From a virus: DNA of 57,725 bases. This document shows, piece after piece, positions 1 to 57,725 of the stretch. The stretch spans positions 1-57,725 of the IMG/VR virus record IMGVR_UViG_3300044703_000050; one strand, written 5' to 3'. Every line of letters starts with the position of its first letter. Position 1 is the first letter of the stretch. The position numbers and the translations under genes are program-made. A model generated the notes under the pieces. The model searched no databases. It was not told the origin of the DNA and was given only the letters and a program-made list of their open reading frames with translations.

Positions 1-261
1 CTGGACCCAGAGCTGGCCCCCGAGCTGGCCCCAGAGCTGGCCCCAGAGCTGGTCCCCGAGCTGGTCCCAGAGCTGGCCCCCGAGCTGGCCCCAGAGCTGG
101 CCCCCGAGCTGGCCCCAGAGCTGGTCCCTGAGCTGGCCCCAGAGCTGGTCCCCGAGCTGGTCCCTGAGCTGGCCCCCGAGCTGGTCCCAGAGCTGGCCCC
201 CGAGCTGGCCCCAGAGCTGGTCCCCGAGCTGGTCCCTGAGCTGGCCCCCGAGCTGGTCCCC
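1..261. repeat. 12-bp tandem repeat array, left end
   Basis: From position 10 there are 21 consecutive 12-bp units of the form GAGCTGGYCCCN, preceded by a partial unit. The variable bases are the Y (T or C) and the last base (C, A or T). Read leftward, each unit encodes the tetrapeptide [G/W/R]-[D/G]-Q-L inside the DUF6745-type gene. The same array lies at the right end of the window. Unit number and exact sequence are doubtful because arrays of this kind collapse in assembly. Confidence 0.95.
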
Positions 262-537
262 GAGCTTCTTTTCCAGCACGGCGCGCTGGTTCTCGCCGAG
301 CGTCAAGTTGAGCAGTCGCTCGACGATGGCGCGCGCGATCAGACATGCCATCGGCGACGCCAACAGGATCACTGCCGTCGGCTCTGGCACATCGCCCGCA
401 TGGTAGAGCGTGCGCACCGCCGCGCGCGCAGCGTCGGCATGGACGGGAGCAGTCGAAAGCCCGACTGCACGCCAGCGTTCCCGGGCCGCAGGAAGCTCCG
501 CTTCCTGCTCCGGCGTCATTTTTTCGATGCGTTTCAT
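1..537 (-). CDS. DUF6745-type repeat protein, N-terminal part (continues at right window end)
   Basis: Leftward gene starting at ATG 537. About 90 unique residues begin MKRIEKMTPEQEAELPAARE. They are followed by a long run of [G/W/R][D/G]QL tetrapeptides that leaves the window in frame at base 1. The opening and the DQL-type repeats match what I know of DUF6745 proteins, whose function is unknown. The C-terminal part is at 56863-57725, so the gene spans the contig ends. Joining the ends directly leaves the frame wrong: the last right-hand unit has 11 bases and the left end starts after the GAG, so four bases (plus any multiple of 12) are missing. The gene lies two bases downstream of the stop of the next gene and is probably the last gene of that leftward operon. 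Confidence 0.75.
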   Translation of the reverse strand, partial: MKRIEKMTPEQEAELPAARERWRAVGLSTAPVHADAARAAVRTLYHAGDVPEPTAVILLASPMACLIARAIVERLLNLTLGENQRAVLEKKLGDQLGGQLRDQLGDQLWGQLGGQLWDQLGGQLRDQLGDQLWGQLRDQLWGQLGGQLWGQLGGQLWDQLGDQLWGQLWGQLGGQLWVQ

Positions 538-539
538 TG

Positions 540-1049
540 TCAGTCCACCACCACGCGCTCTTCGGCACCCGCACTCTCGACTTGGCGGCCAAGATAGTAG
601 TTGCCGGGCGGCACGCGAATGCCGTTGTGTTCCTCGTGCCCGATCACGACCGGGCCACCTTCGACGACAAGGCAGCCGATGGCGAGATCGGTGCGGGTTA
701 AGATGCCGGCGTGGCGGAGCGCCTCGACGGCGGCGGGATCGCGGTAGAGGTGTGCGATGCCGGCTGACTTGCCGCCGAACGCGCGGCGCAGCTTGGTGTC
801 GCGGACGTGCAGCACGGGATCGGCTGCGGCTACCTCCGGCCGGAAGTGGTGACGACGCGGCAGGTTGATCGCGTGATGATGCCCGCTCGCTTCGCCTTCC
901 TGGATGATCAGCCTGCCGTCGACGGGCACGATCTCGTCGCGTCGCACGATCGTGATGGCTGCCGGCATCGGAACGATGGCGACGTCGCCCTGAAAGGCTT
1001 GGCCGCTTTTGGGATCAAAATTTCTAATCTGCACGATGGCCTCCTTCAT
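540..1049 (-). CDS. Conserved hypothetical protein, His-rich motif (169 aa)
   Basis: The start ATG at 1049 overlaps the end of the upstream gene by 26 bases; an earlier in-frame start at 1103 is possible but would lie deep inside that gene. The protein starts MKEAIVQIRNFDPKSG, has a GHHHAI motif near residue 56 and ends in a conserved-looking segment with PPGNYYLGRQVES and AEERVVVD. Proteins with the same ending are, to my knowledge, often encoded next to DUF6745 genes, and that is the arrangement here: its stop is two bases before the DUF6745 start. No catalytic domain is recognised. A role linked to the DUF6745 protein is inference from this pairing. Confidence 0.7.
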   Translation of the reverse strand: MKEAIVQIRNFDPKSGQAFQGDVAIVPMPAAITIVRRDEIVPVDGRLIIQEGEASGHHHAINLPRRHHFRPEVAAADPVLHVRDTKLRRAFGGKSAGIAHLYRDPAAVEALRHAGILTRTDLAIGCLVVEGGPVVIGHEEHNGIRVPPGNYYLGRQVESAGAEERVVVD

Positions 1050-1365
1050 GAGAGCCGCGCCGGTCGGGCGCGACGGGGTTGGGGTCGTGACGCACGCGAG
1101 CATCCGCCCGGCCTGCTTGCCGTTCGGTGTACAGCGCTGCCGCCAGCCGGCGGCCGCGATCGGTCAGCCCGTAGAACGGGCCTTGCAGGCCCTGTCCGGC
1201 TTCGGGCGATTGCCGGTACCAGATTTCCACCAGCAGCTGCCGCCACAGCGACGCGGCAGGCTTGCGCTGCCACGGCTTGAGCGTGACCTGGCCGGCGACA
1301 CCGCAATGCGTGACGAGGTGGCGGATGACTGCAATTTCGCGATTGGTGAGGCGCTGGCCAGTCAT
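1024..1365 (-). CDS. Small protein with winged-helix-like pattern (113 aa)
   Basis: Starts at ATG 1365, overlapping the stop of the upstream ASCH gene. The segment LTNREIAVIRHLV near the N-terminus and GLTDRGRRLAAAL near residue 68 look like the recognition-helix end and wing of small winged-helix proteins. A similar arrangement is seen in the phage proteins at 9299-9595 and 13695-14054. The last 30 residues are Arg/Asp-rich without pattern. DNA binding is inferred from the pattern only. Confidence 0.6.
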   Translation of the reverse strand: MTGQRLTNREIAVIRHLVTHCGVAGQVTLKPWQRKPAASLWRQLLVEIWYRQSPEAGQGLQGPFYGLTDRGRRLAAALYTERQAGRADARVRHDPNPVAPDRRGSHEGGHRAD

Positions 1366-2117
1366 GCGGCCTCTTCGATCTTGCCGGTCCAGTTCCAGAA
1401 CCCCTGATAGCCGCGCGCCGGCACCGGCGCGGCGAACGGGCGGATGTCGCCCAGCGGCCAGGCCCAGTTAAAATCCCCGCGATCGCTGTCGTGCGGGAGC
1501 CCGCGGAAAATCGTCCCGGCATTGCGCGGCTTGCCGATCACCGCGGTGCCGAGGCCGGCGCCGAGCGGCAGCAGTCGATACTTCCAGGCCGCCCGCACGC
1601 GCAGCAGCAGCTCGCGTGCGCGGTCGACGACCAGGCCCGTCGTGTCGTGCTCGCCGTCGAGTCGCTTGAGCAGATCCTCGACCTCGGCCGGCTTCACCGG
1701 CCGCACCCCGGCATGGATGACAATATGTTCGCCCGGCTTCGGATGGTTCGCGTAGTCGAGGTAGCTGCGCGGGCGAAACTCGTAGGGCTTGGCCCCGACC
1801 ATGATCAGCGACGCCCACGGCTGCCAGATGGTGCAAGCCTTCACCGGCCGCGATCGGGCGACGATGTCCGCCAGCTGCAGCGTGCCGTTGAGCACCGCGA
1901 TCGCAGTCTCGAGATCGTCGACCGGGACGGTGTCGACCATCCAGGTGCGGGTCGAGCCGGCGTGCTTTCCGGAGCGGATGGTCTGGTCCATCACCGTCAG
2001 GCGGGGCAGGTCCTCCACGGCGTACATGTAGCCATAGCCGCCCTGCAGCTTGAGGTGGGCGATGCCGCGTAGCTTGCGGCCTTTGAAGTCGGCGAGGGTC
2101 AGGAGAGCATCAGCCAT
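1362..2117 (-). CDS. ASCH (PUA-like) domain protein (251 aa)
   Basis: Residues 94-116 (ACTIWQPWASLIMVGAKPYE followed by FRP) and the later IVIHAG segment are characteristic of ASCH domains, PUA-like folds found in many phages and thought to bind RNA or modified nucleotides. The first 90 residues form a separate region with a conserved YAVEDLPRL segment that I do not recognise. It starts at ATG 2117, overlapping the upstream stop by 8 bases, in a tight leftward operon. A role in RNA or nucleotide handling is inferred from the family. Confidence 0.75.
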   Translation of the reverse strand: MADALLTLADFKGRKLRGIAHLKLQGGYGYMYAVEDLPRLTVMDQTIRSGKHAGSTRTWMVDTVPVDDLETAIAVLNGTLQLADIVARSRPVKACTIWQPWASLIMVGAKPYEFRPRSYLDYANHPKPGEHIVIHAGVRPVKPAEVEDLLKRLDGEHDTTGLVVDRARELLLRVRAAWKYRLLPLGAGLGTAVIGKPRNAGTIFRGLPHDSDRGDFNWAWPLGDIRPFAAPVPARGYQGFWNWTGKIEEAA

Positions 2118-2370
2118 TGCCGTTGAACTTCATCGTGCCGACCGCAGCATCCTGCTTGTAGACGCCGCGCAGCACGTCGTTGCGGTTCTGCATCATCATC
2201 CGCTCGGTGAACTCGAACAGGTGCAGCTGCTCCTCGAGCGGCGCGGTGGCGATGTAGTCCGCGATCAGCTCGAGCATGGCGGCGATCGATCCCTCGATCG
2301 TCAGCGCCGGGAAGCGTTCCTCGCGCAGCTGTGCGATTCCGCAGTGCAGGCAAAATTTCTGATTGGTCAC
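2110..2370 (-). CDS. Hypothetical protein with N-terminal CxxC (86 aa)
   Basis: Starts with GTG 2370 in a GTGA overlap with the stop of the upstream ATPase gene. It begins MTNQKFCLHCGIAQ, a single CxxC pair, and continues into a predicted helical segment (IAAMLELIADYIATA, then LEEQLHLFEFTERMM). One CxxC could bind metal as a dimer, but there is no second pair. Not recognised. Confidence 0.65.
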   Translation of the reverse strand: MTNQKFCLHCGIAQLREERFPALTIEGSIAAMLELIADYIATAPLEEQLHLFEFTERMMMQNRNDVLRGVYKQDAAVGTMKFNGNG

Positions 2371-4481
2371 GCTAAGTCTTCCTCGACCCGCCGCAGCATA
2401 CCGCCTTCGTCGGCGACCAGGCCGGACTCGATCATTTCCTTAATAGCGCCGTACCAGGGACCGGCCTTTGCACTCTGCGCGCTGACGTTGAGCGCTTCGG
2501 CCAATTGCTGGCGCGTCATGGGCCGCTTGAGGGCGTCATAGTGGCGTTGCGATTTTTGCAAGAGGTCGTAGCGAGCGGCACGCAGCGTCTCCGCAGTGTC
2601 CGCGCGCGGCGGCGCAAGGATCTCGAATAGCGCACAGCCCTTGGGCGTGATGGCGAATTGACGATCGCCTTCGATCAGCGCCCATTCGCGTAGCGCCTTA
2701 ATGTTGCCGTACCACGGACCGGCCTTTGCGCTCGCCGGCGTTTTCCCGGCCAGCAGCGCCCATTGTTCATTGGTGAGGCGATGGCGCCGGTGGTCGGCGA
2801 GCACGCGCAACATCGTCATGGCCGCGGTGCCGACGGTAGCCGCTATCCGATCGCGCCACAGTGCGAACAGCTCGACTTCGTCTTGTGGATTTTGAGGCAC
2901 GTGCGTGGAGGAGGCGGTGCCCGCCAGTGTCGCGCGAAAGCCGCCGGCGGCTTCTTCGATGAAGCCGTTCGCCAGCAGCGTATTGCGCGAGCGATACCAT
3001 GGCCCCGCCTTCGCGCTTTCTGGCGATTTACCGACGGCAACCGCCCACAGGGCCAATGGCAATGGCTGCGGATACGACCGCACCAGCGCATCGAGCATGG
3101 CCATGTCGGCGCGCGACGGTGCGTTAGCCTGAGAATATTTATCGGATGACTCCTCAGCCGGCGGCCGGGCTTTGCTTGTCGCCGCCGGCACACCCTGATC
3201 TTCGGCGGCGCCTGTGGCTTCGCTGCGCCGCGAGGCACGCTCCCAGCGGCCCTCGCGGGCGACCTCCGCGAGGTGCTCCGCAAGATCGGTCACCTTTCGA
3301 GCGTGATCGCGAACATCGAGTGCCGCGGCATTCCAGTATTCGCCGGCCTGGCGCAGGCCGGCTGTCATCCCGCGCTCGTAGCCACGCTGTTCGGCTTCTC
3401 CGGTTTCTGTTTTCAGCCGCGTGTTCTCGGCTAGCAGTGCGTCCGCTTCTGCCCTGTCCACTTCATCCTCCTGCTGCTTGGGTAGATGCTGCGGCTTCGC
3501 CGGCGGCACCGTTTCGTCAATCGACATGGCGCCGGTCGCGATGTCGCGCGCGTCGTCGGCTGCCATCCACGCGGGCTGCACGTAGACCTTGGCCACGGTT
3601 TGCCCGAAGCACGCGAAGAACTGGCCGCGCTCGAGGGTCGCGACGTCTGCGGCGCTGGGGCGCTTGATGCCGGCCGGGATGTTGGAGAGGTTGCGCTTGA
3701 GCTCGTTGGCTTCCCGCTGCACGCCGATGATCCAGACGGTGCAGCCGCGCAAGATGGTCTTGTCGACGCCGGCCATGTCCTGGCTATCGACCCAGATGTG
3801 GTTGCCGATGCCAGCGCCCTTGCGAACGAGCGTGATGGCCGACACCTTGACCGGCGAGCCCTTGCCCTCGGGCACGAACTCCCAGGCCTCCGGGATCACG
3901 ACCGTGGTGTTGCGGCAACGCTCATTCACCCAATCGAGCGCCGACTGGATGAACAGCATCTGCATCGGCGTGGCGAAGGGGCTCACGTCCATGACGTTGA
4001 TGCCGGTGGCCAGGTCGAGGCGATCGGCGAGATCGGCGCGCTCGATCTCCGGCACGATCAAGTCGAGATAGGCGTCAAGCTGGGTGTAGACGCCTTCGTT
4101 GATACCTCTGGCGGTGGCGAGCGCCTCACGAACGCGTTCCTGCACTTCCGCCAGCGTTTCCGTGTTTCGGCAGATCTTCATGATCCAGGGGCGCAGGAAT
4201 TTGTTCTTCTCCTGCAGGGTGGCATCGAGGATCGAGGTGACGAACTGCCAATCGGCGCGATCGCGGAAGTAGGGCTTCACCCGGCGGCCGGCGGCGAACG
4301 AGCCTTCGCCGCGCTTGGTGATGAAGGTCAGCGCGGTGGCGCCCGACCTGGTCGCCAGCGCCTCAAGCGTCGTGGTCTTGCCCGACTCCTGGGTCTGGCC
4401 TGTGACCGCCAGGTGGCGCAGCGGGATGGCGATCGGCGCGCCGGTGCCGAGCTCGTAGCCGAGGTGGACGGAGGCTTTCAT
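2367..4481 (-). CDS. HerA/FtsK-like ATPase with three repeated C-terminal modules (704 aa)
   Basis: Residues 28-36, GQTQESGKT, form a Walker A variant one residue longer than the usual HerA G-x-T-G-S-G-K-T. Residues 194-200, VVIPEAW, stand where Walker B is expected, with the catalytic Glu kept and Pro in place of Asp. The ATPase part covers about 330 residues. A coiled-coil-like stretch follows (VDRAEADALLAENTRLKTET), then three copies of a 60-70-residue winged-helix-like module, each containing (S)AKAGPWY, encoded near 2450-2475, 2708-2731 and 2993-3017. HerA-like enzymes pump or clear DNA; here the repeats suggest added DNA binding (inference). A second, different HerA-like ATPase lies at 8028-9302. 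It heads a cluster of genes with 4-8-base overlaps. Confidence 0.75.
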   Translation of the reverse strand: MKASVHLGYELGTGAPIAIPLRHLAVTGQTQESGKTTTLEALATRSGATALTFITKRGEGSFAAGRRVKPYFRDRADWQFVTSILDATLQEKNKFLRPWIMKICRNTETLAEVQERVREALATARGINEGVYTQLDAYLDLIVPEIERADLADRLDLATGINVMDVSPFATPMQMLFIQSALDWVNERCRNTTVVIPEAWEFVPEGKGSPVKVSAITLVRKGAGIGNHIWVDSQDMAGVDKTILRGCTVWIIGVQREANELKRNLSNIPAGIKRPSAADVATLERGQFFACFGQTVAKVYVQPAWMAADDARDIATGAMSIDETVPPAKPQHLPKQQEDEVDRAEADALLAENTRLKTETGEAEQRGYERGMTAGLRQAGEYWNAAALDVRDHARKVTDLAEHLAEVAREGRWERASRRSEATGAAEDQGVPAATSKARPPAEESSDKYSQANAPSRADMAMLDALVRSYPQPLPLALWAVAVGKSPESAKAGPWYRSRNTLLANGFIEEAAGGFRATLAGTASSTHVPQNPQDEVELFALWRDRIAATVGTAAMTMLRVLADHRRHRLTNEQWALLAGKTPASAKAGPWYGNIKALREWALIEGDRQFAITPKGCALFEILAPPRADTAETLRAARYDLLQKSQRHYDALKRPMTRQQLAEALNVSAQSAKAGPWYGAIKEMIESGLVADEGGMLRRVEEDLA

Positions 4482-4765
4482 AGAACGCGCTCTCCGCGGA
4501 TTGCCGCGGCGGCGATGGCAGCGGCGCCGGTCGCTGCGGCGCCATTGTCTCTCTCGTCTAGCTCGTGCGCCTCATCGCAGAGCTTTGCGCAACGGGTGCG
4601 CTCGTATGTCGCCGCTTTAGCTTCAACGTTTTGGAGGCGTTCGATCTCCTGTAGAGCCTCCATGTAGCTCAAAACGAGCCTTTGGCTGTCGACCGCGATT
4701 ACGCCGGCCGACGTGAAACAGCATCCGGCCGTTTCTAGCTTGGCCTTAAGTTCGTCGGGGCTCAT
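4478..4765 (-). CDS. Hypothetical coiled-coil protein (95 aa)
   Basis: The start ATG 4765 overlaps the stop of the upstream 55-aa gene as ATGA; a longer frame upstream would run through the att region and is rejected. It starts MSPDELKAKLETAGCC and has a helical stretch YMEALQEIERLQNVEAKAAT with two later Cys (TRCAKLCDEAHEL). The C-terminus is Ala-rich. Many phages carry such short helical genes next to small early proteins; no function is assigned. Its stop overlaps the ATPase start by 4 bases, so the two are probably translationally coupled. Confidence 0.65.
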   Translation of the reverse strand: MSPDELKAKLETAGCCFTSAGVIAVDSQRLVLSYMEALQEIERLQNVEAKAATYERTRCAKLCDEAHELDERDNGAAATGAAAIAAAAIRGERVL

Positions 4766-4929
4766 CGGCTGCCGCCGATCAGTTCGCGATACTCGTAACA
4801 GAGCACGTCGTCGCCCCAGCACTCCCGCCGCTCGACGGCGCGGAGCCAGCGGAGGTAGCCATCGATGCGCACCGGGTGCCAGGCGAACCAGGGGTGCCAG
4901 CCGCTGTGGTCCTGCAGAGGGGGGCTCAT
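4762..4929 (-). CDS. Small Trp-rich phage protein (55 aa)
   Basis: This short frame begins ATG 4929, MSPPLQDHSGWHPWFAWHPV, and continues RIDGYLRWLRAVERRE to a TGA that overlaps the next ATG (ATGA). The pattern HxWFAWxPV...WLRWVERR is one I know from many small phage proteins of unknown function. It is the first gene downstream of the att region in the leftward direction. No clear Shine-Dalgarno is visible before the ATG. Confidence 0.65.
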   Translation of the reverse strand: MSPPLQDHSGWHPWFAWHPVRIDGYLRWLRAVERRECWGDDVLCYEYRELIGGSR

Positions 4930-5032
4930 CGGCGCGCCGCCATGTCAGAATCGCAGGGCCCTTCCGGCTGGACCGCGTCCGGGCTATACCCCTGTCGGTC
5001 AGAATCGCAGTGAGCGATTCCAACGGTTTGGC

Positions 5033-5060
5033 GCAGGTTCGAATCCTGCTGCCCCGACCA
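5033..5060 (+). other. tRNA 3'-end fragment, tRNA-Pro-like (possible second attachment core)
   Basis: T stem GCAGG (5033-5037), loop TTCGAAT, CCTGC (5045-5049), acceptor strand TGCCCCG (5050-5056), discriminator A and CCA (5058-5060). A G72 that would pair with C1, and A73, are typical of bacterial tRNA-Pro. The anticodon arm and 5' half are absent, so this is not a working gene. It may be a remnant or alternative attachment core, since phage attP sites often copy tRNA 3' ends. Confidence 0.6.
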
Positions 5061-5189
5061 CCAACGGCCACCCCGAAAACTCGGTTTTTGCGATTCGACT
5101 CCGGTCATGGGGAGAGTCGAATCCTGGGCCTTAACGCCCCTCTTGCCCCCGCCAGAGTCGAATCGTAAGCTGTTTTGGCTGCAAAACCC

Positions 5190-5239
5190 CCGGCCTGTCA
5201 CGCCGGAGGTCGCGGGTTCGAGTCCCGTCGCTCCCGCCA
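5190..5239 (+). other. attP core: 3' half of tRNA-Asp(GTC)
   Basis: The sequence folds as a tRNA anticodon arm (CCGGC, loop CTGTCAC, GCCGG; anticodon GTC at 5197-5199), a variable loop, a T arm (GCGGG, TTCGAGT, CCCGT), an acceptor 3' strand (5229-5235), G73 (usual for tRNA-Asp) and CCA at 5237-5239. No 5' half is present upstream. Phages that integrate into tRNA genes carry such a 3' half so that the host tRNA is rebuilt on integration. The integrase gene starts 134 bases away. The likely bacterial attB is therefore the 3' end of tRNA-Asp. Confidence 0.8.
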
Positions 5240-5373
5240 GTTTTTGAACTGATTCAATCATTTAGAAGTTTCCTGTTTTGCGATTCGACTCTCGCCGTCG
5301 AGGCGATTCGACTCTGCGTCCGCGATCTGTTCCCGCTCCAAGCGATCGGGGAGGGCCTGTAACCAACGGCGCT

Positions 5374-6681
5374 TCATCGATCTTCTCCCTTAGCGCCCCG
5401 CAGGCGCGTTCGCCCACGGAGGCGAGAGGCGTCGGCCATGCGCACCAGCGTCGCGTCAGGCGGCAGCGCTGTGGCCGGCAGGTAGGTTTCCCGCAGCATG
5501 CGGCTCTTGTCGATGGTGTTAGCCATCTTGCCGGCGAGTGTCTTGTCATCGGCGTGGCCGGCCTTGACCTCGATCGCGCCGGAGCGACGGAAGTCCGATA
5601 TCTGGCGGTGGGCGCCCGGGAACACGACGGAGCGCACGTCGCGGAAGTCGTCGCCGAACGTGTCTGCGGTGTAGGGCACAGGCGGCCGCGGCTTGCCGCC
5701 CTTGCGGGTGGCCTTGTGGCCGCGCGTGTAGAAGATCGGCGCGCTCTTCAGGAGGTTCGGAGGCAGCGTCGTCATGTAGGCCTTGAGGACGCGCTGGGTC
5801 TTGTGACTGAGTGTCCCGATCGCAGCCGCGCCGCTCTTGGTACGATCGAGCGAGAAGAACGGCCCCTCGGCGTCGCCGGTGAGCTGCGCCAGCGTGAGCG
5901 TGCGCACGTCGACCGGCGAAAGCATCGTGTCCCAGGAGACCGCTAGCGCGGCGGCGAGACCGCGGTAGCCCAGGCGCCAGGCGCCCTTCACGAGCTGGCG
6001 CAGCTCGTCGTAGTTCCAGAAGGCACTGCGCGGCTTCGGGGTCTTGCGACGGATGCCGAGCGAGGGGTCGTTGTCCCGCTCGCAGTAGTGCTCGCCGTCG
6101 TTGCGCTTGAGTGAGCCGACCACGTACCACATCGCGCGCCAGATCTTCATGGCGCGGTGCGCCTCGCGCACGCCGATGGTTTCGAGCAGGCCCTTCACGC
6201 TTGGGTCGTCGGGATCTCCGGCGTACCACAGATCGACATCCTCAAGGGTGACCGTGCGCGGGTCGACGTCGCCGAATACCGGCTCGATGTGCTTCCAGCC
6301 GCGCCACCAATCCTCGCGCGTGCGCGGCTTCTTGCCGCTGCGCCACTCGTTGGTCCTGCGATAGCGCGCGAAACCCTCGCCGAGGCTGTTGGGCGGGAAC
6401 ACGCGCTCGATCTGGGACGGGTCGACCGCCACCGCGCCGGCGAGATAGGCAGCGCGCGCGGCTCGCCATTTGACGTTGTAGGCTTCCGCGATCGCCCAGG
6501 CGCGCGCTCCATCCTCGCCGCAATTGATCAGCGCGAAGCCGAGTTTTGCCATCAGCGTCGGCTCGATCCTGCCGGTCTTTGGATTGCGGCGTTTGAGGCA
6601 CGGCGCCCAGTAGCCCCAGCGCTTCTTGCTGCCGGGCCAGGCCTTGCGGGTCACGTAATAGGGGATGTTCACGTCACCCAC
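5374..6681 (-). CDS. int: Tyrosine recombinase / phage integrase (435 aa)
   Basis: Site-specific recombinase expected to integrate the phage at attP. Catalytic candidates are Arg260 (SPVDVR), Lys282 (RTKSG), Arg365/366 (SDFRRSG) and Tyr400 (RETYLP). The box II His is replaced by Ser/Asp, and the second His/Trp position is unclear, which is seen in divergent phage integrases. The N-terminal 200 residues would hold the arm-binding and core-binding domains. The start is GTG 6681, overlapping the stop of the excisionase-like gene by 8 bases; a second GTG at 6672 is possible. The gene's 3' end faces the attP region. Confidence 0.9.
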   Translation of the reverse strand: MGDVNIPYYVTRKAWPGSKKRWGYWAPCLKRRNPKTGRIEPTLMAKLGFALINCGEDGARAWAIAEAYNVKWRAARAAYLAGAVAVDPSQIERVFPPNSLGEGFARYRRTNEWRSGKKPRTREDWWRGWKHIEPVFGDVDPRTVTLEDVDLWYAGDPDDPSVKGLLETIGVREAHRAMKIWRAMWYVVGSLKRNDGEHYCERDNDPSLGIRRKTPKPRSAFWNYDELRQLVKGAWRLGYRGLAAALAVSWDTMLSPVDVRTLTLAQLTGDAEGPFFSLDRTKSGAAAIGTLSHKTQRVLKAYMTTLPPNLLKSAPIFYTRGHKATRKGGKPRPPVPYTADTFGDDFRDVRSVVFPGAHRQISDFRRSGAIEVKAGHADDKTLAGKMANTIDKSRMLRETYLPATALPPDATLVRMADASRLRGRTRLRGAKGEDR

Positions 6682-6973
6682 TGCCGATTCTCGCTATCCG
6701 CTGCCGCACGACGTCTTTAGCGTCGCGCGCGTTGGAAGCGAGGGTCAATGGTGCGGCCTGTGGATAGAGCTGTGGATAGCGGGCGCGGCGCCAGGCATCG
6801 ATGGCGTCGAGATCGTAATTGCCGGTGTCGGGATCGGCTTGCGGGAACGGCGGCGTGCGCGCCTGCAGATGCGGCAGCGCGGCCTTGAACTGCTCGGACG
6901 ACAGGCCGAGACGACGCGCTGCTACCGCCGGCGGGACGTCGCCACCTGGTGGGAGCTTGAAGCGCATCGTCAT
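6674..6973 (-). CDS. Excisionase-like DNA-binding protein (99 aa)
   Basis: Residues 14-60 (PPAVAARRLGLSSEQFKAALPHL...GNYDLDAIDAWRRAR) follow the AlpA/excisionase winged-helix pattern: a helix-turn-helix with AARRLGLS, then a hairpin that ends in YDLDAIDAWR. Its stop overlaps the integrase start, the arrangement expected of a xis-int pair, so a role in excision direction is likely (inference). Start at 6973, three bases after the upstream stop. Confidence 0.75.
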   Translation of the reverse strand: MTMRFKLPPGGDVPPAVAARRLGLSSEQFKAALPHLQARTPPFPQADPDTGNYDLDAIDAWRRARYPQLYPQAAPLTLASNARDAKDVVRQRIARIGSG

Positions 6974-6976
6974 GGG

Positions 6977-7186
6977 TCATCCCTCCATGATGGCGACGTA
7001 GTCCGCCGGCGCCAGGCAGACGGTGTAGGTGTCCTTGGGGATGACGGCGATCTGATCGAAGCCACGGCAGCCGAGGACCTTGCGGCCGTGGCAGCACATA
7101 ATCCTGCCTTGGGGGACGATGGCGGTGGACTGCGGGTTGAGCGCGCGCAGGAGGTGGCGGTCGGTGACGGTGAGGGTCAGCGTCAT
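6977..7186 (-). CDS. Hypothetical protein (69 aa)
   Basis: Starts at ATG 7186, overlapping the stop of the Myb-like gene by 4 bases, and ends three bases before the excisionase-like start. The sequence MTLTLTVTDRHLLRALNPQS and the later PKDTYTVCLAPADYVAI look mostly beta. Two adjacent Cys occur (MCCHG). Not recognised. Position in a tight operon supports that it is translated. Confidence 0.6.
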   Translation of the reverse strand: MTLTLTVTDRHLLRALNPQSTAIVPQGRIMCCHGRKVLGCRGFDQIAVIPKDTYTVCLAPADYVAIMEG

Positions 7187-8031
7187 GTCGAGAGTCGCTC
7201 GTTGGCGATCAATTGCACGAACGCGAACTTGTCGACCTTTCGCAGATCGATGCGATCGAGATTGTCGAGCACGTAGCGGCGCAAATCAGCCGGCTTAATG
7301 ATCCAGCGCGAGCCGCCCTGTTGCGGCGAACGCGCATCTTTGCGGCGCGCCGCCTTGATCTCGCCCTTGCCGGCCATGATGCCAACGGTCTTGCTGTCGA
7401 AGCCGACGATGACTGCAGCCTGGTGCGCCGACAGGCCTTCATTAAAACGCCGGGAAACGTCGAGGCGCTTGGCCCTCACCATGATCGCTGTCGGCGAACG
7501 GGCGAAGCCGTGTTCGCGGAAAATCTTCGAGCACTTGTTGACATCGTGAAGTGGCACCTTCCGAAGGAGCGCGGTCTCGGCCGCCGTCCAGGGCGGCGTT
7601 TTCTTGTGCGGCATCACCAGGCCAAGCTTGGTCGCTCGCTTCGTTACCCACCAGCGCGGCAGCTTGAGCTTGTCGGCGATCGCGTTGATGGCGCCGCGCT
7701 TCTTGCCATCCTGCAGCTCGTATTCGCGGCGCAGGATATCGTCGATATCGGCAGGAGGATTGATCTCAGAGAGAGAGCCGCCGCCTCTGGTGCGCGGCGC
7801 ATAGAGGCCGAGCTTGTTAGCCTGCCCATAGATAGAGCATTTGGACGTGTGCTGCGGCGGCAGATGCGCGGCGCAGGCGGCAACGCCGCCGAGCGGATAG
7901 TATTTCCGCATGATCTGGTTTTCCGCCTCGGTCCAGAAGCGGCCGGAGCGCCGACCGGCGACGTAAGGTGCAGACACTCGCGGGGCGTGCTGGCGGCCCT
8001 TCTTGAACGAAACCGGCGTGAGCACACTCAT
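7183..8031 (-). CDS. Myb/SANT-like DNA-binding protein (282 aa)
   Basis: Two Trp-anchored helical units are visible: RFWTEAENQIMRKYYPLGG near residue 31 and PPWTAAETALLRKV in the second half. Each is followed by a region resembling the third SANT helix (NKLGL, AKRLDV). A third putative helix-turn-helix, GLSAHQAAVIVGFDSKTVG, and a basic excisionase-like segment follow. The start ATG 8031 overlaps the upstream ATPase stop as ATGA; a longer frame from 8208 would sit inside the ATPase and is rejected. A DNA-binding role is likely, with target unknown. Confidence 0.75.
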   Translation of the reverse strand: MSVLTPVSFKKGRQHAPRVSAPYVAGRRSGRFWTEAENQIMRKYYPLGGVAACAAHLPPQHTSKCSIYGQANKLGLYAPRTRGGGSLSEINPPADIDDILRREYELQDGKKRGAINAIADKLKLPRWWVTKRATKLGLVMPHKKTPPWTAAETALLRKVPLHDVNKCSKIFREHGFARSPTAIMVRAKRLDVSRRFNEGLSAHQAAVIVGFDSKTVGIMAGKGEIKAARRKDARSPQQGGSRWIIKPADLRRYVLDNLDRIDLRKVDKFAFVQLIANERLST

Positions 8032-9302
8032 GCGAGCTCCTTGGAAATTCGGACGGCGCGTCTCTTGCCGTCGCCGGTGAACTCGACGGCGCCGTAGCGG
8101 TCGAGCAGCTCGAGCGCGGCGGCCACCTGGTCGACTCTGCGGCTGAGATGCCGGGCGAGCTCGACGACCACGGCGCCGGCGGGCGCGAGCCGCTGCAGCG
8201 CGCCCCATACTCGGCCGGCATCGGCGAAAGACGTTTCGCGGATGAAGCCGCGGATGTGGCGCAAGCCCGGCGCCAGGGCGCGCTCTTCGATCGCAGCGCG
8301 ATCGACTTCCGAGGCCGACAGCAAGGCCTCGAGATCGATGAGCTGCGCGGCGGCACCTTTCTTGAACCGGGGCGCATTGCCGATCGCTGGCGCCGCGCCG
8401 GAGTGGAACGTCTCGACCGGACCGACCCTGGCCACCACCGGACTGAATGAAAAAGCCGGGCCGACGGCGACGAACTCGCCTGGCGTCAACAGCGGAAGCC
8501 GGTCAAAGCCCTTGCTCGCGTCCCAGCCGATCATTTCCGCCGCGCGCCGGATGTCGATGTCGAGAGTGTTAAGCCCAACCATGAAGTTCTGCGCTTCGCT
8601 CACGACCGATTTGGCGATGCGCGCGACGCGCTGGGTCGCGAGGATCCCGGCCAGCCCTCGCTTGCGGCCGCGGCTCATAAGGTCGGTGAGCGCCGCGATC
8701 GAGGCCTTGCGCAGCGCCGGCGTTTCGGAATAGCCCCCGAACGGCGCGAACAGGTGCGCCTCGTCGATAGCGACCAGCGCCGAATGCCAATGCTCCCGGG
8801 GCGCGGCGACGAGCGCGGAGAAGAACGCAGTGGCGGCCTTGAGCTGATCGTCGCGGTCGAGCTCGGAGAGATCGAGCAGCAGCGAGGCGCGGTGCTCTCG
8901 CGCACGTAGCGCCGCGGTGGCCAGCGTCGCGATATCGAGGCGATGGCCGTCGAGGTGAAGCAGCTCGAGCTTCTCCCCGAGCTCGCGGAACTCGCCCTCC
9001 GGATCGACCACGATCTGCTGCACGCGGCCCGCCGTCTGCTCGAGCAGCCGTCGCAACGTCCAGGACTTGCCGGCGCCGGAAGCGCCCTGGATGAGCAGGC
9101 GCCCTTCCATCAGCTTGCGCAGGTCGAGCCCGATCTCGGCGCCGGTGTCGGCATCGCCGAGGTGGACGTCACCAGGTCGACATTTCGCGGCGACGATCGT
9201 CGGACGCGCGATGACGCCTAAAGGCTTGGCCGTGCTCGGTCCGAAGCTACGCCCGCCCGTAGCGGCGGCAAAGGCGGCTTCCGGGGAGGCGGCGCGGGTC
9301 AT
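8028..9302 (-). CDS. HerA-like ATPase with C-terminal winged helix (424 aa)
   Basis: Walker A GASGAGKS is at residues 73-80 and Walker B ALVAIDEAH at 175-183. A later TLMSRGRKRGLAGILATQRV-type segment (residues 205-228) is typical of HerA/FtsK-family DNA translocases. The C-terminal 90 residues (LRHIRGFI...LARHLSRRVDQVAAALELLDRYG) resemble a winged helix. The start at 9302 overlaps the upstream stop by 4 bases. It differs in length and motifs from the other HerA-like protein at 2367-4481, so this is not a simple duplication. A role in DNA handling or host takeover is inference. Confidence 0.8.
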   Translation of the reverse strand: MTRAASPEAAFAAATGGRSFGPSTAKPLGVIARPTIVAAKCRPGDVHLGDADTGAEIGLDLRKLMEGRLLIQGASGAGKSWTLRRLLEQTAGRVQQIVVDPEGEFRELGEKLELLHLDGHRLDIATLATAALRAREHRASLLLDLSELDRDDQLKAATAFFSALVAAPREHWHSALVAIDEAHLFAPFGGYSETPALRKASIAALTDLMSRGRKRGLAGILATQRVARIAKSVVSEAQNFMVGLNTLDIDIRRAAEMIGWDASKGFDRLPLLTPGEFVAVGPAFSFSPVVARVGPVETFHSGAAPAIGNAPRFKKGAAAQLIDLEALLSASEVDRAAIEERALAPGLRHIRGFIRETSFADAGRVWGALQRLAPAGAVVVELARHLSRRVDQVAAALELLDRYGAVEFTGDGKRRAVRISKELA

Positions 9303-9595
9303 CGCGCCAGCTCCCGACGTCCCGCCGGCGTGATGCGCGCGCGGCGGTACTTGCCTGCGCCGGAGACGCTGCAGAGCCCGCGCTGCGCCAGCGACAGCAC
9401 GGTCTGGCTCGAGTGGTAACCGCCGACGTCTCCGTTAAAGCCGGCGACGGTATAGATGAGCTCACCCAGCGCCATGGCGGCGAGCGCCGCACACTGGCGC
9501 TCGGACAGCGCCGCCGGCGGCCGCTTCCAGTTACGGGCGCGCTCGTTGATCGCTTCGCGTTCCGCGTCGGTCCTTTGCTTGTAGCCTGCAGGCAT
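9299..9595 (-). CDS. Small winged-helix-like protein (98 aa)
   Basis: After a basic N-terminus (MPAGYKQRTDAEREAINERA), helices ALSERQCAALAAMA and SSQTVLSLAQRGLC are followed by KYRRARITPAGRREL, the wing pattern of small winged-helix proteins. It overlaps the HerA-like gene by 4 bases. Binding target unknown. Confidence 0.6.
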   Translation of the reverse strand: MPAGYKQRTDAEREAINERARNWKRPPAALSERQCAALAAMALGELIYTVAGFNGDVGGYHSSQTVLSLAQRGLCSVSGAGKYRRARITPAGRRELAR

Positions 9596-9602
9596 GATGT
9601 CC

Positions 9603-9857
9603 TCAGATGATCATACGAAGCGGAATCGCTTCGACGGTCGGCCGCGGCTTTACCTGGCGCACGAGCTCGCGCTCGAAGGTCGCGGTCAGCCGCTCGATGT
9701 TGGGATCGGACTGCGGGATCTCCGGCGCGATCCGCGTGATGAAGCACTGCACCGGGATGCCGAGCTCGGTGGCGCCCTGCCAGACGCGGGCGGGGACTTC
9801 GTTCCCGTCGATCACGAGAGTGATGATCTTGGGTGTGCTCTCGATCGTGATTTTCAT
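9603..9857 (-). CDS. Conserved phage protein (84 aa)
   Basis: Begins MKITIESTPKIITLVIDGNE and continues with VPARVWQGATELGIPVQCFI, a pattern I know from small proteins in many proteobacterial phages, function unknown. It is predicted to be mostly beta. The start ATG 9857 overlaps the upstream stop by 4 bases; the gene ends 8 bases before the next start. Confidence 0.65.
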   Translation of the reverse strand: MKITIESTPKIITLVIDGNEVPARVWQGATELGIPVQCFITRIAPEIPQSDPNIERLTATFERELVRQVKPRPTVEAIPLRMII

Positions 9858-10204
9858 GTGATCACCGGTCCGAGATCATGAACGGGCAGGGAGCCTTTCG
9901 GCGGGTCCGACCAGCTGCGACCGAAACTTTCCAGCGTGGCGCGCCATCGCGCGATCATCGCCGGCTCGCAGTGGCTGCAGGCATCCGCCCAGGTGGGCCA
10001 ACGTCCGACGGCGCCATAGAACGCATACTGGTAGTAGAGCGACATCTGATCGTGTGGCAGCAGCGGATCGTGCTTGACGGCGCAGACCTGGCAGACGTCG
10101 GCGCGCGGCGGCAGCAGCTTAAACGGCGCGGCGCGCTGCTCGATCACTTTGCCGGTCTGCATGTCGACCGTCTGCATTTCGACCGGGACGGTTTTCATCT
10201 TCAT
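9854..10204 (-). CDS. Zinc-ribbon-like hypothetical protein (116 aa)
   Basis: Two CxxC pairs, CQVCAVKHD and CSHCEP, could bind one zinc ion. Between them lies a hydrophobic, Tyr-rich segment LYYQYAFYGAVGRWP. The start ATG 10204 forms an ATGA overlap with the stop of the Gp37/Gp68-like gene. No family is recognised. Confidence 0.65.
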   Translation of the reverse strand: MKMKTVPVEMQTVDMQTGKVIEQRAAPFKLLPPRADVCQVCAVKHDPLLPHDQMSLYYQYAFYGAVGRWPTWADACSHCEPAMIARWRATLESFGRSWSDPPKGSLPVHDLGPVIT

Positions 10205-11217
10205 GCGGCGGCTCCGATGCGTGGAAATTCGTTGTGCTCGCGGCCGTCGAGGAGACGGCCGGCGGCTTTCCTGCCGACGCGCCACATGGCGTGATCACCC
10301 AGATCATCCCAGCCTGCGAGCCCCTCGGTTTCGAAGGACTTGTCGCCATCCCAATCCATGCACGCATAGCGGCTCTGGTGGAGGTCGCTATCGCGCCTTT
10401 GAAGATCGTCTGTGTAATGATGGCCAGGCAGCCACTCACCCCATTGCTTGAACAAGAACGCCACGCCGGCGGCGGCACATTGATCGCGCACCGCCCGGAA
10501 CCAGTCGGGATGGGCGGGCTTCGGATCGAGCTTGCCGCTCATGCCGCCGGCGATCACCTGCGCGCGGCGGCCGAGCGCGAGGAAGTCGTCAGGAAGCTGC
10601 AACGGCCCGATCGCCGGCTCGTAGGAAATGAACACGGTGAAGCCGAGCGCGGCGAGGCGGCGGAGGTGCGGCCAGCGCTCGTCAAACTCCGGTTGTCGTT
10701 CGGCGGAAGTGCCAAGCCAGAAACGCTCGCGCGGGTTACCCCAGTCAACCAACGAGTCACAATCCATCGAATTCCGCCGCTCCGGCAGGCCTTCGAAGTA
10801 AGCCGCCATCACGTCGGCGCGCTTCGTGAGCAGCTGCCCAATGTGTTTGGAGCAGAGGATGGTGCCGACGGTCTTGTCGATCACCGCGCGCGGCCGGTCC
10901 TCGTGAAACAGATCGCTCATGTCGCCGACGAAGATTGTCGACGGCTGTCCTCGGCCGAGCTTCGGCTCCTTGGCGCCGCGCCAGGTCAACGGCCAGCTCC
11001 ACACCGGATGATCATCCGGCGCTGCCGTCAGCTTGCCGTTGAACACCGGGCGGCCCTTCTGCAGCGTCGTGGTGCCTGCATAGAGCGGATGGTTGGCGAG
11101 CCGCGTGCCGGCGAGCTGCTGGGCGTAGCAGGGAATGCAGCCGGGCGACTTGATCGAGCAGCCGCCGATCGGGTTCCAGGTGGCGTCGGTCCATTCGATC
11201 GGGGTCGGATAGCCCAT
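10201..11217 (-). CDS. Phage Gp37/Gp68 (DUF5131) family, radical-SAM-like protein (338 aa)
   Basis: The start IEWTDATWNPIGGC is typical of the phage Gp37/Gp68 family (PF07505). Cys20, Cys27 and Cys30 form a three-Cys cluster that could hold an iron-sulfur centre as in radical SAM enzymes, with GDMSDLF and WLGTSAE also family marks. The later FISYEPAIGPL segment matches the family barrel end. Substrate is unknown; members occur in many temperate phages next to early genes. The start is ATG 11217, 4 bases after the upstream stop. Confidence 0.8.
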   Translation of the reverse strand: MGYPTPIEWTDATWNPIGGCSIKSPGCIPCYAQQLAGTRLANHPLYAGTTTLQKGRPVFNGKLTAAPDDHPVWSWPLTWRGAKEPKLGRGQPSTIFVGDMSDLFHEDRPRAVIDKTVGTILCSKHIGQLLTKRADVMAAYFEGLPERRNSMDCDSLVDWGNPRERFWLGTSAERQPEFDERWPHLRRLAALGFTVFISYEPAIGPLQLPDDFLALGRRAQVIAGGMSGKLDPKPAHPDWFRAVRDQCAAAGVAFLFKQWGEWLPGHHYTDDLQRRDSDLHQSRYACMDWDGDKSFETEGLAGWDDLGDHAMWRVGRKAAGRLLDGREHNEFPRIGAAA

Positions 11218-11221
11218 TGCG

Positions 11222-11458
11222 TCACGCCTCTCGCAGCAGCGCGTGTTGCGCAGCGCGCTCGATCAATGCCGCGGTGACCTCGCAGCACGCGCCGGCGAGA
11301 GTCTGGAAGTCCCATTCCATGGCCTCGGCGCAGGCGCTGCAGATGCCGGTGGGAAAATCGATATCGAGCAGCACCCAGCTGCAGCCGCCCGGGCAGGCGC
11401 GCAGATCCGTGCAGGCGCAGCCGCGGCAGGTGCGGACAGTTTGGGTGAGCGCCGTCAT
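11222..11458 (-). CDS. Cys-rich zinc-binding-type protein (78 aa)
   Basis: Contains CRGCACTDLRACPGGCSWV and GICSAC, a pattern (CxxCxC...CPGGC.W...CSAC) known from many small phage proteins and likely to bind zinc. The C-terminal half is helical. The start ATG 11458 overlaps the next gene upstream by 4 bases. Function unknown. Confidence 0.7.
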   Translation of the reverse strand: MTALTQTVRTCRGCACTDLRACPGGCSWVLLDIDFPTGICSACAEAMEWDFQTLAGACCEVTAALIERAAQHALLREA

Positions 11459-11853
11459 GTCTGGCCGCCCTCCGGTTTGGTGGTCAGGGCGATGGCGGCG
11501 CGGGCTGCGGTTAGGGCCGAGAGCGAGCCAATAGTGTCGGCTGCATCCGCCTTGCGATCTTTGCCGTCGCCCTCGCCACACATTCCGAGCTTGTCGCGCG
11601 CGGCCGCCAAAGCTTCCGAGCAATCAATGAGCGCGGCCAGCAGATCAGGCGCGGCGGCGATCAGGCGGGCGTTGGCGTACTGTTCCCGTTCATGATCGTC
11701 GAGGCCGCCGCAGCATATCGCTATGAATTGCGATGCGTCCGCGGCGTGAGCGGGGCCCACGATCACTGGCTCATACGGCCGATCCGTTTCTATCTCAAAG
11801 CGCCACGGCCCCGCCGTATGCCCGCCTGCGAATGCGTGCTTGCTCTCGCTCAC
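11455..11853 (-). CDS. Conserved phage protein of the HTPGPW/ARLIAAAPDLL type (132 aa)
   Basis: Residues 12-20 (HTAGPWRFE) and NARLIAAAPDLLAALIDC near residue 81 form a pattern found in a large set of small phage proteins of unknown function. The GTG start at 11853 overlaps the upstream TGA as GTGA. The C-terminal part is Ala-rich and less conserved. Confidence 0.75.
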   Translation of the reverse strand: MSESKHAFAGGHTAGPWRFEIETDRPYEPVIVGPAHAADASQFIAICCGGLDDHEREQYANARLIAAAPDLLAALIDCSEALAAARDKLGMCGEGDGKDRKADAADTIGSLSALTAARAAIALTTKPEGGQT

Positions 11854-12239
11854 CGCGCACCCACCTTCCGCTTCGGCATGGCGGCGTAGCCCGGGCGCGT
11901 GGGGCGCGAGCTCTGCGCGTCCTCGTCCTGCTCGACGGCGTGGCTGCCGCAGTCGGGACAGCGCAAGGAGGGACCGCCGAGCGCGCTCCACATCGCGTCG
12001 CAGGCGTCGCAGTGCATGTGGAACATCCCGTTGCTCCTTTTGTGCTGCTGGTGACGGCGGTCGAAGTCGCCCTCGACATAGCCGGAGGCGTAGGCGAGCA
12101 GATCGGGTGCATCGCGCCGCCCGGGGACGCCGGCGTAGCCGTCGGCATAGCCGCGCTCGCGGCTGCCGGGATCCAGCGCCAGGCCGCGCGCGATCGCCAC
12201 GGCGGGCGTGATGGACGCGGTTGGCACGGCGCGCCTCAC
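11850..12239 (-). CDS. Zinc-ribbon hypothetical protein (129 aa)
   Basis: CDAC and CPDC, spaced about 19 residues apart, form a zinc-ribbon-like pair in the C-terminal half. The N-terminal half holds a helical SRERGYADGYAGVPG...YASGYVEGDF segment. It starts with GTG 12239 as a GTGA overlap with the XRE gene stop, so expression is probably coupled to the regulator. Not further recognised. Confidence 0.6.
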   Translation of the reverse strand: MRRAVPTASITPAVAIARGLALDPGSRERGYADGYAGVPGRRDAPDLLAYASGYVEGDFDRRHQQHKRSNGMFHMHCDACDAMWSALGGPSLRCPDCGSHAVEQDEDAQSSRPTRPGYAAMPKRKVGAR

Positions 12240-12646
12240 GCGGCTTTGCGGTGTTCGCCGCGCCGGGCTTTGGCGGCCGCGGCCTCGACCACGGCCAGCA
12301 CCGCCGCGCGCATGCCGGCGTCGTCGATGGCGTTCCAGGCGCGCGCCAGGGCGAGGCCGTTGTGCGATACCGCCAGCTGCTGGAACGGGTCGTCGGTGTT
12401 TGTGGCGACGATGTTGCCGGCAATGCCCTCGTAGAACCAGGCGATCGGCCGCTGCAAAATGGTTGAAATCTCGCTCAGGCGGCTGGCGCCGATGCGGTTG
12501 GTGCCCTTTTCGTACTTCTGCACCTGCTGGAAGGTGAGCTTGAGCGCGTCGCCCAGCTTCTCCTGGCTCATGCCTCTCATGAGGCGAGCCTGGCGCACGC
12601 GCGCCCCGACGTGGACGTCGACCGGATTGGTTTTCTTGCTGGCCAT
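12236..12646 (-). CDS. XRE-family transcriptional regulator (136 aa)
   Basis: Helix-turn-helix at about residues 15-70: VGARVRQARLMRGMSQEKLG, then TFQQVQKYEKGTNRIGASRL. The C-terminal half (FYEGIAGNI...LALARAWNAIDDAGMR) resembles rhizobial XRE regulators with an acidic-to-helical tail. A good Shine-Dalgarno (GAGGAG) lies 6-7 bases before ATG 12646. An 11-bp inverted repeat at 12672-12712, just upstream, is a candidate operator for self-regulation. It is the third XRE protein in the genome besides the repressor pair at 15 kb. Confidence 0.85.
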   Translation of the reverse strand: MASKKTNPVDVHVGARVRQARLMRGMSQEKLGDALKLTFQQVQKYEKGTNRIGASRLSEISTILQRPIAWFYEGIAGNIVATNTDDPFQQLAVSHNGLALARAWNAIDDAGMRAAVLAVVEAAAAKARRGEHRKAA

Positions 12647-12671
12647 GGATCACTCCTCGGTTAGGGGGTCG

Positions 12672-12712
12672 CCGCGATGCCGGGCGATTGTCCAGGCCGA
12701 TCGGCATCGCGG
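12672..12712. repeat. 11-bp inverted repeat upstream of the XRE gene
   Basis: CCGCGATGCCG (12672-12682) and CGGCATCGCGG (12702-12712) are exact inverted copies separated by 19 bases that include a smaller palindrome GCCGATCGGC. It lies between the tRNA-like gene and the XRE gene. It may be an operator, or a hairpin that processes or ends the tRNA transcript. There is no T-run. Confidence 0.6.
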
Positions 12713-12735
12713 CGTTCGCGTCGCCTCGCGAACGG

Positions 12736-12810
12736 TGGAGCGGGGAGCGGGAGTTGCACCCGCAACCTTCCGGCTGGATGCCGGATGCTCTGGATTTGAG
12801 CTATCCCCGC
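12736..12810 (-). tRNA. tRNA-Gly(TCC)-like gene with altered conserved bases
   Basis: The minus strand folds into a full 75-base cloverleaf: acceptor GCGGGGA/TCCCCGC (7 perfect pairs), D stem GCTC/GAGC, anticodon stem TCCGG/CCGGA, T stem GCGGG/CCCGC, discriminator T and encoded CCA (12736-12738). The anticodon loop is CATCCAG, giving TCC at 34-36 but A instead of U at 33. The D loop AAATCCA lacks GG, and the T loop TGCAACT has G instead of U at 55. The stems leave little doubt that it folds as a tRNA; whether it works in translation is doubtful. Confidence 0.7.
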
Positions 12811-12815
12811 GAAAT

Positions 12816-12917
12816 TCATGGCAGCAGGCCTCCGAGGCTCACCGCGGCGCCGGAGGCGATCAGCACCAGCGCGATCACCAGCAGATATCCGCACGTGTTG
12901 TTGCTCGTGACGAACAT
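12816..12917 (-). CDS. Single-pass membrane peptide (33 aa)
   Basis: Starts ATG 12917, three bases after the stop of the upstream gene, and reads MFVTSNNTCGYLLVIALVLI followed by a Gly/Ala-rich end. Residues 11-31 form one hydrophobic helix. It ends just before the tRNA-like gene. Function unknown; membrane location is inferred from the sequence. Confidence 0.5.
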   Translation of the reverse strand: MFVTSNNTCGYLLVIALVLIASGAAVSLGGLLP

Positions 12918-12920
12918 CGG

Positions 12921-13280
12921 TCAGTGCTCCGCTCCGATGCAGGCGGCTACGGCTCGGCGGTAGTCACCGCCAACACGGTTCATGTCCTGCCAGACCTCAC
13001 CGGCGCCGAGCTCGTCGGCCAGCCAGGCGAAATCCGTCACATAGAGGATGGCGTGCAGCAGCACGCGCTCGCCGGATGAGGCGACGCCGTCTATGTGCCG
13101 CGCGGCCTTAACGAAAGCGCCGCGTTCCTTGTTGTCGTTGAAATCGACGATCAGGCTGCGAAGCATGCGCCAGCTGCCGGCCGCGGTTAGAAATTCTTCG
13201 AAACCGAGCATGCGGAACATGTCCTGTGCAGGCTGCGAAGATTGGAAGGTGGCGAAGTCCGCTGTCGGTTGATCGTCCAC
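12921..13280 (-). CDS. Conserved hypothetical protein (119 aa)
   Basis: A mostly helical protein containing FRMLGFEEFL and LHAILYVTDFAWLADEL, ending in a segment NRVGGDYRRAVAACIGAEH that resembles small proteins of rhizobial phages. The chosen GTG 13280 starts one base after the stop of the HNH gene; a longer frame from 13376 would overlap that gene by about 95 bases. No domain assigned. Confidence 0.65.
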   Translation of the reverse strand: MDDQPTADFATFQSSQPAQDMFRMLGFEEFLTAAGSWRMLRSLIVDFNDNKERGAFVKAARHIDGVASSGERVLLHAILYVTDFAWLADELGAGEVWQDMNRVGGDYRRAVAACIGAEH

Positions 13281-13281
13281 G

Positions 13282-13695
13282 TCAGGCCTCCGATGTTGAG
13301 TTTCGAGGCGCACCCCAAGGCTCGCCGGTTCGCCGATCGACAACCGGCCCCGCCATCGTCCGCTTGCGCGGATCATCCTTCCCGCCCGGCAGCGGCGTTC
13401 TGGTCTGAAACGCCCCGATGTCCTTCTGACGCACGCGATCGCAGTGCGCGATCAGCGGAATGTCATGGGTCCAGGCGCGTTCGAGATTGCAGCGGGCATG
13501 CGCGACGCCGTCGGCCGGCGCCCCGGTGATGGCGTGCGGCGCCGGCATGTGGCTCTCGTGCCACTTGCGGCCGCGGCCGATCTCGAGCCCGCAGATGTTG
13601 CAGAGCGGGAATTGAGCGGCGATGCCGGCCGCCTGCTGCGCGGCGAGCACCGATCGATAAAGTGCTTCGCGCGCGGTGGTGGAGAGGCGGCCCAT
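13282..13695 (-). CDS. HNH-type endonuclease (137 aa)
   Basis: CNIC near residue 32, WHESHMPAPHA near residue 45 and ARCN at 67-70 fit a small HNH/beta-beta-alpha-metal nuclease. The VRQKDIGAFQ segment matches the C-terminal end of phage HNH proteins that follow the fold. The His-rich part would bind the metal. It starts at ATG 13695 in a TGATG overlap with the upstream stop. Far from the terminases, so a packaging role is less likely than for late HNH genes. Confidence 0.75.
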   Translation of the reverse strand: MGRLSTTAREALYRSVLAAQQAAGIAAQFPLCNICGLEIGRGRKWHESHMPAPHAITGAPADGVAHARCNLERAWTHDIPLIAHCDRVRQKDIGAFQTRTPLPGGKDDPRKRTMAGPVVDRRTGEPWGAPRNSTSEA

Positions 13696-14054
13696 CACCA
13701 GGCGCCCGACTGCGAGTAAACCTGCCGCTCGTAGCCGGCGCGCGGTCCGGAGAGCGCCGGGATGGCGATGCCGAATTCCCGCGCCAGGTCGCGCGCCAAT
13801 GCGCCCGACAGCATGGTGCCGAGGCCCGTCAAGCGATGCCAGCGGTCGGGGCCGCGCCGCGCCAGACCCAGCGCCACCAGCGCGCGATAGTCGGCCATCG
13901 CGGCGCGTACGGTCGAATGTTCGAGCTTGCGCACCACCGCGATCGACAGCGTGCAGCGGCGCAGGGTGAGCAGCACCAATTGCTGCGCGGGCGGGAGCTT
14001 GCTCGGATCGATCGCGACGGAACATGGCTGGCCTGACGGTTGGGTGTCTGACAT
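13695..14054 (-). CDS. Winged-helix-like small protein (119 aa)
   Basis: Helices LPPAQQLVLLTLRRC and HSTVRAAMADYRALVALGLA are followed by RWHRLTGLGTMLSGAL, the wing-like pattern also seen at 1024-1365 and 9299-9595. Start ATG 14054 was chosen over GTG 14066 because GGAG stands 7 bases before it. DNA binding is inferred. Confidence 0.65.
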   Translation of the reverse strand: MSDTQPSGQPCSVAIDPSKLPPAQQLVLLTLRRCTLSIAVVRKLEHSTVRAAMADYRALVALGLARRGPDRWHRLTGLGTMLSGALARDLAREFGIAIPALSGPRAGYERQVYSQSGAW

Positions 14055-14092
14055 GACGCACTCCACGAAACGCGAAAGGGGACAAACGCGCT

Positions 14093-14419
14093 TTACGAAA
14101 CGAGCCCGAGTTGACGGGCGATGCGGGCTCTTTCGTCGGCCTGCCCACGCGCATAGCCAGCCTCGCTGGCGGCGGTGATTTCGGATTGATGTTGGGTGGC
14201 CATTTCGCGGGCCATCGCGTTGAAGCCTTTGGCGTCCGCCATGGACTCGTCGTATTGACCGCAGCGGACGCTATCGAGCAGGTCGACTGCCTGCAGCAGC
14301 GCCTCTCGATCCTCGCCGGCCTCAAGCCGGTTAATGATCATCTGCACGAAGTTCTCGAGACCGTCGCGCTTGGTCTGCGGGATTTTAATCGGGCGGCTGT
14401 AGTAACACTGGGTGACCAC
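14093..14419 (-). CDS. First gene of the leftward operon, helical hypothetical protein (108 aa)
   Basis: GTG 14419 is preceded by GGGAG at a good distance; a frame from TTG 14485 would put the promoter and operator inside the gene and is rejected. It starts with VTQCYYSRPIKIPQTKRDGL, has a helical centre (FVQMIINRLEAGEDREALLQ) and ends in an Ala/Arg helix. Coming first after the leftward promoter, it may have an early control role, like lambda N by position only. No motif supports an antiterminator. Confidence 0.55.
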   Translation of the reverse strand: MVTQCYYSRPIKIPQTKRDGLENFVQMIINRLEAGEDREALLQAVDLLDSVRCGQYDESMADAKGFNAMAREMATQHQSEITAASEAGYARGQADERARIARQLGLVS

Positions 14420-14425
14420 TGGGCG

Positions 14426-14455
14426 CTCCCATCGCTGAGACTCAGGCGATGGGAG
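14426..14455 (-). repeat. Strong hairpin covering the Shine-Dalgarno of the first leftward gene
   Basis: CTCCCATCGC (14426-14435) and GCGATGGGAG (14446-14455) are exact inverted copies, and the ten bases between them pair further (TGAG/CTCA) with one bulged G. On the minus strand the downstream arm contains the GGGAG ribosome site of GTG 14419. The promoter -10 lies at 14457-14462, so a start near 14450 would trim the upstream arm; in that case the palindrome acts as DNA, not RNA. Confidence 0.6.
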
Positions 14456-14456
14456 A

Positions 14457-14485
14457 AAGTTACGGTATGCGTAACTAAGCGTCAA
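14457..14485 (-). promoter_or_regulatory. Leftward early promoter with operator (PL-like)
   Basis: On the minus strand TTGACG (14480-14485) and TAACTT (14457-14462) are separated by 17 bases. The 17-bp operator GTTACGGTATGCGTAAC (14459-14475) occupies the spacer and -10. The rightward promoter at 15308 has the same design, so one repressor can block both. Confidence 0.7.
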
Positions 14486-14492
14486 CCCCTAT

Positions 14493-14509
14493 GTTACGGT
14501 AGACGCAAC
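14493..14509. promoter_or_regulatory. 17-bp operator, upstream copy on the left
   Basis: GTTACGGTAGACGCAAC is identical, in opposite orientation, to the operator in the rightward promoter at 15319-15335. It lies just upstream of the leftward -35, where a second repressor dimer could bind cooperatively. Confidence 0.7.
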
Positions 14510-14539
14510 TAAGGCGCCCGCCGAAAATGATGGAAGACA

Positions 14540-14956
14540 TCACCGGCTCTTGCGATAGCCGCGCTGTGCCATGCACGCAGTCATGGTCGCGTCTTCGGTC
14601 TGTGTTCGCCGAACGCCCGCACCTAGGTTCGCCCCGATGTCGCCGAGAGGAGAAAAATCCACCGCAGGCGAGTTGTAACTGCCGGGGGTGGGCGGCAGCA
14701 CGGATTGAGGCCCCACATAGACCGGGACGGTTACGTTGTTTTCGACCGATACCCGCGGAGCGGCCGTCGGCGTCGGGACTTGATTTCCCGCCACCACTGC
14801 CGCTGCTCGACAGGTCGCGAAGTCGACTTCCCATTTCTGCTCTAATGCGGGGGTCGATCGAATAGCCTGATTGTCGAACCTCACCCAAGAATTCGGCGTA
14901 TTGGCCGCGCAGCCAGAAAGCACGATGGCGAGCGCCGCAACGACAGTTGCCCTCAT
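14540..14956 (-). CDS. Lipoprotein within the immunity region (138 aa)
   Basis: A signal sequence MRATVVAALAIVLSGCAANT with lipobox LSGC (Cys16) marks it as a lipoprotein. The mature part is Pro/Val-rich (TVPVYVGPQSVLPPTPG) and ends MTACMAQRGYRKSR, similar to short alphaproteobacterial lipoproteins. It sits directly after the repressor gene, both leftward, so it is likely expressed in the lysogen. Phage lipoproteins with this placement often block superinfection, which is inference here. Confidence 0.75.
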   Translation of the reverse strand: MRATVVAALAIVLSGCAANTPNSWVRFDNQAIRSTPALEQKWEVDFATCRAAAVVAGNQVPTPTAAPRVSVENNVTVPVYVGPQSVLPPTPGSYNSPAVDFSPLGDIGANLGAGVRRTQTEDATMTACMAQRGYRKSR

Positions 14957-14974
14957 TTCGCACCTCGACGCCGG

Positions 14975-15250
14975 CTAAGCCTTTTTTCGCGCCTTCACTT
15001 CCTCTGGCTCCCGATCCGCCTCAGTCGGACGTCGCATCAACAGCGCACCGGCGTGGGTGCCGAGCACGTCGGCGCACGACTCTAGGAAATCCTGGGTGTA
15101 GCCCTGCTTGAGGGCCTCGATTCGCGAGATCGATGTTTTGGTCGTGCCGATTGCGTCGGCGAGCTCCTCTTGTGTGAGCCCGCGAAACTCGCGCCACTCC
15201 CTGATGAAGTGGCGACGACGACGTAAGGAATTGCCGATTTTATGAGGCAT
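14975..15250 (-). CDS. CI-like repressor, HTH XRE family (91 aa)
   Basis: A short helix-turn-helix protein: FIREWREFRGLTQEELADAI, then GTTKTSISRIEALKQG. No cleavage or oligomerisation domain of the LexA type is present, so induction by self-cleavage is unlikely. It is transcribed leftward, divergent from the Cro-like gene, with four copies of a 17-bp operator around it. The start ATG 15250 is close to one operator copy (15259-15275), suggesting self-regulation. Confidence 0.85.
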   Translation of the reverse strand: MPHKIGNSLRRRRHFIREWREFRGLTQEELADAIGTTKTSISRIEALKQGYTQDFLESCADVLGTHAGALLMRRPTEADREPEEVKARKKA

Positions 15251-15258
15251 GGCGGGAG

Positions 15259-15275
15259 GTTACCTGTGACGCAAC
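15259..15275. promoter_or_regulatory. Operator copy at the repressor start
   Basis: GTTACCTGTGACGCAAC shares both half-sites (GTTAC and GACGCAAC) with the other operators but differs in the middle. It lies 8 bases upstream of the repressor ATG. A weaker related sequence with an 18-base spacing is at 15284-15301. Confidence 0.6.
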
Positions 15276-15307
15276 CGCCCGTCGTTAGCGCACAGAGCAA
15301 CCTCCTC

Positions 15308-15336
15308 TTGACAGGAGAGTTGCGTCTACCGTAACC
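15308..15336 (+). promoter_or_regulatory. Rightward early promoter with operator (PR-like)
   Basis: TTGACA at 15308-15313 is a consensus -35. At 17 bases lies GTAACC (15331-15336), a poor -10. The operator GTTGCGTCTACCGTAAC (15319-15335) fills the spacer. The ATG of the Cro-like gene follows at 15345, so the transcript would have almost no leader. Confidence 0.7.
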
Positions 15337-15344
15337 ATGCGGGC

Positions 15345-15608
15345 ATGGATGTGTCAGTCCACCCAGTCCGCGCCTACCGGCTCGCTCAGAAACCGCCGCT
15401 TAGCTTGGAGGATTTGGCTGCACGTATCCGCACGACCAAAGCCAACCTTTCGCGAATCGAGACCTTCAAGCAGACCATCAGCGATGAGCTGCTTGCGAAC
15501 GTCGTCGCCGAGACTGGCATCCCGGCGGGCCGACTGCGTCCCGACCTCGCGAAACTCTTCCGCGTGTCACGCGCGCGGCCACGGCGGCACACGAGTGCCG
15601 CTGCTTGA
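15345..15608 (+). CDS. Cro-like HTH protein (87 aa)
   Basis: Helix-turn-helix: YRLAQKPPLSLEDLAARIRT, then TKANLSRIETFKQTISDELL. It resembles the repressor at 14975-15250 in the second helices (TKTSISRIEALKQG versus TKANLSRIETFKQT), so both may read the same operators. It is divergent from the repressor and directly behind the rightward promoter, the Cro position. The C-terminus is Arg-rich. Confidence 0.8.
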   Translation: MDVSVHPVRAYRLAQKPPLSLEDLAARIRTTKANLSRIETFKQTISDELLANVVAETGIPAGRLRPDLAKLFRVSRARPRRHTSAAA

Positions 15609-15629
15609 GAAAAGACCTGCTGCATGTTT

Positions 15630-15902
15630 TCACTCCGTCACCAACCGCAGCAGTCGATGCCCCGCCGCTCCGGCGCGGCGGGCGAGGAAGCCGAACACGA
15701 TCTTCAAGCCTGGGCCGATGGCATCGACCGGCACCACGATCTTGCGCTTGATCACGTTCACCACGGCGCCGCCGCTCTCGTAGACGGTCTGTTCGGCGAA
15801 GAACACGAAGCGGGCGCCGAAGCCGAGGTCCTCGATCAACGCCAGTCCCGTGCAGAGTTCGTCCTCGATCGGAACCGGCTCGATCAACATATCTGCTGGC
15901 AT
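15630..15902 (-). CDS. Conserved hypothetical protein (90 aa)
   Basis: Starts at ATG 15902 with GGAAG 3-4 bases upstream and GGGAGAGG further up. It reads MPADMLIEPVPIEDELCTGL, then VFFAEQTVYESGGAVVNVIK, a beta-rich pattern also present in rhizobial phages and prophages. It is convergent with the Cro-like gene. Function unknown. Confidence 0.65.
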   Translation of the reverse strand: MPADMLIEPVPIEDELCTGLALIEDLGFGARFVFFAEQTVYESGGAVVNVIKRKIVVPVDAIGPGLKIVFGFLARRAGAAGHRLLRLVTE

Positions 15903-16003
15903 GCTTCCTCTCCCGATTGCGCGAAAGATAGGATTGCATCCTATCCGTTCGGGCATTCAGGAAAGTATTCAACCATAACATGCGGTTATCTCCGCCTTAA
16001 TGA

Positions 16004-16021
16004 CCCCGTAAAAATACGGGG
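16004..16021 (-). terminator. Possible terminator hairpin
   Basis: CCCCGTA (16004-16010) pairs with TACGGGG (16015-16021) around AAAA. On the minus strand it lies directly after the stop of the small membrane peptide. There is no T-run after it, so termination is uncertain. Confidence 0.4.
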
Positions 16022-16024
16022 CTT

Positions 16025-16111
16025 TCACAACACGCGCAGGATGAGCGCCACAATCAACACTACCGCACTGCCGACGAGTGCGGTGATCGCGAGTGCGTTC
16101 ATGCGGGCCAT
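16025..16111 (-). CDS. Single-pass membrane peptide (28 aa)
   Basis: Reads MARMNALAITALVGSAVVLI and a few more hydrophobic residues to RVL, one membrane helix. GGAG stands 9 bases before ATG 16111 and a hairpin follows the stop. A second ATG at 16102 is possible. Small size makes the call uncertain. Confidence 0.4.
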   Translation of the reverse strand: MARMNALAITALVGSAVVLIVALILRVL

Positions 16112-16153
16112 CGGGAACGCTCCGCCTGCTACCGCGAGGTCGCTCGTTCTGAT

Positions 16154-16238
16154 GCTGGCATCGTCGAGCAAGTGCTCGCCAGCACATCACCTCGCGCCCT
16201 GACGAGTCGAGTCGCGTTTCGTCCACAGGCTGTGGACC
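16154..16238. repeat. Two inverted repeats upstream of the rightward membrane-peptide operon
   Basis: TGCTGGC (16154-16160) pairs with GCCAGCA (16179-16185) with an inner GAGCA/TGCTC stem. Then GTCCACAG and CTGTGGAC (16222-16238) are exact inverted copies around one G. The second includes TGTGGA, part of a DnaA box. They may be regulator sites or part of a replication signal. No consensus promoter is visible between them and ATG 16308. Confidence 0.5.
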
Positions 16239-16307
16239 GTGTTGATAAGTCGCGTCCCGTTGCGTGCGTCTGCCGCCTTCCTTCAACACTCGCACCCGGG
16301 GTCCGCC

Positions 16308-16475
16308 ATGCCGAGCATTCCGACGATCGTCGTTCGTAGCGAGGCGCGCCTGCAGGCGCTTCGGCGCATGCTGCAGCCGGCGGCGGGAGCGCTGGTGATG
16401 GCGGGCGTATCGATCGGGCTCGGTGTCGCGATCGCGGTGGTGCTTGGTGCTGCGCTGCGCGGATGGCCGTCATGA
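16308..16475 (+). CDS. Small membrane protein (55 aa)
   Basis: The start ATG 16308 follows a leader rich in C; an upstream start at 16239 would add 23 residues with no pattern. The first half is basic (VRSEARLQALRRML) and residues 30-50 form a hydrophobic Gly/Ala/Val helix. It ends in an ATGA overlap with the next gene. Function unknown. Confidence 0.55.
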   Translation: MPSIPTIVVRSEARLQALRRMLQPAAGALVMAGVSIGLGVAIAVVLGAALRGWPS

Positions 16476-16699
16476 GCACCATTCCGTCCGCCCATCACGT
16501 GCTGATCGCGCTGTGCGAGAGCTGTCCCGCCGTGCACATCGATCTGTGCCACGAGGACGGCACGATCTTCGCGACGGCGAGCTGCGGTCCGGAGGAAGCC
16601 TGGATCGAAAGTTTTATCGCCGAGCTGCGTCAAAAAGCTGCGATCGCGCGGCAGCGCGCCGGCGGCGGCACCGCCCTTGAGACGGTGAGGCTGCAATGA
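16472..16699 (+). CDS. Hypothetical protein (75 aa)
   Basis: Starts ATG 16472 (ATGA overlap) and reads [20 protein letters not shown] with a CxxC, then a beta-like [17 protein letters not shown] and a helical end. Its stop overlaps the GapR start by 4 bases. Not recognised. Confidence 0.6.
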
Positions 16700-16968
16700 G
16701 CGCCGCCGCCGCCGCCAAGGAAGAACCCGCCACCCGCTTCGCCAAGGACCAGCTCAAGGCCTTCGTCGAGCGCATCGAGCGGCTCGAGGAAGAGAAGAAG
16801 GCGATCGCCGATGATATCCGCGACGTCTACGCGGAAGCCAAGGGCACCGGTTTCGACGTCAAGGCGCTGCGGGCGATCGTGAAGCTGCGCAAGCAGGACG
16901 TCGACGAGCGCAAGGAGCACGAAGCGATCCTCGAGACCTACATGCACGCCTTGGGGATGCTGTCATGA
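16696..16968 (+). CDS. gapR: GapR-like (DUF2312) nucleoid protein (90 aa)
   Basis: The run [20 protein letters not shown], then a [20 protein letters not shown] segment and [13 protein letters not shown] is the hallmark of DUF2312/GapR proteins. GapR of Caulobacter binds overtwisted DNA and supports topoisomerases ahead of replication forks. Nearly full length compared with chromosomal GapR (about 90 residues), with seven extra Ala/Glu residues at the start. It sits in the rightward early operon before the replication gene, so a role in supporting phage DNA replication is likely (inference). Confidence 0.9.
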
Positions 16969-17495
16969 GTTCGCCGCCGCGACGAGGACGACAGAGTGTG
17001 CCGGTAGCCGCATCCCGGCACGCGCCGTCGCGCGGCGTTCCACGGCCCCGCCCGAGTCCGCACCAAGGCCCGGGCGGGGCCGACCATCAGGCGACACGGT
17101 GTTCGCCGCCGGAACAGAAAGTGCCCCGAGCAGCAGCGGGACGAGATCTGTTCGGCGGCGGCGTACGGTCCCGCCCGGGACAACATCAAGGACACCCGGG
17201 CGGGACCGATTGCGCACTCAAGCCTGGCAGCCTGGTGCAGGCCGCGCAGACTGACCTGCAGCTCTACCGCAAGAAGCGCGAAGGCGACGCCGATCGGTTC
17301 CAGCCCTACGCGTTCCATCGCGATCACGTCGGCGCCGCCGACGGCGCGATCGCGCTCCTCGCGCTGGCGCTGGCCGAGCGCGCGATCGGCGCCAAGAGCG
17401 GCAAGCGCATCACGCGCCTGATCTATGGCGACGAGCCGCTGCTGGCGGCGGCGCTCGCTGCAGTGCGGACGCCGGTGCTCACGGCGGTGAACTGA
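16965..17495 (+). CDS. Hypothetical protein whose 5' half carries two palindromes (176 aa, start uncertain)
   Basis: The frame opens at ATG 16965 in an ATGA overlap with gapR. Residues 1-90 are Pro/Arg/Gly-rich without pattern and are encoded by two large palindromes (17043-17082 and 17166-17208). From about residue 91 on the protein is normal: [20 protein letters not shown], then [20 protein letters not shown] and a helical end, like small conserved rhizobial phage proteins. A GTG at 17235 would give only this part (86 aa). Either the palindromes were inserted in frame or translation begins after them. Confidence 0.55.
17043..17208. repeat. Pair of related GC-rich palindromes
   Basis: CGGCCCCGCCCG (17043-17054) pairs with CGGGCGGGGCCG (17071-17082), loop 16 bases. 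CGGTCCCGCCCGGG (17166-17179) pairs with CCCGGGCGGGACCG (17195-17208), loop 15 bases. The two share CGGyCCCGCCCG, so they are copies of one element. Between them, a GTTCGCCGCC/GGCGGCGAAC-like pairing may also form. Confidence 0.85.
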
Positions 17496-17508
17496 TGACG
17501 AGACGGTT

Positions 17509-18147
17509 ATGACTCGCGCACCCCGCCCGCTGCGCGGCCCCCCCCGCAAGCTCGTCAGCCGCAAGTGGGCGCGCGAGCCCGACGACTGGTACATCGAAGA
17601 AGATTGGTGCGACAACCGTCTATTCGATGTCGAGTCGTTCGAAGGCCGGATTGTCGATCCGGCCTGCGGCAGCGGCCGCGTTATCAAGGCGGCGCGCGCG
17701 GCCGGACATGACGCGGAAGGATTCGATCTTCGCCGTCGTCCGCATTTTCGTCACAAGGTGGCGGATTTTTTCGAGGCCTCGCGGCCGGTGCCGAACTTCG
17801 TATCTAATGCGCCGTTCAAGTTCGCGCTGGCGTTCGTCGGGCATGCACTCACGCTCGCGACGCGCAAGGTCGCCATCCTGCTGCCACCGGGATGGGCGCA
17901 GGCGGATTGGCGCTCGACCTGGCTCGAGCGCACGCCGTTGCGGCGCATCTGGCTGTTGACGCCGCGGCCGTCGATGCCGCCCGGGCCTTTCGTGTTCGCG
18001 ACGCGCGCGCCCGGCGAGCGGGTCGGCAATGGAACGACTGACTATGCGTGGTTTGTCTGGGAGCAGGGCTACGTCGGCCCGTGGGAGACGCGCGTGCTCC
18101 GGCGCGATGATGTGAAGGGCGCAGCGATTGTTGCTGCATCAAAATGA
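17509..18147 (+). CDS. DNA methyltransferase-like protein with changed motif IV (212 aa)
   Basis: Motif I DPACGSGRV (residues 50-58) followed by GHDAEGFDL is the S-adenosylmethionine site of adenine methyltransferases. At motif IV, NPPF/Y is replaced by NAPF (residues 100-103, SNAPFKF). The hydrophobic motif ILLPPGW and the C-terminal FVWEQGY are as in family members from rhizobial phages. The Pro-to-Ala change in the catalytic motif may weaken or abolish activity. It follows the preceding gene after 13 bases. Confidence 0.75.
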   Translation: MTRAPRPLRGPPRKLVSRKWAREPDDWYIEEDWCDNRLFDVESFEGRIVDPACGSGRVIKAARAAGHDAEGFDLRRRPHFRHKVADFFEASRPVPNFVSNAPFKFALAFVGHALTLATRKVAILLPPGWAQADWRSTWLERTPLRRIWLLTPRPSMPPGPFVFATRAPGERVGNGTTDYAWFVWEQGYVGPWETRVLRRDDVKGAAIVAASK

Positions 18148-18305
18148 GCTTCGTACCTGTTGCGTCCCCGAGTTCCGGGCCTGACCTCCGCGCGCAGAGC
18201 ATCCCATGGTGCTCATCTTAGCCCGCGTTCCAAAGGCCCGTCGCCTGTAACCGAGTAGCCATCCCCGCTGTCCCCGCTCTACACAGGGCAAAAACGGAGT
18301 TGTGA

Positions 18306-18998
18306 ATGTCACCAATCAGCGCCCGCGTCCTAGCGGCGCTTGTGGCCGCCGGTGCGACCACCGAGCAGCTCGTCGCCGCGGTCAAGGCGGAAGAAGCCGC
18401 CGAGGCCGAGCGGCAGGCCGCGGCGGAGGAGCGCAAGGAACAACGGCGCGAGAAGGAGCGTCTGAAGAAAAGAAAGTATCGCGCGAAACAATGTCCCCCG
18501 ATGTCCCCGGGGACAAACGGGGACATCGGGGGACCCCCCTCTTTTCCCCCTATAACCCCCTTATCTCCCCCGGGTGGTGGTGATGGTGGTGGTGACGCGC
18601 GCGTGCGTGAAGCCGCGGCCCTGGCGCAGGATGTGTTCGTGCTCGTCGGCATCGATCTCGAGTTCGTGCCGCCGCTGTGGTGTGGGCTCGCGATGTTCCT
18701 GCAGGCTGGCCTTGCCGGCGGCTGGAAACCCGACGTCGTTCGGCTGGCAGTGCGCAAGGTGATGGCGCAACGCCGGCAGGACGGCGCGCCCACCTCGTTC
18801 CGCTATTTCGAAAAGCCGATCACGCGCGAGCACGAGCTCGCCGCGCGGCCGGTGCCCCCTGTCCCTTCCAGCGACGGAGATTTCCATGCGCCAACTCAGC
18901 GCGAGCTTACCCTCGTTCGCAGCGTCCCCGCCCGCGGCAGCGCCGGCTTCACGGCCATCGCCGCTGAAAAGGCCCGCCGCCGTACCGGCGGTGCATGA
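18306..18998 (+). CDS. Replication-initiator-like protein with origin sequence inside (230 aa)
   Basis: Starts MSPISARVLAALVAAGATTE, a pattern I know from putative replication proteins of rhizobial phages. A basic coiled helix follows (KEQRREKERLKKRKYRAKQ), then a Pro/Gly-rich linker encoded by an inverted repeat array and a C/T-rich tract, then a helical C-terminal domain with LWCGLAMFLQAGLAGG. Its arrangement, with an origin within the initiator gene, recalls lambda O. Function is inferred from position and linker structure, not from a known catalytic motif. Confidence 0.65.
   Translation: MSPISARVLAALVAAGATTEQLVAAVKAEEAAEAERQAAAEERKEQRREKERLKKRKYRAKQCPPMSPGTNGDIGGPPSFPPITPLSPPGGGDGGGDARVREAAALAQDVFVLVGIDLEFVPPLWCGLAMFLQAGLAGGWKPDVVRLAVRKVMAQRRQDGAPTSFRYFEKPITREHELAARPVPPVPSSDGDFHAPTQRELTLVRSVPARGSAGFTAIAAEKARRRTGGA
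18493..18567. other. Putative replication origin inside the replication gene
   Basis: GTCCCCCGATGTCCCCG (18493-18509) is an exact inverted copy of 18518-18534 with an 8-base loop. The iteron TGTCCCCG or its reverse occurs at 18269-18276, 18502-18509, 18508-18515 and 18518-18525, with a near copy at 18492. A pyrimidine tract with TATAA and TTAT (18539-18567) follows, the only AT-richer stretch nearby. Confidence 0.6.
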
Positions 18999-19704
18999 CA
19001 ACCACGTCGAGAGCGAGCTGCCTGATCGGCTCATGTCGTTCTGGCAGGTGACCGAGGACGGCTTCGCCAAAGCGCCACGCACGCTCTGCCGGGCATTACG
19101 GGATATCGAGCGCGCGGCCATTGAGACGCGCGTTGCCGCGCTCAAAGCGGCGCTGTTGCCTTACACCGAGCAGGAACGCGAGGCAGTCGAGATCGCGATC
19201 GGCGCGACCATCGGCGGCTTTCGCTCGATGCGCCAGGAAGGCGCCGCGGCGATCGCGATTGTCGATTCGATCGTTGAACTGGTGGCGGAATTTCCGCCCT
19301 GGGCGATTGCGCAAGGGTGCCAGCTGATCCGCTCGCGCAAGACGGGTTTCTTGAAGCCGCCGATGAACCCGGAATTTCCCCCCAACGATTGTCGCGTCTA
19401 CGAGGTGGTCGAGCATGTCGTCACGCCGTATCGGCGCGCGCTCGCTCTCGCCCATGCGTTGCTGTCGGCGCCGGTCGAGCCGCCGCCGCCCTCGATTGAG
19501 GTAGAGGCCAAAGTCAGCGCCGGCTTGGAACGGCTGGCGTCGTCGATCAAGCCGGCCGGCCTCGTGGATGTGCTGGACGAGCGCGCCCGTGTGATCGCAC
19601 GCCAGATCGACGTCCGGGCCCGGGCGATGCGGGTCGAGGTCGAGCTCGCGGCCAAGCGGGCGGCGCGCGAGACGCAGACAATCGAGGCGGCGATCGATGC
19701 CTAG
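18886..19704 (+). CDS. Hypothetical protein, possible replication partner (272 aa)
   Basis: The frame opens at 18886, 113 bases inside the preceding gene; no better start is visible before 19034. After a Pro/Ala-rich N-terminus the body reads FWQVTEDGFAKAPRTLCRAL, then AIAQGCQLIRSRKTGFLKPP and a helical C-terminus with EVEAKVSAGLERLASSI. The placement after the initiator is that of a helicase loader, but no ATP-binding motif is present. Function unassigned. Confidence 0.6.
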   Translation: MRQLSASLPSFAASPPAAAPASRPSPLKRPAAVPAVHDNHVESELPDRLMSFWQVTEDGFAKAPRTLCRALRDIERAAIETRVAALKAALLPYTEQEREAVEIAIGATIGGFRSMRQEGAAAIAIVDSIVELVAEFPPWAIAQGCQLIRSRKTGFLKPPMNPEFPPNDCRVYEVVEHVVTPYRRALALAHALLSAPVEPPPPSIEVEAKVSAGLERLASSIKPAGLVDVLDERARVIARQIDVRARAMRVEVELAAKRAARETQTIEAAIDA

Positions 19705-19885
19705 CGCCGACGTGATCATCCTGCCGGTGCTCGACACGAAGGCCGAGACGCGCGTGCCGGCCGGCGTCGATCTCGGTCAACAGCAACTCTTGCCGTCGAG
19801 CGACCGCCGCAAGGTGGTCGATCTGCTGCAGGTGAAGGTGGCGCGCGAAATGGCGCGCGTGAGCGAAGGAGGCAAGGATGTCTGA
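19697..19885 (+). CDS. Hypothetical protein (62 aa)
   Basis: Overlaps the preceding stop by 8 bases and the next start by 8. It reads MPSADVIILPVLDTKAETRV, then a helical VVDLLQVKVAREMARV. Not recognised; tight spacing supports translation. Confidence 0.5.
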   Translation: MPSADVIILPVLDTKAETRVPAGVDLGQQQLLPSSDRRKVVDLLQVKVAREMARVSEGGKDV

Positions 19886-20213
19886 CGTCGAACAGGACGA
19901 CGACACCGTAAGGCGGCCGGCGGAGCCCGGACCATCGCCCGCGGAACCCGCACCATCACCCGGCCAGGTGCTGCTCGAGCGGCTGCTGGCGGTCCGCGGC
20001 GAGCTGATCAGCGCAGCGGTGACCCAGGACGCGGTGCTGACCAGCCTGCGCGGCCCGACGGCGAGCAAGGACCCCGCAGGCAGCCTGGTGGCGAACGCCG
20101 TGCCCTCGACGACGTCGAGCTTCTTCCCGGCGGCGGAGCGGCTTGCTGGCGACCTTGAGGCCCTGGCTGCCCGGCTGGCGCGGCAGGCGAGCGAGCTGGC
20201 GACCAAGTTCTGA
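19878..20213 (+). CDS. Hypothetical protein with Pro-rich N-terminus (111 aa)
   Basis: Starts at ATG 19878 with AAGGAGG a few bases upstream. The N-terminus is Pro/Glu-rich (PAEPGPSPAEPAPSPGQ) and the rest helical, ending ALAARLARQASELATKF. Not recognised. Confidence 0.55.
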   Translation: MSDVEQDDDTVRRPAEPGPSPAEPAPSPGQVLLERLLAVRGELISAAVTQDAVLTSLRGPTASKDPAGSLVANAVPSTTSSFFPAAERLAGDLEALAARLARQASELATKF

Positions 20214-20328
20214 CGGCCCGTACGCTCCCGTACCGCTTGAGAGTCCCGCCGCAAGCCACGGGTGTCTATCGCCTTTTTTCCCGGATTGCGGTAGGGTCTC
20301 ACCCTGAGGGCAATCAGGGGTGCCGGGA

Positions 20329-20712
20329 ATGGCCATCCAGGGGCGGGACGAGCGCGGGGTTTCCGTCGTACTCGGGGATCCGGTCCTCATGCCGTATGGC
20401 GTCGAGCAATACCAATCCGGCCCTGTCACCTATCGCCACCTCATCATCGGCGGCACCCACTGGTTGGGCATCTTCGAGGCCAAGCACGACGGCGTGGGCT
20501 GGTTCGTGGTGCGGACCTCGCGCCGGCCGCTGGTGCTGATGCCGGGCGATCACATCAACATCCGGGTCAGGGTGGTCGAGGACCACGGCAACGCGGTCGT
20601 GGTCGAGTTTAACGACCCCAACCGCGGCCGCAGCGAGCGCGCGATCGCGCGCCAGGACATCGTCTTCATCGAGGAGAGGCCGGGCCCGATCACGACCGAG
20701 CAGAATCGTTAA
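20329..20712 (+). CDS. Hypothetical beta-rich protein (127 aa)
   Basis: ATG 20329 was preferred to GTG 20320. The body alternates beta-like segments (YRHLIIGGTHWLGIFEAKHD, then WFVVRTSRRPLVLMPGDHIN and VRVVEDHGNAVVVEFNDPN), suggesting a small barrel. No family recognised. It is separated from the preceding gene by about 115 bases with a short GCTTG/CAAGC repeat, so it may start a new transcription unit. Confidence 0.6.
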   Translation: MAIQGRDERGVSVVLGDPVLMPYGVEQYQSGPVTYRHLIIGGTHWLGIFEAKHDGVGWFVVRTSRRPLVLMPGDHINIRVRVVEDHGNAVVVEFNDPNRGRSERAIARQDIVFIEERPGPITTEQNR

Positions 20713-20736
20713 GGGTTCGGGAAGCCAGCCGGGGTT

Positions 20737-21156
20737 ATGCCTGACGCTGCAAGGCGTTCCGGCATGGGTCTCGCGTACCGTCTCACCTTCCTTTTGCCGC
20801 CCGCTCTGGCCCTGGTGCCGGCCGGGCGGCATTCGCCATGCATCGCCGGCTGCGTGCTGGTGATCGAAGCGGACCAGCCGCTCGTGGTGCTGACCGGGCC
20901 CTCGCGCGAGCAGCTGTTCGAGCAGGCGGGGCGATTCCTCAAAGTGGTGAGCAAGGGCGCTGGGCCGCAGACGATCGCGGCCATCCTGGAATCGCCGTGC
21001 GGGCGGCGCGACGGCTGGTCGATCGCCATCAACGCCAAGATCGTGTTCGCGCCGACGGCGCTCGGCGTGGACATCTTTCCGCGGCAGGTTCCGATGCCGG
21101 CGATGCTGAAGGATCCTGGCCGGCCATGGCCGCGGCCGCGGCTGGTGGTCGGGTGA
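20737..21156 (+). CDS. Hypothetical protein (139 aa)
   Basis: Starts at ATG 20737; an internal ATG at 20764 is possible. It contains CVLVIEADQPLVVLTGPSRE and a later GWSIAINAKIVFAPTALGVD. It ends in a TGATG overlap with the next gene. I considered a RusA-type resolvase by position but see no Asp motif. Not recognised. Confidence 0.5.
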   Translation: MPDAARRSGMGLAYRLTFLLPPALALVPAGRHSPCIAGCVLVIEADQPLVVLTGPSREQLFEQAGRFLKVVSKGAGPQTIAAILESPCGRRDGWSIAINAKIVFAPTALGVDIFPRQVPMPAMLKDPGRPWPRPRLVVG

Positions 21157-21899
21157 TGTTGAGTGGCGTTATAGCGGAGTGTGCGTTGGGGCGGACTGGG
21201 CGCAAGCGTAAACCGGGCAAGCGGTATCCATCGGGTGGACTCGTCCCGGTCGATCGATTCCCTGATGATCGCACACGCGCCGGCCGACAGCCGCACCGGC
21301 GCGGATTGAAAGACGATGATCGCTTGAGTGAGCAGGCGGAATCGCCGCTCGGTTACATGCATCTGTCGGGGCAGCTCAAGGTCGACCTGACTCAGTACGA
21401 GGACAGCGCCGACGCCGAGGCGCGCTATCAGGCCGGCGACCTCTATGCCAAGCTCGTGGGTGCCTACCGCAGCGTGATCGAGACACCGCGCGGCAGCGGC
21501 GGCTCGGGGCTGTCGGCGATGATCGCCGCCGAGCGGGTCGCTATACCCGATGACACCGAGACCCCGCAGCGCGGGTTCGGTTGCCCGTCGGACTTCGGCG
21601 AACCCATCGAGCGCTCGGTGCGCATCGGTGCGCACAGCCTCACGGTGCGGGAATGGCCGTGCGAACGTGATCCGGACGGCTGCGCCTGTGCGCGGCGCAA
21701 GGCACGCTACGACAACGCCTTCGAAGCACTGATGGCCGTCGGGCAGCGCGCGGCCAAGGTGGTGGCGCGCGTCGTCGTGCACCGCGAGGCAATCGCGCCG
21801 CAAGACCGTGTTTACCTTGTTGCCGGTTTGGAGGCGCTGGCGCGTCACTTCGGATTGACGGAACGCCAGCGACGACGGCACTCTCGAAATGCATCTTGA
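21156..21899 (+). CDS. Hypothetical protein of the replication region (247 aa)
   Basis: ATG 21156 overlaps the preceding stop (TGATG); a longer frame from 20838 would overlap the whole previous gene and is rejected. It contains AKLVGAYRSVIETPRGSGGS, a Cys cluster WPCERDPDGCACARRKARYD and a helical end GLEALARHFGLTERQRR. The Cys cluster could bind metal. Not recognised, but the conserved-looking middle suggests a real phage protein. Confidence 0.6.
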   Translation: MLSGVIAECALGRTGRKRKPGKRYPSGGLVPVDRFPDDRTRAGRQPHRRGLKDDDRLSEQAESPLGYMHLSGQLKVDLTQYEDSADAEARYQAGDLYAKLVGAYRSVIETPRGSGGSGLSAMIAAERVAIPDDTETPQRGFGCPSDFGEPIERSVRIGAHSLTVREWPCERDPDGCACARRKARYDNAFEALMAVGQRAAKVVARVVVHREAIAPQDRVYLVAGLEALARHFGLTERQRRRHSRNAS

Positions 21900-22125
21900 C
21901 GAAATCCGCCCGGGTCAGCTCCCGGGCGTTTCGATTCCGGGGGGTCGTCATGTGATCGACCCGCAGATCGCGACCGCGCTCGACACTCTCGCCGAGCGCA
22001 TCGCTCGCATCAAGGCTCCCTCGAGCCGCAACCCACATGCTTTCCACGAGGACCGCTCCGAAGTGGCCCACGAAGCGCGCTCAATCGCGACGTGGCTGCG
22101 CACCGGACGCAAGCCGGCGGATTAA
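21889..22125 (+). CDS. Hypothetical protein (78 aa)
   Basis: ATG 21889 overlaps the preceding stop by 11 bases. It contains VIDPQIATALDTLAERIARI and SEVAHEARSIATWLRTGRK, two helices. Not recognised. Confidence 0.5.
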   Translation: MHLDEIRPGQLPGVSIPGGRHVIDPQIATALDTLAERIARIKAPSSRNPHAFHEDRSEVAHEARSIATWLRTGRKPAD

Positions 22126-22127
22126 GG

Positions 22128-22334
22128 ATGCAGCCGCGCACCTGGGATCAAAAATTCTACGCGCGGCGGGCGGAGCGGCCGTTGGCCGCGAGCATCATCG
22201 GCAGCCGTGGTCTGTATTCCATCGTCATGCCACCGCTTGCATCCGAAGGCATAGCGCAGCGGGTCATCCAGTCTGTGCGCGCCTGGATCGAGAAGCCGGT
22301 CCTCGGTCCGGGTGAACGGCGTCACCCTTCTTAG
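22128..22334 (+). CDS. Hypothetical protein (68 aa)
   Basis: Starts ATG 22128, just after the preceding stop with AAGG before it. It reads MQPRTWDQKFYARRAERPLA and later EGIAQRVIQSVRAWIEKPVL. Not recognised. Confidence 0.5.
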   Translation: MQPRTWDQKFYARRAERPLAASIIGSRGLYSIVMPPLASEGIAQRVIQSVRAWIEKPVLGPGERRHPS

Positions 22335-22470
22335 GACGCGTCCGCTTCGGCGGGCCGTCCGGCCCCGACGCTCGCGGATGTACCGACGTCGGCGGCCAGC
22401 AATCTGCAGCGCGAGGTGACCTTGGCGCGGTGGATCACCATAGAAGCTGAAAGAGTGCTCCGAGTTGCGC

Positions 22471-22590
22471 ATGGTCGCGATGTCATCCTGTGCGACGACC
22501 ATTGCGCGGGGCCCGGTCACAATCGTGGTCAGGCTGTCAGATGAAGCGCTGCACAAGCTCTTTTACGAGCCTGAGCTAGTCAGCGAATAA
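22471..22590 (+). CDS. Possible small protein (39 aa)
   Basis: The frame from ATG 22471 to TAA 22588-22590 encodes ARGPVTIVVRLSDEALHKLF and YEPELVSE, which looks like real protein. No clear ribosome site. The 136 bases before it hold no other supported gene. Confidence 0.35.
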   Translation: MVAMSSCATTIARGPVTIVVRLSDEALHKLFYEPELVSE

Positions 22591-22615
22591 GGAAGAGAAG
22601 AGGGGCGTGCGCGAA

Positions 22616-22864
22616 ATGAACAAACTGACCGGCCGTCGTACGTACGTCCGTAAGAGCGACGGCGCAGTGATGGTCAAGGTCGCGCCTCATCGATTCGTGA
22701 ACCAACAGGCGGCAATCGCGCTTGGTCTGACTCCAATCCACAGCGCCACACTGCAACTTCATTTTCTCGATCAATTCATTGGTCGGAAAACGGAAGCGGG
22801 TGCTTCGGTGCCGGAGAGTATTCGTGGGAAGGGCCGCAGCCGGTGTCAGCCGGTTAGGCCCTAG
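22616..22864 (+). CDS. Hypothetical basic protein (82 aa)
   Basis: ATG 22616 with AGAGGGG upstream; GTG 22607 is possible. It reads MNKLTGRRTYVRKSDGAVMV, then KVAPHRFVNQQAAIALGL and a basic C-terminus. The last codons lie inside an inverted repeat (22843-22876). Last gene of the rightward early block. Confidence 0.5.
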   Translation: MNKLTGRRTYVRKSDGAVMVKVAPHRFVNQQAAIALGLTPIHSATLQLHFLDQFIGRKTEAGASVPESIRGKGRSRCQPVRP

Positions 22865-22938
22865 CGGGGCTGACACACCGCCACCGGATGCTTCGCCGGC
22901 ACCGCAGCGCCTGCCGAAGTCTCCCGAGACTTCGGCAG
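22843..22938. terminator. Two strong hairpins between convergent genes
   Basis: GTGTCAGCC (22843-22851) pairs with GGCTGACAC (22868-22876). CTGCCGAAGTCTC (22911-22923) pairs exactly with GAGACTTCGGCAG (22926-22938) around CC. They stand between the rightward early genes and the leftward 66-aa gene, the place for a bidirectional terminator. There is no T-run, and a recombinase site next to the serine recombinase gene is an alternative reading. Confidence 0.55.
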
Positions 22939-22960
22939 CATGCGCGCGCCGGTCTCTAGA

Positions 22961-23161
22961 TCACGTCTTCGCCAGGAGCTCCTTGATGACGGCGACTATC
23001 TCCTGCTCCTCCGAGTGACCCTTCACGCTCTTGATGGCGAGGTTGAGGATGGTCGCGCCCTCGCTTCCGTCCAGGATGCCTTTGTTGTGAAGGTGCTTCA
23101 TTAGCGCGAGCGTCAGCGTAATGCCCGCGTGAGCAGCCGCTTCGGGGGTATGGGGTTTCAT
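22961..23161 (-). CDS. Hypothetical helical protein (66 aa)
   Basis: ATG 23161 has AAGGAA about 8 bases upstream. It reads MKPHTPEAAAHAGITLTLAL, then KHLHNKGILDGSEGATILNL and a helical end. Longer frames in this register run through the recombinase gene on the other strand and are rejected. It is divergent from the serine recombinase, so it may regulate it (inference). Confidence 0.6.
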   Translation of the reverse strand: MKPHTPEAAAHAGITLTLALMKHLHNKGILDGSEGATILNLAIKSVKGHSEEQEIVAVIKELLAKT

Positions 23162-23197
23162 TTTGAACGTTCCTTCTAGGTTTCCACAGCCCTTATC

Positions 23198-24121
23198 ATG
23201 AAGGTCGGAGCGGGGCCTGCTCAAGGGGGCGAGGGGCGACATAGGTCCCGACGCGTCGCTCGGCTGCAGGAGCGGCGGGCGGCGGTCAGCGAGTCCCAGG
23301 CGGCCATCGCGTCCCATGCCGCCGGCTACGTCCGTGTCTCGACCGAGGAGCAGGCCACCCACGGCCACGGCCTCGAGGCGCAGGAGCGGGCGATCCGCGC
23401 CTTTGCCGACAGCCAGGGCTACGAGCTCGTCGGGGTTGTCGCAGATCCCGGCGTCTCCGGAGCAACCAGACCGGCCGAGCGGCCGGGCTTCGCGCAGCTG
23501 CTCGAGCGCGCCGCCGCCGGCGAGTACTCCATCCTGCTGGTCTGGAAATTCGACCGGCTGGCGCGTCAGATCGTCTATGCGGTGACCTCGGTCAACGAGC
23601 TCGCCGAGAAGCACGGCGTCGTGATTCGCTCGGTCACCGAGCCGATCGACACCTCGACGCCGATGGGCAAGACCATTTTCGCGGTGCTCGCCGGCATGGC
23701 CGAGCAAGAGCGCCAGGCCATCACCGAGCGCACCTGGCACGGGCGGCGCGAAAAGGCGGGGCAGGGCGGCTTCGCCGGCGGCGGCACGCCCTATGGCTAC
23801 CGGCGCGACCTCGAGGGCGGCCTGGTGGTCGACGAGCATGAGGCCGCAATCGTACGGCGCATGTTTGCGATGCGAGCGCTCGGGCTCGGCTACGCTCGGA
23901 TCGCACGCGAGCTGAATATACATGGCAACGGAACGCGGCGCGGATCTCCGTGGCGCCACGGCACCGTCGCCTACATCCTCGACAACCCCAAATACCAGGG
24001 CGACGTCGAATATCTGTTCCGCTGGTCCGGCGCCGAGGCGCACGTTCTTCGAGCAGGCGCTCACACACCAATCATCGAGCGCGCTGCCGAACCGAGCCCC
24101 TCGGCGCCGACGCCGGCGTGA
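23198..24121 (+). CDS. Serine recombinase (307 aa)
   Basis: Resolvase-type catalytic domain: YVRVSTEEQ with nucleophile Ser48, Arg46, and KFDRLARQ with Arg120 and Arg123. A MGKTIFAVLAGMAEQERQ helix follows. Then comes a recombinase domain (GGTPYGYRRDLEGGLVVDEH... and RGSPWRHGTVAYILDNPKYQ). It ends soon after; the zinc ribbon and coiled coil of large serine integrases are absent, so it is short for that class. It could be a DNA invertase, a transposon-type recombinase or a cut-down integrase. The phage also has a tyrosine integrase with its own attP. Confidence 0.85.
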   Translation: MKVGAGPAQGGEGRHRSRRVARLQERRAAVSESQAAIASHAAGYVRVSTEEQATHGHGLEAQERAIRAFADSQGYELVGVVADPGVSGATRPAERPGFAQLLERAAAGEYSILLVWKFDRLARQIVYAVTSVNELAEKHGVVIRSVTEPIDTSTPMGKTIFAVLAGMAEQERQAITERTWHGRREKAGQGGFAGGGTPYGYRRDLEGGLVVDEHEAAIVRRMFAMRALGLGYARIARELNIHGNGTRRGSPWRHGTVAYILDNPKYQGDVEYLFRWSGAEAHVLRAGAHTPIIERAAEPSPSAPTPA

Positions 24122-24142
24122 CACGAGTCCACGAATATGATT

Positions 24143-24180
24143 CTCCTGTTAGGTTCGCTTCGAAGCGATCGCACAGGAGG
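24143..24180 (+). promoter_or_regulatory. Hairpin that covers the ribosome site of the basic peptide
   Basis: CTCCTGT (24143-24149) pairs with ACAGGAG (24173-24179), which contains most of the AGGAGG ribosome site (24175-24180). Inside lies the 14-bp palindrome TCGCTTCGAAGCGA (24155-24168). In RNA this would hide the Shine-Dalgarno. As DNA the palindrome could bind the adjacent serine recombinase. Confidence 0.55.
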
Positions 24181-24188
24181 CCAAAAGA

Positions 24189-24296
24189 ATGGCTACGACC
24201 ACTACCAAACGGAAGCCCGCGACGGCGAAGAAAAGGCCGAGCGCGCGCACCACGGCGCGGCGCAACGCGAGCGCGCGCACGAAGCCCAAGCGCTGA
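24189..24296 (+). CDS. Lys/Arg-rich basic peptide (35 aa)
   Basis: Reads MATTTTKRKPATAKKRPSAR and continues with ARTKPKR, 14 Lys/Arg in 35 residues, like a histone-tail or H1-like peptide. A consensus AGGAGG stands 8 bases before ATG 24189. The gene is followed by an intrinsic terminator (24318-24351), so with the leader hairpin it forms a self-contained unit. Nucleic-acid binding is inferred from composition. Confidence 0.6.
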   Translation: MATTTTKRKPATAKKRPSARTTARRNASARTKPKR

Positions 24297-24317
24297 CGAG
24301 GCGGTAGGGAGCTTCTG

Positions 24318-24351
24318 AAGGGCCGTCACCTGGTGGCGGCCCTTTTGTTTT
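24318..24351 (+). terminator. Intrinsic terminator
   Basis: GGGCCG-T-CACC pairs with GGTG-G-CGGCCC (24320-24342) and is followed by TTTTGTTTT. A typical rho-independent terminator that separates the recombinase unit from the late genes. Confidence 0.85.
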
Positions 24352-24362
24352 GAGGTGTTGCG

Positions 24363-24566
24363 ATGGCGATCGCCAGCTCGGCCAGGCCGCGCGGGCCGAA
24401 CGCCAAAACCCGCCGCCTGATCTACGGCTGGATCTCCGACGATGCGTACGCGGCATTCGAGTGCGCGGCCGCCTCGCGCGGCGAGCATGTCGACGTGCTG
24501 GTGGCGCGGACGTTCGAGCTGATCGGCCGCGAGGATGCGATCGCAGCGATACTCGATGAGGCGTGA
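24363..24566 (+). CDS. Hypothetical protein (67 aa)
   Basis: GAGGTG stands about 6 bases before ATG 24363. It contains RGPNAKTRRLIYGWISDDAY and a helical AFECAAASRGEHVDVLVART. The C-terminal part looks like a small helical DNA-binding protein, though no motif is clear. First gene after the terminator. Confidence 0.55.
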   Translation: MAIASSARPRGPNAKTRRLIYGWISDDAYAAFECAAASRGEHVDVLVARTFELIGREDAIAAILDEA

Positions 24567-24572
24567 CCGATC

Positions 24573-24941
24573 GTGACCGAACCCACGAAGCCCACCAACA
24601 ATCTTCGCCGGATGATTAGGCCGACGCCCGAGGAGCGCGTTCGATTTTCCGAGCGTTGCGCCAGCAGCGTCTGTGCCGCAGCCCGCGCGCTGCGCGACCG
24701 CTTTAAAGAACTCGGCATCCGCGCGCCATTCTCCGATGACGACGCTGCTTGGTGTGACCTTGCCGACGTCGCCCTCCGCGGGGCAAAGGCCACGGGCAAA
24801 TCTCCCGCTGACCTGATTGGGGAAGCAGTTGTCGAAGGCAACATCAGCTGGGGCACGGAAGAGCTTGGCCGGATGGCTATGAAAGCTCTTGAAGAGGCCG
24901 GATATACGATTGTCAGGAGGAACGACCATGGCAAAGAATAA
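24573..24941 (+). CDS. Hypothetical helical protein (122 aa)
   Basis: Starts GTG 24573, six bases after the preceding stop. It contains RPTPEERVRFSERCASSVCA and a DLIGEAVVEGNISWG segment. The end overlaps the next gene by 14 bases. Not recognised. Confidence 0.55.
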   Translation: MTEPTKPTNNLRRMIRPTPEERVRFSERCASSVCAAARALRDRFKELGIRAPFSDDDAAWCDLADVALRGAKATGKSPADLIGEAVVEGNISWGTEELGRMAMKALEEAGYTIVRRNDHGKE

Positions 24942-25173
24942 AGGTGCCTCCGCCCCCGTCGCTGACCGCGATTGGGAGATCGACGACGCCGTGCGCACGC
25001 TCACCCGTGCCCAGGAGATCGAGGCCGATCCGAAGCTGATGGAGAAGGTCAAGAAGCGCGCTGCCGAACAGGCGGCCGAGCTCACCGAGGTGGCCGGCTC
25101 CAAGGTCGCCGCCATGGTCAAGCGCGGGCTGATCTCGGAGAAGCAGGCGGCGAAGCTCAAGGGCGCTCAATGA
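24928..25173 (+). CDS. Hypothetical protein (81 aa)
   Basis: A consensus AGGAGG (24915-24920) precedes ATG 24928. It contains DWEIDDAVRTLTRAQEIEAD, a charged helix, and ends VAAMVKRGLISEKQAAKLKG, a pattern common in small phage proteins before the terminase. Not assigned. Confidence 0.6.
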   Translation: MAKNKGASAPVADRDWEIDDAVRTLTRAQEIEADPKLMEKVKKRAAEQAAELTEVAGSKVAAMVKRGLISEKQAAKLKGAQ

Positions 25174-25346
25174 CGCTCGCTATGAGGCTTCAAAGCCAGC
25201 GGCGAACGCCGCTTGCGGCGACGAACAAGACGCTGGCCAAGCTCGTGGCGGCTGGCGCGTGCACGTTTGCAGAGGCGATCGAACTACGGGGATCATTCAG
25301 TCGGGCCTTGAAGCCGCGCAAGCTCAACGGCAACGGTTGCCGTTGA
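25170..25346 (+). CDS. Hypothetical protein (58 aa)
   Basis: ATG 25170 forms an ATGA overlap with the preceding stop. It reads MTLAMRLQSQRRTPLAATNK and a helical AKLVAAGACTFAEAIELRG. Not recognised. Confidence 0.5.
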   Translation: MTLAMRLQSQRRTPLAATNKTLAKLVAAGACTFAEAIELRGSFSRALKPRKLNGNGCR

Positions 25347-25528
25347 TGGCTGAAACCGTCGTCCAGCCCAACAACAAAGCGGTCGCCTTCCAGGGCAAGC
25401 CCTCGCGCGAGTCCCGGGCCCCCGGCATCAAGGCCAAGGCCAAGAAGCTCCACCGCCGCGGCATGATCTCGGCAAAAGAGCTCGACAAGCTCACAGGGCT
25501 CACCGAGCATGACCGAGAGCAAGGCTAA
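25346..25528 (+). CDS. Hypothetical basic protein (60 aa)
   Basis: ATG 25346 forms a TGATG overlap. It contains GIKAKAKKLHRRGMISAKEL, related in tail pattern to 24928-25173 (RGLISEKQAAKL). It overlaps the small terminase start by 20 bases. Not recognised. Confidence 0.55.
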   Translation: MAETVVQPNNKAVAFQGKPSRESRAPGIKAKAKKLHRRGMISAKELDKLTGLTEHDREQG

Positions 25529-26120
25529 AGCGTTCCCGGCGCGCCATGCGCGTTTCGTCGCCGAGTACCTGATCGACTTCAACGGCGCCAAGGCCGCGGT
25601 GCGGGCGGGCTATTCGGCGCGGCGGGCGAAGCAGACGGCGTCGGAGCTTTTGGCGCGCGACGAGATCGCGGCGGCGATCGCCGAGGGCCAGCAGCAGCTC
25701 GCGGCGCGGGCCACGGTCACGGTGGACGAGGTGGTGGCGGCGCTCACGACCGTACTGCGCGCCAACGTCCTGGACTACATGCGGGTCGGGCCCGAGGGCG
25801 AACCAATCGCCGATTTCAGCGAGATGACGCGCGAGCAGGCCGCGGCGGTGTCGGAGGTCACGGTCGAGGACTTTGTCGACGGCCGCGGTGACGATGCCCG
25901 CGACGTCAAGCGGGTGCGCTTCAAGCTGCACGACAAGCTGTCGGCGGCCGACAAACTGATGCGCCACCTCGGTGGCTACGCGCCGGTCCGCATCGGCAAC
26001 GCGCCAGGCGAGACGTTTAAGACCAGTCAGGCGGCGCATGAATTTACCGACGCGGAGCTCGTCGCTATCGCCCTCGGCGGCCGCGGCGGAGCTGCTCCGG
26101 AGGAGACGGGCGCGCGATAG
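25509..26120 (+). CDS. terS: Small terminase subunit, Terminase_2 family (203 aa)
   Basis: The N-terminus FPARHARFVAEYLIDFNGAK, then AAVRAGYSARRAKQTASELL is the helix-turn-helix of the Terminase_2 (PF03592) family, which selects phage DNA for packaging. The later VTVEDFVDG and KLHDKLSAADKLMRHLG segments are also typical. It overlaps the large subunit by 83 bases. Confidence 0.9.
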   Translation: MTESKAKAFPARHARFVAEYLIDFNGAKAAVRAGYSARRAKQTASELLARDEIAAAIAEGQQQLAARATVTVDEVVAALTTVLRANVLDYMRVGPEGEPIADFSEMTREQAAAVSEVTVEDFVDGRGDDARDVKRVRFKLHDKLSAADKLMRHLGGYAPVRIGNAPGETFKTSQAAHEFTDAELVAIALGGRGGAAPEETGAR

Positions 26121-27600
26121 CCTGATCGGCTTCGCCAATTCGGTAGAGATCCCGGGCAAACCCGTTGCCGACGATGAGGATGCCTGGCTGTTCAAGCCGG
26201 TGGAGACCACGGTCGCCGATCACCACCGGCTGATCATGCAGCACGCAGAGACGATCGCCTCGACGCCGTACGGTCGCGGCATGTTCTTCCTGCCGCCGGG
26301 CTCGGCCAAGTCCACTTACGGCTCGGTGCTGTTGCCGGCCTACAACATGGGGCGCTTCCCCGGCAACCGCCTGATCCTGACCACGTACGGCTCCGACCTC
26401 TCGCGCAAGCACGGCCGCCGGGCCCGCCAGATCGTCCGCTCACCGGCCTATGGCGCGATCTTCAACACCGGCCTGTCGCCGGACTCGAGCGCCGCCGACG
26501 AGTGGGCGCTGACCAACGGCTCCGAATACATGGCCGGCGGGATCCTTTCGGGGATCACCGGCAACCGCGCCAACGGCATCATCATCGATGATCCGGTGAA
26601 AGGCCGCGACGAGGCGGAGTCGGACGTCGTGCGCAAGCGCACGCTCGAGGCCTACGAGGACGACATCAAGACGCGGCTGCTGCCGGGCGGCTGGATGCTG
26701 CTCATTCAGACGCGCTGGCACGAGAACGACCTCGCCGGCTCGATCCTGCCGGAGAGCTGGAAGGGCGAGAGCGGGCTCATCCGGTGCCGCGACGGCTTCG
26801 ACTGGCTGGTGCTGTCGATCCCGGCCAAGGCCGAACGCGCCGACGATCCGCTCGGCCGCAAGCCCGGCGAGTATCTCTGGCCGGAATGGTTCGACCGCAA
26901 GCACTGGTCGCAGTTCGAGAGCAACGCGCGGACCTGGTCGGCGCTTTACCAGCAGCGGCCGGCGCCGGAGAGCGGCAACTATTTCCGGGCCGAGTGGCTG
27001 CGGCCTTACACGGACGCCCCGGCACGCGCGACTCTCACCGTCTACGGCGCCTCTGATTACGCCGTCACCGAAAAGGGCGGCGACTACACCGTGCACATCG
27101 TGGTCGGGGTCGATCCGGACAACCGGATGTACCTCCTCGACCTCTGGCGCCGGCAGACGGCGTCGGACGAATGGGTCGAGGCCTGGTGCGACCTGGTGCT
27201 GAAATGGAACCCGCTCGGCTGGGCCGAGGAGAAGGGCCAGATCAAGGCCGGCGTCGGCCCGTTCCGCGACAGCCGCGCGCTCACACGCAAGGCCTATTGC
27301 GCGGTGACAGCGTTTCCGACGCGTGGCGACAAGGCGGTGCGCGCACAATCGATCCGCGGCCGCATGGCACAGCTCGGGCTCTACGTGCCGACGAGCGCGC
27401 CCTGGGCGGCCGACCTGAAGACCGAGCTGATGAGCTTCCCGAACGGGCGGCATGACGACCAGACCGACACGCTCGGGCTGATCGGGCAACTCCTAGACGT
27501 GTTGATGCCCGGACCGAAGCCGAAGACGGCCGAAACCAACAAGCGCAGCGACTACGGCCCGGCGCAACGGTCGGACGAGAACAGCCTGCTGACACTTTAA
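26038..27600 (+). CDS. terL: Large terminase subunit (520 aa)
   Basis: Packaging motor. ATPase motif PPGSAKST (in the FFLPPGSAKSTYGS segment) is the Walker A variant common in this group, with Walker B GIIIDDPVKG and the RWHENDLAG coupling segment. The nuclease domain shows SDYAVTEKGGDYTVHIVVG and the later FPNGRHDDQTDTLG. Length is close to P22 gp2 (499). ATG 26038 was chosen; a longer frame from 25972 has no better start. Headful packaging as in P22 would agree with the circular map, but this is inference. Confidence 0.9.
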   Translation: MNLPTRSSSLSPSAAAAELLRRRRARDSLIGFANSVEIPGKPVADDEDAWLFKPVETTVADHHRLIMQHAETIASTPYGRGMFFLPPGSAKSTYGSVLLPAYNMGRFPGNRLILTTYGSDLSRKHGRRARQIVRSPAYGAIFNTGLSPDSSAADEWALTNGSEYMAGGILSGITGNRANGIIIDDPVKGRDEAESDVVRKRTLEAYEDDIKTRLLPGGWMLLIQTRWHENDLAGSILPESWKGESGLIRCRDGFDWLVLSIPAKAERADDPLGRKPGEYLWPEWFDRKHWSQFESNARTWSALYQQRPAPESGNYFRAEWLRPYTDAPARATLTVYGASDYAVTEKGGDYTVHIVVGVDPDNRMYLLDLWRRQTASDEWVEAWCDLVLKWNPLGWAEEKGQIKAGVGPFRDSRALTRKAYCAVTAFPTRGDKAVRAQSIRGRMAQLGLYVPTSAPWAADLKTELMSFPNGRHDDQTDTLGLIGQLLDVLMPGPKPKTAETNKRSDYGPAQRSDENSLLTL

Positions 27601-27611
27601 GGAATCGCCCC

Positions 27612-27854
27612 GTGCCGCCCGATCCGCACTGCTCGGCCCGCATGGCGCCGGTCGACGCTTTGTCGGCGCCCTTGCGCGCGCTGGCGAACGAATACGGCGC
27701 GGCAATCGTGCTCGCCATGCTCAACGACGGTTACGACGATCCGGCCGAGCTCCGCGCGCTGCTCGAGCTCCGCCGCCGCCGCAAGCAGGACGAGTGGCTG
27801 GCGACGGATTTCATCACGCCGGCGACCCGGCAGGGATTTATGGCGAGGTTGTGA
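27612..27854 (+). CDS. Hypothetical protein (80 aa)
   Basis: Starts GTG 27612, 11 bases after the terminase stop. It contains LRALANEYGAAIVLAMLNDG and LRALLELRRRRKQDEWL. Ends in a TGATG overlap. Not recognised. Confidence 0.5.
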   Translation: MPPDPHCSARMAPVDALSAPLRALANEYGAAIVLAMLNDGYDDPAELRALLELRRRRKQDEWLATDFITPATRQGFMARL

Positions 27855-27988
27855 TGCCGATGCTCACCCTAACGTCGCTCCGCCGCGCGCAACTGCTGTC
27901 CTCGACGTCGCGGCGTGCGCTCTTCTTCGCCATCCCAGCGTTCACGCCCGCTGAATTGCTGCGCATCCTGGTCGGAGCGCGCGGCTGA
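27854..27988 (+). CDS. Small basic/hydrophobic peptide (44 aa)
   Basis: ATG 27854 and its stop both form TGATG overlaps with neighbours, which supports translation. It reads MPMLTLTSLRRAQLLSSTSR, then RALFFAIPAF and a short helix. Not recognised. Confidence 0.5.
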   Translation: MPMLTLTSLRRAQLLSSTSRRALFFAIPAFTPAELLRILVGARG

Positions 27989-29925
27989 TGCAGCTCGAGG
28001 TCGCCGCGTCCGAAGGCCGCAGCGTCGCGCGCCGCAAAAGCAGCGCCGACGAGAACCGATCGCAGTTCCTCCCGGTCGAGACTCTGCGCCGCCAATACCT
28101 CGACTATCTCACCTGCAAGGTCGCCGAGATCGAGGAGGCGAAGGAGGCGCGGCGCTATTACCACGGCGCCCACTACACCCCCGACGAAATCCGCGTCCTG
28201 CGCGCGCGCCGGCAGCCGCCGGTGGTGTGGAATCGCATCGCCCGCAAAATCAACGGCATCGTCGGCGTGGTGCAGAAGCAGCGCCGCGACCCGAAAGCCT
28301 TCCCGACCAAGCCGAAGGGCGAGGCCGGCGCCGAGATCGCGACCCAGACCATCCGCACGGTGCTCGACGGCAACGACTGGGAGACCCGCGACGAGTTTTG
28401 CCTGCGCCAGGCGGCGACCGAGGGCATCGGCGGCATCGAGCTGCGTCTGGTCGCGGGCGACCAGGGCGACCCCGACATCGAAATGTGGGAGGTGTTCGGC
28501 GACGACTTCTTCTACCAGCCCACTTCCGTCCGCTTCGACTTTTCAGACGCCCGCTACAAAGGAATCGCCAAGTGGGTCGACGTCGACGAGGCGGTCGAGC
28601 TCTTTCCCGACCGGGAAGAACTGATCCGCGGGCTGATCGAGTCCGGCTCCGACCTCACCACCAACGCCGACCGCGAATACAAGTGGATCAACACCACCAC
28701 GAAGCGCGTGCGGCTGATCGAGCACTGGTATAAGCACCGCGGCGTGTGGTGTTGGGCCTTCTACATCTCCAATCAGCTGCTGGAGGAGGGTGTCTCCCCG
28801 TTCAAGGACGAGCGCCGGCGCACCATCGCGCGCTTCATCATGTTCCGCGCCGCGGTCGACCAGGACGGCGACACCTACGGCTTTGTGCGCAACTTCAAGG
28901 GCCCGCAGGACGAGCTCAATCAGAGCCGCTCGAAGAGCAATCATGTCGCCAATTCCCGCCGGCTGATCGCCGACAAGGGGGCGGTTGACGACGTCGAAAC
29001 CGCGCGGCGGGAATGGGCGCGGCCTGACGGCTACATCGAGAAGAATCCCGGCAAGGAGATCGCGCCGGATAACACTACCGCCGATCTCGCCGCGCAGCTG
29101 CAGCGCGCGCAGACCGCGGCCGACGAGATCGAGAACTTCGCCAATACCAACATCGCCAACATGACCGACGGCGCGGTCGGCAACCTGTCGGGCGTCGCCA
29201 TCAACCTCCTGACCCAGCCAGGCCTCGCCGAGCTCGGGCCTTTCATCAAGGCCTATCGCGGCTGGAAGCTGCGGGTCTATCGCGCGGTCTTCAATCTTGC
29301 CCAGCAGTATTGGACGTCGGAGCGCTGGGTGCGGGTGACCGACGACGAGGACGTCGCTCATTTCATCCAGATCAACGGGCTCGACCTCGACGACTACGGC
29401 CGGCCGGCGATGGTCAATTACCTCGGCGCCCTCGACGTCGACATCAAGCTCGACGAAGGCCCCGACGAAGTGACGCAAATGCAGGATACCTACGACGTGA
29501 TCAAAAATGATCCGGCGGTGCCTGCCCAGGTCAAGATCGCGGTGGCGCCGATCCAGGGCAGCGTCAAGAAGCGCATCCTCGCCATGCTGCAGCCGCCGGT
29601 CGATCCGGCGCAGGCGATCATGAAGCGGCTCGCGCTCGAAGGCGCCTCCGCAGAGAACGAGAGCGAGCGGGCCCGCGCCGAGGAACGCCGCGCGCGTGCG
29701 GTGAAGGATGCCGCCGGTGCGGCCGCGCTGGTCGTCAAGGCCGGGCTCAACGGCGCCGAGGCCTACAAGGCCTCGATCGAAGCCGGGCAGGGCGGCGACA
29801 ACGGGCCGGGCGCTATCCAAGGCTTGCCCGACCAGGCACCGGGGCCAGGCGGTGCGCCCACTGCAGCGCCGATGCCGATGATCGCTCCGCCGGCGCCGCA
29901 GTTCCCGTTACCGTTCGGACCGTAG
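27988..29925 (+). CDS. P22-like portal protein (645 aa)
   Basis: Forms the dodecameric portal at one capsid vertex. The segments NGIVGVVQKQRRDPKAFP, FGDDFFYQPTSVRFDF and NRSLSGVAIN-like NLSGVAINLLTQPGLAELG, followed by a GWKLRVYRAVFNLAQQYW helix, fit the P22 gp1 family. The C-terminus is Pro/Ala/Gln-rich, perhaps the barrel end. It is 80 residues shorter than P22 gp1 (725). It follows a TGATG overlap. Confidence 0.9.
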   Translation: MQLEVAASEGRSVARRKSSADENRSQFLPVETLRRQYLDYLTCKVAEIEEAKEARRYYHGAHYTPDEIRVLRARRQPPVVWNRIARKINGIVGVVQKQRRDPKAFPTKPKGEAGAEIATQTIRTVLDGNDWETRDEFCLRQAATEGIGGIELRLVAGDQGDPDIEMWEVFGDDFFYQPTSVRFDFSDARYKGIAKWVDVDEAVELFPDREELIRGLIESGSDLTTNADREYKWINTTTKRVRLIEHWYKHRGVWCWAFYISNQLLEEGVSPFKDERRRTIARFIMFRAAVDQDGDTYGFVRNFKGPQDELNQSRSKSNHVANSRRLIADKGAVDDVETARREWARPDGYIEKNPGKEIAPDNTTADLAAQLQRAQTAADEIENFANTNIANMTDGAVGNLSGVAINLLTQPGLAELGPFIKAYRGWKLRVYRAVFNLAQQYWTSERWVRVTDDEDVAHFIQINGLDLDDYGRPAMVNYLGALDVDIKLDEGPDEVTQMQDTYDVIKNDPAVPAQVKIAVAPIQGSVKKRILAMLQPPVDPAQAIMKRLALEGASAENESERARAEERRARAVKDAAGAAALVVKAGLNGAEAYKASIEAGQGGDNGPGAIQGLPDQAPGPGGAPTAAPMPMIAPPAPQFPLPFGP

Positions 29926-29980
29926 GGAAAAACCCAAACAATGAAATCCAGTAGTGCGCTCCCCTGCGTTGGAGACTCCT

Positions 29981-30502
29981 ATGTCAAATGATCTCGGACC
30001 GGCCAACGCGCCTAATCAGCTTTCAATCTTAGCTGCTATCCAGGCGCTGTTGAGCAATATGACCATCGCCGCCGGCTCTGCCATCATCGGGAAGGTCGGG
30101 ATCGACCAGACCGCCGGACAGAACGAAGTTATTCCGAACGCATCCGCGAGAGCGGGCGGCGTGCCATCGACGGCGCGGTTTGCTTCGGCAGCGGCCTCGA
30201 CCAACGCCACGCTGGTCAAGGGCAGCGCCGGTCGCATTTATCAGGCCAGTGGCAAGAACAACGCTGCCTATGACGTGTTCCTCGTGCTGTACGACAGCGC
30301 AGCCAGCCCGCCCGTGCCGGGCACCACCACAATTCGCAAGAAGATCGTCTGCCCCGCCGGTCAAGCCTTCGTCTATGACTGGCCGTCCGGCCTCTCGTTC
30401 GCGACCGGCATTGGCTACGCCTTCACCAAGTTGGTGGCGGACGCCGACACGACGGTGCTGGTCGCAGCCGATATCACCGGCTTCAATCTGGACTACGCGT
30501 GA
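29981..30502 (+). CDS. Virion-associated beta-sandwich-like protein (173 aa)
   Basis: GGAG stands before ATG 29981. After a short N-terminus the body (ATLVKGSAGRIYQASGKNNA, then AYDVFLVLYDSAASPPVPGT and FDWPSGLSFATGIGYAFTKL-like segments) resembles small phage structural proteins with an LYDxAxxPxxGT...FATGIAY pattern. Likely a capsid decoration or fibre-associated protein, by position between portal and scaffold. Confidence 0.6.
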   Translation: MSNDLGPANAPNQLSILAAIQALLSNMTIAAGSAIIGKVGIDQTAGQNEVIPNASARAGGVPSTARFASAAASTNATLVKGSAGRIYQASGKNNAAYDVFLVLYDSAASPPVPGTTTIRKKIVCPAGQAFVYDWPSGLSFATGIGYAFTKLVADADTTVLVAADITGFNLDYA

Positions 30503-30918
30503 TGTCGGGGTTCTCCAGGCCACCCCTCCCGTCCGTCACTCAGACCGTGGCCGCCGGCAGCGCTGTAGCCCTCACCAACGGCACCGGGAAAAGTGTCGCC
30601 AGCATCACCCTCACGCCCGGCACCTGGCTCCTCTTCGGGGCCGTAGGGTTCATCTACGCGGCCAACACGAGCTCAACACGCCTCCTTACCTCGTTATCCG
30701 CAACGGACAACGGCATCGATACCACCCCGGGCTTCTGGTTCAACGAGTTCACGGCAGCCCTCGTGCCAGGAGCGGGAAACCACCAGCACCGCCCGGTCGG
30801 TCCCGTCGTGGTGACGGTGACGGTCAACACCCCGTACTACCTCATCGCCATGGCGGCGTTCACGGTCGATGTGCTTACCGCATGCGGCGAGATCACGGCC
30901 GTCCGCATCGCCCCATGA
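30502..30918 (+). CDS. Virion-associated protein (138 aa)
   Basis: ATG 30502 forms a TGATG overlap with the previous gene. The repeats SITLTPGTWLLFGAVGFIYA and YYLIAMAAFTVDVLTACGEI are common in phage decoration or fibre proteins with a jelly-roll-like fold. Probably acts with the preceding protein. Confidence 0.6.
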   Translation: MSGFSRPPLPSVTQTVAAGSAVALTNGTGKSVASITLTPGTWLLFGAVGFIYAANTSSTRLLTSLSATDNGIDTTPGFWFNEFTAALVPGAGNHQHRPVGPVVVTVTVNTPYYLIAMAAFTVDVLTACGEITAVRIAP

Positions 30919-31194
30919 AGTATCCCGGGCTGAGCAACCTTTTCATCCGCGCCTGACGATACGGGCGCGAAATCGACGGCCTGTTTCAGGTGGCCGCCAC
31001 GCCCTAACCCCTCTCCCTCACCCCTCATAGGAGGGAGATTATCGAGTTTCGTCCGCGCCTGACGACACAGACGCAGCCGCCCGCTCGCGGTTCTGCAAGA
31101 GCGCTCGTCCGCCCCACGATACGGGGCACCGCCACGTCCGGCGTCAAGGGACGTTTTCCGTAGTCACAACGACACTGTGAAGGACTGACTGACA
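30919..31194. other. Gene-free stretch before the scaffold gene
   Basis: No supported gene. TCTCCCTC and GAGGGAGA form an inverted repeat around 31012-31040. The phrase TCCGCGCCTGACGAYAC occurs twice (about 30947 and 31050), and CGATACGGG occurs twice. A late promoter or transcript-processing site may lie here, but no consensus is visible. Confidence 0.5.
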
Positions 31195-32316
31195 ATGGCT
31201 CAGAACGAGGACCAATTGCTGAAGGGTGCTATCGACGCAACGCAGAAAGAGATTTTTGCCGACGTGTTCGATAACGACGAAGCCGTCTTGGATGAAACCG
31301 GTGATCGTTCCATCGAAGAGATGGGCGATGGCTTGGAAGGTCAGGTCGAAGAGGATGAGGCGGGCGACGAGGCCGAGGACGCCGGGAAAGGCGTTGACGC
31401 CAAGGACGATGCCGAGACCAAAGACGATAAGGCCGCGGGTGACAAAGACCCGAACGACAAGACGGCGCGGGACGACAAGGGCAAGTTCACCACCAAGGAC
31501 GAGAAGGCCGAACCGGAGAAGGGGACCCAACCAGACCCCAAGGCCGGCAAGGATCATCGCGTACCGGTCGGTGAGCTGAAGAGCGAGCGCTCACAGCGCC
31601 AGGCGGCCGAGGAACGAGCGACAAAGGCCGAAGAACGCGCCGCGGCTGCAGAAGCCAAGGCGCAGGACGAGGTCGCCAAGCTCAACGCCAAGCTGGACGG
31701 TGTTCTCGCCGCACAGCGGCAGCCGCCACAGCCGGCCAAGACCGAAGAGGCCAAGACACCCGAACGCCCCGACATGTTCGCCGATCCGGAAGGATACGCG
31801 AAATGGGTCGAGGACCGGGCCAACGAACGGGTCGCTACGGTCGAGCGAAACATCTCCCAACGCTTTATTGAGCAGAGCTTTGCTCTCGCCCATGACGCGC
31901 ACAAGGAGGTCTTCGAGAAGGCCCATGCGGAGCTTACTTCCCTCAACCCGAAGAACCCCGCAGACGTCATCACGGTCCGCAACATCGCCAACGCGCCCAA
32001 TCCGGGCGCCGCGCTGATGAAGTGGCACCGCAATCGCGAGACCCTGCGCGAGGTCGGCCCCGATCCCGCCGCCTTCAAGCAGAAGCTCGCCGACGACACC
32101 CGTGCGGCCCTCATGAAAGACCCGGAATTCCGCAAGCAGCTCCTCGAGGACCTGCGCGCGGAGGCCACCGGGGGAGCCAACAGCGGCGATCCTGCTCGAA
32201 CCATCACGCGCCTGCCGAAATCCCTCAACGGCGCCGCCGGTAGCGGCTCCAACCAGGACGCCGTCTTCGACGGCTCGCAGCGCGCCATCTTCGACAACGT
32301 CTTCGCAGACCAGTAA
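31195..32316 (+). CDS. Scaffold protein, P22 gp8-like (373 aa)
   Basis: Acidic N-terminal half (EEDEAGDEAEDAGKG and many Lys/Asp), a central coiled coil (RQAAEERATKAEERAAAAEA), and a C-terminal end SQRAIFDNVFADQ, the usual scaffold pattern that binds the coat. It precedes the coat gene. A terminator follows. Length exceeds P22 gp8 (303). Confidence 0.8.
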   Translation: MAQNEDQLLKGAIDATQKEIFADVFDNDEAVLDETGDRSIEEMGDGLEGQVEEDEAGDEAEDAGKGVDAKDDAETKDDKAAGDKDPNDKTARDDKGKFTTKDEKAEPEKGTQPDPKAGKDHRVPVGELKSERSQRQAAEERATKAEERAAAAEAKAQDEVAKLNAKLDGVLAAQRQPPQPAKTEEAKTPERPDMFADPEGYAKWVEDRANERVATVERNISQRFIEQSFALAHDAHKEVFEKAHAELTSLNPKNPADVITVRNIANAPNPGAALMKWHRNRETLREVGPDPAAFKQKLADDTRAALMKDPEFRKQLLEDLRAEATGGANSGDPARTITRLPKSLNGAAGSGSNQDAVFDGSQRAIFDNVFADQ

Positions 32317-32346
32317 TCGCGCCACCCGCTTCGGCCAAACCAAATG

Positions 32347-32369
32347 ACCCGCCGCAAGGCGGGTTTTTT
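32347..32369 (+). terminator. Intrinsic terminator between scaffold and coat
   Basis: ACCCGCC-GCAA-GGCGGGT followed by TTTTT. It would lower read-through into the coat gene unless an additional promoter exists downstream, or acts as a processing/stability hairpin for the scaffold message. Confidence 0.85.
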
Positions 32370-32416
32370 GTTGGGCGGACGGCTGCGCGCGACCCATCAC
32401 AGAAAGGGTCACGGCC

Positions 32417-33562
32417 ATGGCCGCCACCGCTACGAGTTCCAACAACAAGCTGATCAAGTTCAGCACTGACATCACGCGGGAATTCATCCGCGAGAACCCG
32501 CTGTCGCCCTACATGGGCCCGGGGATGACCAACATCATCCGGGTCATCAACGACCTCAAGCCCGGCGGCGAGCAGATCAACGTCCCGCTGATCGCGCGTC
32601 TGAAGAACACCGGCGTCGGCTCCGGCACGTTGCGCGGCAACGAAGAGGCGATCGACAACTATGGCTGCCGCGGCTGGATCGACTGGGCGCGCAACGCCAT
32701 CACGGTCACCAAGGCCGAGCAGCACAAGTCCTCGATCGACTTGTGGGCGCAGAACAAGCCGCTCCTGGCCGACTGGGGCAAGGAGCTGCAGCTGTTCGAG
32801 ATGGTGGATGCGTTCTACGCGCTGCCGTCGGAAACGGCGCCCGCCGGCCTCGGCTCCGCCGCCGGCCAGCGCGTCAACGGCATCCTGTTCGATGCAGCGA
32901 CCGCAGGCCAGCGCAACACCTGGGTCACCGACAACGCCGATCGCGTGCTGTTCGGCAATGCCGGCTCCAACCTCGTCGCGGGCAACTTCGCCTCGAGCTG
33001 CGCCAACGTCACCAACGCGATGACGCTGTCGGCCGCCATCATCACCCGCATCAAGCGGGCGGCGCGCAAGGCCAATCCGCGCATCAAGCCCTACAAGACC
33101 AAGAACGGCCGCGAATACTACGTGTTCCTGGTCGGCCAGGAGCAGTTCCGCGACTGCCAGAACGACACCACCATCATCACTGCCAACACCCAGGCGCGGG
33201 CGCGTGAAGGCGATGCGATCAACAAGAACCCGCTCTTCCAGGATGGTGACCTCCTCTACAACGGCGTCATCATCCGCGAGAACGTCGAGCAGTCGATCCG
33301 GCTGCCCACGTTCTACAAGACCGCGGGCTCGGGCAACGTGCAGATCGCGCCCGGGTTCTTCTGCGGACAGTCGGCGCTGGCGTGGCTCTGGGGCCAGGCT
33401 GCGTTGCCGACCTTCCTCAAGGAGGATGATTACGGCTTCATCCGCGGCACCGGCGTCGAGCTCGCCTACGGCATCATGAAGATCGCCAAGAAGAACCCGG
33501 CCGGCAACCTCAAGGAGTGGGGCGTGTTCACTTGGTTCGGCGCGGCGATCGCCGACACTTAA
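32417..33562 (+). CDS. Major capsid protein (N4 gp56 / DUF4043-like, 381 aa)
   Basis: The segments FIRENPLSPYMGPGMTNIIR, then INVPLIARLKNTGVGSGTLR and GNEEAIDNYGCRGWIDWARN are typical of the N4 gp56/DUF4043 coat family. The end (ELAYGIMKIAKKNPAGNLKE followed by WGVFTWFGAAIADT) also matches. It comes after scaffold and is the most strongly expected late product. ATG 32417. Confidence 0.85.
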   Translation: MAATATSSNNKLIKFSTDITREFIRENPLSPYMGPGMTNIIRVINDLKPGGEQINVPLIARLKNTGVGSGTLRGNEEAIDNYGCRGWIDWARNAITVTKAEQHKSSIDLWAQNKPLLADWGKELQLFEMVDAFYALPSETAPAGLGSAAGQRVNGILFDAATAGQRNTWVTDNADRVLFGNAGSNLVAGNFASSCANVTNAMTLSAAIITRIKRAARKANPRIKPYKTKNGREYYVFLVGQEQFRDCQNDTTIITANTQARAREGDAINKNPLFQDGDLLYNGVIIRENVEQSIRLPTFYKTAGSGNVQIAPGFFCGQSALAWLWGQAALPTFLKEDDYGFIRGTGVELAYGIMKIAKKNPAGNLKEWGVFTWFGAAIADT

Positions 33563-33585
33563 GCCCTGAAGGCTCTGATCAAACG

Positions 33586-33611
33586 GCGCGGCGGGAATCC
33601 TCTCGCCGCGC
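33586..33611 (+). terminator. Hairpin after the coat gene
   Basis: GCGCGGCG and CGCCGCGC pair exactly around ten bases and are followed by TTTCCC. Possibly a weak terminator or a stabilising 3' hairpin of the coat message. Confidence 0.5.
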
Positions 33612-33654
33612 TTTCCCGCTTCAAATCCTGATCATCGGCCCAAGGAGGCCAACC

Positions 33655-34137
33655 ATGAAACGCATCCTCGCGGCTCTTGCCGCATTGTTCCTCGTCGGGA
33701 CGAGTGCCGCCTTGGCGATCTCGCCCCTCATCGGCAATGCCACGCCGGCGACCCGGCAGCTGCCGATGCAGCTGGTTCATACCTACCGCGCCACGGTCAA
33801 CTTCAACGATCCGACGATCTCGTCTGCGATCCAGTTCGGCTCGCTGCCGGCTGGCTCTTCCATCGTCGCCGTGCAAGTCGAGATCGTCACGGCGTTCAAC
33901 GCCGCCACCACCAACGTGCTGACCTTCGGCACCACCACCACGGCGACCGAGCTGGTCAACGCCGGCGACCTCAACGAGGCCGCGACCGGCGTGACCAGCG
34001 TCACGCGCGGGCTCGGCCAGTCGCTCACTGCCTCGGCCGATACTGGGCTCTACGCCAAGTACACGCAGACCGGCACGGCGGCGACGGCCGGCAAGGCCAT
34101 CGTCACCATCCAGTACATCCCCAACAACGATCAGTAA
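33655..34137 (+). CDS. Virion-type protein with signal peptide (160 aa)
   Basis: AAGGAGG precedes ATG 33655. The N-terminus MKRILAALAALFLVGTSAAL with A after it is a standard Sec signal peptide, cleavage expected near residue 21. The mature part (RATVNFNDPTISSAIQFGSL, then LPAGSSIVAVQVEIVTAFNA) is beta-rich and repeats a pattern I know from rhizobial prophages. Position after the coat suggests a decoration protein, yet the signal peptide would export it. An inverted repeat covers its stop (34136-34154). Confidence 0.7.
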   Translation: MKRILAALAALFLVGTSAALAISPLIGNATPATRQLPMQLVHTYRATVNFNDPTISSAIQFGSLPAGSSIVAVQVEIVTAFNAATTNVLTFGTTTTATELVNAGDLNEAATGVTSVTRGLGQSLTASADTGLYAKYTQTGTAATAGKAIVTIQYIPNNDQ

Positions 34138-34199
34138 GGCGCCCCGCGCGCCTTCCCGCTGCTCGTCCTCAAATCCAGGCCCAAGGAGGGCCAATCAAC

Positions 34200-34775
34200 A
34201 TGCTGAAGAAACTTCTGGCGGCCGCGGCCGCGCTCGCCGTGACCGCCGCGATCGCCGCGGCGGCTACATTCGCGATCGACGGCGGGCAGCCGGTGCTGCC
34301 GGGCAATGCGGGCCCGACCGTATTCCACTCCGGCGGCGCCACTCCGGTCGCCGTTTCAAGCGGCACCGATGCGACCGCCGTCAACACCGAAACCTACATC
34401 GTCGAGGTGTTCGTGCCGGCGAACGCGACGCTCACCGGCGTGTCGGTCCTGCATCTGGCGACCTCGACCGGCAACGTGCAGTTCTCGCTCGCCGATTCCG
34501 CCGGCGTGCCGATCGCTGCGGCGGTTACGGCCTCGACCGCGGCCACCGGCTCGGCCGCCTACCAGAAGGTGCCGTTCGCGGTCGCGTATGCCGCCAAGGG
34601 CCCCGCGAAATACTTCATCCTGATGCAGAACAGCGGCAGCAACCATTACCGGGCGCACGCGCTCGGCAATTTCGGGGCGGCCAAGAAGACCGGCGAGACC
34701 TACGGCACGTTCACCACGGTGACGCCGCCGACCACGTTCACCGCCGATCTCGGCCCGATCGCCGACGTCTACTGA
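34200..34775 (+). CDS. Virion-type protein with signal peptide (191 aa)
   Basis: GGAGGG precedes ATG 34200. The N-terminus MLKKLLAAAAALAVTAAIAA is a signal peptide. The mature part is a beta-rich Thr/Val/Ala protein (TYIVEVFVPANATLTGVSVL, then HLATSTGNVQFSLADSAGVP). It follows the similar gene at 33655, separated by about 60 bases. Together they may be secreted or membrane-crossing surface proteins (inference). Confidence 0.65.
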   Translation: MLKKLLAAAAALAVTAAIAAAATFAIDGGQPVLPGNAGPTVFHSGGATPVAVSSGTDATAVNTETYIVEVFVPANATLTGVSVLHLATSTGNVQFSLADSAGVPIAAAVTASTAATGSAAYQKVPFAVAYAAKGPAKYFILMQNSGSNHYRAHALGNFGAAKKTGETYGTFTTVTPPTTFTADLGPIADVY

Positions 34776-34793
34776 CCACCACACCAACCCCTG

Positions 34794-34826
34794 GAGCGGC
34801 GGCTGGCGACAATCCAGCCGCCGCTC
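34794..34826 (+). terminator. 13-bp perfect hairpin
   Basis: GAGCGGCGGCTGG (34794-34806) and CCAGCCGCCGCTC (34814-34826) pair exactly around seven bases. There is no T-run. Very stable; probably an RNA stability or termination element after the two exported-protein genes. Confidence 0.6.
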
Positions 34827-34867
34827 TTCAGCGCCTGACCGGCGCCTTACATCAGAGGAATGACCCT

Positions 34868-35308
34868 ATGGCGAAGAAACCCGAGGCGGCCCTCAATCTC
34901 AAGCCCGGCGACGACGTCGAGAAACGTCCGCTCGTGACCTATGTGCCGCAGTCGGGCGATCCGGCCGAGGTGACCTGGAACAGCCACGTCTTCAAGGCCA
35001 ACATCCCGCGCACCGTCAACGTGCCGGGCATGGTCGAGCAGGCCCGCGGCAATCCCTGGTTCCGGGTCGGCGACGAGGAGAGGGCGCAGGCGTCGTCGGT
35101 GACGGACAGGCCGAAGACCGCCGAGGAATACCGCGCCTATGCGCTCGCCTGGATCATGGCGGCGCCAAGCTCGGCCGAGCTCGCCAAACGCTGGGACGAC
35201 GAGGCGGCGCTGCGTGCCGAGGTCGAGGCCGGCACCGACGACGAGGAATATCTCGCGCAGTTCTTCAACGTGAAGTTCGACCAACTGAAGAAGGTCGAGG
35301 CCGACTGA
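34868..35308 (+). CDS. Head-tail region protein (146 aa)
   Basis: Starts ATG 34868, followed by an acidic protein containing LVTYVPQSGDPAEVTWNSHV, then FKANIPRTVNVPGMVEQARG and a helical end. Typical of small structural proteins between coat and tail accessory genes. Ends one base before the next start. Not assigned. Confidence 0.6.
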   Translation: MAKKPEAALNLKPGDDVEKRPLVTYVPQSGDPAEVTWNSHVFKANIPRTVNVPGMVEQARGNPWFRVGDEERAQASSVTDRPKTAEEYRAYALAWIMAAPSSAELAKRWDDEAALRAEVEAGTDDEEYLAQFFNVKFDQLKKVEAD

Positions 35309-35309
35309 T

Positions 35310-36263
35310 ATGGCCAAGACCCGCGCCGATCTGGCCAGCGATGCGCTGAGCAATCTCGGCATCGTCATCCTGGCGGACGGCGCACCCACCCGCACCCGCG
35401 CCGACTGGGTCAATGAGACCCTGTACCTCCTTGGGGTTATCCGGCAGACGGATACGTCGGCAGTGCGCACGCGTTCCGAGCTTGTCAACAACGTCGCCTT
35501 CATCCTCGGCCCGGGCGAGGTCGGACAGGCGCTCAATGCCGACGACTATGCGGCGATCGATATGCGCTTCGACACCGTCATCGGCGACCTCAACGCTCGT
35601 GCGATCGCGACCATCGGGAATGCCAACGCCATTCCGGGCGCCTGGTTCGACGCGCTATCCGCGATCGTCGCCAACGTCTGCAAGGAGAAATACGGCGTCA
35701 CCGGCGACGAGGCGACGAAGCTGCAGGCCGAGGCCGCGCTAGCCGAGGGCAAGCTCAAGACGCTGACCCGGACTGGGCTCGTCGATGAGGTCTTGCCCTC
35801 CATCGTCGGCGACCTCAACGCTCGCTCCATCGCCACCGTTGCCGACCTCGGCGCCATTCCGGGCGCCTGGTTACCCTCACTTGCCGACATCGCGGCCGAG
35901 TTCGTCAAGGGCCGCTTTGGCGTGTCGCCGGAACGCTCGCTGGAACTGACCGCGCGCGCCCAGGCGGCCGAGCGCAAGCTCAAGGCCATGACGCGCGCCT
36001 ACCTTGTCGACCGCAACATCGACGCAATCCTTGCCGATCTCGCGGCGCGCGACATCGTCTATCTGGTCGATCAGAGCGACATTCCCGACGAGTGGTATTT
36101 TCATCTCGCCGCCATCGTGGCCGATCGCTGCAAGGGTAAGTTCGAGCTCGATCCCTTGACGCTGCAGCGGGTGTCGACCGACGGCGCGCAGGCCCTGATG
36201 GATCTGCGCGAATTGACCCGCGGACGGCCGAGCTATCTGCCGCAACAGACGAGCTATTTCTGA
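35310..36263 (+). CDS. Tail accessory factor (P22 gp4-like) with triplicated domains (317 aa)
   Basis: Three C-terminal repeats of about 70 residues (84-154, 160-228, 235-304) share GDLNARxIATxxxxxAIPGA and a helical ...KLKTLTR/KLKAMTR/DLRELTR end. The N-terminus has three further units starting at residues 4, 29 and 54 (TRADLASDALSNLGI, TRADWVNETLYLLGV, TRSELVNNVAFILGP), exactly 25 residues apart. P22 gp4 (166 residues), which plugs the portal after packaging, is the nearest family by position and pattern. Nearly twice as long as gp4. Confidence 0.75.
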   Translation: MAKTRADLASDALSNLGIVILADGAPTRTRADWVNETLYLLGVIRQTDTSAVRTRSELVNNVAFILGPGEVGQALNADDYAAIDMRFDTVIGDLNARAIATIGNANAIPGAWFDALSAIVANVCKEKYGVTGDEATKLQAEAALAEGKLKTLTRTGLVDEVLPSIVGDLNARSIATVADLGAIPGAWLPSLADIAAEFVKGRFGVSPERSLELTARAQAAERKLKAMTRAYLVDRNIDAILADLAARDIVYLVDQSDIPDEWYFHLAAIVADRCKGKFELDPLTLQRVSTDGAQALMDLRELTRGRPSYLPQQTSYF

Positions 36264-37690
36264 TGCCGACGGTCGATATCCCGTTCCCGCTGTCGTCGGC
36301 GCCCGGCCGCAGTCCGGGTGAGGGTGCCGGCCGGCTGATCAACTGTTATGCCGAGGCGCTGGGGCCAGAGGCGATCTCGCCGGCGGTGCGGCGGCGGGTG
36401 GCCGGGCTGACCGCGTTTTCGTCGCCCGGCGGGGCGGTTGCGGCCTGCCGCGGCTTCCTCGAGGTCAATGGCCTGCTCTATGCCGTGATCGGGCGCACCA
36501 TGTACGCCATCGCGTCCGATGGCGGCTTCACCATCGTCGGCGTCGTCGCGGGCACGAAAAAAGTGTTCATGGCGCGCAACAACAAGAAGCCCAACCCCGA
36601 CAAGGTGCTGGTGACCGAAAACGGCGCCTTTAGCTTCGATACCACGATCGTCGCGTTCGCCGACCCGAATCTGCCGGTTCCGTGCGGGGTCTGCTTCCAG
36701 GATGGCTTTTTCTTCTTCCCGGTCGGCGACGGCCGCTGCTTTGCCACCGGTGTCAACGACGTCACGGTCAACGCGCTGACATTCTCGACCGCGGAATCGA
36801 AACCCGATGGTCTCGTCACCGCGATTCCGTTCAACAACCAGCTCCTGCTGTTCGGGTCCTACTCGCTGGAATTCTGGTCGAACACGTCCAACGCATTCCC
36901 GGCTTTCCCATACACGCGCTCGGCGGCAGTCTCGCGTGGTCTCGTCGCGTCCACCGCGATCGCTGGTCATCAGGACGGCTTCGGCGGTTCGGCGCTGATC
37001 TGGGTGGCCGACGACAACACAGTGGTGAAATTGGACGGCTACACGCCGGTGAAAATCTCTGCGCCCGATCTCGATAACCTGATCGAGCTCGTCGCCGACA
37101 AGACGACGCTCGAGGCCTGCGTCTACATCGCCGGTGGCCATCCGAAATGGGTGCTCTCGTCGAATGACTGGACTTGGGAGTTTGATCTCAACACACAAAA
37201 GTGGAACGAGCGGGCGAGCTATGGCTTGGCGCGCTGGCGGGCGTCGCAGGCGGTTTACGCCTTCGGCAAATGGCTCGCTGGCGACACTCAGACCGGTTCC
37301 ATATTCCAGATCGACGCTGCCCAGCAAAAAGAGGGCACCAACGCGCTGATCTATCGTCTTGAGAGCGGACCGGCGCAGAACTTCCCTAATCGCACGCGGG
37401 TGGCGCGCGCGGATTTCGACCTGGCGAGCGGCGTCGGCGACGCAACTGGCGCGACGGTGCCGGAAACCGATCCGGTCGCCGAGGTGAGCTGGTCGGACGA
37501 CGGCGGCGCCACCTGGTCGCTGCCAGTGCAGCGGCCGCTCGGCCAGCAGGGTCGCTACCGTCAGCGCATTACCGTCACCGGCAGCGGCAGCTCCGGTCCG
37601 CGCGGCCGGCGCTGGCGGATCGTCATCAGTGATCCGGCCTATGCCGCGATCACGCTTGGACGCCAGTCCACCGAATTGCGGGATCACTGA
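36263..37690 (+). CDS. Packaged-DNA stabilisation protein, P22 gp10-like (475 aa)
   Basis: Begins MPTVDIPFPLSSAPGRSPGE and continues with GAGRLINCYAEAL, the hallmark of the P22 gp10 (packaged DNA stabilisation) family. The middle contains the repeated beta-propeller-like segments NNQLLLFGSYSLEFWSNTSN and VADDNTVVKLDGYTPVKIS. Length nearly equals P22 gp10 (472). It binds gp4 and the tail needle region. ATG overlaps the preceding stop (TGATG). Confidence 0.9.
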   Translation: MPTVDIPFPLSSAPGRSPGEGAGRLINCYAEALGPEAISPAVRRRVAGLTAFSSPGGAVAACRGFLEVNGLLYAVIGRTMYAIASDGGFTIVGVVAGTKKVFMARNNKKPNPDKVLVTENGAFSFDTTIVAFADPNLPVPCGVCFQDGFFFFPVGDGRCFATGVNDVTVNALTFSTAESKPDGLVTAIPFNNQLLLFGSYSLEFWSNTSNAFPAFPYTRSAAVSRGLVASTAIAGHQDGFGGSALIWVADDNTVVKLDGYTPVKISAPDLDNLIELVADKTTLEACVYIAGGHPKWVLSSNDWTWEFDLNTQKWNERASYGLARWRASQAVYAFGKWLAGDTQTGSIFQIDAAQQKEGTNALIYRLESGPAQNFPNRTRVARADFDLASGVGDATGATVPETDPVAEVSWSDDGGATWSLPVQRPLGQQGRYRQRITVTGSGSSGPRGRRWRIVISDPAYAAITLGRQSTELRDH

Positions 37691-37935
37691 TGACGACGGC
37701 CACAGGCAAGCCGCTGCCGGATCCTGGATTGCCCTGGAGCAATCCCGCGACCGGTCGGCCGACGCCGCCGTTCGCCGAATATCTGCAGGCGCTCGAGCTG
37801 ATCGCAAAACTTTTGAACGCCGGCATGGTCGGCCCGCTGGTCGATGCGGCGAACGATGCGGCCGCGGCGGCCGCCGGCGTTCAGATCAACGGCCTCTACC
37901 GTACCGCCAACGCCGTCCAGATCCGACTGGTTTAG
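37690..37935 (+). CDS. Small virion-region protein (81 aa)
   Basis: ATG 37690 forms a TGATG overlap. It contains PLPDPGLPWSNPATGRPTPP and FAEYLQALELIAKLLNAGMV. Short proteins with this N-terminus occur after gp10-like genes in related phages; possibly a minor tail part. Not assigned. Confidence 0.55.
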   Translation: MTTATGKPLPDPGLPWSNPATGRPTPPFAEYLQALELIAKLLNAGMVGPLVDAANDAAAAAAGVQINGLYRTANAVQIRLV

Positions 37936-37947
37936 GAGTACGCCGCC

Positions 37948-38838
37948 ATGGGCATCTTCGACGGCATCTTCAACAATAAGCCGGCCGAGCGGGCGGCGGC
38001 CGCGCAGAGGGCTGGGCTCGAAGCCGGCTATGGCATGGCGCAGCCGTTGCTGCAGCAGGGCGCCGATGCGCTAAAGACGAATTTCGCGGCCGGGCTTGAC
38101 CCGTTCCTGAAAAACTTCGCCACTGCCAATCAGGGCCAACAGACCTATGCCGATGCTGTCGGCGCCAACGGTCAGGAGGGCTTCGACCGCGCGACCACGA
38201 ATTTCCGCGCCGATCCGGGTTTTAAGTTCGCGCTCGATACCGGCAACGAGAATGTGCTGCGCAACGCCGCGCGCACCGGCAACCTCGCGAGCGGCGGGAC
38301 CGACGTCGATCTGATGAAATTTGGCCAGGGTCTCGCCGATCAGCAGTACGGCAATTACGTGCAACGGCTGCAGCCGTTCATCGGCGCGTCGGGTGCGGCT
38401 GCTGGCGGCATCGGCGGGCTCTATGCCGGGCTCGGAACGCAGCTCAACGGCAACTACGGTACCCAGGCCAATCTCGCTTATGGCACGCAGACCGGCATCG
38501 GGAATGCGAACGCGTCGGCCGAGCTCAATCAGGGGAACGTAAACAAGAACATCCTCGGCGCCGGGCAGCAAGGCATGGAGCTCGCCGCAAAGTTCCTGCC
38601 ATTCCTGTTCTCCGACGAGCGCGTCAAGGAAGACATCGAGCCCATAGGCGAGCTCTACGACGGTCAGCCGATCTATCGTTACAAGTACATCGGCGATGAC
38701 CCCACCACTCATATTGGTCTGCTGGCGCAGGAAGTCGAAGAGCTCGAGCCCGACGCGGTCGCTGAGTTCGGTGGCATCAAGGCCGTCGATTACAAGCGCG
38801 CCACCAACTTTGCCGCCGGATTGGCGGAGTTCGTCTGA
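37948..38838 (+). CDS. Injection-type protein with C-terminal S74 chaperone domain (296 aa)
   Basis: The N-terminal 220 residues are Ala/Gly/Gln-rich helices (EAGYGMAQPLLQQGADALKT, then MKFGQGLADQQYGNYVQRLQ) as in P22 gp7/gp20/gp16 injection proteins. The C-terminal 75 residues (FSDERVKEDIEPIGELYDGQ, then PTTHIGLLAQEVEELEPDAV) are a peptidase S74 intramolecular chaperone domain, with Ser in SDERVK as the expected autocleavage residue. It should cut itself off after folding. ATG 37948. Confidence 0.8.
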   Translation: MGIFDGIFNNKPAERAAAAQRAGLEAGYGMAQPLLQQGADALKTNFAAGLDPFLKNFATANQGQQTYADAVGANGQEGFDRATTNFRADPGFKFALDTGNENVLRNAARTGNLASGGTDVDLMKFGQGLADQQYGNYVQRLQPFIGASGAAAGGIGGLYAGLGTQLNGNYGTQANLAYGTQTGIGNANASAELNQGNVNKNILGAGQQGMELAAKFLPFLFSDERVKEDIEPIGELYDGQPIYRYKYIGDDPTTHIGLLAQEVEELEPDAVAEFGGIKAVDYKRATNFAAGLAEFV

Positions 38839-40814
38839 TGGCGGCTTGGGATAACGTCTCGCTGCCGGGCGCGCCGCAGGCACCGTCCTATGCGTCGCCG
38901 CTCGTGGACTTTTCGCCGCTCGGCAATCTGGTGAGCGATTTCTACAAGGGCAGTCAGCAGAGCCAGGAGTTCAAGGCCTCGCGCGCATTTCCGAATGGCG
39001 TGCCGCGCGATGCCGCCGGCAATATCGACACCAGCGCGATCGCGGATGCGTCTGCGCGCTATGGCGGCGTCTCCGCGGTCCAGGGCCTGCTGCCGTTCCT
39101 GCAGAAGCAGCAGGAGCTGGATCGCCCAGTGCCGCCGATGCCTGGGATGGATCCTCCGCAACAACAGAGCCAAGCCGGTCCCGCCCCCGCGCCGCGCATC
39201 CTGACGCCGATGACCGGCGCCGCCCCCGCGCCGGCACAGATCCCGGCGCACGGGATTCCGGCACCGAGCACGGCCGTGCCGGCGCCGGGCGGTGACAACG
39301 GTCAGACACTGATGGGACTCGTCGCCGGCAAGGTCGGCGACGAGCAGGCCGGCAAGGTCGTCGCGGACCTCGTGCGCATGGCGCCGCAGATCGGCGACCC
39401 GAACGCGCCACAGACGCCGGAACGGCTGGCCAATATCGGGAAATTCGTCGACGGCTATCTCAAACGCGCGGGCGCCGCCGGCGGTCAGCTGTCTGCGCCT
39501 GGCGGACCTCCTGCCGCGGGGACGCCCGTCACCGTCGCCCAGGGTGGGCCGGCGCCGTCACCGCAGGGCGGACCCGGCGGCGCCGGTACTCCGCAGCAGC
39601 CATCACCGGCATCGGTCATGGTACCGCCCGCCTATCGTGGCCGTGAGCTCGAATTCGCGCAACAGCTGCGAACGCAGGCCGATCAGACGCGGCTGCGCGC
39701 GCGCCGTGAAGGCATCGTCGGCATTCCGAGCAAGGCGATGGAGGACCGCGCAGCGGCCTTCGACAACCAGGCCGCCAAGATCGAGGAGGCGCTCGGCACT
39801 GCGGCACAGCCGACGCCGGAGATGAAGAACGCCAGCGCGTCGGGCGGGCTGACGCCGCTCCAATTCGAAAATTCCAAGATCATCGCCAAGGTCGCCGCCG
39901 AGAACAGCGCGCTGACGCCGGAGCAAAAGCTCTACGAGCAGGCGACGCAGCAAGGCTATCGCGGCTCGGTCGACCAGTTCCACGTCGACCTCGCGGGGCG
40001 AAAAAAGGCCGGCGAGGTCGCCGCCGAGAACAGCGCGCTGACGCCGGAGCAAAAGAACGCGCGCGGCGCCGGGGTGTCCAGTCCGCTCGACTATCAGCGC
40101 CAGCAAGAGCAGCAGAAGGCCGACATCACCGCCGGCGAGAAGAAATACGAGGGCATCCAGCACCAGGCCGACGAGGCCCACAACCTGGTGCAGACCCTGC
40201 GGCTCAACCAGTCGCTGATGGATGATCCCAATTTCTATTCGGGTACCGGCGAAGAATATAATTTGATGTGGAAGCGCATCGGCGCCTCGCTCGGGCTCAC
40301 CGATCCGAATGCGGCGGTTGCGCAGGAGGCGTTCCGCAAGACGGTCTCGAGCGCGATCCTCGATCAGATCCGCTCGCTCGGCGGCCAGGGGCTCGGCCAG
40401 GTGCGCGTCGCCGAGATCAACGTGATGAAGCAGGCGGCGCAGAACCAGGACAACACACCGGCGGCGAACCGGTTGTTGTCGGAGATGCAGATGCGGCTCG
40501 CCACCAAGTGGACGCTGCCGATCGCGGAGCTCGCGCAGGCCTATAAGGACGGCGGCTCGGTCACCATCGACGGCCAGACCTATATGCTGCCGAAGCACGG
40601 CTCGCTCGATGCCGGCTTCGACAAGCTGAAGACCAAGTACATCAACGAGCATCCGCTGCTGTCGAAGGAAGATCTCGAGGACACCCGCCGCATCGCTCCG
40701 CCGCTGGTGCGATCGCCCGCGGACCTGAAGAAAATTGGCTGGAAGGACGGCACGCCGTTCCGCACGCCGGACGGCCGTATCTTTACGCATTTCTCGCCGC
40801 AGGGACCGCAATAA
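38838..40814 (+). CDS. Internal virion / DNA injection protein (658 aa)
   Basis: Pro/Ala/Gln-rich N-terminal region, then helical regions with DFRTQADQTRL-like (LRTQADQTRLRARREGIVGI) and KRIGASLGLTDPNAAVAQEA segments. A 39-bp exact DNA repeat occurs at 39891-39929 and 40017-40055 (encoding AAENSALTPEQK twice). Position and composition match the ejected injection proteins of P22-like phages. TGATG overlap with the preceding gene. Confidence 0.7.
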   Translation: MAAWDNVSLPGAPQAPSYASPLVDFSPLGNLVSDFYKGSQQSQEFKASRAFPNGVPRDAAGNIDTSAIADASARYGGVSAVQGLLPFLQKQQELDRPVPPMPGMDPPQQQSQAGPAPAPRILTPMTGAAPAPAQIPAHGIPAPSTAVPAPGGDNGQTLMGLVAGKVGDEQAGKVVADLVRMAPQIGDPNAPQTPERLANIGKFVDGYLKRAGAAGGQLSAPGGPPAAGTPVTVAQGGPAPSPQGGPGGAGTPQQPSPASVMVPPAYRGRELEFAQQLRTQADQTRLRARREGIVGIPSKAMEDRAAAFDNQAAKIEEALGTAAQPTPEMKNASASGGLTPLQFENSKIIAKVAAENSALTPEQKLYEQATQQGYRGSVDQFHVDLAGRKKAGEVAAENSALTPEQKNARGAGVSSPLDYQRQQEQQKADITAGEKKYEGIQHQADEAHNLVQTLRLNQSLMDDPNFYSGTGEEYNLMWKRIGASLGLTDPNAAVAQEAFRKTVSSAILDQIRSLGGQGLGQVRVAEINVMKQAAQNQDNTPAANRLLSEMQMRLATKWTLPIAELAQAYKDGGSVTIDGQTYMLPKHGSLDAGFDKLKTKYINEHPLLSKEDLEDTRRIAPPLVRSPADLKKIGWKDGTPFRTPDGRIFTHFSPQGPQ

Positions 40815-42995
40815 ATGGATCCGTGGGAGGCGTTCAGCGACAACGGCCCGGCGCCGGCGCCGCCACCGACGAGTGGTCCTGGTACCGCCGCGGCGGCTGC
40901 TCCTGCGCCCGGCGGCGACCTTTGGGGCGCCTTCGTCGACACCGGGCCGAAGGCAAAGCCGGCGGAGACTGTCTCGACCGCCAAGTCGGCGCTCGAGGGC
41001 TATCTCGACACGGCGGGTTTCGGCTTCCATGACGAGATCAAGGGCCTGTCGGAGGCGTCCGGCCTGCCGGGCTGGATGGGCGGCTTCCGGGCGCCGATTG
41101 GCGCGGTGTGGCTCGGCATCGAGAAGCTCACCGGTGGCGACACAGCGGGTACGGCCTACGAGAACGGCCGCGACGAGATTCGCACGCTCGACAAGGCGGC
41201 GGAGGAGCAGCACCCCGGTGCGTTCCTGACGGGACAGGTCGGTGGTGCGGTGGTGGCGCCCAGCTTGTCGGTCGGCAAGGGCGCGGTGACGGTGGGCCAG
41301 CGGGCGCTACGCGCTGCCGGAACGGGTGCGGTGCAGGGTGGCATCTACGGCGTCGGCAGCGGTGAGACTGCGAGCGATCGCGTCACCCGCGGGCTGGTCG
41401 GTGCCGGCGCGGGCGCCGCGATCGGTGCTGCGGCATCGCCGGTGGTCGATCTTGCGGCGGCCGGACTGCAAAAGGCCGGCCAGACCGTACAGTCGGCGTT
41501 TCGGACGGCGCGTGCTGAATTCGATCCGACCGTCGTCGAGCGGGAAGCCTCAAAGCGCATCGTGGCCAACCAGGCTGCCGACCTCGAGTCGCGTGGGCCC
41601 GCCTGGATGCCCGACGAGATCGCCGCGGCGCAACAGGGCAACATTCCGCTGACCATTGCCGACGCTGGCGGCGAGCGCACGCTCGCACTCGCGCGATCCG
41701 CTGCGAACCAGTCGCCGGAAGGCCGTGCCGCGCTCGAGGAACTGGCGCGCGATCGCTTCGCTGGACAATCGACTCGCGCCGCGGCCGTGATCAAGGGCAT
41801 GACCGGCGTGCGCAACGCAGCCGATGACCAGGCGGCGATTGAGGCGGCGGCGCAGAAAGCCAACCGACCGGCCTATGCGAAAGCCTATGTCGCCGGCGAT
41901 CGCCCGCTGTGGTCACCCGAGCTCGAGCGCCTGACCAGCGCGCCGGCATTGCGCGAAGCGATCACGGGCGCCGCGCAGCGCGGCAAGAACCGTTCGGTAA
42001 GTGAGGGAATGGGCGGCTTCAATCCGACCGCCGAGGTGACCGCCGACGGACGTCTCCTGTTCAACAAGGGGCCGACCGGCGTTCCGACTTATCCGAATTT
42101 GCAATTTTGGGATTATGCGCAGCGCGAGCTCCGCGATGCGGCGAACGCAGCGACCCGCGGCGGCAAGAACGAGGAGGCGGGTGCGCTGAAAGGCCTGCAT
42201 CGGCAGCTGCTCACCGAGCTCGACAAGCAGGTGCCGGAATTCCAGCAAGCGCGCACCGGCGCCGCGGGATTCTTCGGCGCCGAGAACGCGCTCGAGGCGG
42301 GCCAGAAGTTCGTCGGCGCCAAGGGAGAGAATGCGGAGTTTGCGCGCGCGCTCGGCAAATTCAATCCGGAGCAGCGCGAGCTGTTCTCGCGCGGCTTTGC
42401 CTCCGAGCTCGCCAACCGCATCCTGGAGCTGCGCGACGGCCAGGATGTCATCAAGCAAGCGTTCCTGACCTCGCCGGCGTCGAAGCAGCGCATCGAAATG
42501 GCGCTCGGTCCCGACCGCGCCCGTCAATTGGAAGTCTATCTGCGGGCGGAGACGCTCGCCGACCGGCTACGCGGAGCGATGGGAAATTCGACCACGGCGC
42601 GTCAACTGACGGAGCTCGGGCTCGCCGGCGCCGGCACGCTGGCCGTGGGTCACGGCGCCATGGAAGGGGAATGGGACACCAAGCACGCGCTCACCGCGGC
42701 GCTCCTGTTCGGGGCCGCGTACGGCAAGCACCGCGCTCAGATACTCGATAACAGCGTCGCGCGACGGATAGGGGAGATGCTGGCCTCGAACGATCCCGCG
42801 GTCTTGCACCAGGGCATCCAGATCGTCGCCAAAAGCACGAAGCTCACCGACGCGTTGCGTACCGCCGGCGACAAGATCAGCGCAGCTCTGGCCGGCAAGG
42901 TCGCGCCGCGGAGCGGATTGTCCGCCATTCAAGGCCCAGCACGCAGCGCTGCCGATGGCGAACAGCCAAAGCCCGAAGGGGTAGTCAACAAGTAG
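40815..42995 (+). CDS. Large internal virion / DNA injection protein (726 aa)
   Basis: ATG 40815 follows the preceding stop directly. The N-terminal region is Pro/Ala-rich, then GFGFHDEIKGLSEASGLPGW and Gly/Ala-rich amphipathic segments (GAGAGAAIGAAASPVVDLAA), suited to membrane insertion during DNA entry. Long helices (ENALEAGQKFVGAKGENAEF) follow. It is comparable to P22 gp16/gp20 by position. Probably ejected with the DNA (inference). Confidence 0.7.
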   Translation: MDPWEAFSDNGPAPAPPPTSGPGTAAAAAPAPGGDLWGAFVDTGPKAKPAETVSTAKSALEGYLDTAGFGFHDEIKGLSEASGLPGWMGGFRAPIGAVWLGIEKLTGGDTAGTAYENGRDEIRTLDKAAEEQHPGAFLTGQVGGAVVAPSLSVGKGAVTVGQRALRAAGTGAVQGGIYGVGSGETASDRVTRGLVGAGAGAAIGAAASPVVDLAAAGLQKAGQTVQSAFRTARAEFDPTVVEREASKRIVANQAADLESRGPAWMPDEIAAAQQGNIPLTIADAGGERTLALARSAANQSPEGRAALEELARDRFAGQSTRAAAVIKGMTGVRNAADDQAAIEAAAQKANRPAYAKAYVAGDRPLWSPELERLTSAPALREAITGAAQRGKNRSVSEGMGGFNPTAEVTADGRLLFNKGPTGVPTYPNLQFWDYAQRELRDAANAATRGGKNEEAGALKGLHRQLLTELDKQVPEFQQARTGAAGFFGAENALEAGQKFVGAKGENAEFARALGKFNPEQRELFSRGFASELANRILELRDGQDVIKQAFLTSPASKQRIEMALGPDRARQLEVYLRAETLADRLRGAMGNSTTARQLTELGLAGAGTLAVGHGAMEGEWDTKHALTAALLFGAAYGKHRAQILDNSVARRIGEMLASNDPAVLHQGIQIVAKSTKLTDALRTAGDKISAALAGKVAPRSGLSAIQGPARSAADGEQPKPEGVVNK

Positions 42996-43117
42996 CCAGA
43001 CGGCCGCAAGGCTGGCGGTGAGGGCGCGCTGCATGCCGGCAAGCATGGCATGCGTCCCGCAGAGTCGCAATCCCGTCCGACCGCGCCACGCGGTTCGCTA
43101 ACGGAGACTTCTCAAAC

Positions 43118-44185
43118 ATGAAACTTCTGTCCCGCGCCCTCTTCGGCGCGCTCGCGCTCCTGTGCGCGCCGCTGCCCGCCTCTGCCACCGGCATCCTGCC
43201 GCTGTCGGGCCAACAGCAGTTCGACAATGCGACCGCGGGCTTCCTCAACGCCGGGTGTATGTGGATCTTCGCCACCGGCACGACGACGCCGCGCACGGTC
43301 TATACTGACTTCGCGCTGACCGTCCCGCATCCATCGCCGATCGTCCTCAATTCGGTCGGTCGCGTGCCGCCGATCTACGGCGCCGACGGTGCGGTGCGGG
43401 TGCGGGTGCGCTCAAAGAATACCGACGGCAGCGCCGGCTGCCTCGTCAGCGGGGTCCTGCAGTTCGACCAGGACAACGTCGCGCTCGTCACCGCGGCCGC
43501 CAGCGGCAGCTCTTTGCCGATCCCCGACGCCACCCAGATCTGGGGCACCGGCGACATCAAGGTCCGCTACGACGACCAGCCGGTCGAAGGTTATGTCCGG
43601 CTCAACGGCCGCACCATCGGGTCGGCGACGTCGGGCGCGGCCGAGCGCGCCAATGCCGACGCCGAGGCGCTGTTCAAGTTCCTGTGGGGTTTTTCCAATG
43701 TCTCGGTGGTGACCGGCAAAGGCGCGAGCGCCGCCGCCGACTGGGCGGCGAACAAGCAGCTTACGCTCCCCGACATGGCGGGACGCCTGCTCGGTGCGCG
43801 CGATGATCTCGGCAACGGCGCCGCCGGGCGCATCACCGCCGCCACGGTGACAGGGCCGACCGCCGTCGGCGCCGCCGGCGGCACCGAGAAGGGCACGATT
43901 GCGCAGGCCAACCTGCCGAACGTCAACTTCCCGGTGTCCGGCATCACGCTTTCGGATACCCGCACCTGGGGCTGGTCGAAGCCCGGGTCCAACGCCGGCG
44001 TCACCGGCGCCACCGACGCCATCCTGCAGCCGAGCGGCACCAACACGACGATCACCGACACCGTGACGGTGACCGGCGGCGAGCTGGCGGTCGCGACGCA
44101 AGGCACCGCCGCCTCCGGCGGCGCCGGCACGGCGTTCAACACCATCGCGCCCGTGATGCTGTTCACCACCTACATCAAGCTGTGA
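43118..44185 (+). CDS. Tail fibre / collar-domain protein with signal peptide (355 aa)
   Basis: N-terminus MKLLSRALFGALALLCAPLP continuing ASA is a signal peptide. The body shows beta segments (TGFLNAGCMWIFATGTTTPR-like) and a collar/fibre-tip domain: LPDMAGRLLGARDDLGNGAA, then NLPNVNFPVSGITLSD and a C-terminal IAPVMLFTTYIKL, the Phage_Collar pattern. Signal peptides on fibre proteins are unusual. Confidence 0.75.
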   Translation: MKLLSRALFGALALLCAPLPASATGILPLSGQQQFDNATAGFLNAGCMWIFATGTTTPRTVYTDFALTVPHPSPIVLNSVGRVPPIYGADGAVRVRVRSKNTDGSAGCLVSGVLQFDQDNVALVTAAASGSSLPIPDATQIWGTGDIKVRYDDQPVEGYVRLNGRTIGSATSGAAERANADAEALFKFLWGFSNVSVVTGKGASAAADWAANKQLTLPDMAGRLLGARDDLGNGAAGRITAATVTGPTAVGAAGGTEKGTIAQANLPNVNFPVSGITLSDTRTWGWSKPGSNAGVTGATDAILQPSGTNTTITDTVTVTGGELAVATQGTAASGGAGTAFNTIAPVMLFTTYIKL

Positions 44186-44192
44186 GGCGTCA

Positions 44193-44594
44193 ATGTTCCG
44201 AGGCGCTTTCCCAGCGATAAGCAACCGCCAAAGCTTCATCGATGCCGTCGAACTCTATGACGACGAGGACGGCACGCTGGTCGACCTGACGGGCTGCATC
44301 ATTCAGGTCGAAATCAGGCCGGCCGGACTGTCGTGGCCGAGCGACAGCTATTGGTCCGCCGGATGGGGATGGGGTTACGGCCTCTTCGGCTCGACGCGCC
44401 TGCTCGCATCGACCGCGGATGGCTCAATCATCATTCCCGACGTCGGCACCTTCATCTTCACGTTCACGCCGGCACAGATCGCCTCGTTATGCCCGGGTCT
44501 TTACGAGCTCGCAGCGAACATCTCGCGAGACGATGAAACCGTTCAACTCATCCTTGGAACCATGCCGGTTCTCGACGGAGTCGTGCCGCAATGA
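44193..44594 (+). CDS. Tail-region protein (133 aa)
   Basis: Seven bases after the fibre gene. It contains FIDAVELYDDEDGTLVDLTG, then IIQVEIRPAG and ELAANISRDDETVQLILGTM, known from small rhizobial phage proteins before the spike. Ends in an ATGA overlap with the spike gene. Probably tail or spike-associated. Confidence 0.6.
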   Translation: MFRGAFPAISNRQSFIDAVELYDDEDGTLVDLTGCIIQVEIRPAGLSWPSDSYWSAGWGWGYGLFGSTRLLASTADGSIIIPDVGTFIFTFTPAQIASLCPGLYELAANISRDDETVQLILGTMPVLDGVVPQ

Positions 44595-45997
44595 AATTAC
44601 AAATGACGCCGCGTTTCCCCGCAATCGTGCAGGCCGCCAACGGCGACAAGGTGGTGCGCGCGAACGGCGCCTACACGTTCGGGCCGGCTTACGACCAACT
44701 CACCGCGCTCGGCAGCCTGACCGATCTGCCGAACACGGTGTTTCGTTCCTACAATCTAGCGACCGGGCTCTATCGCAGCCTCACGGCGCAGCAGCTCGCT
44801 TCGGCAATCGGGTTGCCAATCACCTCGGGCGTGCGATCCCGCCTCCTCGCCGATATCAACTTCTACGTCCGCCCTGACGGCAGCGACGCCAATACCGGCC
44901 TCGCCAACACATCTGGGGGCGCCTTTCGGACAATCCAAAAGGCGATTGATACTGCGTTCGCATCACTCGACTGGAGCGGGTTCAACGTCTACGTCAATGT
45001 AGCTGCCGGGACCTTTACGGACCCCGTGATCGTCACCGGCAAGGCCGTCGGCCAATACGGCGGCGGCACGCTTATGATCATCGGTGATCAGACCACGCCT
45101 GCAAATTGCATCGTCAGCACGACGGCAGCAGATGCGTTTACAATTACCAAGGGCGCCGCGGTCACAATCGCAGGGTTCAAGGTCCAGACAGCGATATCCG
45201 GCAATTGCGTCAAGTGCCTTTTCAAAAGCCGGCTGACGCTCGGCGCGATGGAATATGGAGCGTGCGCCGGTTACCACATCCAGACGGCTTACCAGTCATT
45301 CACGGAGACAATTGCATCATATAAGATATCAGGCGCCGCCGCCGCCCACTTTTACACCGTGCTGAGTTCTGTTCTTGAGGTGGTTGGGATCACCATCACG
45401 CTGACTGGGACGCCTTCGTTTTCGACCGCGTTTTTGGTCGGGGCGGTGAACTCATACTCTCATCTCGTTAGCGTGACGTTCAGCGGGTCAGCGACGGGCC
45501 AGCGCTTCTACATGTACATGAACGCCGTCTACAGCGACGGAAGTACACACGGATACGACTACCTTCCCGGTAATGCCGATGGTGTGACGTTTGGCGGGGC
45601 GGTATACAACAACGATTACGAATACGTCGGCTGGCAGTCGTGGTCTCCGACCATTGCCACGGTCAGCGGAACGGCCGCAACCGCTTCCGGCCAATATAAA
45701 ACACATGGTCGAGATTTTGAGTTTTCAATCACGGCAGTGGTGGGTTCAATTGGAGCATCGCCCAGCATTGCAATACCAATGCCTACCGTGAACAATTCTT
45801 ACAATGCTGCGGGTATTGGAAGCCCTTCGGGGAACAACGCGTTTAGAGCGATGGACATCACATCTGCTGATGTCTTGATGACCGCGTTTGCCCTCGAGAG
45901 CAATCCGTTCATCTTTCTCAAGCCACTCGCGGGCGCATCTTTTGCAACGCATGCCTACGTGATCAGCGGGAAGATGCCGCTCAACGCCTATCCATGA
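44591..45997 (+). CDS. Tail spike / receptor-binding protein, beta-helix type (468 aa)
   Basis: N-terminal adaptor-like part, then FYVRPDGSDANTGLANTSGG followed by AFRTIQKAIDTA, the classic opening of pectate-lyase-like beta-helix spikes, and Ile/Val/Thr-rich beta repeats to residue 350. The C-terminal part (SWSPTIATVSGTAATASGQY and on) is a separate trimerisation or binding domain. The gene is visibly more AT-rich than its neighbours, suggesting a replaced receptor-binding module. Whether it cuts polysaccharide is unknown. Confidence 0.8.
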   Translation: MKLQMTPRFPAIVQAANGDKVVRANGAYTFGPAYDQLTALGSLTDLPNTVFRSYNLATGLYRSLTAQQLASAIGLPITSGVRSRLLADINFYVRPDGSDANTGLANTSGGAFRTIQKAIDTAFASLDWSGFNVYVNVAAGTFTDPVIVTGKAVGQYGGGTLMIIGDQTTPANCIVSTTAADAFTITKGAAVTIAGFKVQTAISGNCVKCLFKSRLTLGAMEYGACAGYHIQTAYQSFTETIASYKISGAAAAHFYTVLSSVLEVVGITITLTGTPSFSTAFLVGAVNSYSHLVSVTFSGSATGQRFYMYMNAVYSDGSTHGYDYLPGNADGVTFGGAVYNNDYEYVGWQSWSPTIATVSGTAATASGQYKTHGRDFEFSITAVVGSIGASPSIAIPMPTVNNSYNAAGIGSPSGNNAFRAMDITSADVLMTAFALESNPFIFLKPLAGASFATHAYVISGKMPLNAYP

Positions 45998-46422
45998 TGC
46001 GCGCGCCTGTCCGGCAAGCGGGCCTCGTGACGCGCGCACCAATCTTCGCCGCCATCGCGGCGCTATCCACCATTGCGGCCGCGAGCGCGCGCGACGCCGG
46101 CCAGTGGAGCGACCAACCGCCCGCCGTGCGCGAATGGTTCCGTGGGCTGATGCAGCCGGACCAACCACATGTATCCTGCTGCGGCGAATCCGACGCCTAT
46201 GAGGCGGACAGCTTCGAGGTCGAGGGCGACCACTACGTCGCGATCATCACCGACGGCAGCGGCGATCCCGAGCACGGCAAGCGCGAGATCCCGAACGGCA
46301 CGCGAATTACGGTGCCAAACCACAAGATGAAATGGGACGCCGGCAATCCGACCGGGCACGGCGTGATCTTCATCGGGCCGCAGGGCCAGGTCTTCTGCTT
46401 CGTCACTCCAGGCGGCGTCTGA
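45994..46422 (+). CDS. Exported Cys-rich protein of rhizobial type (142 aa)
   Basis: ATG 45994 overlaps the spike stop. Signal peptide-like N-terminus (APIFAAIAALSTIAAASARD), then QWSDQPPAVREWFRGLMQPD followed by CCGESDAYEADSFEV and FCFVTPGGV. I know this exported family (pattern PPxVRxWF...CC...CFxPGG) from many rhizobia, where the function is unknown. It may be a moron gene that affects the cell surface. Confidence 0.65.
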   Translation: MMRAPVRQAGLVTRAPIFAAIAALSTIAAASARDAGQWSDQPPAVREWFRGLMQPDQPHVSCCGESDAYEADSFEVEGDHYVAIITDGSGDPEHGKREIPNGTRITVPNHKMKWDAGNPTGHGVIFIGPQGQVFCFVTPGGV

Positions 46423-46449
46423 GCTCGCCCTTTCCAAGGAAAAATCCCT

Positions 46450-47301
46450 GTGAAGCATCCCTTCGGCGCACTCGCGCCCGAATACGATTCGCTATTGCGC
46501 ACGGTCACGGTGCGGCCGGAGCGCGCGAAGGCAATCGACCAGGTGGCGCGCAAGCTGCTGTCCTATCGCGGACGCTACCAGCAGGTCGCCGACGCCACGC
46601 GCGTGCCGGTGATCGTGCTGGCGACCCTGCACGAGCGCGAATCGAGTGCCGATTTCCGCACCAACCTGGCGCAGGGTGATCCGCTCACGCGGCCGTCGAC
46701 GCACGTCCCGGCCGGGCGGCCGAAACTCAAGCCCGGCATCAGCTTCCCGGTGAGCTGGGAATACGCCGCGGTCGACGCCATCGAATATGACCACCTCAAC
46801 GACGCCTCGGCGCCGTGGTCGATGGTCTATGCCTGCTGGAAGGGCGAGGCCTGGAACGGCTTCGGTCCCCGCAACCACGGCATCCACACCGGCTATCTGT
46901 GGGGCGGCACCCAGCACTACGCGCGCGGCAAGTACGTCGCCGACGGGATCTGGGATGCAAACCACGTCGACACCCAGCTCGGCATCGTGCCGGTGATGTT
47001 GCGCATGGTGGCCCTCGCTCCGGAGCTCGCGCTCGTCGCGGCACCGGCGATCGCCGGTGCCGCTGAAAGTGCGCCGCAATCGGTGCCGGTCGGCGTCGGC
47101 GGCGGTGAGCGCGACGCCGCGTGGATCCAGCGCAGGCTCAACGCACTGGGCCAGGCCCCGCCGCTCCTCGAGGACGGCAGCTACGGCCGCCGCACGCGCG
47201 AGGCGGTGCGCTGGTTCCAGGCGACGCACGGGCTCGGCGCCGACGGCCTCGCCGGGCCGCTCACGGTCGCGGCGCTGGAGCGGGGCGAGGTGGGCGCATG
47301 A
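46450..47301 (+). CDS. Endolysin with C-terminal peptidoglycan-binding domain (283 aa)
   Basis: N-terminal part contains LATLHERESSADFRTNLAQG with a candidate catalytic Glu in HERES, and AIEYDHLNDASAPWSMVYAC, then WNGFGPRNHGIHTGYLWGGT, as in phage muramidase-type enzymes. The C-terminal 60 residues (DAAWIQRRLNALGQAPPLLE, then TREAVRWFQATHGLGADGLA) are a PG_binding_1 domain. It degrades the cell wall at lysis. Start GTG 46450 with AAGGA upstream. No signal peptide, so it needs a holin. Confidence 0.85.
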   Translation: MKHPFGALAPEYDSLLRTVTVRPERAKAIDQVARKLLSYRGRYQQVADATRVPVIVLATLHERESSADFRTNLAQGDPLTRPSTHVPAGRPKLKPGISFPVSWEYAAVDAIEYDHLNDASAPWSMVYACWKGEAWNGFGPRNHGIHTGYLWGGTQHYARGKYVADGIWDANHVDTQLGIVPVMLRMVALAPELALVAAPAIAGAAESAPQSVPVGVGGGERDAAWIQRRLNALGQAPPLLEDGSYGRRTREAVRWFQATHGLGADGLAGPLTVAALERGEVGA

Positions 47302-48167
47302 CCATGGCGCTGGTCCGCAGCCGCGGCGGCTACTATCTCGATTTTGCGATTGCGCCGACGCTGGTCGCGGTCGCGGCTGCGACCGAGCAGCTTAGCCGCG
47401 GCATAGGCCTTGCGTGGCTTGCCGCCATGCTGGCGGGAGCGCTCGCGTGGACGCTCGCCGAATATCTCATCCACCGCGTTTTCCTGCACCGCCTGTGCCG
47501 TGCGCTGCACGCCGAGCATCATCGCGTGCCGGCGGCCTATGTCGGACCATCGAGCTTCTTCACCGTGGCCGTGGTCGGCGTGCTGCTGGTCCTCCTGGTG
47601 GCGCTCATGGGGCAGACCGTCGGTGGCGGCGCCTGGGCCGGGATCCTGCTCGGCTATTTCTCCTACATCGTCATGCACGACGCGCTGCACCGCCGGCGTA
47701 TTCCGCGCGGCCATTGGCTCCGACCCGCCTTCGACCGCCACATGCTGCATCATCGCGGCATCGAGCGGAATTTCGGGGTGACGACGGCGCTCTGGGACCG
47801 CATGTTCGGTACCGCCGGCACGGTCGCGCCGGCGGAAGTGGAGCCCGGCGAGATGGACTTTCCCTTCACCACGGACGGCTGCTCGGGCGGCATGACGGCG
47901 CTGTGGCGCGTCGTCTACCGCCGTGATCCGCCCTGGAACGACCTGTGCGTCGAGCACGACAAGGCCTACTGGGCCGGCGGCTCGGTTGCCGATCGGAGAC
48001 AAGCGGACCGCGTCCTGATGGCCGGCGTCACGCTCAATGGTCATCCGGTCTTTGCCTTCCTCATGTGGTGTGCCGTGCGTATCGGCGGGCATCCCTTGCT
48101 GCCGTTGCCCTGGCGCTGGAGCTACGGCTGGACCTATCCGAAAAATTACGCCTCGCACCAAGGGTGA
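47298..48167 (+). CDS. Fatty-acid hydroxylase / phospholipase-A2-like fusion (289 aa)
   Basis: ATG 47298 forms an ATGA overlap with the endolysin. N-terminal 175 residues: several membrane helices and the His clusters of the fatty-acid hydroxylase/sterol desaturase family: H59-x4-H64, H71-x2-H74-H75, H127, H131, H148-x2-H151-H152. C-terminal 95 residues: DGCSGG (193-198) and CVEHDKAYW (217-225), the calcium-loop-like and His-Asp active site pattern of phospholipase A2, with a long helix after it. Both catalytic sets look complete. It sits in the lysis cassette between endolysin and holin, so it should act on host membrane lipids. I do not know a phage gene with this fusion. Confidence 0.8.
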   Translation: MTMALVRSRGGYYLDFAIAPTLVAVAAATEQLSRGIGLAWLAAMLAGALAWTLAEYLIHRVFLHRLCRALHAEHHRVPAAYVGPSSFFTVAVVGVLLVLLVALMGQTVGGGAWAGILLGYFSYIVMHDALHRRRIPRGHWLRPAFDRHMLHHRGIERNFGVTTALWDRMFGTAGTVAPAEVEPGEMDFPFTTDGCSGGMTALWRVVYRRDPPWNDLCVEHDKAYWAGGSVADRRQADRVLMAGVTLNGHPVFAFLMWCAVRIGGHPLLPLPWRWSYGWTYPKNYASHQG

Positions 48168-48171
48168 GCTG

Positions 48172-48417
48172 ATGAACAAGCGCATTGATGGGCCCGTCAT
48201 CATCTCGGTGATCGTGGTGACCGGGTTTTTCGCCATTCTGGTGCTCTGGCTCGTCACCAAGGCCTCCTCGGTACCGCCGAGTGAAGGGCTCTCCATCATG
48301 CTCGGTGCCATGGCGTCGGCGTTCACCACCGTGGTCGGCTACTGGATGGGCTCGTCGGCCGGCTCGAAGAACAAGGACGCGGCGATCGCGGCGATGGTCG
48401 AGACCAAGGCGCCATGA
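48172..48417 (+). CDS. Holin-like membrane protein (81 aa)
   Basis: ATG 48172 starts four bases after the preceding stop. Two hydrophobic helices (VIISVIVVTGFFAILVLWLV, then LSIMLGAMASAFTTVVGYWM) and a short polar tail with GSSAGSKNKDAAI, typical of small holins in this cassette position. It would form the membrane lesions that release the endolysin. Ends in an ATGA overlap with the Rz-like gene. Confidence 0.7.
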   Translation: MNKRIDGPVIISVIVVTGFFAILVLWLVTKASSVPPSEGLSIMLGAMASAFTTVVGYWMGSSAGSKNKDAAIAAMVETKAP

Positions 48418-48974
48418 TCGCGCTCCTGACCACGCTCGGCCTCGGCGCGCTGGCGCCGCTCCTGGCCGCCGCCGGCGGCTGGCTGACCGTGATCGGCGGC
48501 CCGGTGGCCGGCGTCGCCGGGCTGCTCTCACGCCGGGTGAGCGGCCCGACCCTCAAGCTCATCCTGGTCGTGGTCGCGGTCCTCGCCGTCATCATCGCGG
48601 TGGTGGGGTTCACGGCGCACTACGAACACCTCAAGGACAAGGCCGCCGACTTCCTGGTGCTGCAGCCGAAGATCGCCGCGCTCGAGCGCGATCTCGGCTG
48701 CGATGGCCGGGACGAGAACGAGCGCGAGCTGTTCACCTGCATCCCGGCGCGCGACCGCGATGCCGCGGAGGCAAAAGCTGCGGCGCTGCGCAAGCTGCAG
48801 GGGGACATGGCGCTGGCGCTGGAATTCGAGCGGCGGCGCGCCGACCAGAACGCTGCCGAGCTCGCCGATGCCAACGCGGCGATCGAGCGCTCGAGCGCTG
48901 CCGACGACGGACCGCTGCCGAAGGTGATGCGCGACAACTGGGCGCGCGAGCGGGCGCGTCGGGGGCTGAAATGA
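48414..48974 (+). CDS. Rz-like inner-membrane spanin (186 aa)
   Basis: Two hydrophobic N-terminal stretches (LLTTLGLGALAPLLAAAGGW and TLKLILVVVAVLAVIIAVVG), then a coiled-coil periplasmic part (IAALERDLGCDGRDENEREL, then FERRRADQNAAELADANAAI). With the lipoprotein gene directly after, it forms an i-spanin/o-spanin pair. Two membrane segments instead of one is unusual for Rz. ATGA overlap with the holin-like gene. Confidence 0.65.
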   Translation: MIALLTTLGLGALAPLLAAAGGWLTVIGGPVAGVAGLLSRRVSGPTLKLILVVVAVLAVIIAVVGFTAHYEHLKDKAADFLVLQPKIAALERDLGCDGRDENERELFTCIPARDRDAAEAKAAALRKLQGDMALALEFERRRADQNAAELADANAAIERSSAADDGPLPKVMRDNWARERARRGLK

Positions 48975-49264
48975 TCCGCACCATGGTGGCGATCGCGCTC
49001 ATGTCCGTTCTCGCCGGCTGCGCCTTGGCGTCGAAGCCGGCGCCGATCGGCGTCTCGATCGACGGCCCGAAATTCCCGCGCTCGCAGTTCGACTGCGGTA
49101 GCCGCCCGCTGCCGCCGGATCCCGCGACCGCCACCGGCAAGACCGCGGCGCTCCATGAAAACCGGCTCGGCAGCTGGGGTGAGGGCTGCCAGGGCAGGCT
49201 GCAGAGCACCGGATTGGCGCTCGAGGCGGCCGGACAGCTGATCGACGGAGGCAAGGTGCCATGA
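48971..49264 (+). CDS. Rz1-like outer-membrane spanin lipoprotein (97 aa)
   Basis: MIRTMVAIALMSVLAGCALA is a lipoprotein signal with lipobox LAGC (Cys17). The short Pro-containing mature part fits an o-spanin. ATG 48971 overlaps the Rz-like stop as ATGA. A longer frame from 48281 in this register overlaps the holin and Rz genes and is rejected. It fuses inner and outer membrane with its partner at lysis. Confidence 0.7.
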   Translation: MIRTMVAIALMSVLAGCALASKPAPIGVSIDGPKFPRSQFDCGSRPLPPDPATATGKTAALHENRLGSWGEGCQGRLQSTGLALEAAGQLIDGGKVP

Positions 49265-49569
49265 CCGACCCATCGCTCAACCTCGATACCATCCTCAAGC
49301 TGATCGAGATCGTCAGCGTGATCGGCGGGGGCGGCGTGGTGGCATTCCGGCTGGGGCGCGTGACGACGCAATTCGAGGCCGGCATGTCGCAGCAGGCCAA
49401 GGAGATCGCCGAGCTCAAGGGCGACGTGAAGGCCGTCAACAAGCTGATCACCGACATGGCGCTGCAGAGCCAGCGCATGGATGCCCTCGACAAGCGCCTC
49501 GACGAGCTCGCCCACGGCCGCGGGTTCATCGACGTCGCCGTGAAGCGTCCAGTTCGCGCGGCAAAGTAA
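49261..49569 (+). CDS. Membrane-anchored coiled-coil protein (102 aa)
   Basis: Overlaps the preceding stop by 4 bases. A hydrophobic N-terminal helix (IEIVSVIGGGGVVAFRLGRV) is followed by a coiled coil (QQAKEIAELKGDVKAVNKLI, then DMALQSQRMDALDKRLDELA). Such proteins follow lysis genes in many phages; possibly an extra holin or antiholin. Last gene of the late operon. Confidence 0.6.
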   Translation: MTDPSLNLDTILKLIEIVSVIGGGGVVAFRLGRVTTQFEAGMSQQAKEIAELKGDVKAVNKLITDMALQSQRMDALDKRLDELAHGRGFIDVAVKRPVRAAK

Positions 49570-49859
49570 ACTGCTGGCGCCGACGTCCATGACGCTCCTC
49601 CCGGACGGGAGGAATTCCTAGAGCGAGTCGCTCGATCGATTCCCGGCGCACGCGCCTGTTAGTCACAGGTCTTCGAGCGTGGCGGAGATCAAGGATATTC
49701 TGCGGCAGCGGCCCGCGGCTCGTTAAGGTTGCGGGAGTGGAATGTGCCACAGAACCAGGAGTGCCGTCACAGTGAAAGGTGAAGCGATGCTCCACTACGT
49801 CCGAACGGAAGGCAGCACCAACAACTCCCTGTCATCATTGATTTCTATGCTGGCGCTGT
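49570..49859. other. Gene-free stretch after the lysis cassette
   Basis: No supported gene. CCTCCC (49597-49602) and GGGAGG (49607-49612) form a hairpin, and GAGCGA/TCGCTC (49621-49633) another, either of which may end the late transcript, though T-runs are missing. A short frame at 49742-49951 runs into the antisense of the next gene and is not supported. Confidence 0.5.
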
Positions 49860-50663
49860 TCACGCGAGAAACTCCACGTTCGGCGCCGCGCCCTCGACAG
49901 CGGTCAAAGAAGAAAACTGCTTCACGGGTGGCAGGTGCAATAGCTTCATAAGCTTGACCATCGCCGCGCGATACGTGGCGGGGCTTCTATGTTCCCCGGC
50001 CTTCACCCAAGCCTTGATCTGATCGGCGGTGCGCGCGAAGCCTGGAAGCGCCTTGTAGCCCCACATTTTTGTTTCTTGGGCGAGCCGAGCAGCGGCATCG
50101 TCACCGTGCTGGATGGAAATGTAATTATTTAGATACTCGAATGCCCACCAGCTCCAGGGCCACCATTCGAGGTCTCTAATGATTTCCTTTCCCTTGTACG
50201 ACTTGAATTCTTTCTTATAGTTCGCGACCACGCTCCGCTTATTTTGAAACTGGTTTAGGGGCAGGCCTGCGCGAAGAAAGTCGTTCACGAAAATGTCGTG
50301 CTGGACGACGTTGACGAGCTTCCCGAGAACATTGTCGATATAGGGGATATTCGCCTGGTGGGCGGATGACAATTCGAGACTGTTGATTAGCGCGAAGCCG
50401 CGAATGGGAAGGCTTAGGTGCAACAGTTCATGCATCGCCGCAGCTTCTACCCGATCGCTGCCCATGTTCAGCTTGATGGTTGCGCCCTGGAAACGCGCCG
50501 ACGCCCCGCCATCATCGATGCTAAATTTGCTGACACCGTCGAGATTGACGAAGCCCTCCACAAAAAACATCGGCCCGTAAAAGGCGCGGACCTCGCCCAA
50601 TAATTCTTGACCGGCTGGGAAGTCGGCAAAGATTTCGTCGAGGTTGGGAATCGGGTCGGGCAC
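49860..50663 (-). CDS. Putative HExxH metallopeptidase-like moron protein (267 aa)
   Basis: Residues 74-86 (AAAMHELLHLSLP) contain HELLH, the zinc-binding HExxH motif, in a helix. Later parts are Trp/Tyr-rich (LEWWPWSWWAFEYLNNYISI) and helical. It begins with GTG 50663 behind GGGAGG. It is leftward between two rightward blocks and visibly less GC-rich, the mark of a late-acquired moron gene. No secretion signal. Function unknown; it could act in the host cell or as a defence or toxin protein (inference). Confidence 0.65.
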   Translation of the reverse strand: MPDPIPNLDEIFADFPAGQELLGEVRAFYGPMFFVEGFVNLDGVSKFSIDDGGASARFQGATIKLNMGSDRVEAAAMHELLHLSLPIRGFALINSLELSSAHQANIPYIDNVLGKLVNVVQHDIFVNDFLRAGLPLNQFQNKRSVVANYKKEFKSYKGKEIIRDLEWWPWSWWAFEYLNNYISIQHGDDAAARLAQETKMWGYKALPGFARTADQIKAWVKAGEHRSPATYRAAMVKLMKLLHLPPVKQFSSLTAVEGAAPNVEFLA

Positions 50664-50740
50664 GGCTGCCTCCCACGAAGGAAGTGGGATTCAGCGCATT
50701 CTGTTAGGAGAGTCGAGTCGGGCTGTGGATGGTCCGCGTG

Positions 50741-50767
50741 GAGGCGATCGCGGCTTGCGACCGCCTC
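50741..50767 (-). terminator. Hairpin after the leftward 91-aa gene
   Basis: GAGGCGATCGC (50741-50751) pairs with GCGACCGCCTC (50757-50767) with one mismatch. On the minus strand it follows the stop at 50772 directly. T-run missing. Confidence 0.45.
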
Positions 50768-50771
50768 TGAT

Positions 50772-51047
50772 TTAACGCGCCTGCTGTCGCCAATCGCGCA
50801 ACGGTTTCTCGGGCAGATGCGGCATCCCCTCGATCTCGCGCAGCGCTTCGAGCTCCGCCGAGGTCAGATGGCCCAGGCACCCCAGCTTCTCCTGGGTCAC
50901 GAAGGTGACGCCTTCGCATTGCCCGACGTGATTCAAATAGACGTAGAGGATGCGCTTGTAGTCCAGCGCGGGTGCTTCCTCGGCAGGCATCACGCACCGC
51001 GCTTCCGCTGGAAGGCCTTCCCGGAGCTTGGTTGGCAGATAGGTCAT
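50772..51047 (-). CDS. Hypothetical protein (91 aa)
   Basis: ATG 51047 forms an ATGA overlap with the upstream stop. It contains YLPTKLREGLPAEARCVMPA, then DYKRILYVYLNHVGQCEGVT and LTSAELEALREIEGMPHLPE, a small mixed fold with Cys. Not recognised. Confidence 0.6.
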   Translation of the reverse strand: MTYLPTKLREGLPAEARCVMPAEEAPALDYKRILYVYLNHVGQCEGVTFVTQEKLGCLGHLTSAELEALREIEGMPHLPEKPLRDWRQQAR

Positions 51048-51262
51048 TGTCCCCTCGCATCAGGCGGCGCATTGATCGCGGCAATGATCTGATCGGCAAA
51101 CCAGTAGCAGCCGGTTTCGTCATGTGGCATGCCGTCCTCAGCATCCCAGAAGCAGAACGAACACGGCACCGTATCGTCATCGACGGTCGAGGCCGATTCG
51201 CAGCCGCGTGCGATCCGGAGAATTCTGGCGATCCGCGTCTGTAGATCGGCGGTCACGATCAC
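51044..51262 (-). CDS. Hypothetical protein with Cys/His cluster (72 aa)
   Basis: Starts GTG 51262, overlapping the RHH stop by 4 bases. It contains CSFCFWDAEDGMPHDETGCY, a Cys/His/Cys pattern that could bind zinc, then WFADQIIAAINA. Not recognised. Confidence 0.6.
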   Translation of the reverse strand: MIVTADLQTRIARILRIARGCESASTVDDDTVPCSFCFWDAEDGMPHDETGCYWFADQIIAAINAPPDARGQ

Positions 51263-51462
51263 CGCTTCTTCCTCGGTGATTCGAGCGCCTGGTCCACCAG
51301 CCGGCGGATGGCCTCGGGGCGGGAGGGGACGTCGGGCTGGGCGTGAGCCCAGGCGTCAATTCGGCCCAATTCGTTGGGAGGGACGCGCAAATGTATCGAT
51401 GTCGCACCGGTGGGCGGCCGGCCTCTTCCTCTTTTTCGCGTACCGGCTATTGACTGCGGCAT
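51259..51462 (-). CDS. Ribbon-helix-helix regulator (67 aa)
   Basis: Pattern TSIHLRVPPNELGRIDAWAH, then RPEAIRRLVDQALE is a CopG/Arc ribbon-helix-helix: a beta strand, then two helices. A basic RKRGRGRPP precedes. ATG 51462 was chosen; a TTG at 51480 lies within the promoter region. It heads a leftward operon with two small genes and is divergent from the 51546-53170 operon, so it probably controls both. Confidence 0.75.
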   Translation of the reverse strand: MPQSIAGTRKRGRGRPPTGATSIHLRVPPNELGRIDAWAHAQPDVPSRPEAIRRLVDQALESPRKKR

Positions 51463-51522
51463 TATTTTCACGTACCACAAAAAGGTCGGGCCGCCAAGAT
51501 GTTTGCACCATCTAGACGGCCC
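51433..51522 (+). promoter_or_regulatory. Divergent control region of the RHH and ATPase operons
   Basis: TTTTCGCGTACC (51433-51444) and TTTTCACGTACC (51465-51476) are direct repeats 32 bases apart, about three helical turns, and could be RHH binding sites. TTGACT (51450-51455) is a -35 for rightward transcription. Downstream, GGGCCGCCAAGATG (51488-51501) pairs with CATCTAGACGGCCC (51509-51522) with two mismatches, a hairpin before the ribosome site AAGGAG. Confidence 0.5.
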
Positions 51523-51545
51523 TAACCCAAGCCAAGGAGTCCCCC

Positions 51546-51965
51546 ATGGCCCAGGCTAACCACGCACTCAATCTGATTCGCACGCTCGGCGCGCGTCCGA
51601 GCGTGCCCCCATCCACACCGCGGGACCGCGTGCGGCAGAGCACCGCCGTCCTCGCTCACCAGGCACTGCCCGAGCTGATCGCTGCTCTGGCCGCGCTGAC
51701 AATGCCCCGCATCCGGTCCGGCGCGGCAAGCCCTGCCGAGATCGCCGCGCGCAGCGAGCATCTGACCGACGTCCTGGCGGTGGTGTCCCGCTACGTGACA
51801 ACGGTCATCGACGACACCAATGAGCGGGTGGCGCTCGGCACGATCGACTGCCGCTACATCCAGAACTTCTTTGATGACGCGGCCTCGGAGGTGGCCGGGT
51901 TGTTCAGCGTCTGCGCGCAGCGCACGGCGGCGAACCAGGAATACAACGGAGGGTCACTGTCATGA
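51546..51965 (+). CDS. Hypothetical protein (139 aa)
   Basis: AAGGAG precedes ATG 51546. Helical: LAHQALPELIAALAALTMPR, then SEHLTDVLAVVSRYVTTVID and a segment YIQNFFDDAASEVAGLFSVC. It ends in an overlap with the ATPase gene and is probably its partner. Not recognised. Confidence 0.6.
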   Translation: MAQANHALNLIRTLGARPSVPPSTPRDRVRQSTAVLAHQALPELIAALAALTMPRIRSGAASPAEIAARSEHLTDVLAVVSRYVTTVIDDTNERVALGTIDCRYIQNFFDDAASEVAGLFSVCAQRTAANQEYNGGSLS

Positions 51966-53170
51966 CGCTCCTGTTCAAACCGGCCGAGGTCACCTCGGCC
52001 TATCTCAAGGCCTCGCTGACCGGCTTTGCCGGCTCCGGCAAGACCAAGACGTCGGCGACCATCATGATTGGCCTCGTCAAGCTGATGCGCGAGTTGCGCC
52101 TGCCGGCGGCCGAGAAGCCGGTCTACTTCCTCGACACCGAAACCGGTTCGGACTGGGTCAAGAAGGATTTCGACGCCGCCGGCATCAAGCTCGCGGTGGC
52201 GAAGACTCGCGCGTTTTCCGACCTGGTGCCGGCCGTCGAGGAGGCGCAGCACAACGGATCAGGGCTGATCGTCGACAGCGCCACGCATTTCTGGAAGGAG
52301 CTCTGCGACACCTACCAGCGCGCCAAGGCGCAGGAATACCGTCGCTCCACCTACAAGCTGCAGTTCCAGGACTGGGGCTTCCTCAAGGGCGAATGGGCAC
52401 GCTTCACCGAGGCCTATGTCAACTCGGCGCTGCACATCGCGCTCGCCGGCCGCGCCGCCTATGAGTACGACTATTTCGAGGACGACGACGGCAAGAAGCA
52501 GCTCGAAAAGACCGACGTGAAGATGGCGGCCGAAAAGGACACGGCGTACGAGCCCTCGCTGTCGATCCTGATGGAACGCCACACCGACATGGAAACGATG
52601 AAGGCGTACCGGACCGCGACCATCCTCAAGGACCGGGGTTCCGTCATCGACGGCCAGGTCTTCCGCGACCCGACCTTCGAACACTTCATGCCGCACATCC
52701 AACTGCTCAATCTCGGCGGCAAGCACCTCGGCGTTGACGCCAGCCGCAACAGCGCCTTGCTGATGCCGGCTGCTGACAAACGCGACGACAACGCCCGCCA
52801 GCGCCGCATCGTGCTCGACGAGATCACGACGCTGATGACGATCCACTTCCCCGGTCAGACCGCCAAGGAAAAGACCGGCAAGCTCACGATGATGCTCAAG
52901 CACTTCAAGGCGTGCTGGACCGAAATGGAAGAAGTCATGCCGCTGTTCGATCTCCGCGCCGGCTACGAGAGCCTGCACCAGGAGCTCGAGGGCAAGGCGT
53001 CGCGCTACTGCCCGCGCGAGGCGCAGCCGGTGCCGGCGATGAACGACGGCATTCCGGACTTCCTGCGGCGCGAGGATGCCGCGGCCGCGACGCCGGCGGC
53101 CGAGCCGAAGACCAACGGCCACGACGAGCGCGGCTGGGTCAGCGCCTTCCTCGAGCAGGACGCCGCCTAA
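51962..53170 (+). CDS. RecA-like AAA_24 ATPase, possible Sak4-type recombinase (402 aa)
   Basis: Walker A GFAGSGKT (residues 21-28) and a DTETGSDWVKKDF segment, then Walker B-like GLIVDSATHFW, typical of AAA_24 phage ATPases such as Sak4 single-strand annealing/RecA-like proteins. The region ALAGRAAYEYDYFEDDDGKK also fits. The C-terminal 120 residues form an extra domain. Together with the neighbours it suggests a homologous recombination module. Function is by family. Confidence 0.7.
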   Translation: MTLLFKPAEVTSAYLKASLTGFAGSGKTKTSATIMIGLVKLMRELRLPAAEKPVYFLDTETGSDWVKKDFDAAGIKLAVAKTRAFSDLVPAVEEAQHNGSGLIVDSATHFWKELCDTYQRAKAQEYRRSTYKLQFQDWGFLKGEWARFTEAYVNSALHIALAGRAAYEYDYFEDDDGKKQLEKTDVKMAAEKDTAYEPSLSILMERHTDMETMKAYRTATILKDRGSVIDGQVFRDPTFEHFMPHIQLLNLGGKHLGVDASRNSALLMPAADKRDDNARQRRIVLDEITTLMTIHFPGQTAKEKTGKLTMMLKHFKACWTEMEEVMPLFDLRAGYESLHQELEGKASRYCPREAQPVPAMNDGIPDFLRREDAAAATPAAEPKTNGHDERGWVSAFLEQDAA

Positions 53171-53213
53171 ACGCTATTCCTGGCGCATCGCCAGGCTCTC
53201 TGAGCGACTGTTT

Positions 53214-53249
53214 CCCGCCGCCGGCCTTCGGGTCGGCGGCGGGCTTTTT
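53214..53249 (+). terminator. Intrinsic terminator
   Basis: CCCGCCGCCG (53214-53223) pairs with CGGCGGCGGG (53234-53243) followed by CTTTTTGCGTTTTT. Ends the ATPase operon. Confidence 0.9.
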
Positions 53250-53306
53250 GCGTTTTTAACTCATGCCGCCTACGATTCCGGCCTCACTGCTTCGAGGAGA
53301 TCACCA

Positions 53307-53528
53307 ATGGCCCGACAGATCGTCATGGATCACACCGGCGACTCTCGCCACGAATTTGACGCCGGCGACGCGGTCGCGCTGAAAGCGGCCGAGGAGCGGT
53401 TCAAGGAATTGACCGGGTCGGGCTTCACGGCCGCGAAGCGGACCGGCGACGGCCAGAGCGAGGTCGTGCGGGCCTTCGATCCCATGGCGGAAGAGGTGTT
53501 GTTCTTTCCGCGCCTGCAAGGCGGATGA
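53307..53528 (+). CDS. Conserved hypothetical protein (73 aa)
   Basis: GAGGAG precedes ATG 53307. It contains DAVALKAAEERFKELTGSGF and VRAFDPMAEEVLFFPRLQGG, a pattern (AEERFxELTGxGF...FDPxAEExLFxPRLxGG) known from many phage genes of unknown function. Ends in an ATGA overlap with the next gene. Confidence 0.7.
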   Translation: MARQIVMDHTGDSRHEFDAGDAVALKAAEERFKELTGSGFTAAKRTGDGQSEVVRAFDPMAEEVLFFPRLQGG

Positions 53529-54454
53529 CCTACCGCGGGTCAGCCGAGGATTTCCTTCGCTTCGAGTTTACTGCGTTCTTGAGGCGAGAGGGTCGCGACG
53601 CGCGGATGTTGTCGCGCGCCGTACTCGAGCGCGTTGAATGCCGCGGCGCTTGGCGCTTGCGTTGTGAATTTGGGCGGGGCGGGCCCTGGTTCATCGACCT
53701 GCCGCCCACGGTCGAACGTGAGGTTCATGGGCTGACCGGCGGGTTGCACGACTCCACCTTGATCTGCCGCGCGACGTTCTCGCAAGCCTACGAAGACCAC
53801 ATGGTCGAGCTTGAGCAGAACGTGCTTCAGCTGCAATACGAAGCGGCTGTGCTCGAGGGCGCCACCCTCGAGACGCTGACGGCCCTTCAGGGGACGATCA
53901 ATGAGCGCGAGGAGAATATCCGGCGTCATCATCGGGGGCCGGTTGTGCCACAGACCGCGCGGCCGGTTTCCCGCCGCCCCGGTCTGGTCGAATGGTTCTC
54001 TGAGGACAATCTTTTCTTCGGCTATTTAGGTCAGGGCCCCGACGTCGGCTCCCCCGAGAGCCAAGCGCGCGGCCTCGCCCTCCTGAAATCCTGGCTTACG
54101 CCAACACAGATCGCGCAGTACGAAAAGGACAAGCACTTCGAGGTCATCGGCGGCGAGACCGGCAAGCGCTACCGCATCAATCACGGCCGCCAGATGAACA
54201 TCGACGAACTCGACGCCGACGGCAACAAGGTCTGCGGCTGGTGTTTCCTGCCGGAAGGAGGCCTCGTCGCCGGCGACGTCATGCTGGCGCAGAAGATCGC
54301 GCTAGAGACCACTGAACGGGCGGCGCTGAAGACGGCGAACCGCTTCGGCTCTGGCGGCGGTGGTGGCGTGGATTTGGCTTTTGGGATCATTCACATCCGG
54401 GAGTGGGCGAGACCGGACGGGTTCGATTTGAGCCAGATCCATGCCGGAATGTAG
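53525..54454 (+). CDS. Conserved hypothetical protein with two parts (309 aa)
   Basis: Residues 1-130 form one part (EDFLRFEFTAFLRREGRDAR, then CRGAWRLRCEFGRGGPWFID). Residues 170-285 (LLKSWLTPTQIAQYEKDKHF, then RYRINHGRQMNIDELDADGN and GDVMLAQKIALETTE) match a domain found in many phages, with CGWCF in it; function unknown. It may be a fusion of two genes that occur separately elsewhere. Confidence 0.7.
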   Translation: MTYRGSAEDFLRFEFTAFLRREGRDARMLSRAVLERVECRGAWRLRCEFGRGGPWFIDLPPTVEREVHGLTGGLHDSTLICRATFSQAYEDHMVELEQNVLQLQYEAAVLEGATLETLTALQGTINEREENIRRHHRGPVVPQTARPVSRRPGLVEWFSEDNLFFGYLGQGPDVGSPESQARGLALLKSWLTPTQIAQYEKDKHFEVIGGETGKRYRINHGRQMNIDELDADGNKVCGWCFLPEGGLVAGDVMLAQKIALETTERAALKTANRFGSGGGGGVDLAFGIIHIREWARPDGFDLSQIHAGM

Positions 54455-54455
54455 G

Positions 54456-54938
54456 TCAGCCGACCTTCGTGTCGTCGGCGGCCAGTTTCTCGCGCAGCGC
54501 GAACCCCATCAGCGGCCAGAGCTGGCGGATGGCGTCCTCGTAGGCGAATTGCCTGCCGAGCTTGGCGTTGAAGTTTTCCGGCGATGCCGGCGCCGACTTG
54601 CCGATGACGGTGAAGCCGTTCTTCATCACCAGGATGCAGATGGAGAGAAGCTGGAGCGAGAGGTGAATAGGAACCCCGGGCCCGAGCGCCCGATCGGCTG
54701 TGAAGTCATACCGCACCTCCATCGCGGCTTCGATGTCGGCAAGCGTCACGCGCGGCGCGATCGCGACGGCCGCGGCGGCGGCATCTGAAGCACGCAAGCT
54801 GTCCATAGGAGTTCCTTTCGATATTTCACCGGTGATGAACTGGCGAAACGTCTTCGCCCTTTCCACCAGCTCATCAGCCCCTCGATGAGTGTTACCATCC
54901 AGCGCATGACGCAGGCATTCGAGATTGAGCTCTTGCAT
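54456..54938 (-). CDS. N4 gp49/Sf6 gp66 family protein with fused N-terminal gene (160 aa)
   Basis: Residues 64-158 (VTLADIEAAMEVRYDFTADR, then ILVMKNGFTVIGKSAPASPE and WPLMGFALREKL) are the Phage_gp49_66 family. The first 44 residues (MQELNLECLRHALDG and on) match a short phage protein usually encoded on its own. GGGAG precedes ATG 54938. An internal ATG 54806 has GAAAGGA just upstream in the coding sequence, so a shorter product may also be made. Function unknown. Confidence 0.7.
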   Translation of the reverse strand: MQELNLECLRHALDGNTHRGADELVERAKTFRQFITGEISKGTPMDSLRASDAAAAAVAIAPRVTLADIEAAMEVRYDFTADRALGPGVPIHLSLQLLSICILVMKNGFTVIGKSAPASPENFNAKLGRQFAYEDAIRQLWPLMGFALREKLAADDTKVG

Positions 54939-54949
54939 CGGAGACTCCC

Positions 54950-55246
54950 TTATCGCCTCGCCGTCGCCTCGAGCGCTTCGAGCGCTTCCGTCTTCGCTGC
55001 CTGTCCCTTTTGGAACGGCATCCACTCGCAGAAGCCACCCTCCGGGCGCTTGTCGCCGTCCTGCAGGAGCTGCACCCCGTGGCGGCCGTAGGTGAGGCCG
55101 TCCGCCCGGAAGACGGTCAGATTCACCTGCCGATCGGAGATCACGCGGGCGACGATGGCGGCGAGCGCCTCGCCGCGAAACTTCGGCGTCGGATCTGTAT
55201 CGGCCGGCCAGTACCAGACGATGCGGCCGGGTGTGGGTGTGATCAT
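54950..55246 (-). CDS. Conserved hypothetical protein (98 aa)
   Basis: Starts MITPTPGRIVWYWPADTDPT and contains ALAAIVARVISDRQVNLTVF and EGGFCEWMPFQKGQ. The pattern PxPGRIVWYxP...AAIVxxV...VNLxVFxxxG...CEWMPFQ is known from many phage small proteins. It lies between the gp49-like and coiled-coil genes. Function unknown. Confidence 0.7.
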   Translation of the reverse strand: MITPTPGRIVWYWPADTDPTPKFRGEALAAIVARVISDRQVNLTVFRADGLTYGRHGVQLLQDGDKRPEGGFCEWMPFQKGQAAKTEALEALEATARR

Positions 55247-55255
55247 GGAAGCTCC

Positions 55256-55693
55256 TCAGTAAGTGACCCAGTGACGCGGCCGGCGCTTTTCGCCGCCGCG
55301 CAAATAGTCCACGGCGTCGCCGACGCTGTTGCATTGCGCGGATTGATACGGATTCTGTCCGTGGAATATCGTCGGCTTGCGCTTCGGCACCAGCTGCTGC
55401 TCGCCGCCAGGATCGCCGACGGGCACGAGCTCTTCCCGCACGACGTCGTCTTCCTGCACGCGCGCGAGATAGCCGCGCATGCGCTGGTTTTCCGACTCCG
55501 CATTGGCCAGGCGCTCCTTGAGGTCGACGAACTGGGCGCGGGTTTCCTTTTCGCGCTCAAGGGCCTGATGCATCGACTTGTTGACGCTGGCGACCGTCTC
55601 GCTTCGCTCCCGCTCGAGCGTTCGGTAGTCGTTGATCGCCTTGGTGAGCTCAAGCTCGAGCTGTGCGATACGGGCTTTAAGCTTTTCGGTCAT
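55256..55693 (-). CDS. Coiled-coil protein (145 aa)
   Basis: ATG 55693 overlaps the upstream stop as ATGA. Residues 1-85 are one long coiled coil (KLKARIAQLELELTKAINDY, then ERSETVASVNKSMHQALERE). The C-terminus has FHGQNPYQSAQCNSVGDAVD. Not recognised. Confidence 0.6.
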   Translation of the reverse strand: MTEKLKARIAQLELELTKAINDYRTLERERSETVASVNKSMHQALEREKETRAQFVDLKERLANAESENQRMRGYLARVQEDDVVREELVPVGDPGGEQQLVPKRKPTIFHGQNPYQSAQCNSVGDAVDYLRGGEKRRPRHWVTY

Positions 55694-56055
55694 CAGAACG
55701 CCTCCACCGTGACACTGCCGTAGTACGGCTTGCCGTAGGTCGGGTTCATCTTGACGATGCCGTCGTCGACCAGCTTGGTGCGCGCCTTGTCCGGCAAGCC
55801 GAGGAACGTTTCGACGTTGACCTCGGGCAGGATGCCCTTGAACACGGCAGCGTGACCGCCGGAAACCTTCACGACGCCCTTGCCGGCGAACTCTTCCTTG
55901 AAGTTCTCGCCACCTTCGGTCGCGAACTTGCGCAACGCGGCCTTGATGTCGTCCATGCGGCCGAAGGTCTCGGCGTGCTTGCGGTGAAGCGTGAGCAGCT
56001 CCTCGGCCAGCTGACGGCGATCGAGCTTCTCGGTTTTCGGCTTGGCGGCGGGCAT
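55693..56055 (-). CDS. Hypothetical protein (120 aa)
   Basis: Helical N-terminal half (QLAEELLTLHRKHAETFGRM, then DDIKAALRKFATEGG) and beta-rich C-terminal half (VVKVSGGHAAVFKGILPEVN, then DGIVKMNPTYGKPYYGSVTV). First gene of the leftward block, behind 230 gene-free bases. I considered Gam-like nuclease inhibitors, but the pattern is too weak. Not recognised. Confidence 0.6.
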   Translation of the reverse strand: MPAAKPKTEKLDRRQLAEELLTLHRKHAETFGRMDDIKAALRKFATEGGENFKEEFAGKGVVKVSGGHAAVFKGILPEVNVETFLGLPDKARTKLVDDGIVKMNPTYGKPYYGSVTVEAF

Positions 56056-56286
56056 GCGGGCGCTTTCTGTCGGAAGACAGCGGGCGGCGGCAGCCCTGGC
56101 CGGGGCGGCCGCCTAGAAAGCGCGCGGGGCGAAGAATGGGGGATTTGGGTTAAGGCTTCCTGACAAGCCGCTGGAACCGCACGGATTCGCGGTATTTCAG
56201 GCCCCGGGCGGCTAGCATCCCCACCCGCACAGGACGCAATCCCTAGCGGCTGGCGTGCGAGGCCCGACTCGCGCTGCTATGGCGCC
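56056..56286. other. Divergent intergenic region
   Basis: No gene. It should hold the promoters of the leftward 55-kb block and the rightward 56287 gene. No clear -35/-10 pair is visible, only GC-rich short repeats (GGCCGGGGCGGCC). Confidence 0.4.
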
Positions 56287-56589
56287 ATGGGCGTCCGACG
56301 ATATTCCCTCGATCCGACTGTGCGGCAGGAGCAGGAGCGGGTCGATGAGCTGCAGCGGCGCTGCGCGGTCGACTATTACGCGCCGACGATCGGGGAATTG
56401 CTCGCCGTCAACGTGCGCACGGTCGAGCTGCAGTGCCGGGATTATGAGTGCCTGCACACGTCGGAACCAATCGACCTGACCCAATATCCGCCGAAGATGC
56501 GCACCAAGGCGCTGCGGTTGAAATTTGTCTGCTCCCGGTGCGGCCGCAAGCGCCCCCAGGTGAACCTGCAGTGGCACGGCGAGCCTTGA
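56287..56589 (+). CDS. Zinc-ribbon-like hypothetical protein (100 aa)
   Basis: ATG 56287. A helical first half (RQEQERVDELQRRCAVDYYA) and a second half with CRDYECLH, and CSRCGRKRPQVNLQWH that may bind zinc. Not recognised. Confidence 0.6.
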   Translation: MGVRRYSLDPTVRQEQERVDELQRRCAVDYYAPTIGELLAVNVRTVELQCRDYECLHTSEPIDLTQYPPKMRTKALRLKFVCSRCGRKRPQVNLQWHGEP

Positions 56590-56620
56590 CTCTGCGGGCC
56601 CGGGCCCCAGATTCCGGGCC

Positions 56621-56866
56621 ATGTCACCGAAGCGTGCGCGCGCCAGGCTAACCCGCCCGATCCGCCTCAAAGACGGCACCACCCTGAAAACCGTCCTTGA
56701 GGCCAGCCACTACATGGCGGCGCTGCCGGAACACATCGCCTTGCGAAACACCTGGCAGCACGCGGCCAAACTCATCCTCGACGGCGCGAGTCCGGAGGAA
56801 ATCACGAAGCAGATCGAGGGCGCGTTGTTCGTGGAGGCAAAGCTCGATCTGCCTGGTAGCAATTAG
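56621..56866 (+). CDS. Hypothetical protein (81 aa)
   Basis: ATG 56621. A basic N-terminus (MSPKRARARLTRPIRLKDGT), then TTLKTVLEASHYMAALPEHI and a helical QHAAKLILDGASPEEITKQI. Its last codons overlap the DUF6745 stop on the other strand by 4 bases (convergent). Not recognised. Confidence 0.55.
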   Translation: MSPKRARARLTRPIRLKDGTTLKTVLEASHYMAALPEHIALRNTWQHAAKLILDGASPEEITKQIEGALFVEAKLDLPGSN

Positions 56867-57725
56867 GTTCGCACAGCCTCACGATAGATCCCGGCGCTGA
56901 TACCGTAGCTCGCCGCCACGACGTCGTGCGGGGTATCTCCGCGCATGGCGCCGAGGTGAAACTTGCGCCGCACCCCGTCGGGCTCGAGCGAGCCGTTCAC
57001 GACTTCGATGATGTGCACGGTATCGCCGGCGATCTTCACCTCGAGCAGTCGCCGCGGCTGGCCGTGCAGCTCGTCCTGGGCGACGACCTTCGCATCGCGT
57101 GCGGCGAGATAGCGGTCGAAGCCGAAAATCTCGAGCGCGACGCGGCGGAGTTCGGCGTTGTTCTCGGCCTCGATGCTGTCCGGCGTGATCTTTTCGCGAT
57201 CGTCGATCAGGCGCGCCGGCACGCGCAGACCGTGCCAGGCATGCAGACCCCAGCCGTCGCGAAATTTTACGGCCATGCCAGTTGCGCTATGCAGGCGCCG
57301 CTGTGCGTCGAAATGGATCTCGGCTGGCCTATCTGAAACGAAGGCGATGGACTTGTAAGGGTACATCCAGCCGCAGCTCAACGCGTAAGCCTTGTAGGCT
57401 TCGTAGTGAATCTTGGTGCGCGCCTCGAAACGCGCGCCGATGCGTTCGCCATAGTCATAAAAGGCGAGCCAGAACGCGTCCTGGTTTCCGACGAAGTAGT
57501 TGTCCTGGTAGAGCTGGTCCCCGAGCTGGTCCCAGAGCTGGCCCCCGAGCTGGCCCCTGAGCTGGCCCCAGAGCTGGTCCCCGAGCTGGTCCCTGAGCTG
57601 GCCCCCGAGCTGGTCCCAGAGCTGGTCCCCGAGCTGGTCCCAGAGCTGGCCCCCGAGCTGGCCCCTGAGCTGGCCCCAGAGCTGGTCCCCGAGCTGGTCC
57701 CTGAGCTGGCCCCCGAGCTGGCCCC
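56863..57725 (-). CDS. DUF6745-type repeat protein, C-terminal part (continues at left window end)
   Basis: Enters the window at 57725 in [G/W/R][D/G]QL repeats, then GDQLYQDNYFVGNQDAFWLA, then FYDYGERIGARFEARTKIHY and a mixed alpha/beta domain (CGWMYPYKSIAFVSDRPAEI, FRDGWGLHAWHGLRVPARLI and on) to the stop at 56863. Trp/Tyr-rich elements and the WHG segment match what I know of DUF6745. Its function is unknown. Together with 1-537 this is one gene of several hundred codons; exact size depends on the uncertain repeat count. Confidence 0.75.
   Translation of the reverse strand, partial: GQLGGQLRDQLGDQLWGQLRGQLGGQLWDQLGDQLWDQLGGQLRDQLGDQLWGQLRGQLGGQLWDQLGDQLYQDNYFVGNQDAFWLAFYDYGERIGARFEARTKIHYEAYKAYALSCGWMYPYKSIAFVSDRPAEIHFDAQRRLHSATGMAVKFRDGWGLHAWHGLRVPARLIDDREKITPDSIEAENNAELRRVALEIFGFDRYLAARDAKVVAQDELHGQPRRLLEVKIAGDTVHIIEVVNGSLEPDGVRRKFHLGAMRGDTPHDVVAASYGISAGIYREAVRT
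57511..57725. repeat. 12-bp tandem repeat array, right end
   Basis: Seventeen complete 12-bp units and an 11-base piece of GAGCTGGYCCCN. Units 1-8 recur as units 10-17, a higher-order period of 9 units (108 bp), so assembly may have collapsed or added copies. It is the continuation of the array at 1-261. Confidence 0.9.

Follow-up and report, generated by a model that had tools for sequence, protein, structure and literature searches.

The window analysed here, an IMG/VR virus record taken in full (57,725 bases) that carries terminase, portal and head genes, contains the immunity region, i.e. the on/off control, of a temperate phage with an alphaproteobacterial host. Within this region two small DNA-binding proteins appear, from the layout of the sequence, to be competitors for a 17-bp site that is present five times, in a lambda-like arrangement (Table 1), and in about two dozen related phages, as judged by their sequences, the layout is kept and the DNA word of the operator is changed. 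We propose with high confidence that the region operates by the logic of lambda, its repressor being small and non-cleavable.

Table 1. Positions of the switch elements within the 57,725-base window
Feature	Position	Strand	Remarks
First left-early gene	14093-14419	-	~108 aa; GTG start proposed at 14419; longest ORF 14093-14485
Perfect 10-bp inverted repeat	14426-14455	-	CTCCCATCGC/GCGATGGGAG; arms 14446-14455/14426-14435; straddles predicted PL start
PL	14457-14485	-	-35 TTGACG 14485-14480, 17 bp, -10 TAACTT 14462-14457; predicted start ~14450 (inferred)
OL1	14459-14475	-	Near-perfect palindrome over -10 of PL
OL2	14493-14509	-	Exact copy; 34 bp from OL1; past -35 of PL
Putative lipoprotein, 138 aa	14540-14956	-	LSGC lipobox; cargo slot between rep and OL
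Rep, 91-aa repressor (P0001)	14975-15250	-	HTH_3/HTH_31; recognition helix from K38 (TTKTSISRIE)
PRM (proposed)	15257-15285	-	Weak -35 ACGACG 15285-15280, 17 bp, -10 TAACCT 15262-15257; ATG 15250
OR3	15259-15275	-	Centred -17 from Rep ATG; over proposed -10 of PRM
OR2	15285-15301	-	GTTGCTCTGTGCGCTAA; weak, 4.0 bits, one good half and one poor half; centred -43 from Rep ATG
PR	15308-15337	+	-35 TTGACA 15308-15313, 18 bp, -10 TAACCA 15332-15337; predicted start ~15345 = cro ATG
OR1	15319-15335	+	Exact operator copy; over -10 of PR (cro promoter)
Cro-like 87-aa HTH protein	15345-15608	+	TTKANLSRIE; predicted leaderless mRNA

Operators, promoters and the two DNA-binding proteins

The operator is an imperfect 17-bp palindrome with the arms GTTRCG/CGYAAC, alternatively written GTTACG-N5-CGYAAC. 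A renewed search recovered the exact 17-mer (GTTACGGTAGACGCAAC) at both places given in the preliminary description, 14493-14509 (+) and, inverted, 15319-15335 (-), and the variants reported there at 14459-14475 and 15259-15275 are present with three and four differences, respectively, the second (GTTACCTGTGACGCAAC) keeping GTTAC...CGCAAC. The arms of OL1 match perfectly over 6 bp, or over 7 bp if the flanking base is counted. Over the whole record the 17-mer has three matches against 0.08 expected, a count that none of 100 shuffles reached, and the motif search confirmed that copies are confined to this region and not spread genome-wide. All four sites originally described are real, but a fifth and weaker one at OR2 had been missed; it was found by scanning each locus with a matrix built from its own strong sites, and apart from it no further comparable site occurs elsewhere in the 57,725 bases. 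The record thus has three OR sites, of which OR2, weak here, lies near -42 from the repressor start. An exact scan of viral_contigs with the 17-mer returned six isolated matches, none with a paired partner site; their number is close to chance by our own estimate, and they were set aside.

The repressor gene is flanked by two operator clusters, each overlapping one of the divergent early promoters, as in the lambda type of layout. In the preliminary description a TTGAC(A/G) -35 was followed in both directions, after 17 bases, by GTAAC, with the operator in the spacer. The -35 elements and the 17-bp spacing on the left hold; on the right, TTGACA needs 18 bp to TAACCA, and the -10 of both promoters is therefore the TAAC at the operator end, so that the operator spans the -10 as well as the spacer. 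Because the -10 lies within the operator, repressor and sigma factor would read the same bases. TAACTT and TAACCA are poor -10 elements by the E. coli consensus, and a simple consensus promoter scan found no sigma-70 site, owing to these TAAC-type -10 sequences. Each early promoter has a further operator just past its -35, 34 bp from the first (OL2 on the left, the weak site 15285-15301 at OR). The start of PR was placed by family geometry, and PRM was assigned by analogy with PR and PL. In lambda the centre of OR2 is at -42 relative to the start of PRM, and repressor bound there activates transcription. The comparable distance of OR2 here, together with the weak -35 ACGACG and a Rep ATG only 9 nt past OR3, suggests by this analogy that the repressor is made from a leaderless mRNA and a repressor-assisted PRM.

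Rep matches Pfam PF01381/PF13560 above cut-off, and HTH families only. Its structure model (mean pLDDT 77.7) is a five-helix HTH (H16-23, H27-34, H38-45, H53-63, H67-72) with a low-confidence tail and no further folded domain, in which helix 3 begins with K38; neither Pfam nor the model revealed a peptidase or C-terminal autocleavage and oligomerisation domain in the 91 residues. The solved structures nearest to Rep are SinR, CapH, C.BclI and the 434 and P22 C2 repressors, with C.AhdI and HipB also among the nearest folds. The presence of C.BclI, C.AhdI, SinR and HipB in this group would suit a toxin-antitoxin or restriction-control (C-protein) autoregulatory module in place of a phage immunity switch, a reading that we consider barely credible, given the terminase, portal and head genes in the same record, the two divergent early operons with operators at both ends that are conserved in phage contigs, and neighbours that vary between loci and include no paired toxin or restriction gene. 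The Cro-like protein is 40% identical to Rep over 48 aa and has a weak HTH_31/HTH_3 match below cut-off. The cro ATG lies 8-11 nt past OR1 in 23 of 24 loci, which fits a start of transcription at the ATG; the cro transcript is probably leaderless.

The sites, their spacings, the gene order, their conservation in relatives and the covariation of helix and operator can be read from the sequences; from them we infer that both proteins bind, how regulation is directed, where transcription starts and that PRM is activated, as well as the cargo function and insulator discussed below. In the lysogen, Rep dimers on OL1/OL2 and OR1 would turn off PL and PR, since operator and -10 share bases, and Rep at OR2, at -43 from the predicted rep start, would be positioned to aid RNA polymerase at the weak PRM. 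Occupation of OR3 by Rep or Cro would turn PRM down. During lytic growth Cro, expressed from PR and probably from a leaderless mRNA, would bind the same sites and block PRM. Rep and the lipoprotein would form one lysogenic transcription unit directed towards PL, and read-through from it into the left operon would be silenced by a hairpin that hides the Shine-Dalgarno sequence of the first gene.

Near-fixed geometry and changing operator words

Searches for relatives turned up 9 and later 39 viral loci, together with 8 genomic loci (Pseudolabrys, Pseudochrobactrum, Aureimonas, Caulobacter), that encode them, and 36 non-redundant loci were tested for an upstream 17-bp palindrome accompanied by a pair of similar sites downstream, all spacings between 18 and 69 being allowed. 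An upstream site with a matching downstream pair at 33-35 bp was found in 18 of the 36, with six loci at each of 33, 34 and 35 bp, as compared with 0.0 loci per replicate at these spacings in Markov-shuffled controls. About six further loci have spacings of 36 bp (L023, L055) or 45-48 bp (45-46 in L042, L057 and L060; 48 in L052), the latter being roughly one helical turn longer. The pairs in L056 (spacing 24) and L061 (45) were left out of the support, as they resemble unrelated tandem repeats. In most cases the paired sites flank the -35 (TTGAC or a near match), OR1 is found at -74 to -79 from the repressor ATG in 19 of 22 loci, and a site with its centre at -41 to -43 is present in 16 of the 22. 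The operator word varies between phages and the geometry is nearly fixed: the half-sites of the family include GTTACG, GTTGCA, CTTGCA, TTTCAG, AATCACC, TATGCG, GTTGTA, TGTACG and GTAACG. The words differ widely, and phages of this kind would be expected to be heteroimmune.

The changes in the operator are tracked by both proteins. Among 23 loci with clear sites, the partial correlation of operator similarity with similarity in the six residues of the recognition helix is 0.369 for Rep and 0.370 for Cro (p 0.0002 each) once the preceding part of the HTH is allowed for, although these p-values overstate independence because the loci share ancestry; the preceding parts do not track the operator significantly (p 0.08, 0.14). 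In addition, the Rep and Cro helices of one phage resemble each other (0.314) more than helices shuffled between phages (0.205 +- 0.027, p 0.0002), and the preceding 18 residues show no such match within phages (p 0.38). Lysine at helix position 3 (K38 in Rep here) accompanies the half-site GTT in 7 of 7 loci and in 0 of 16 others, a link that was noticed by eye before it was counted. These results provide indirect evidence, by covariation, that both proteins use the same operators. The weak HTH score of the 87-aa protein might instead mean that only Rep uses the operators, the other protein regulating something else, e.g. as a CII-like activator, so that the switch has no Cro arm. We regard this as improbable: covariation with the operator is as strong for the helix of the 87-aa protein as for the Rep helix, the two helices of one phage match beyond shuffled pairs, and the promoter and divergent placement of its gene are conserved. 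The HTH-only Rep, the kept geometry and the tracking of operator by helix together lend comparative support to the compact, lambda-like switch of two small HTH proteins without a cleavage domain that was originally proposed.

A/T-rich runs directly before OL2 in many relatives (L040, L036, L045 and others) could be UP elements of PL, and the T-runs after OL2 in L029 and L059 resemble a weak terminator.

The cargo slot and the inverted repeat at PL

The preliminary description placed the repressor, lipoprotein and Cro-like genes between or next to the operators; the lipoprotein gene does lie between rep and OL, in a slot for variable cargo. Predicted lipoproteins occupy this slot in the present record, L036, L044 and L053, membrane or secreted proteins in L029, L031, L032, L035 and L055, and a soluble-looking protein in L028, and in ten loci the gap between rep and OL is at most about 65 bp and holds no gene. 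From this comparison of sequences the lipoprotein is best described as exchangeable cargo in the position of lambda rex, outside the switch. It has no family matches, and searches of viral contigs and annotated phages returned no homologues. The lysogeny module of phage TP-J34 includes, on the strand of the repressor, a gene for the exclusion lipoprotein Ltp that is expressed from the prophage (PMC3952083). This precedent, one of gene type and position rather than of sequence, makes superinfection exclusion our best guess, by analogy, for the function of the lipoprotein here. Seven residues, VDFSPLG, are common to the lipoprotein (SYNSPAVDFSPLG) and a putative ejection protein, where they lie at the N-terminus (SYASPLVDFSPLG; 38838-40814, +); the gene of the latter directly follows that of a DNA-ejection-like protein (phrog_598). 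The match may reflect mimicry by an exclusion protein or chance; relatives of either protein, sought to test for mimicry, were not found.

Just past OL1, the predicted start of PL is straddled by an inverted repeat. Its 3' arm contains the GGGAG Shine-Dalgarno sequence of the first left-early gene, the GTG start of which was placed by its spacing from this element. The corresponding RNA hairpin folds with a z of -3.6 in this record, and in the majority of loci a hairpin of roughly 6-13 bp recurs in the same position, with the Shine-Dalgarno sequence of the first left-early gene in its 3' arm. The 5' arm, at offsets 1-11 past OL1, pairs with the Shine-Dalgarno region of its own locus at -9.5 kcal/mol and with swapped ones at -7.3 kcal/mol (p 0.00005, and p 0.0001 when each close group is represented by a single locus). 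No intrinsic terminator was found between the lipoprotein gene and OL in this record. Based on these comparisons, we tentatively suggest, at somewhat less than an even chance, that PL carries throughout the family a built-in read-through insulator that replaces the usual terminator between immunity genes and left operon. Read-through RNA from the rep-cargo operon would keep the full 5' arm, fold and hide the Shine-Dalgarno sequence of the first early gene, and the PL transcript, starting past most or all of that arm, would allow its translation. IS10 protects its own transposase gene from outside transcription in a manner comparable to the proposed insulator. No insulator of this kind was described for prophages in the literature searched.

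A reading that falls only just short of an even chance is that the repeat belongs to the 5' end of the PL mRNA, as a stabiliser or translational control, or is a palindromic site for another protein. The start of PL is a predicted one, and a start 1-3 nt past OL1 would put the whole hairpin into the PL mRNA; yet the distance of 8-11 nt from OR1 to the cro ATG, kept in nearly all loci, suggests that transcription begins near +9, within or beyond the 5' arm, and with PL starting near offset 9 by this cro geometry its transcripts would therefore be without most of the arm. The calculated accessibility of the Shine-Dalgarno sequence is 0.30 in the PL transcript and 0.16 in the read-through RNA, a modest difference (Wilcoxon p 0.012), and a control on the PR/cro side also has a slight excess of own-arm pairing (p 0.037). 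On the other hand, the complementarity is specific to offsets 1-11, two neighbouring control segments having no own-arm excess (p 0.48-0.49), and most loci are without an intrinsic terminator between rep or cargo and OL, a clear one being present in L045, L055 and L058.

Relation to known switches and other features of the record

The region resembles lambda (OL-rex-cI-OR-cro) in the order and directions of its genes, in the operators at both early promoters, in its three OR sites, with OR2 near -42 from the repressor start and OR3 over the repressor promoter, in the exchangeable gene in the rex position and in two small HTH proteins that appear, from their sequences, to share sites. It differs in that the repressor has only 91 aa and lacks the C-terminal domain for cleavage and cooperativity, that the OR1-OR2 and OL1-OL2 distances are 34 bp, with the -35 in between, as against an operator spacing of 24 bp in lambda, that two OL sites are recognised, and that the cro mRNA as well as the repressor mRNA is predicted to be leaderless. 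Unlike mycobacteriophage stoperator immunity, the present system has no scattered operator copies: none were found in a search of the record, and all good sites lie within 14459-15335. What is new relative to known switches is a non-cleavable 91-aa repressor under lambda logic with operators around the -35 at about 34 bp, together with operator specificities that diversify across a family and, possibly, the insulator.

The Gifsy/DicA-type lambdoid repressors are likewise non-cleavable, with a lambdoid layout and heteroimmune relatives, and those of Gifsy are inactivated by LexA-controlled antirepressors (PMC3121763). In contrast, the present record contains no LexA box of the form GTTC-N7-GTTC or GAAC-N7-GAAC, and no antirepressor or other route of induction was recognised in it. 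Because the cleavage domain is absent as well as such LexA boxes, SOS induction by cleavage is unlikely; induction by antirepression, by analogy with Gifsy, is one possibility. As predicted here, cro and cI of the PY54/N15/phiKO2 immB regions are expressed from leaderless mRNA, the start of PY54 cro having been measured at the AUG, and peripheral bases set operator specificity between relatives; however, PY54 Cro binds a single operator, whereas the geometry of the present region predicts shared sites at three promoters (PMC4488713).

These phages offer a natural series of switches in which a near-fixed geometry is combined with many operator words, each with two presumed reader proteins. With this series, the way in which new immunity specificities evolve can be tested directly, on small proteins that have no cleavage domain. 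The cargo slot next to the repressor is a place to seek genes for superinfection exclusion.

Several other features of the record lie to the left of the switch. A tRNA-Asp gene (5160-5235, +) adjoins the gene of a 435-aa protein (5374-6681, -) that has no Pfam or PHROG match and whose C-terminus resembles, by eye, a divergent tyrosine integrase; together they may mark an attachment site. Two proteins, at 8028-9302 (-) and 2367-4481 (-), match the terminase-like ATPases of phrog_2666 and are separate from the real terminase at 25972-27600. The left early region also encodes a DUF5131 protein (10201-11217, -) and a tRNA-Gly (TCC) (12736-12810, -), which adjoins a second XRE regulator (12236-12646, -).
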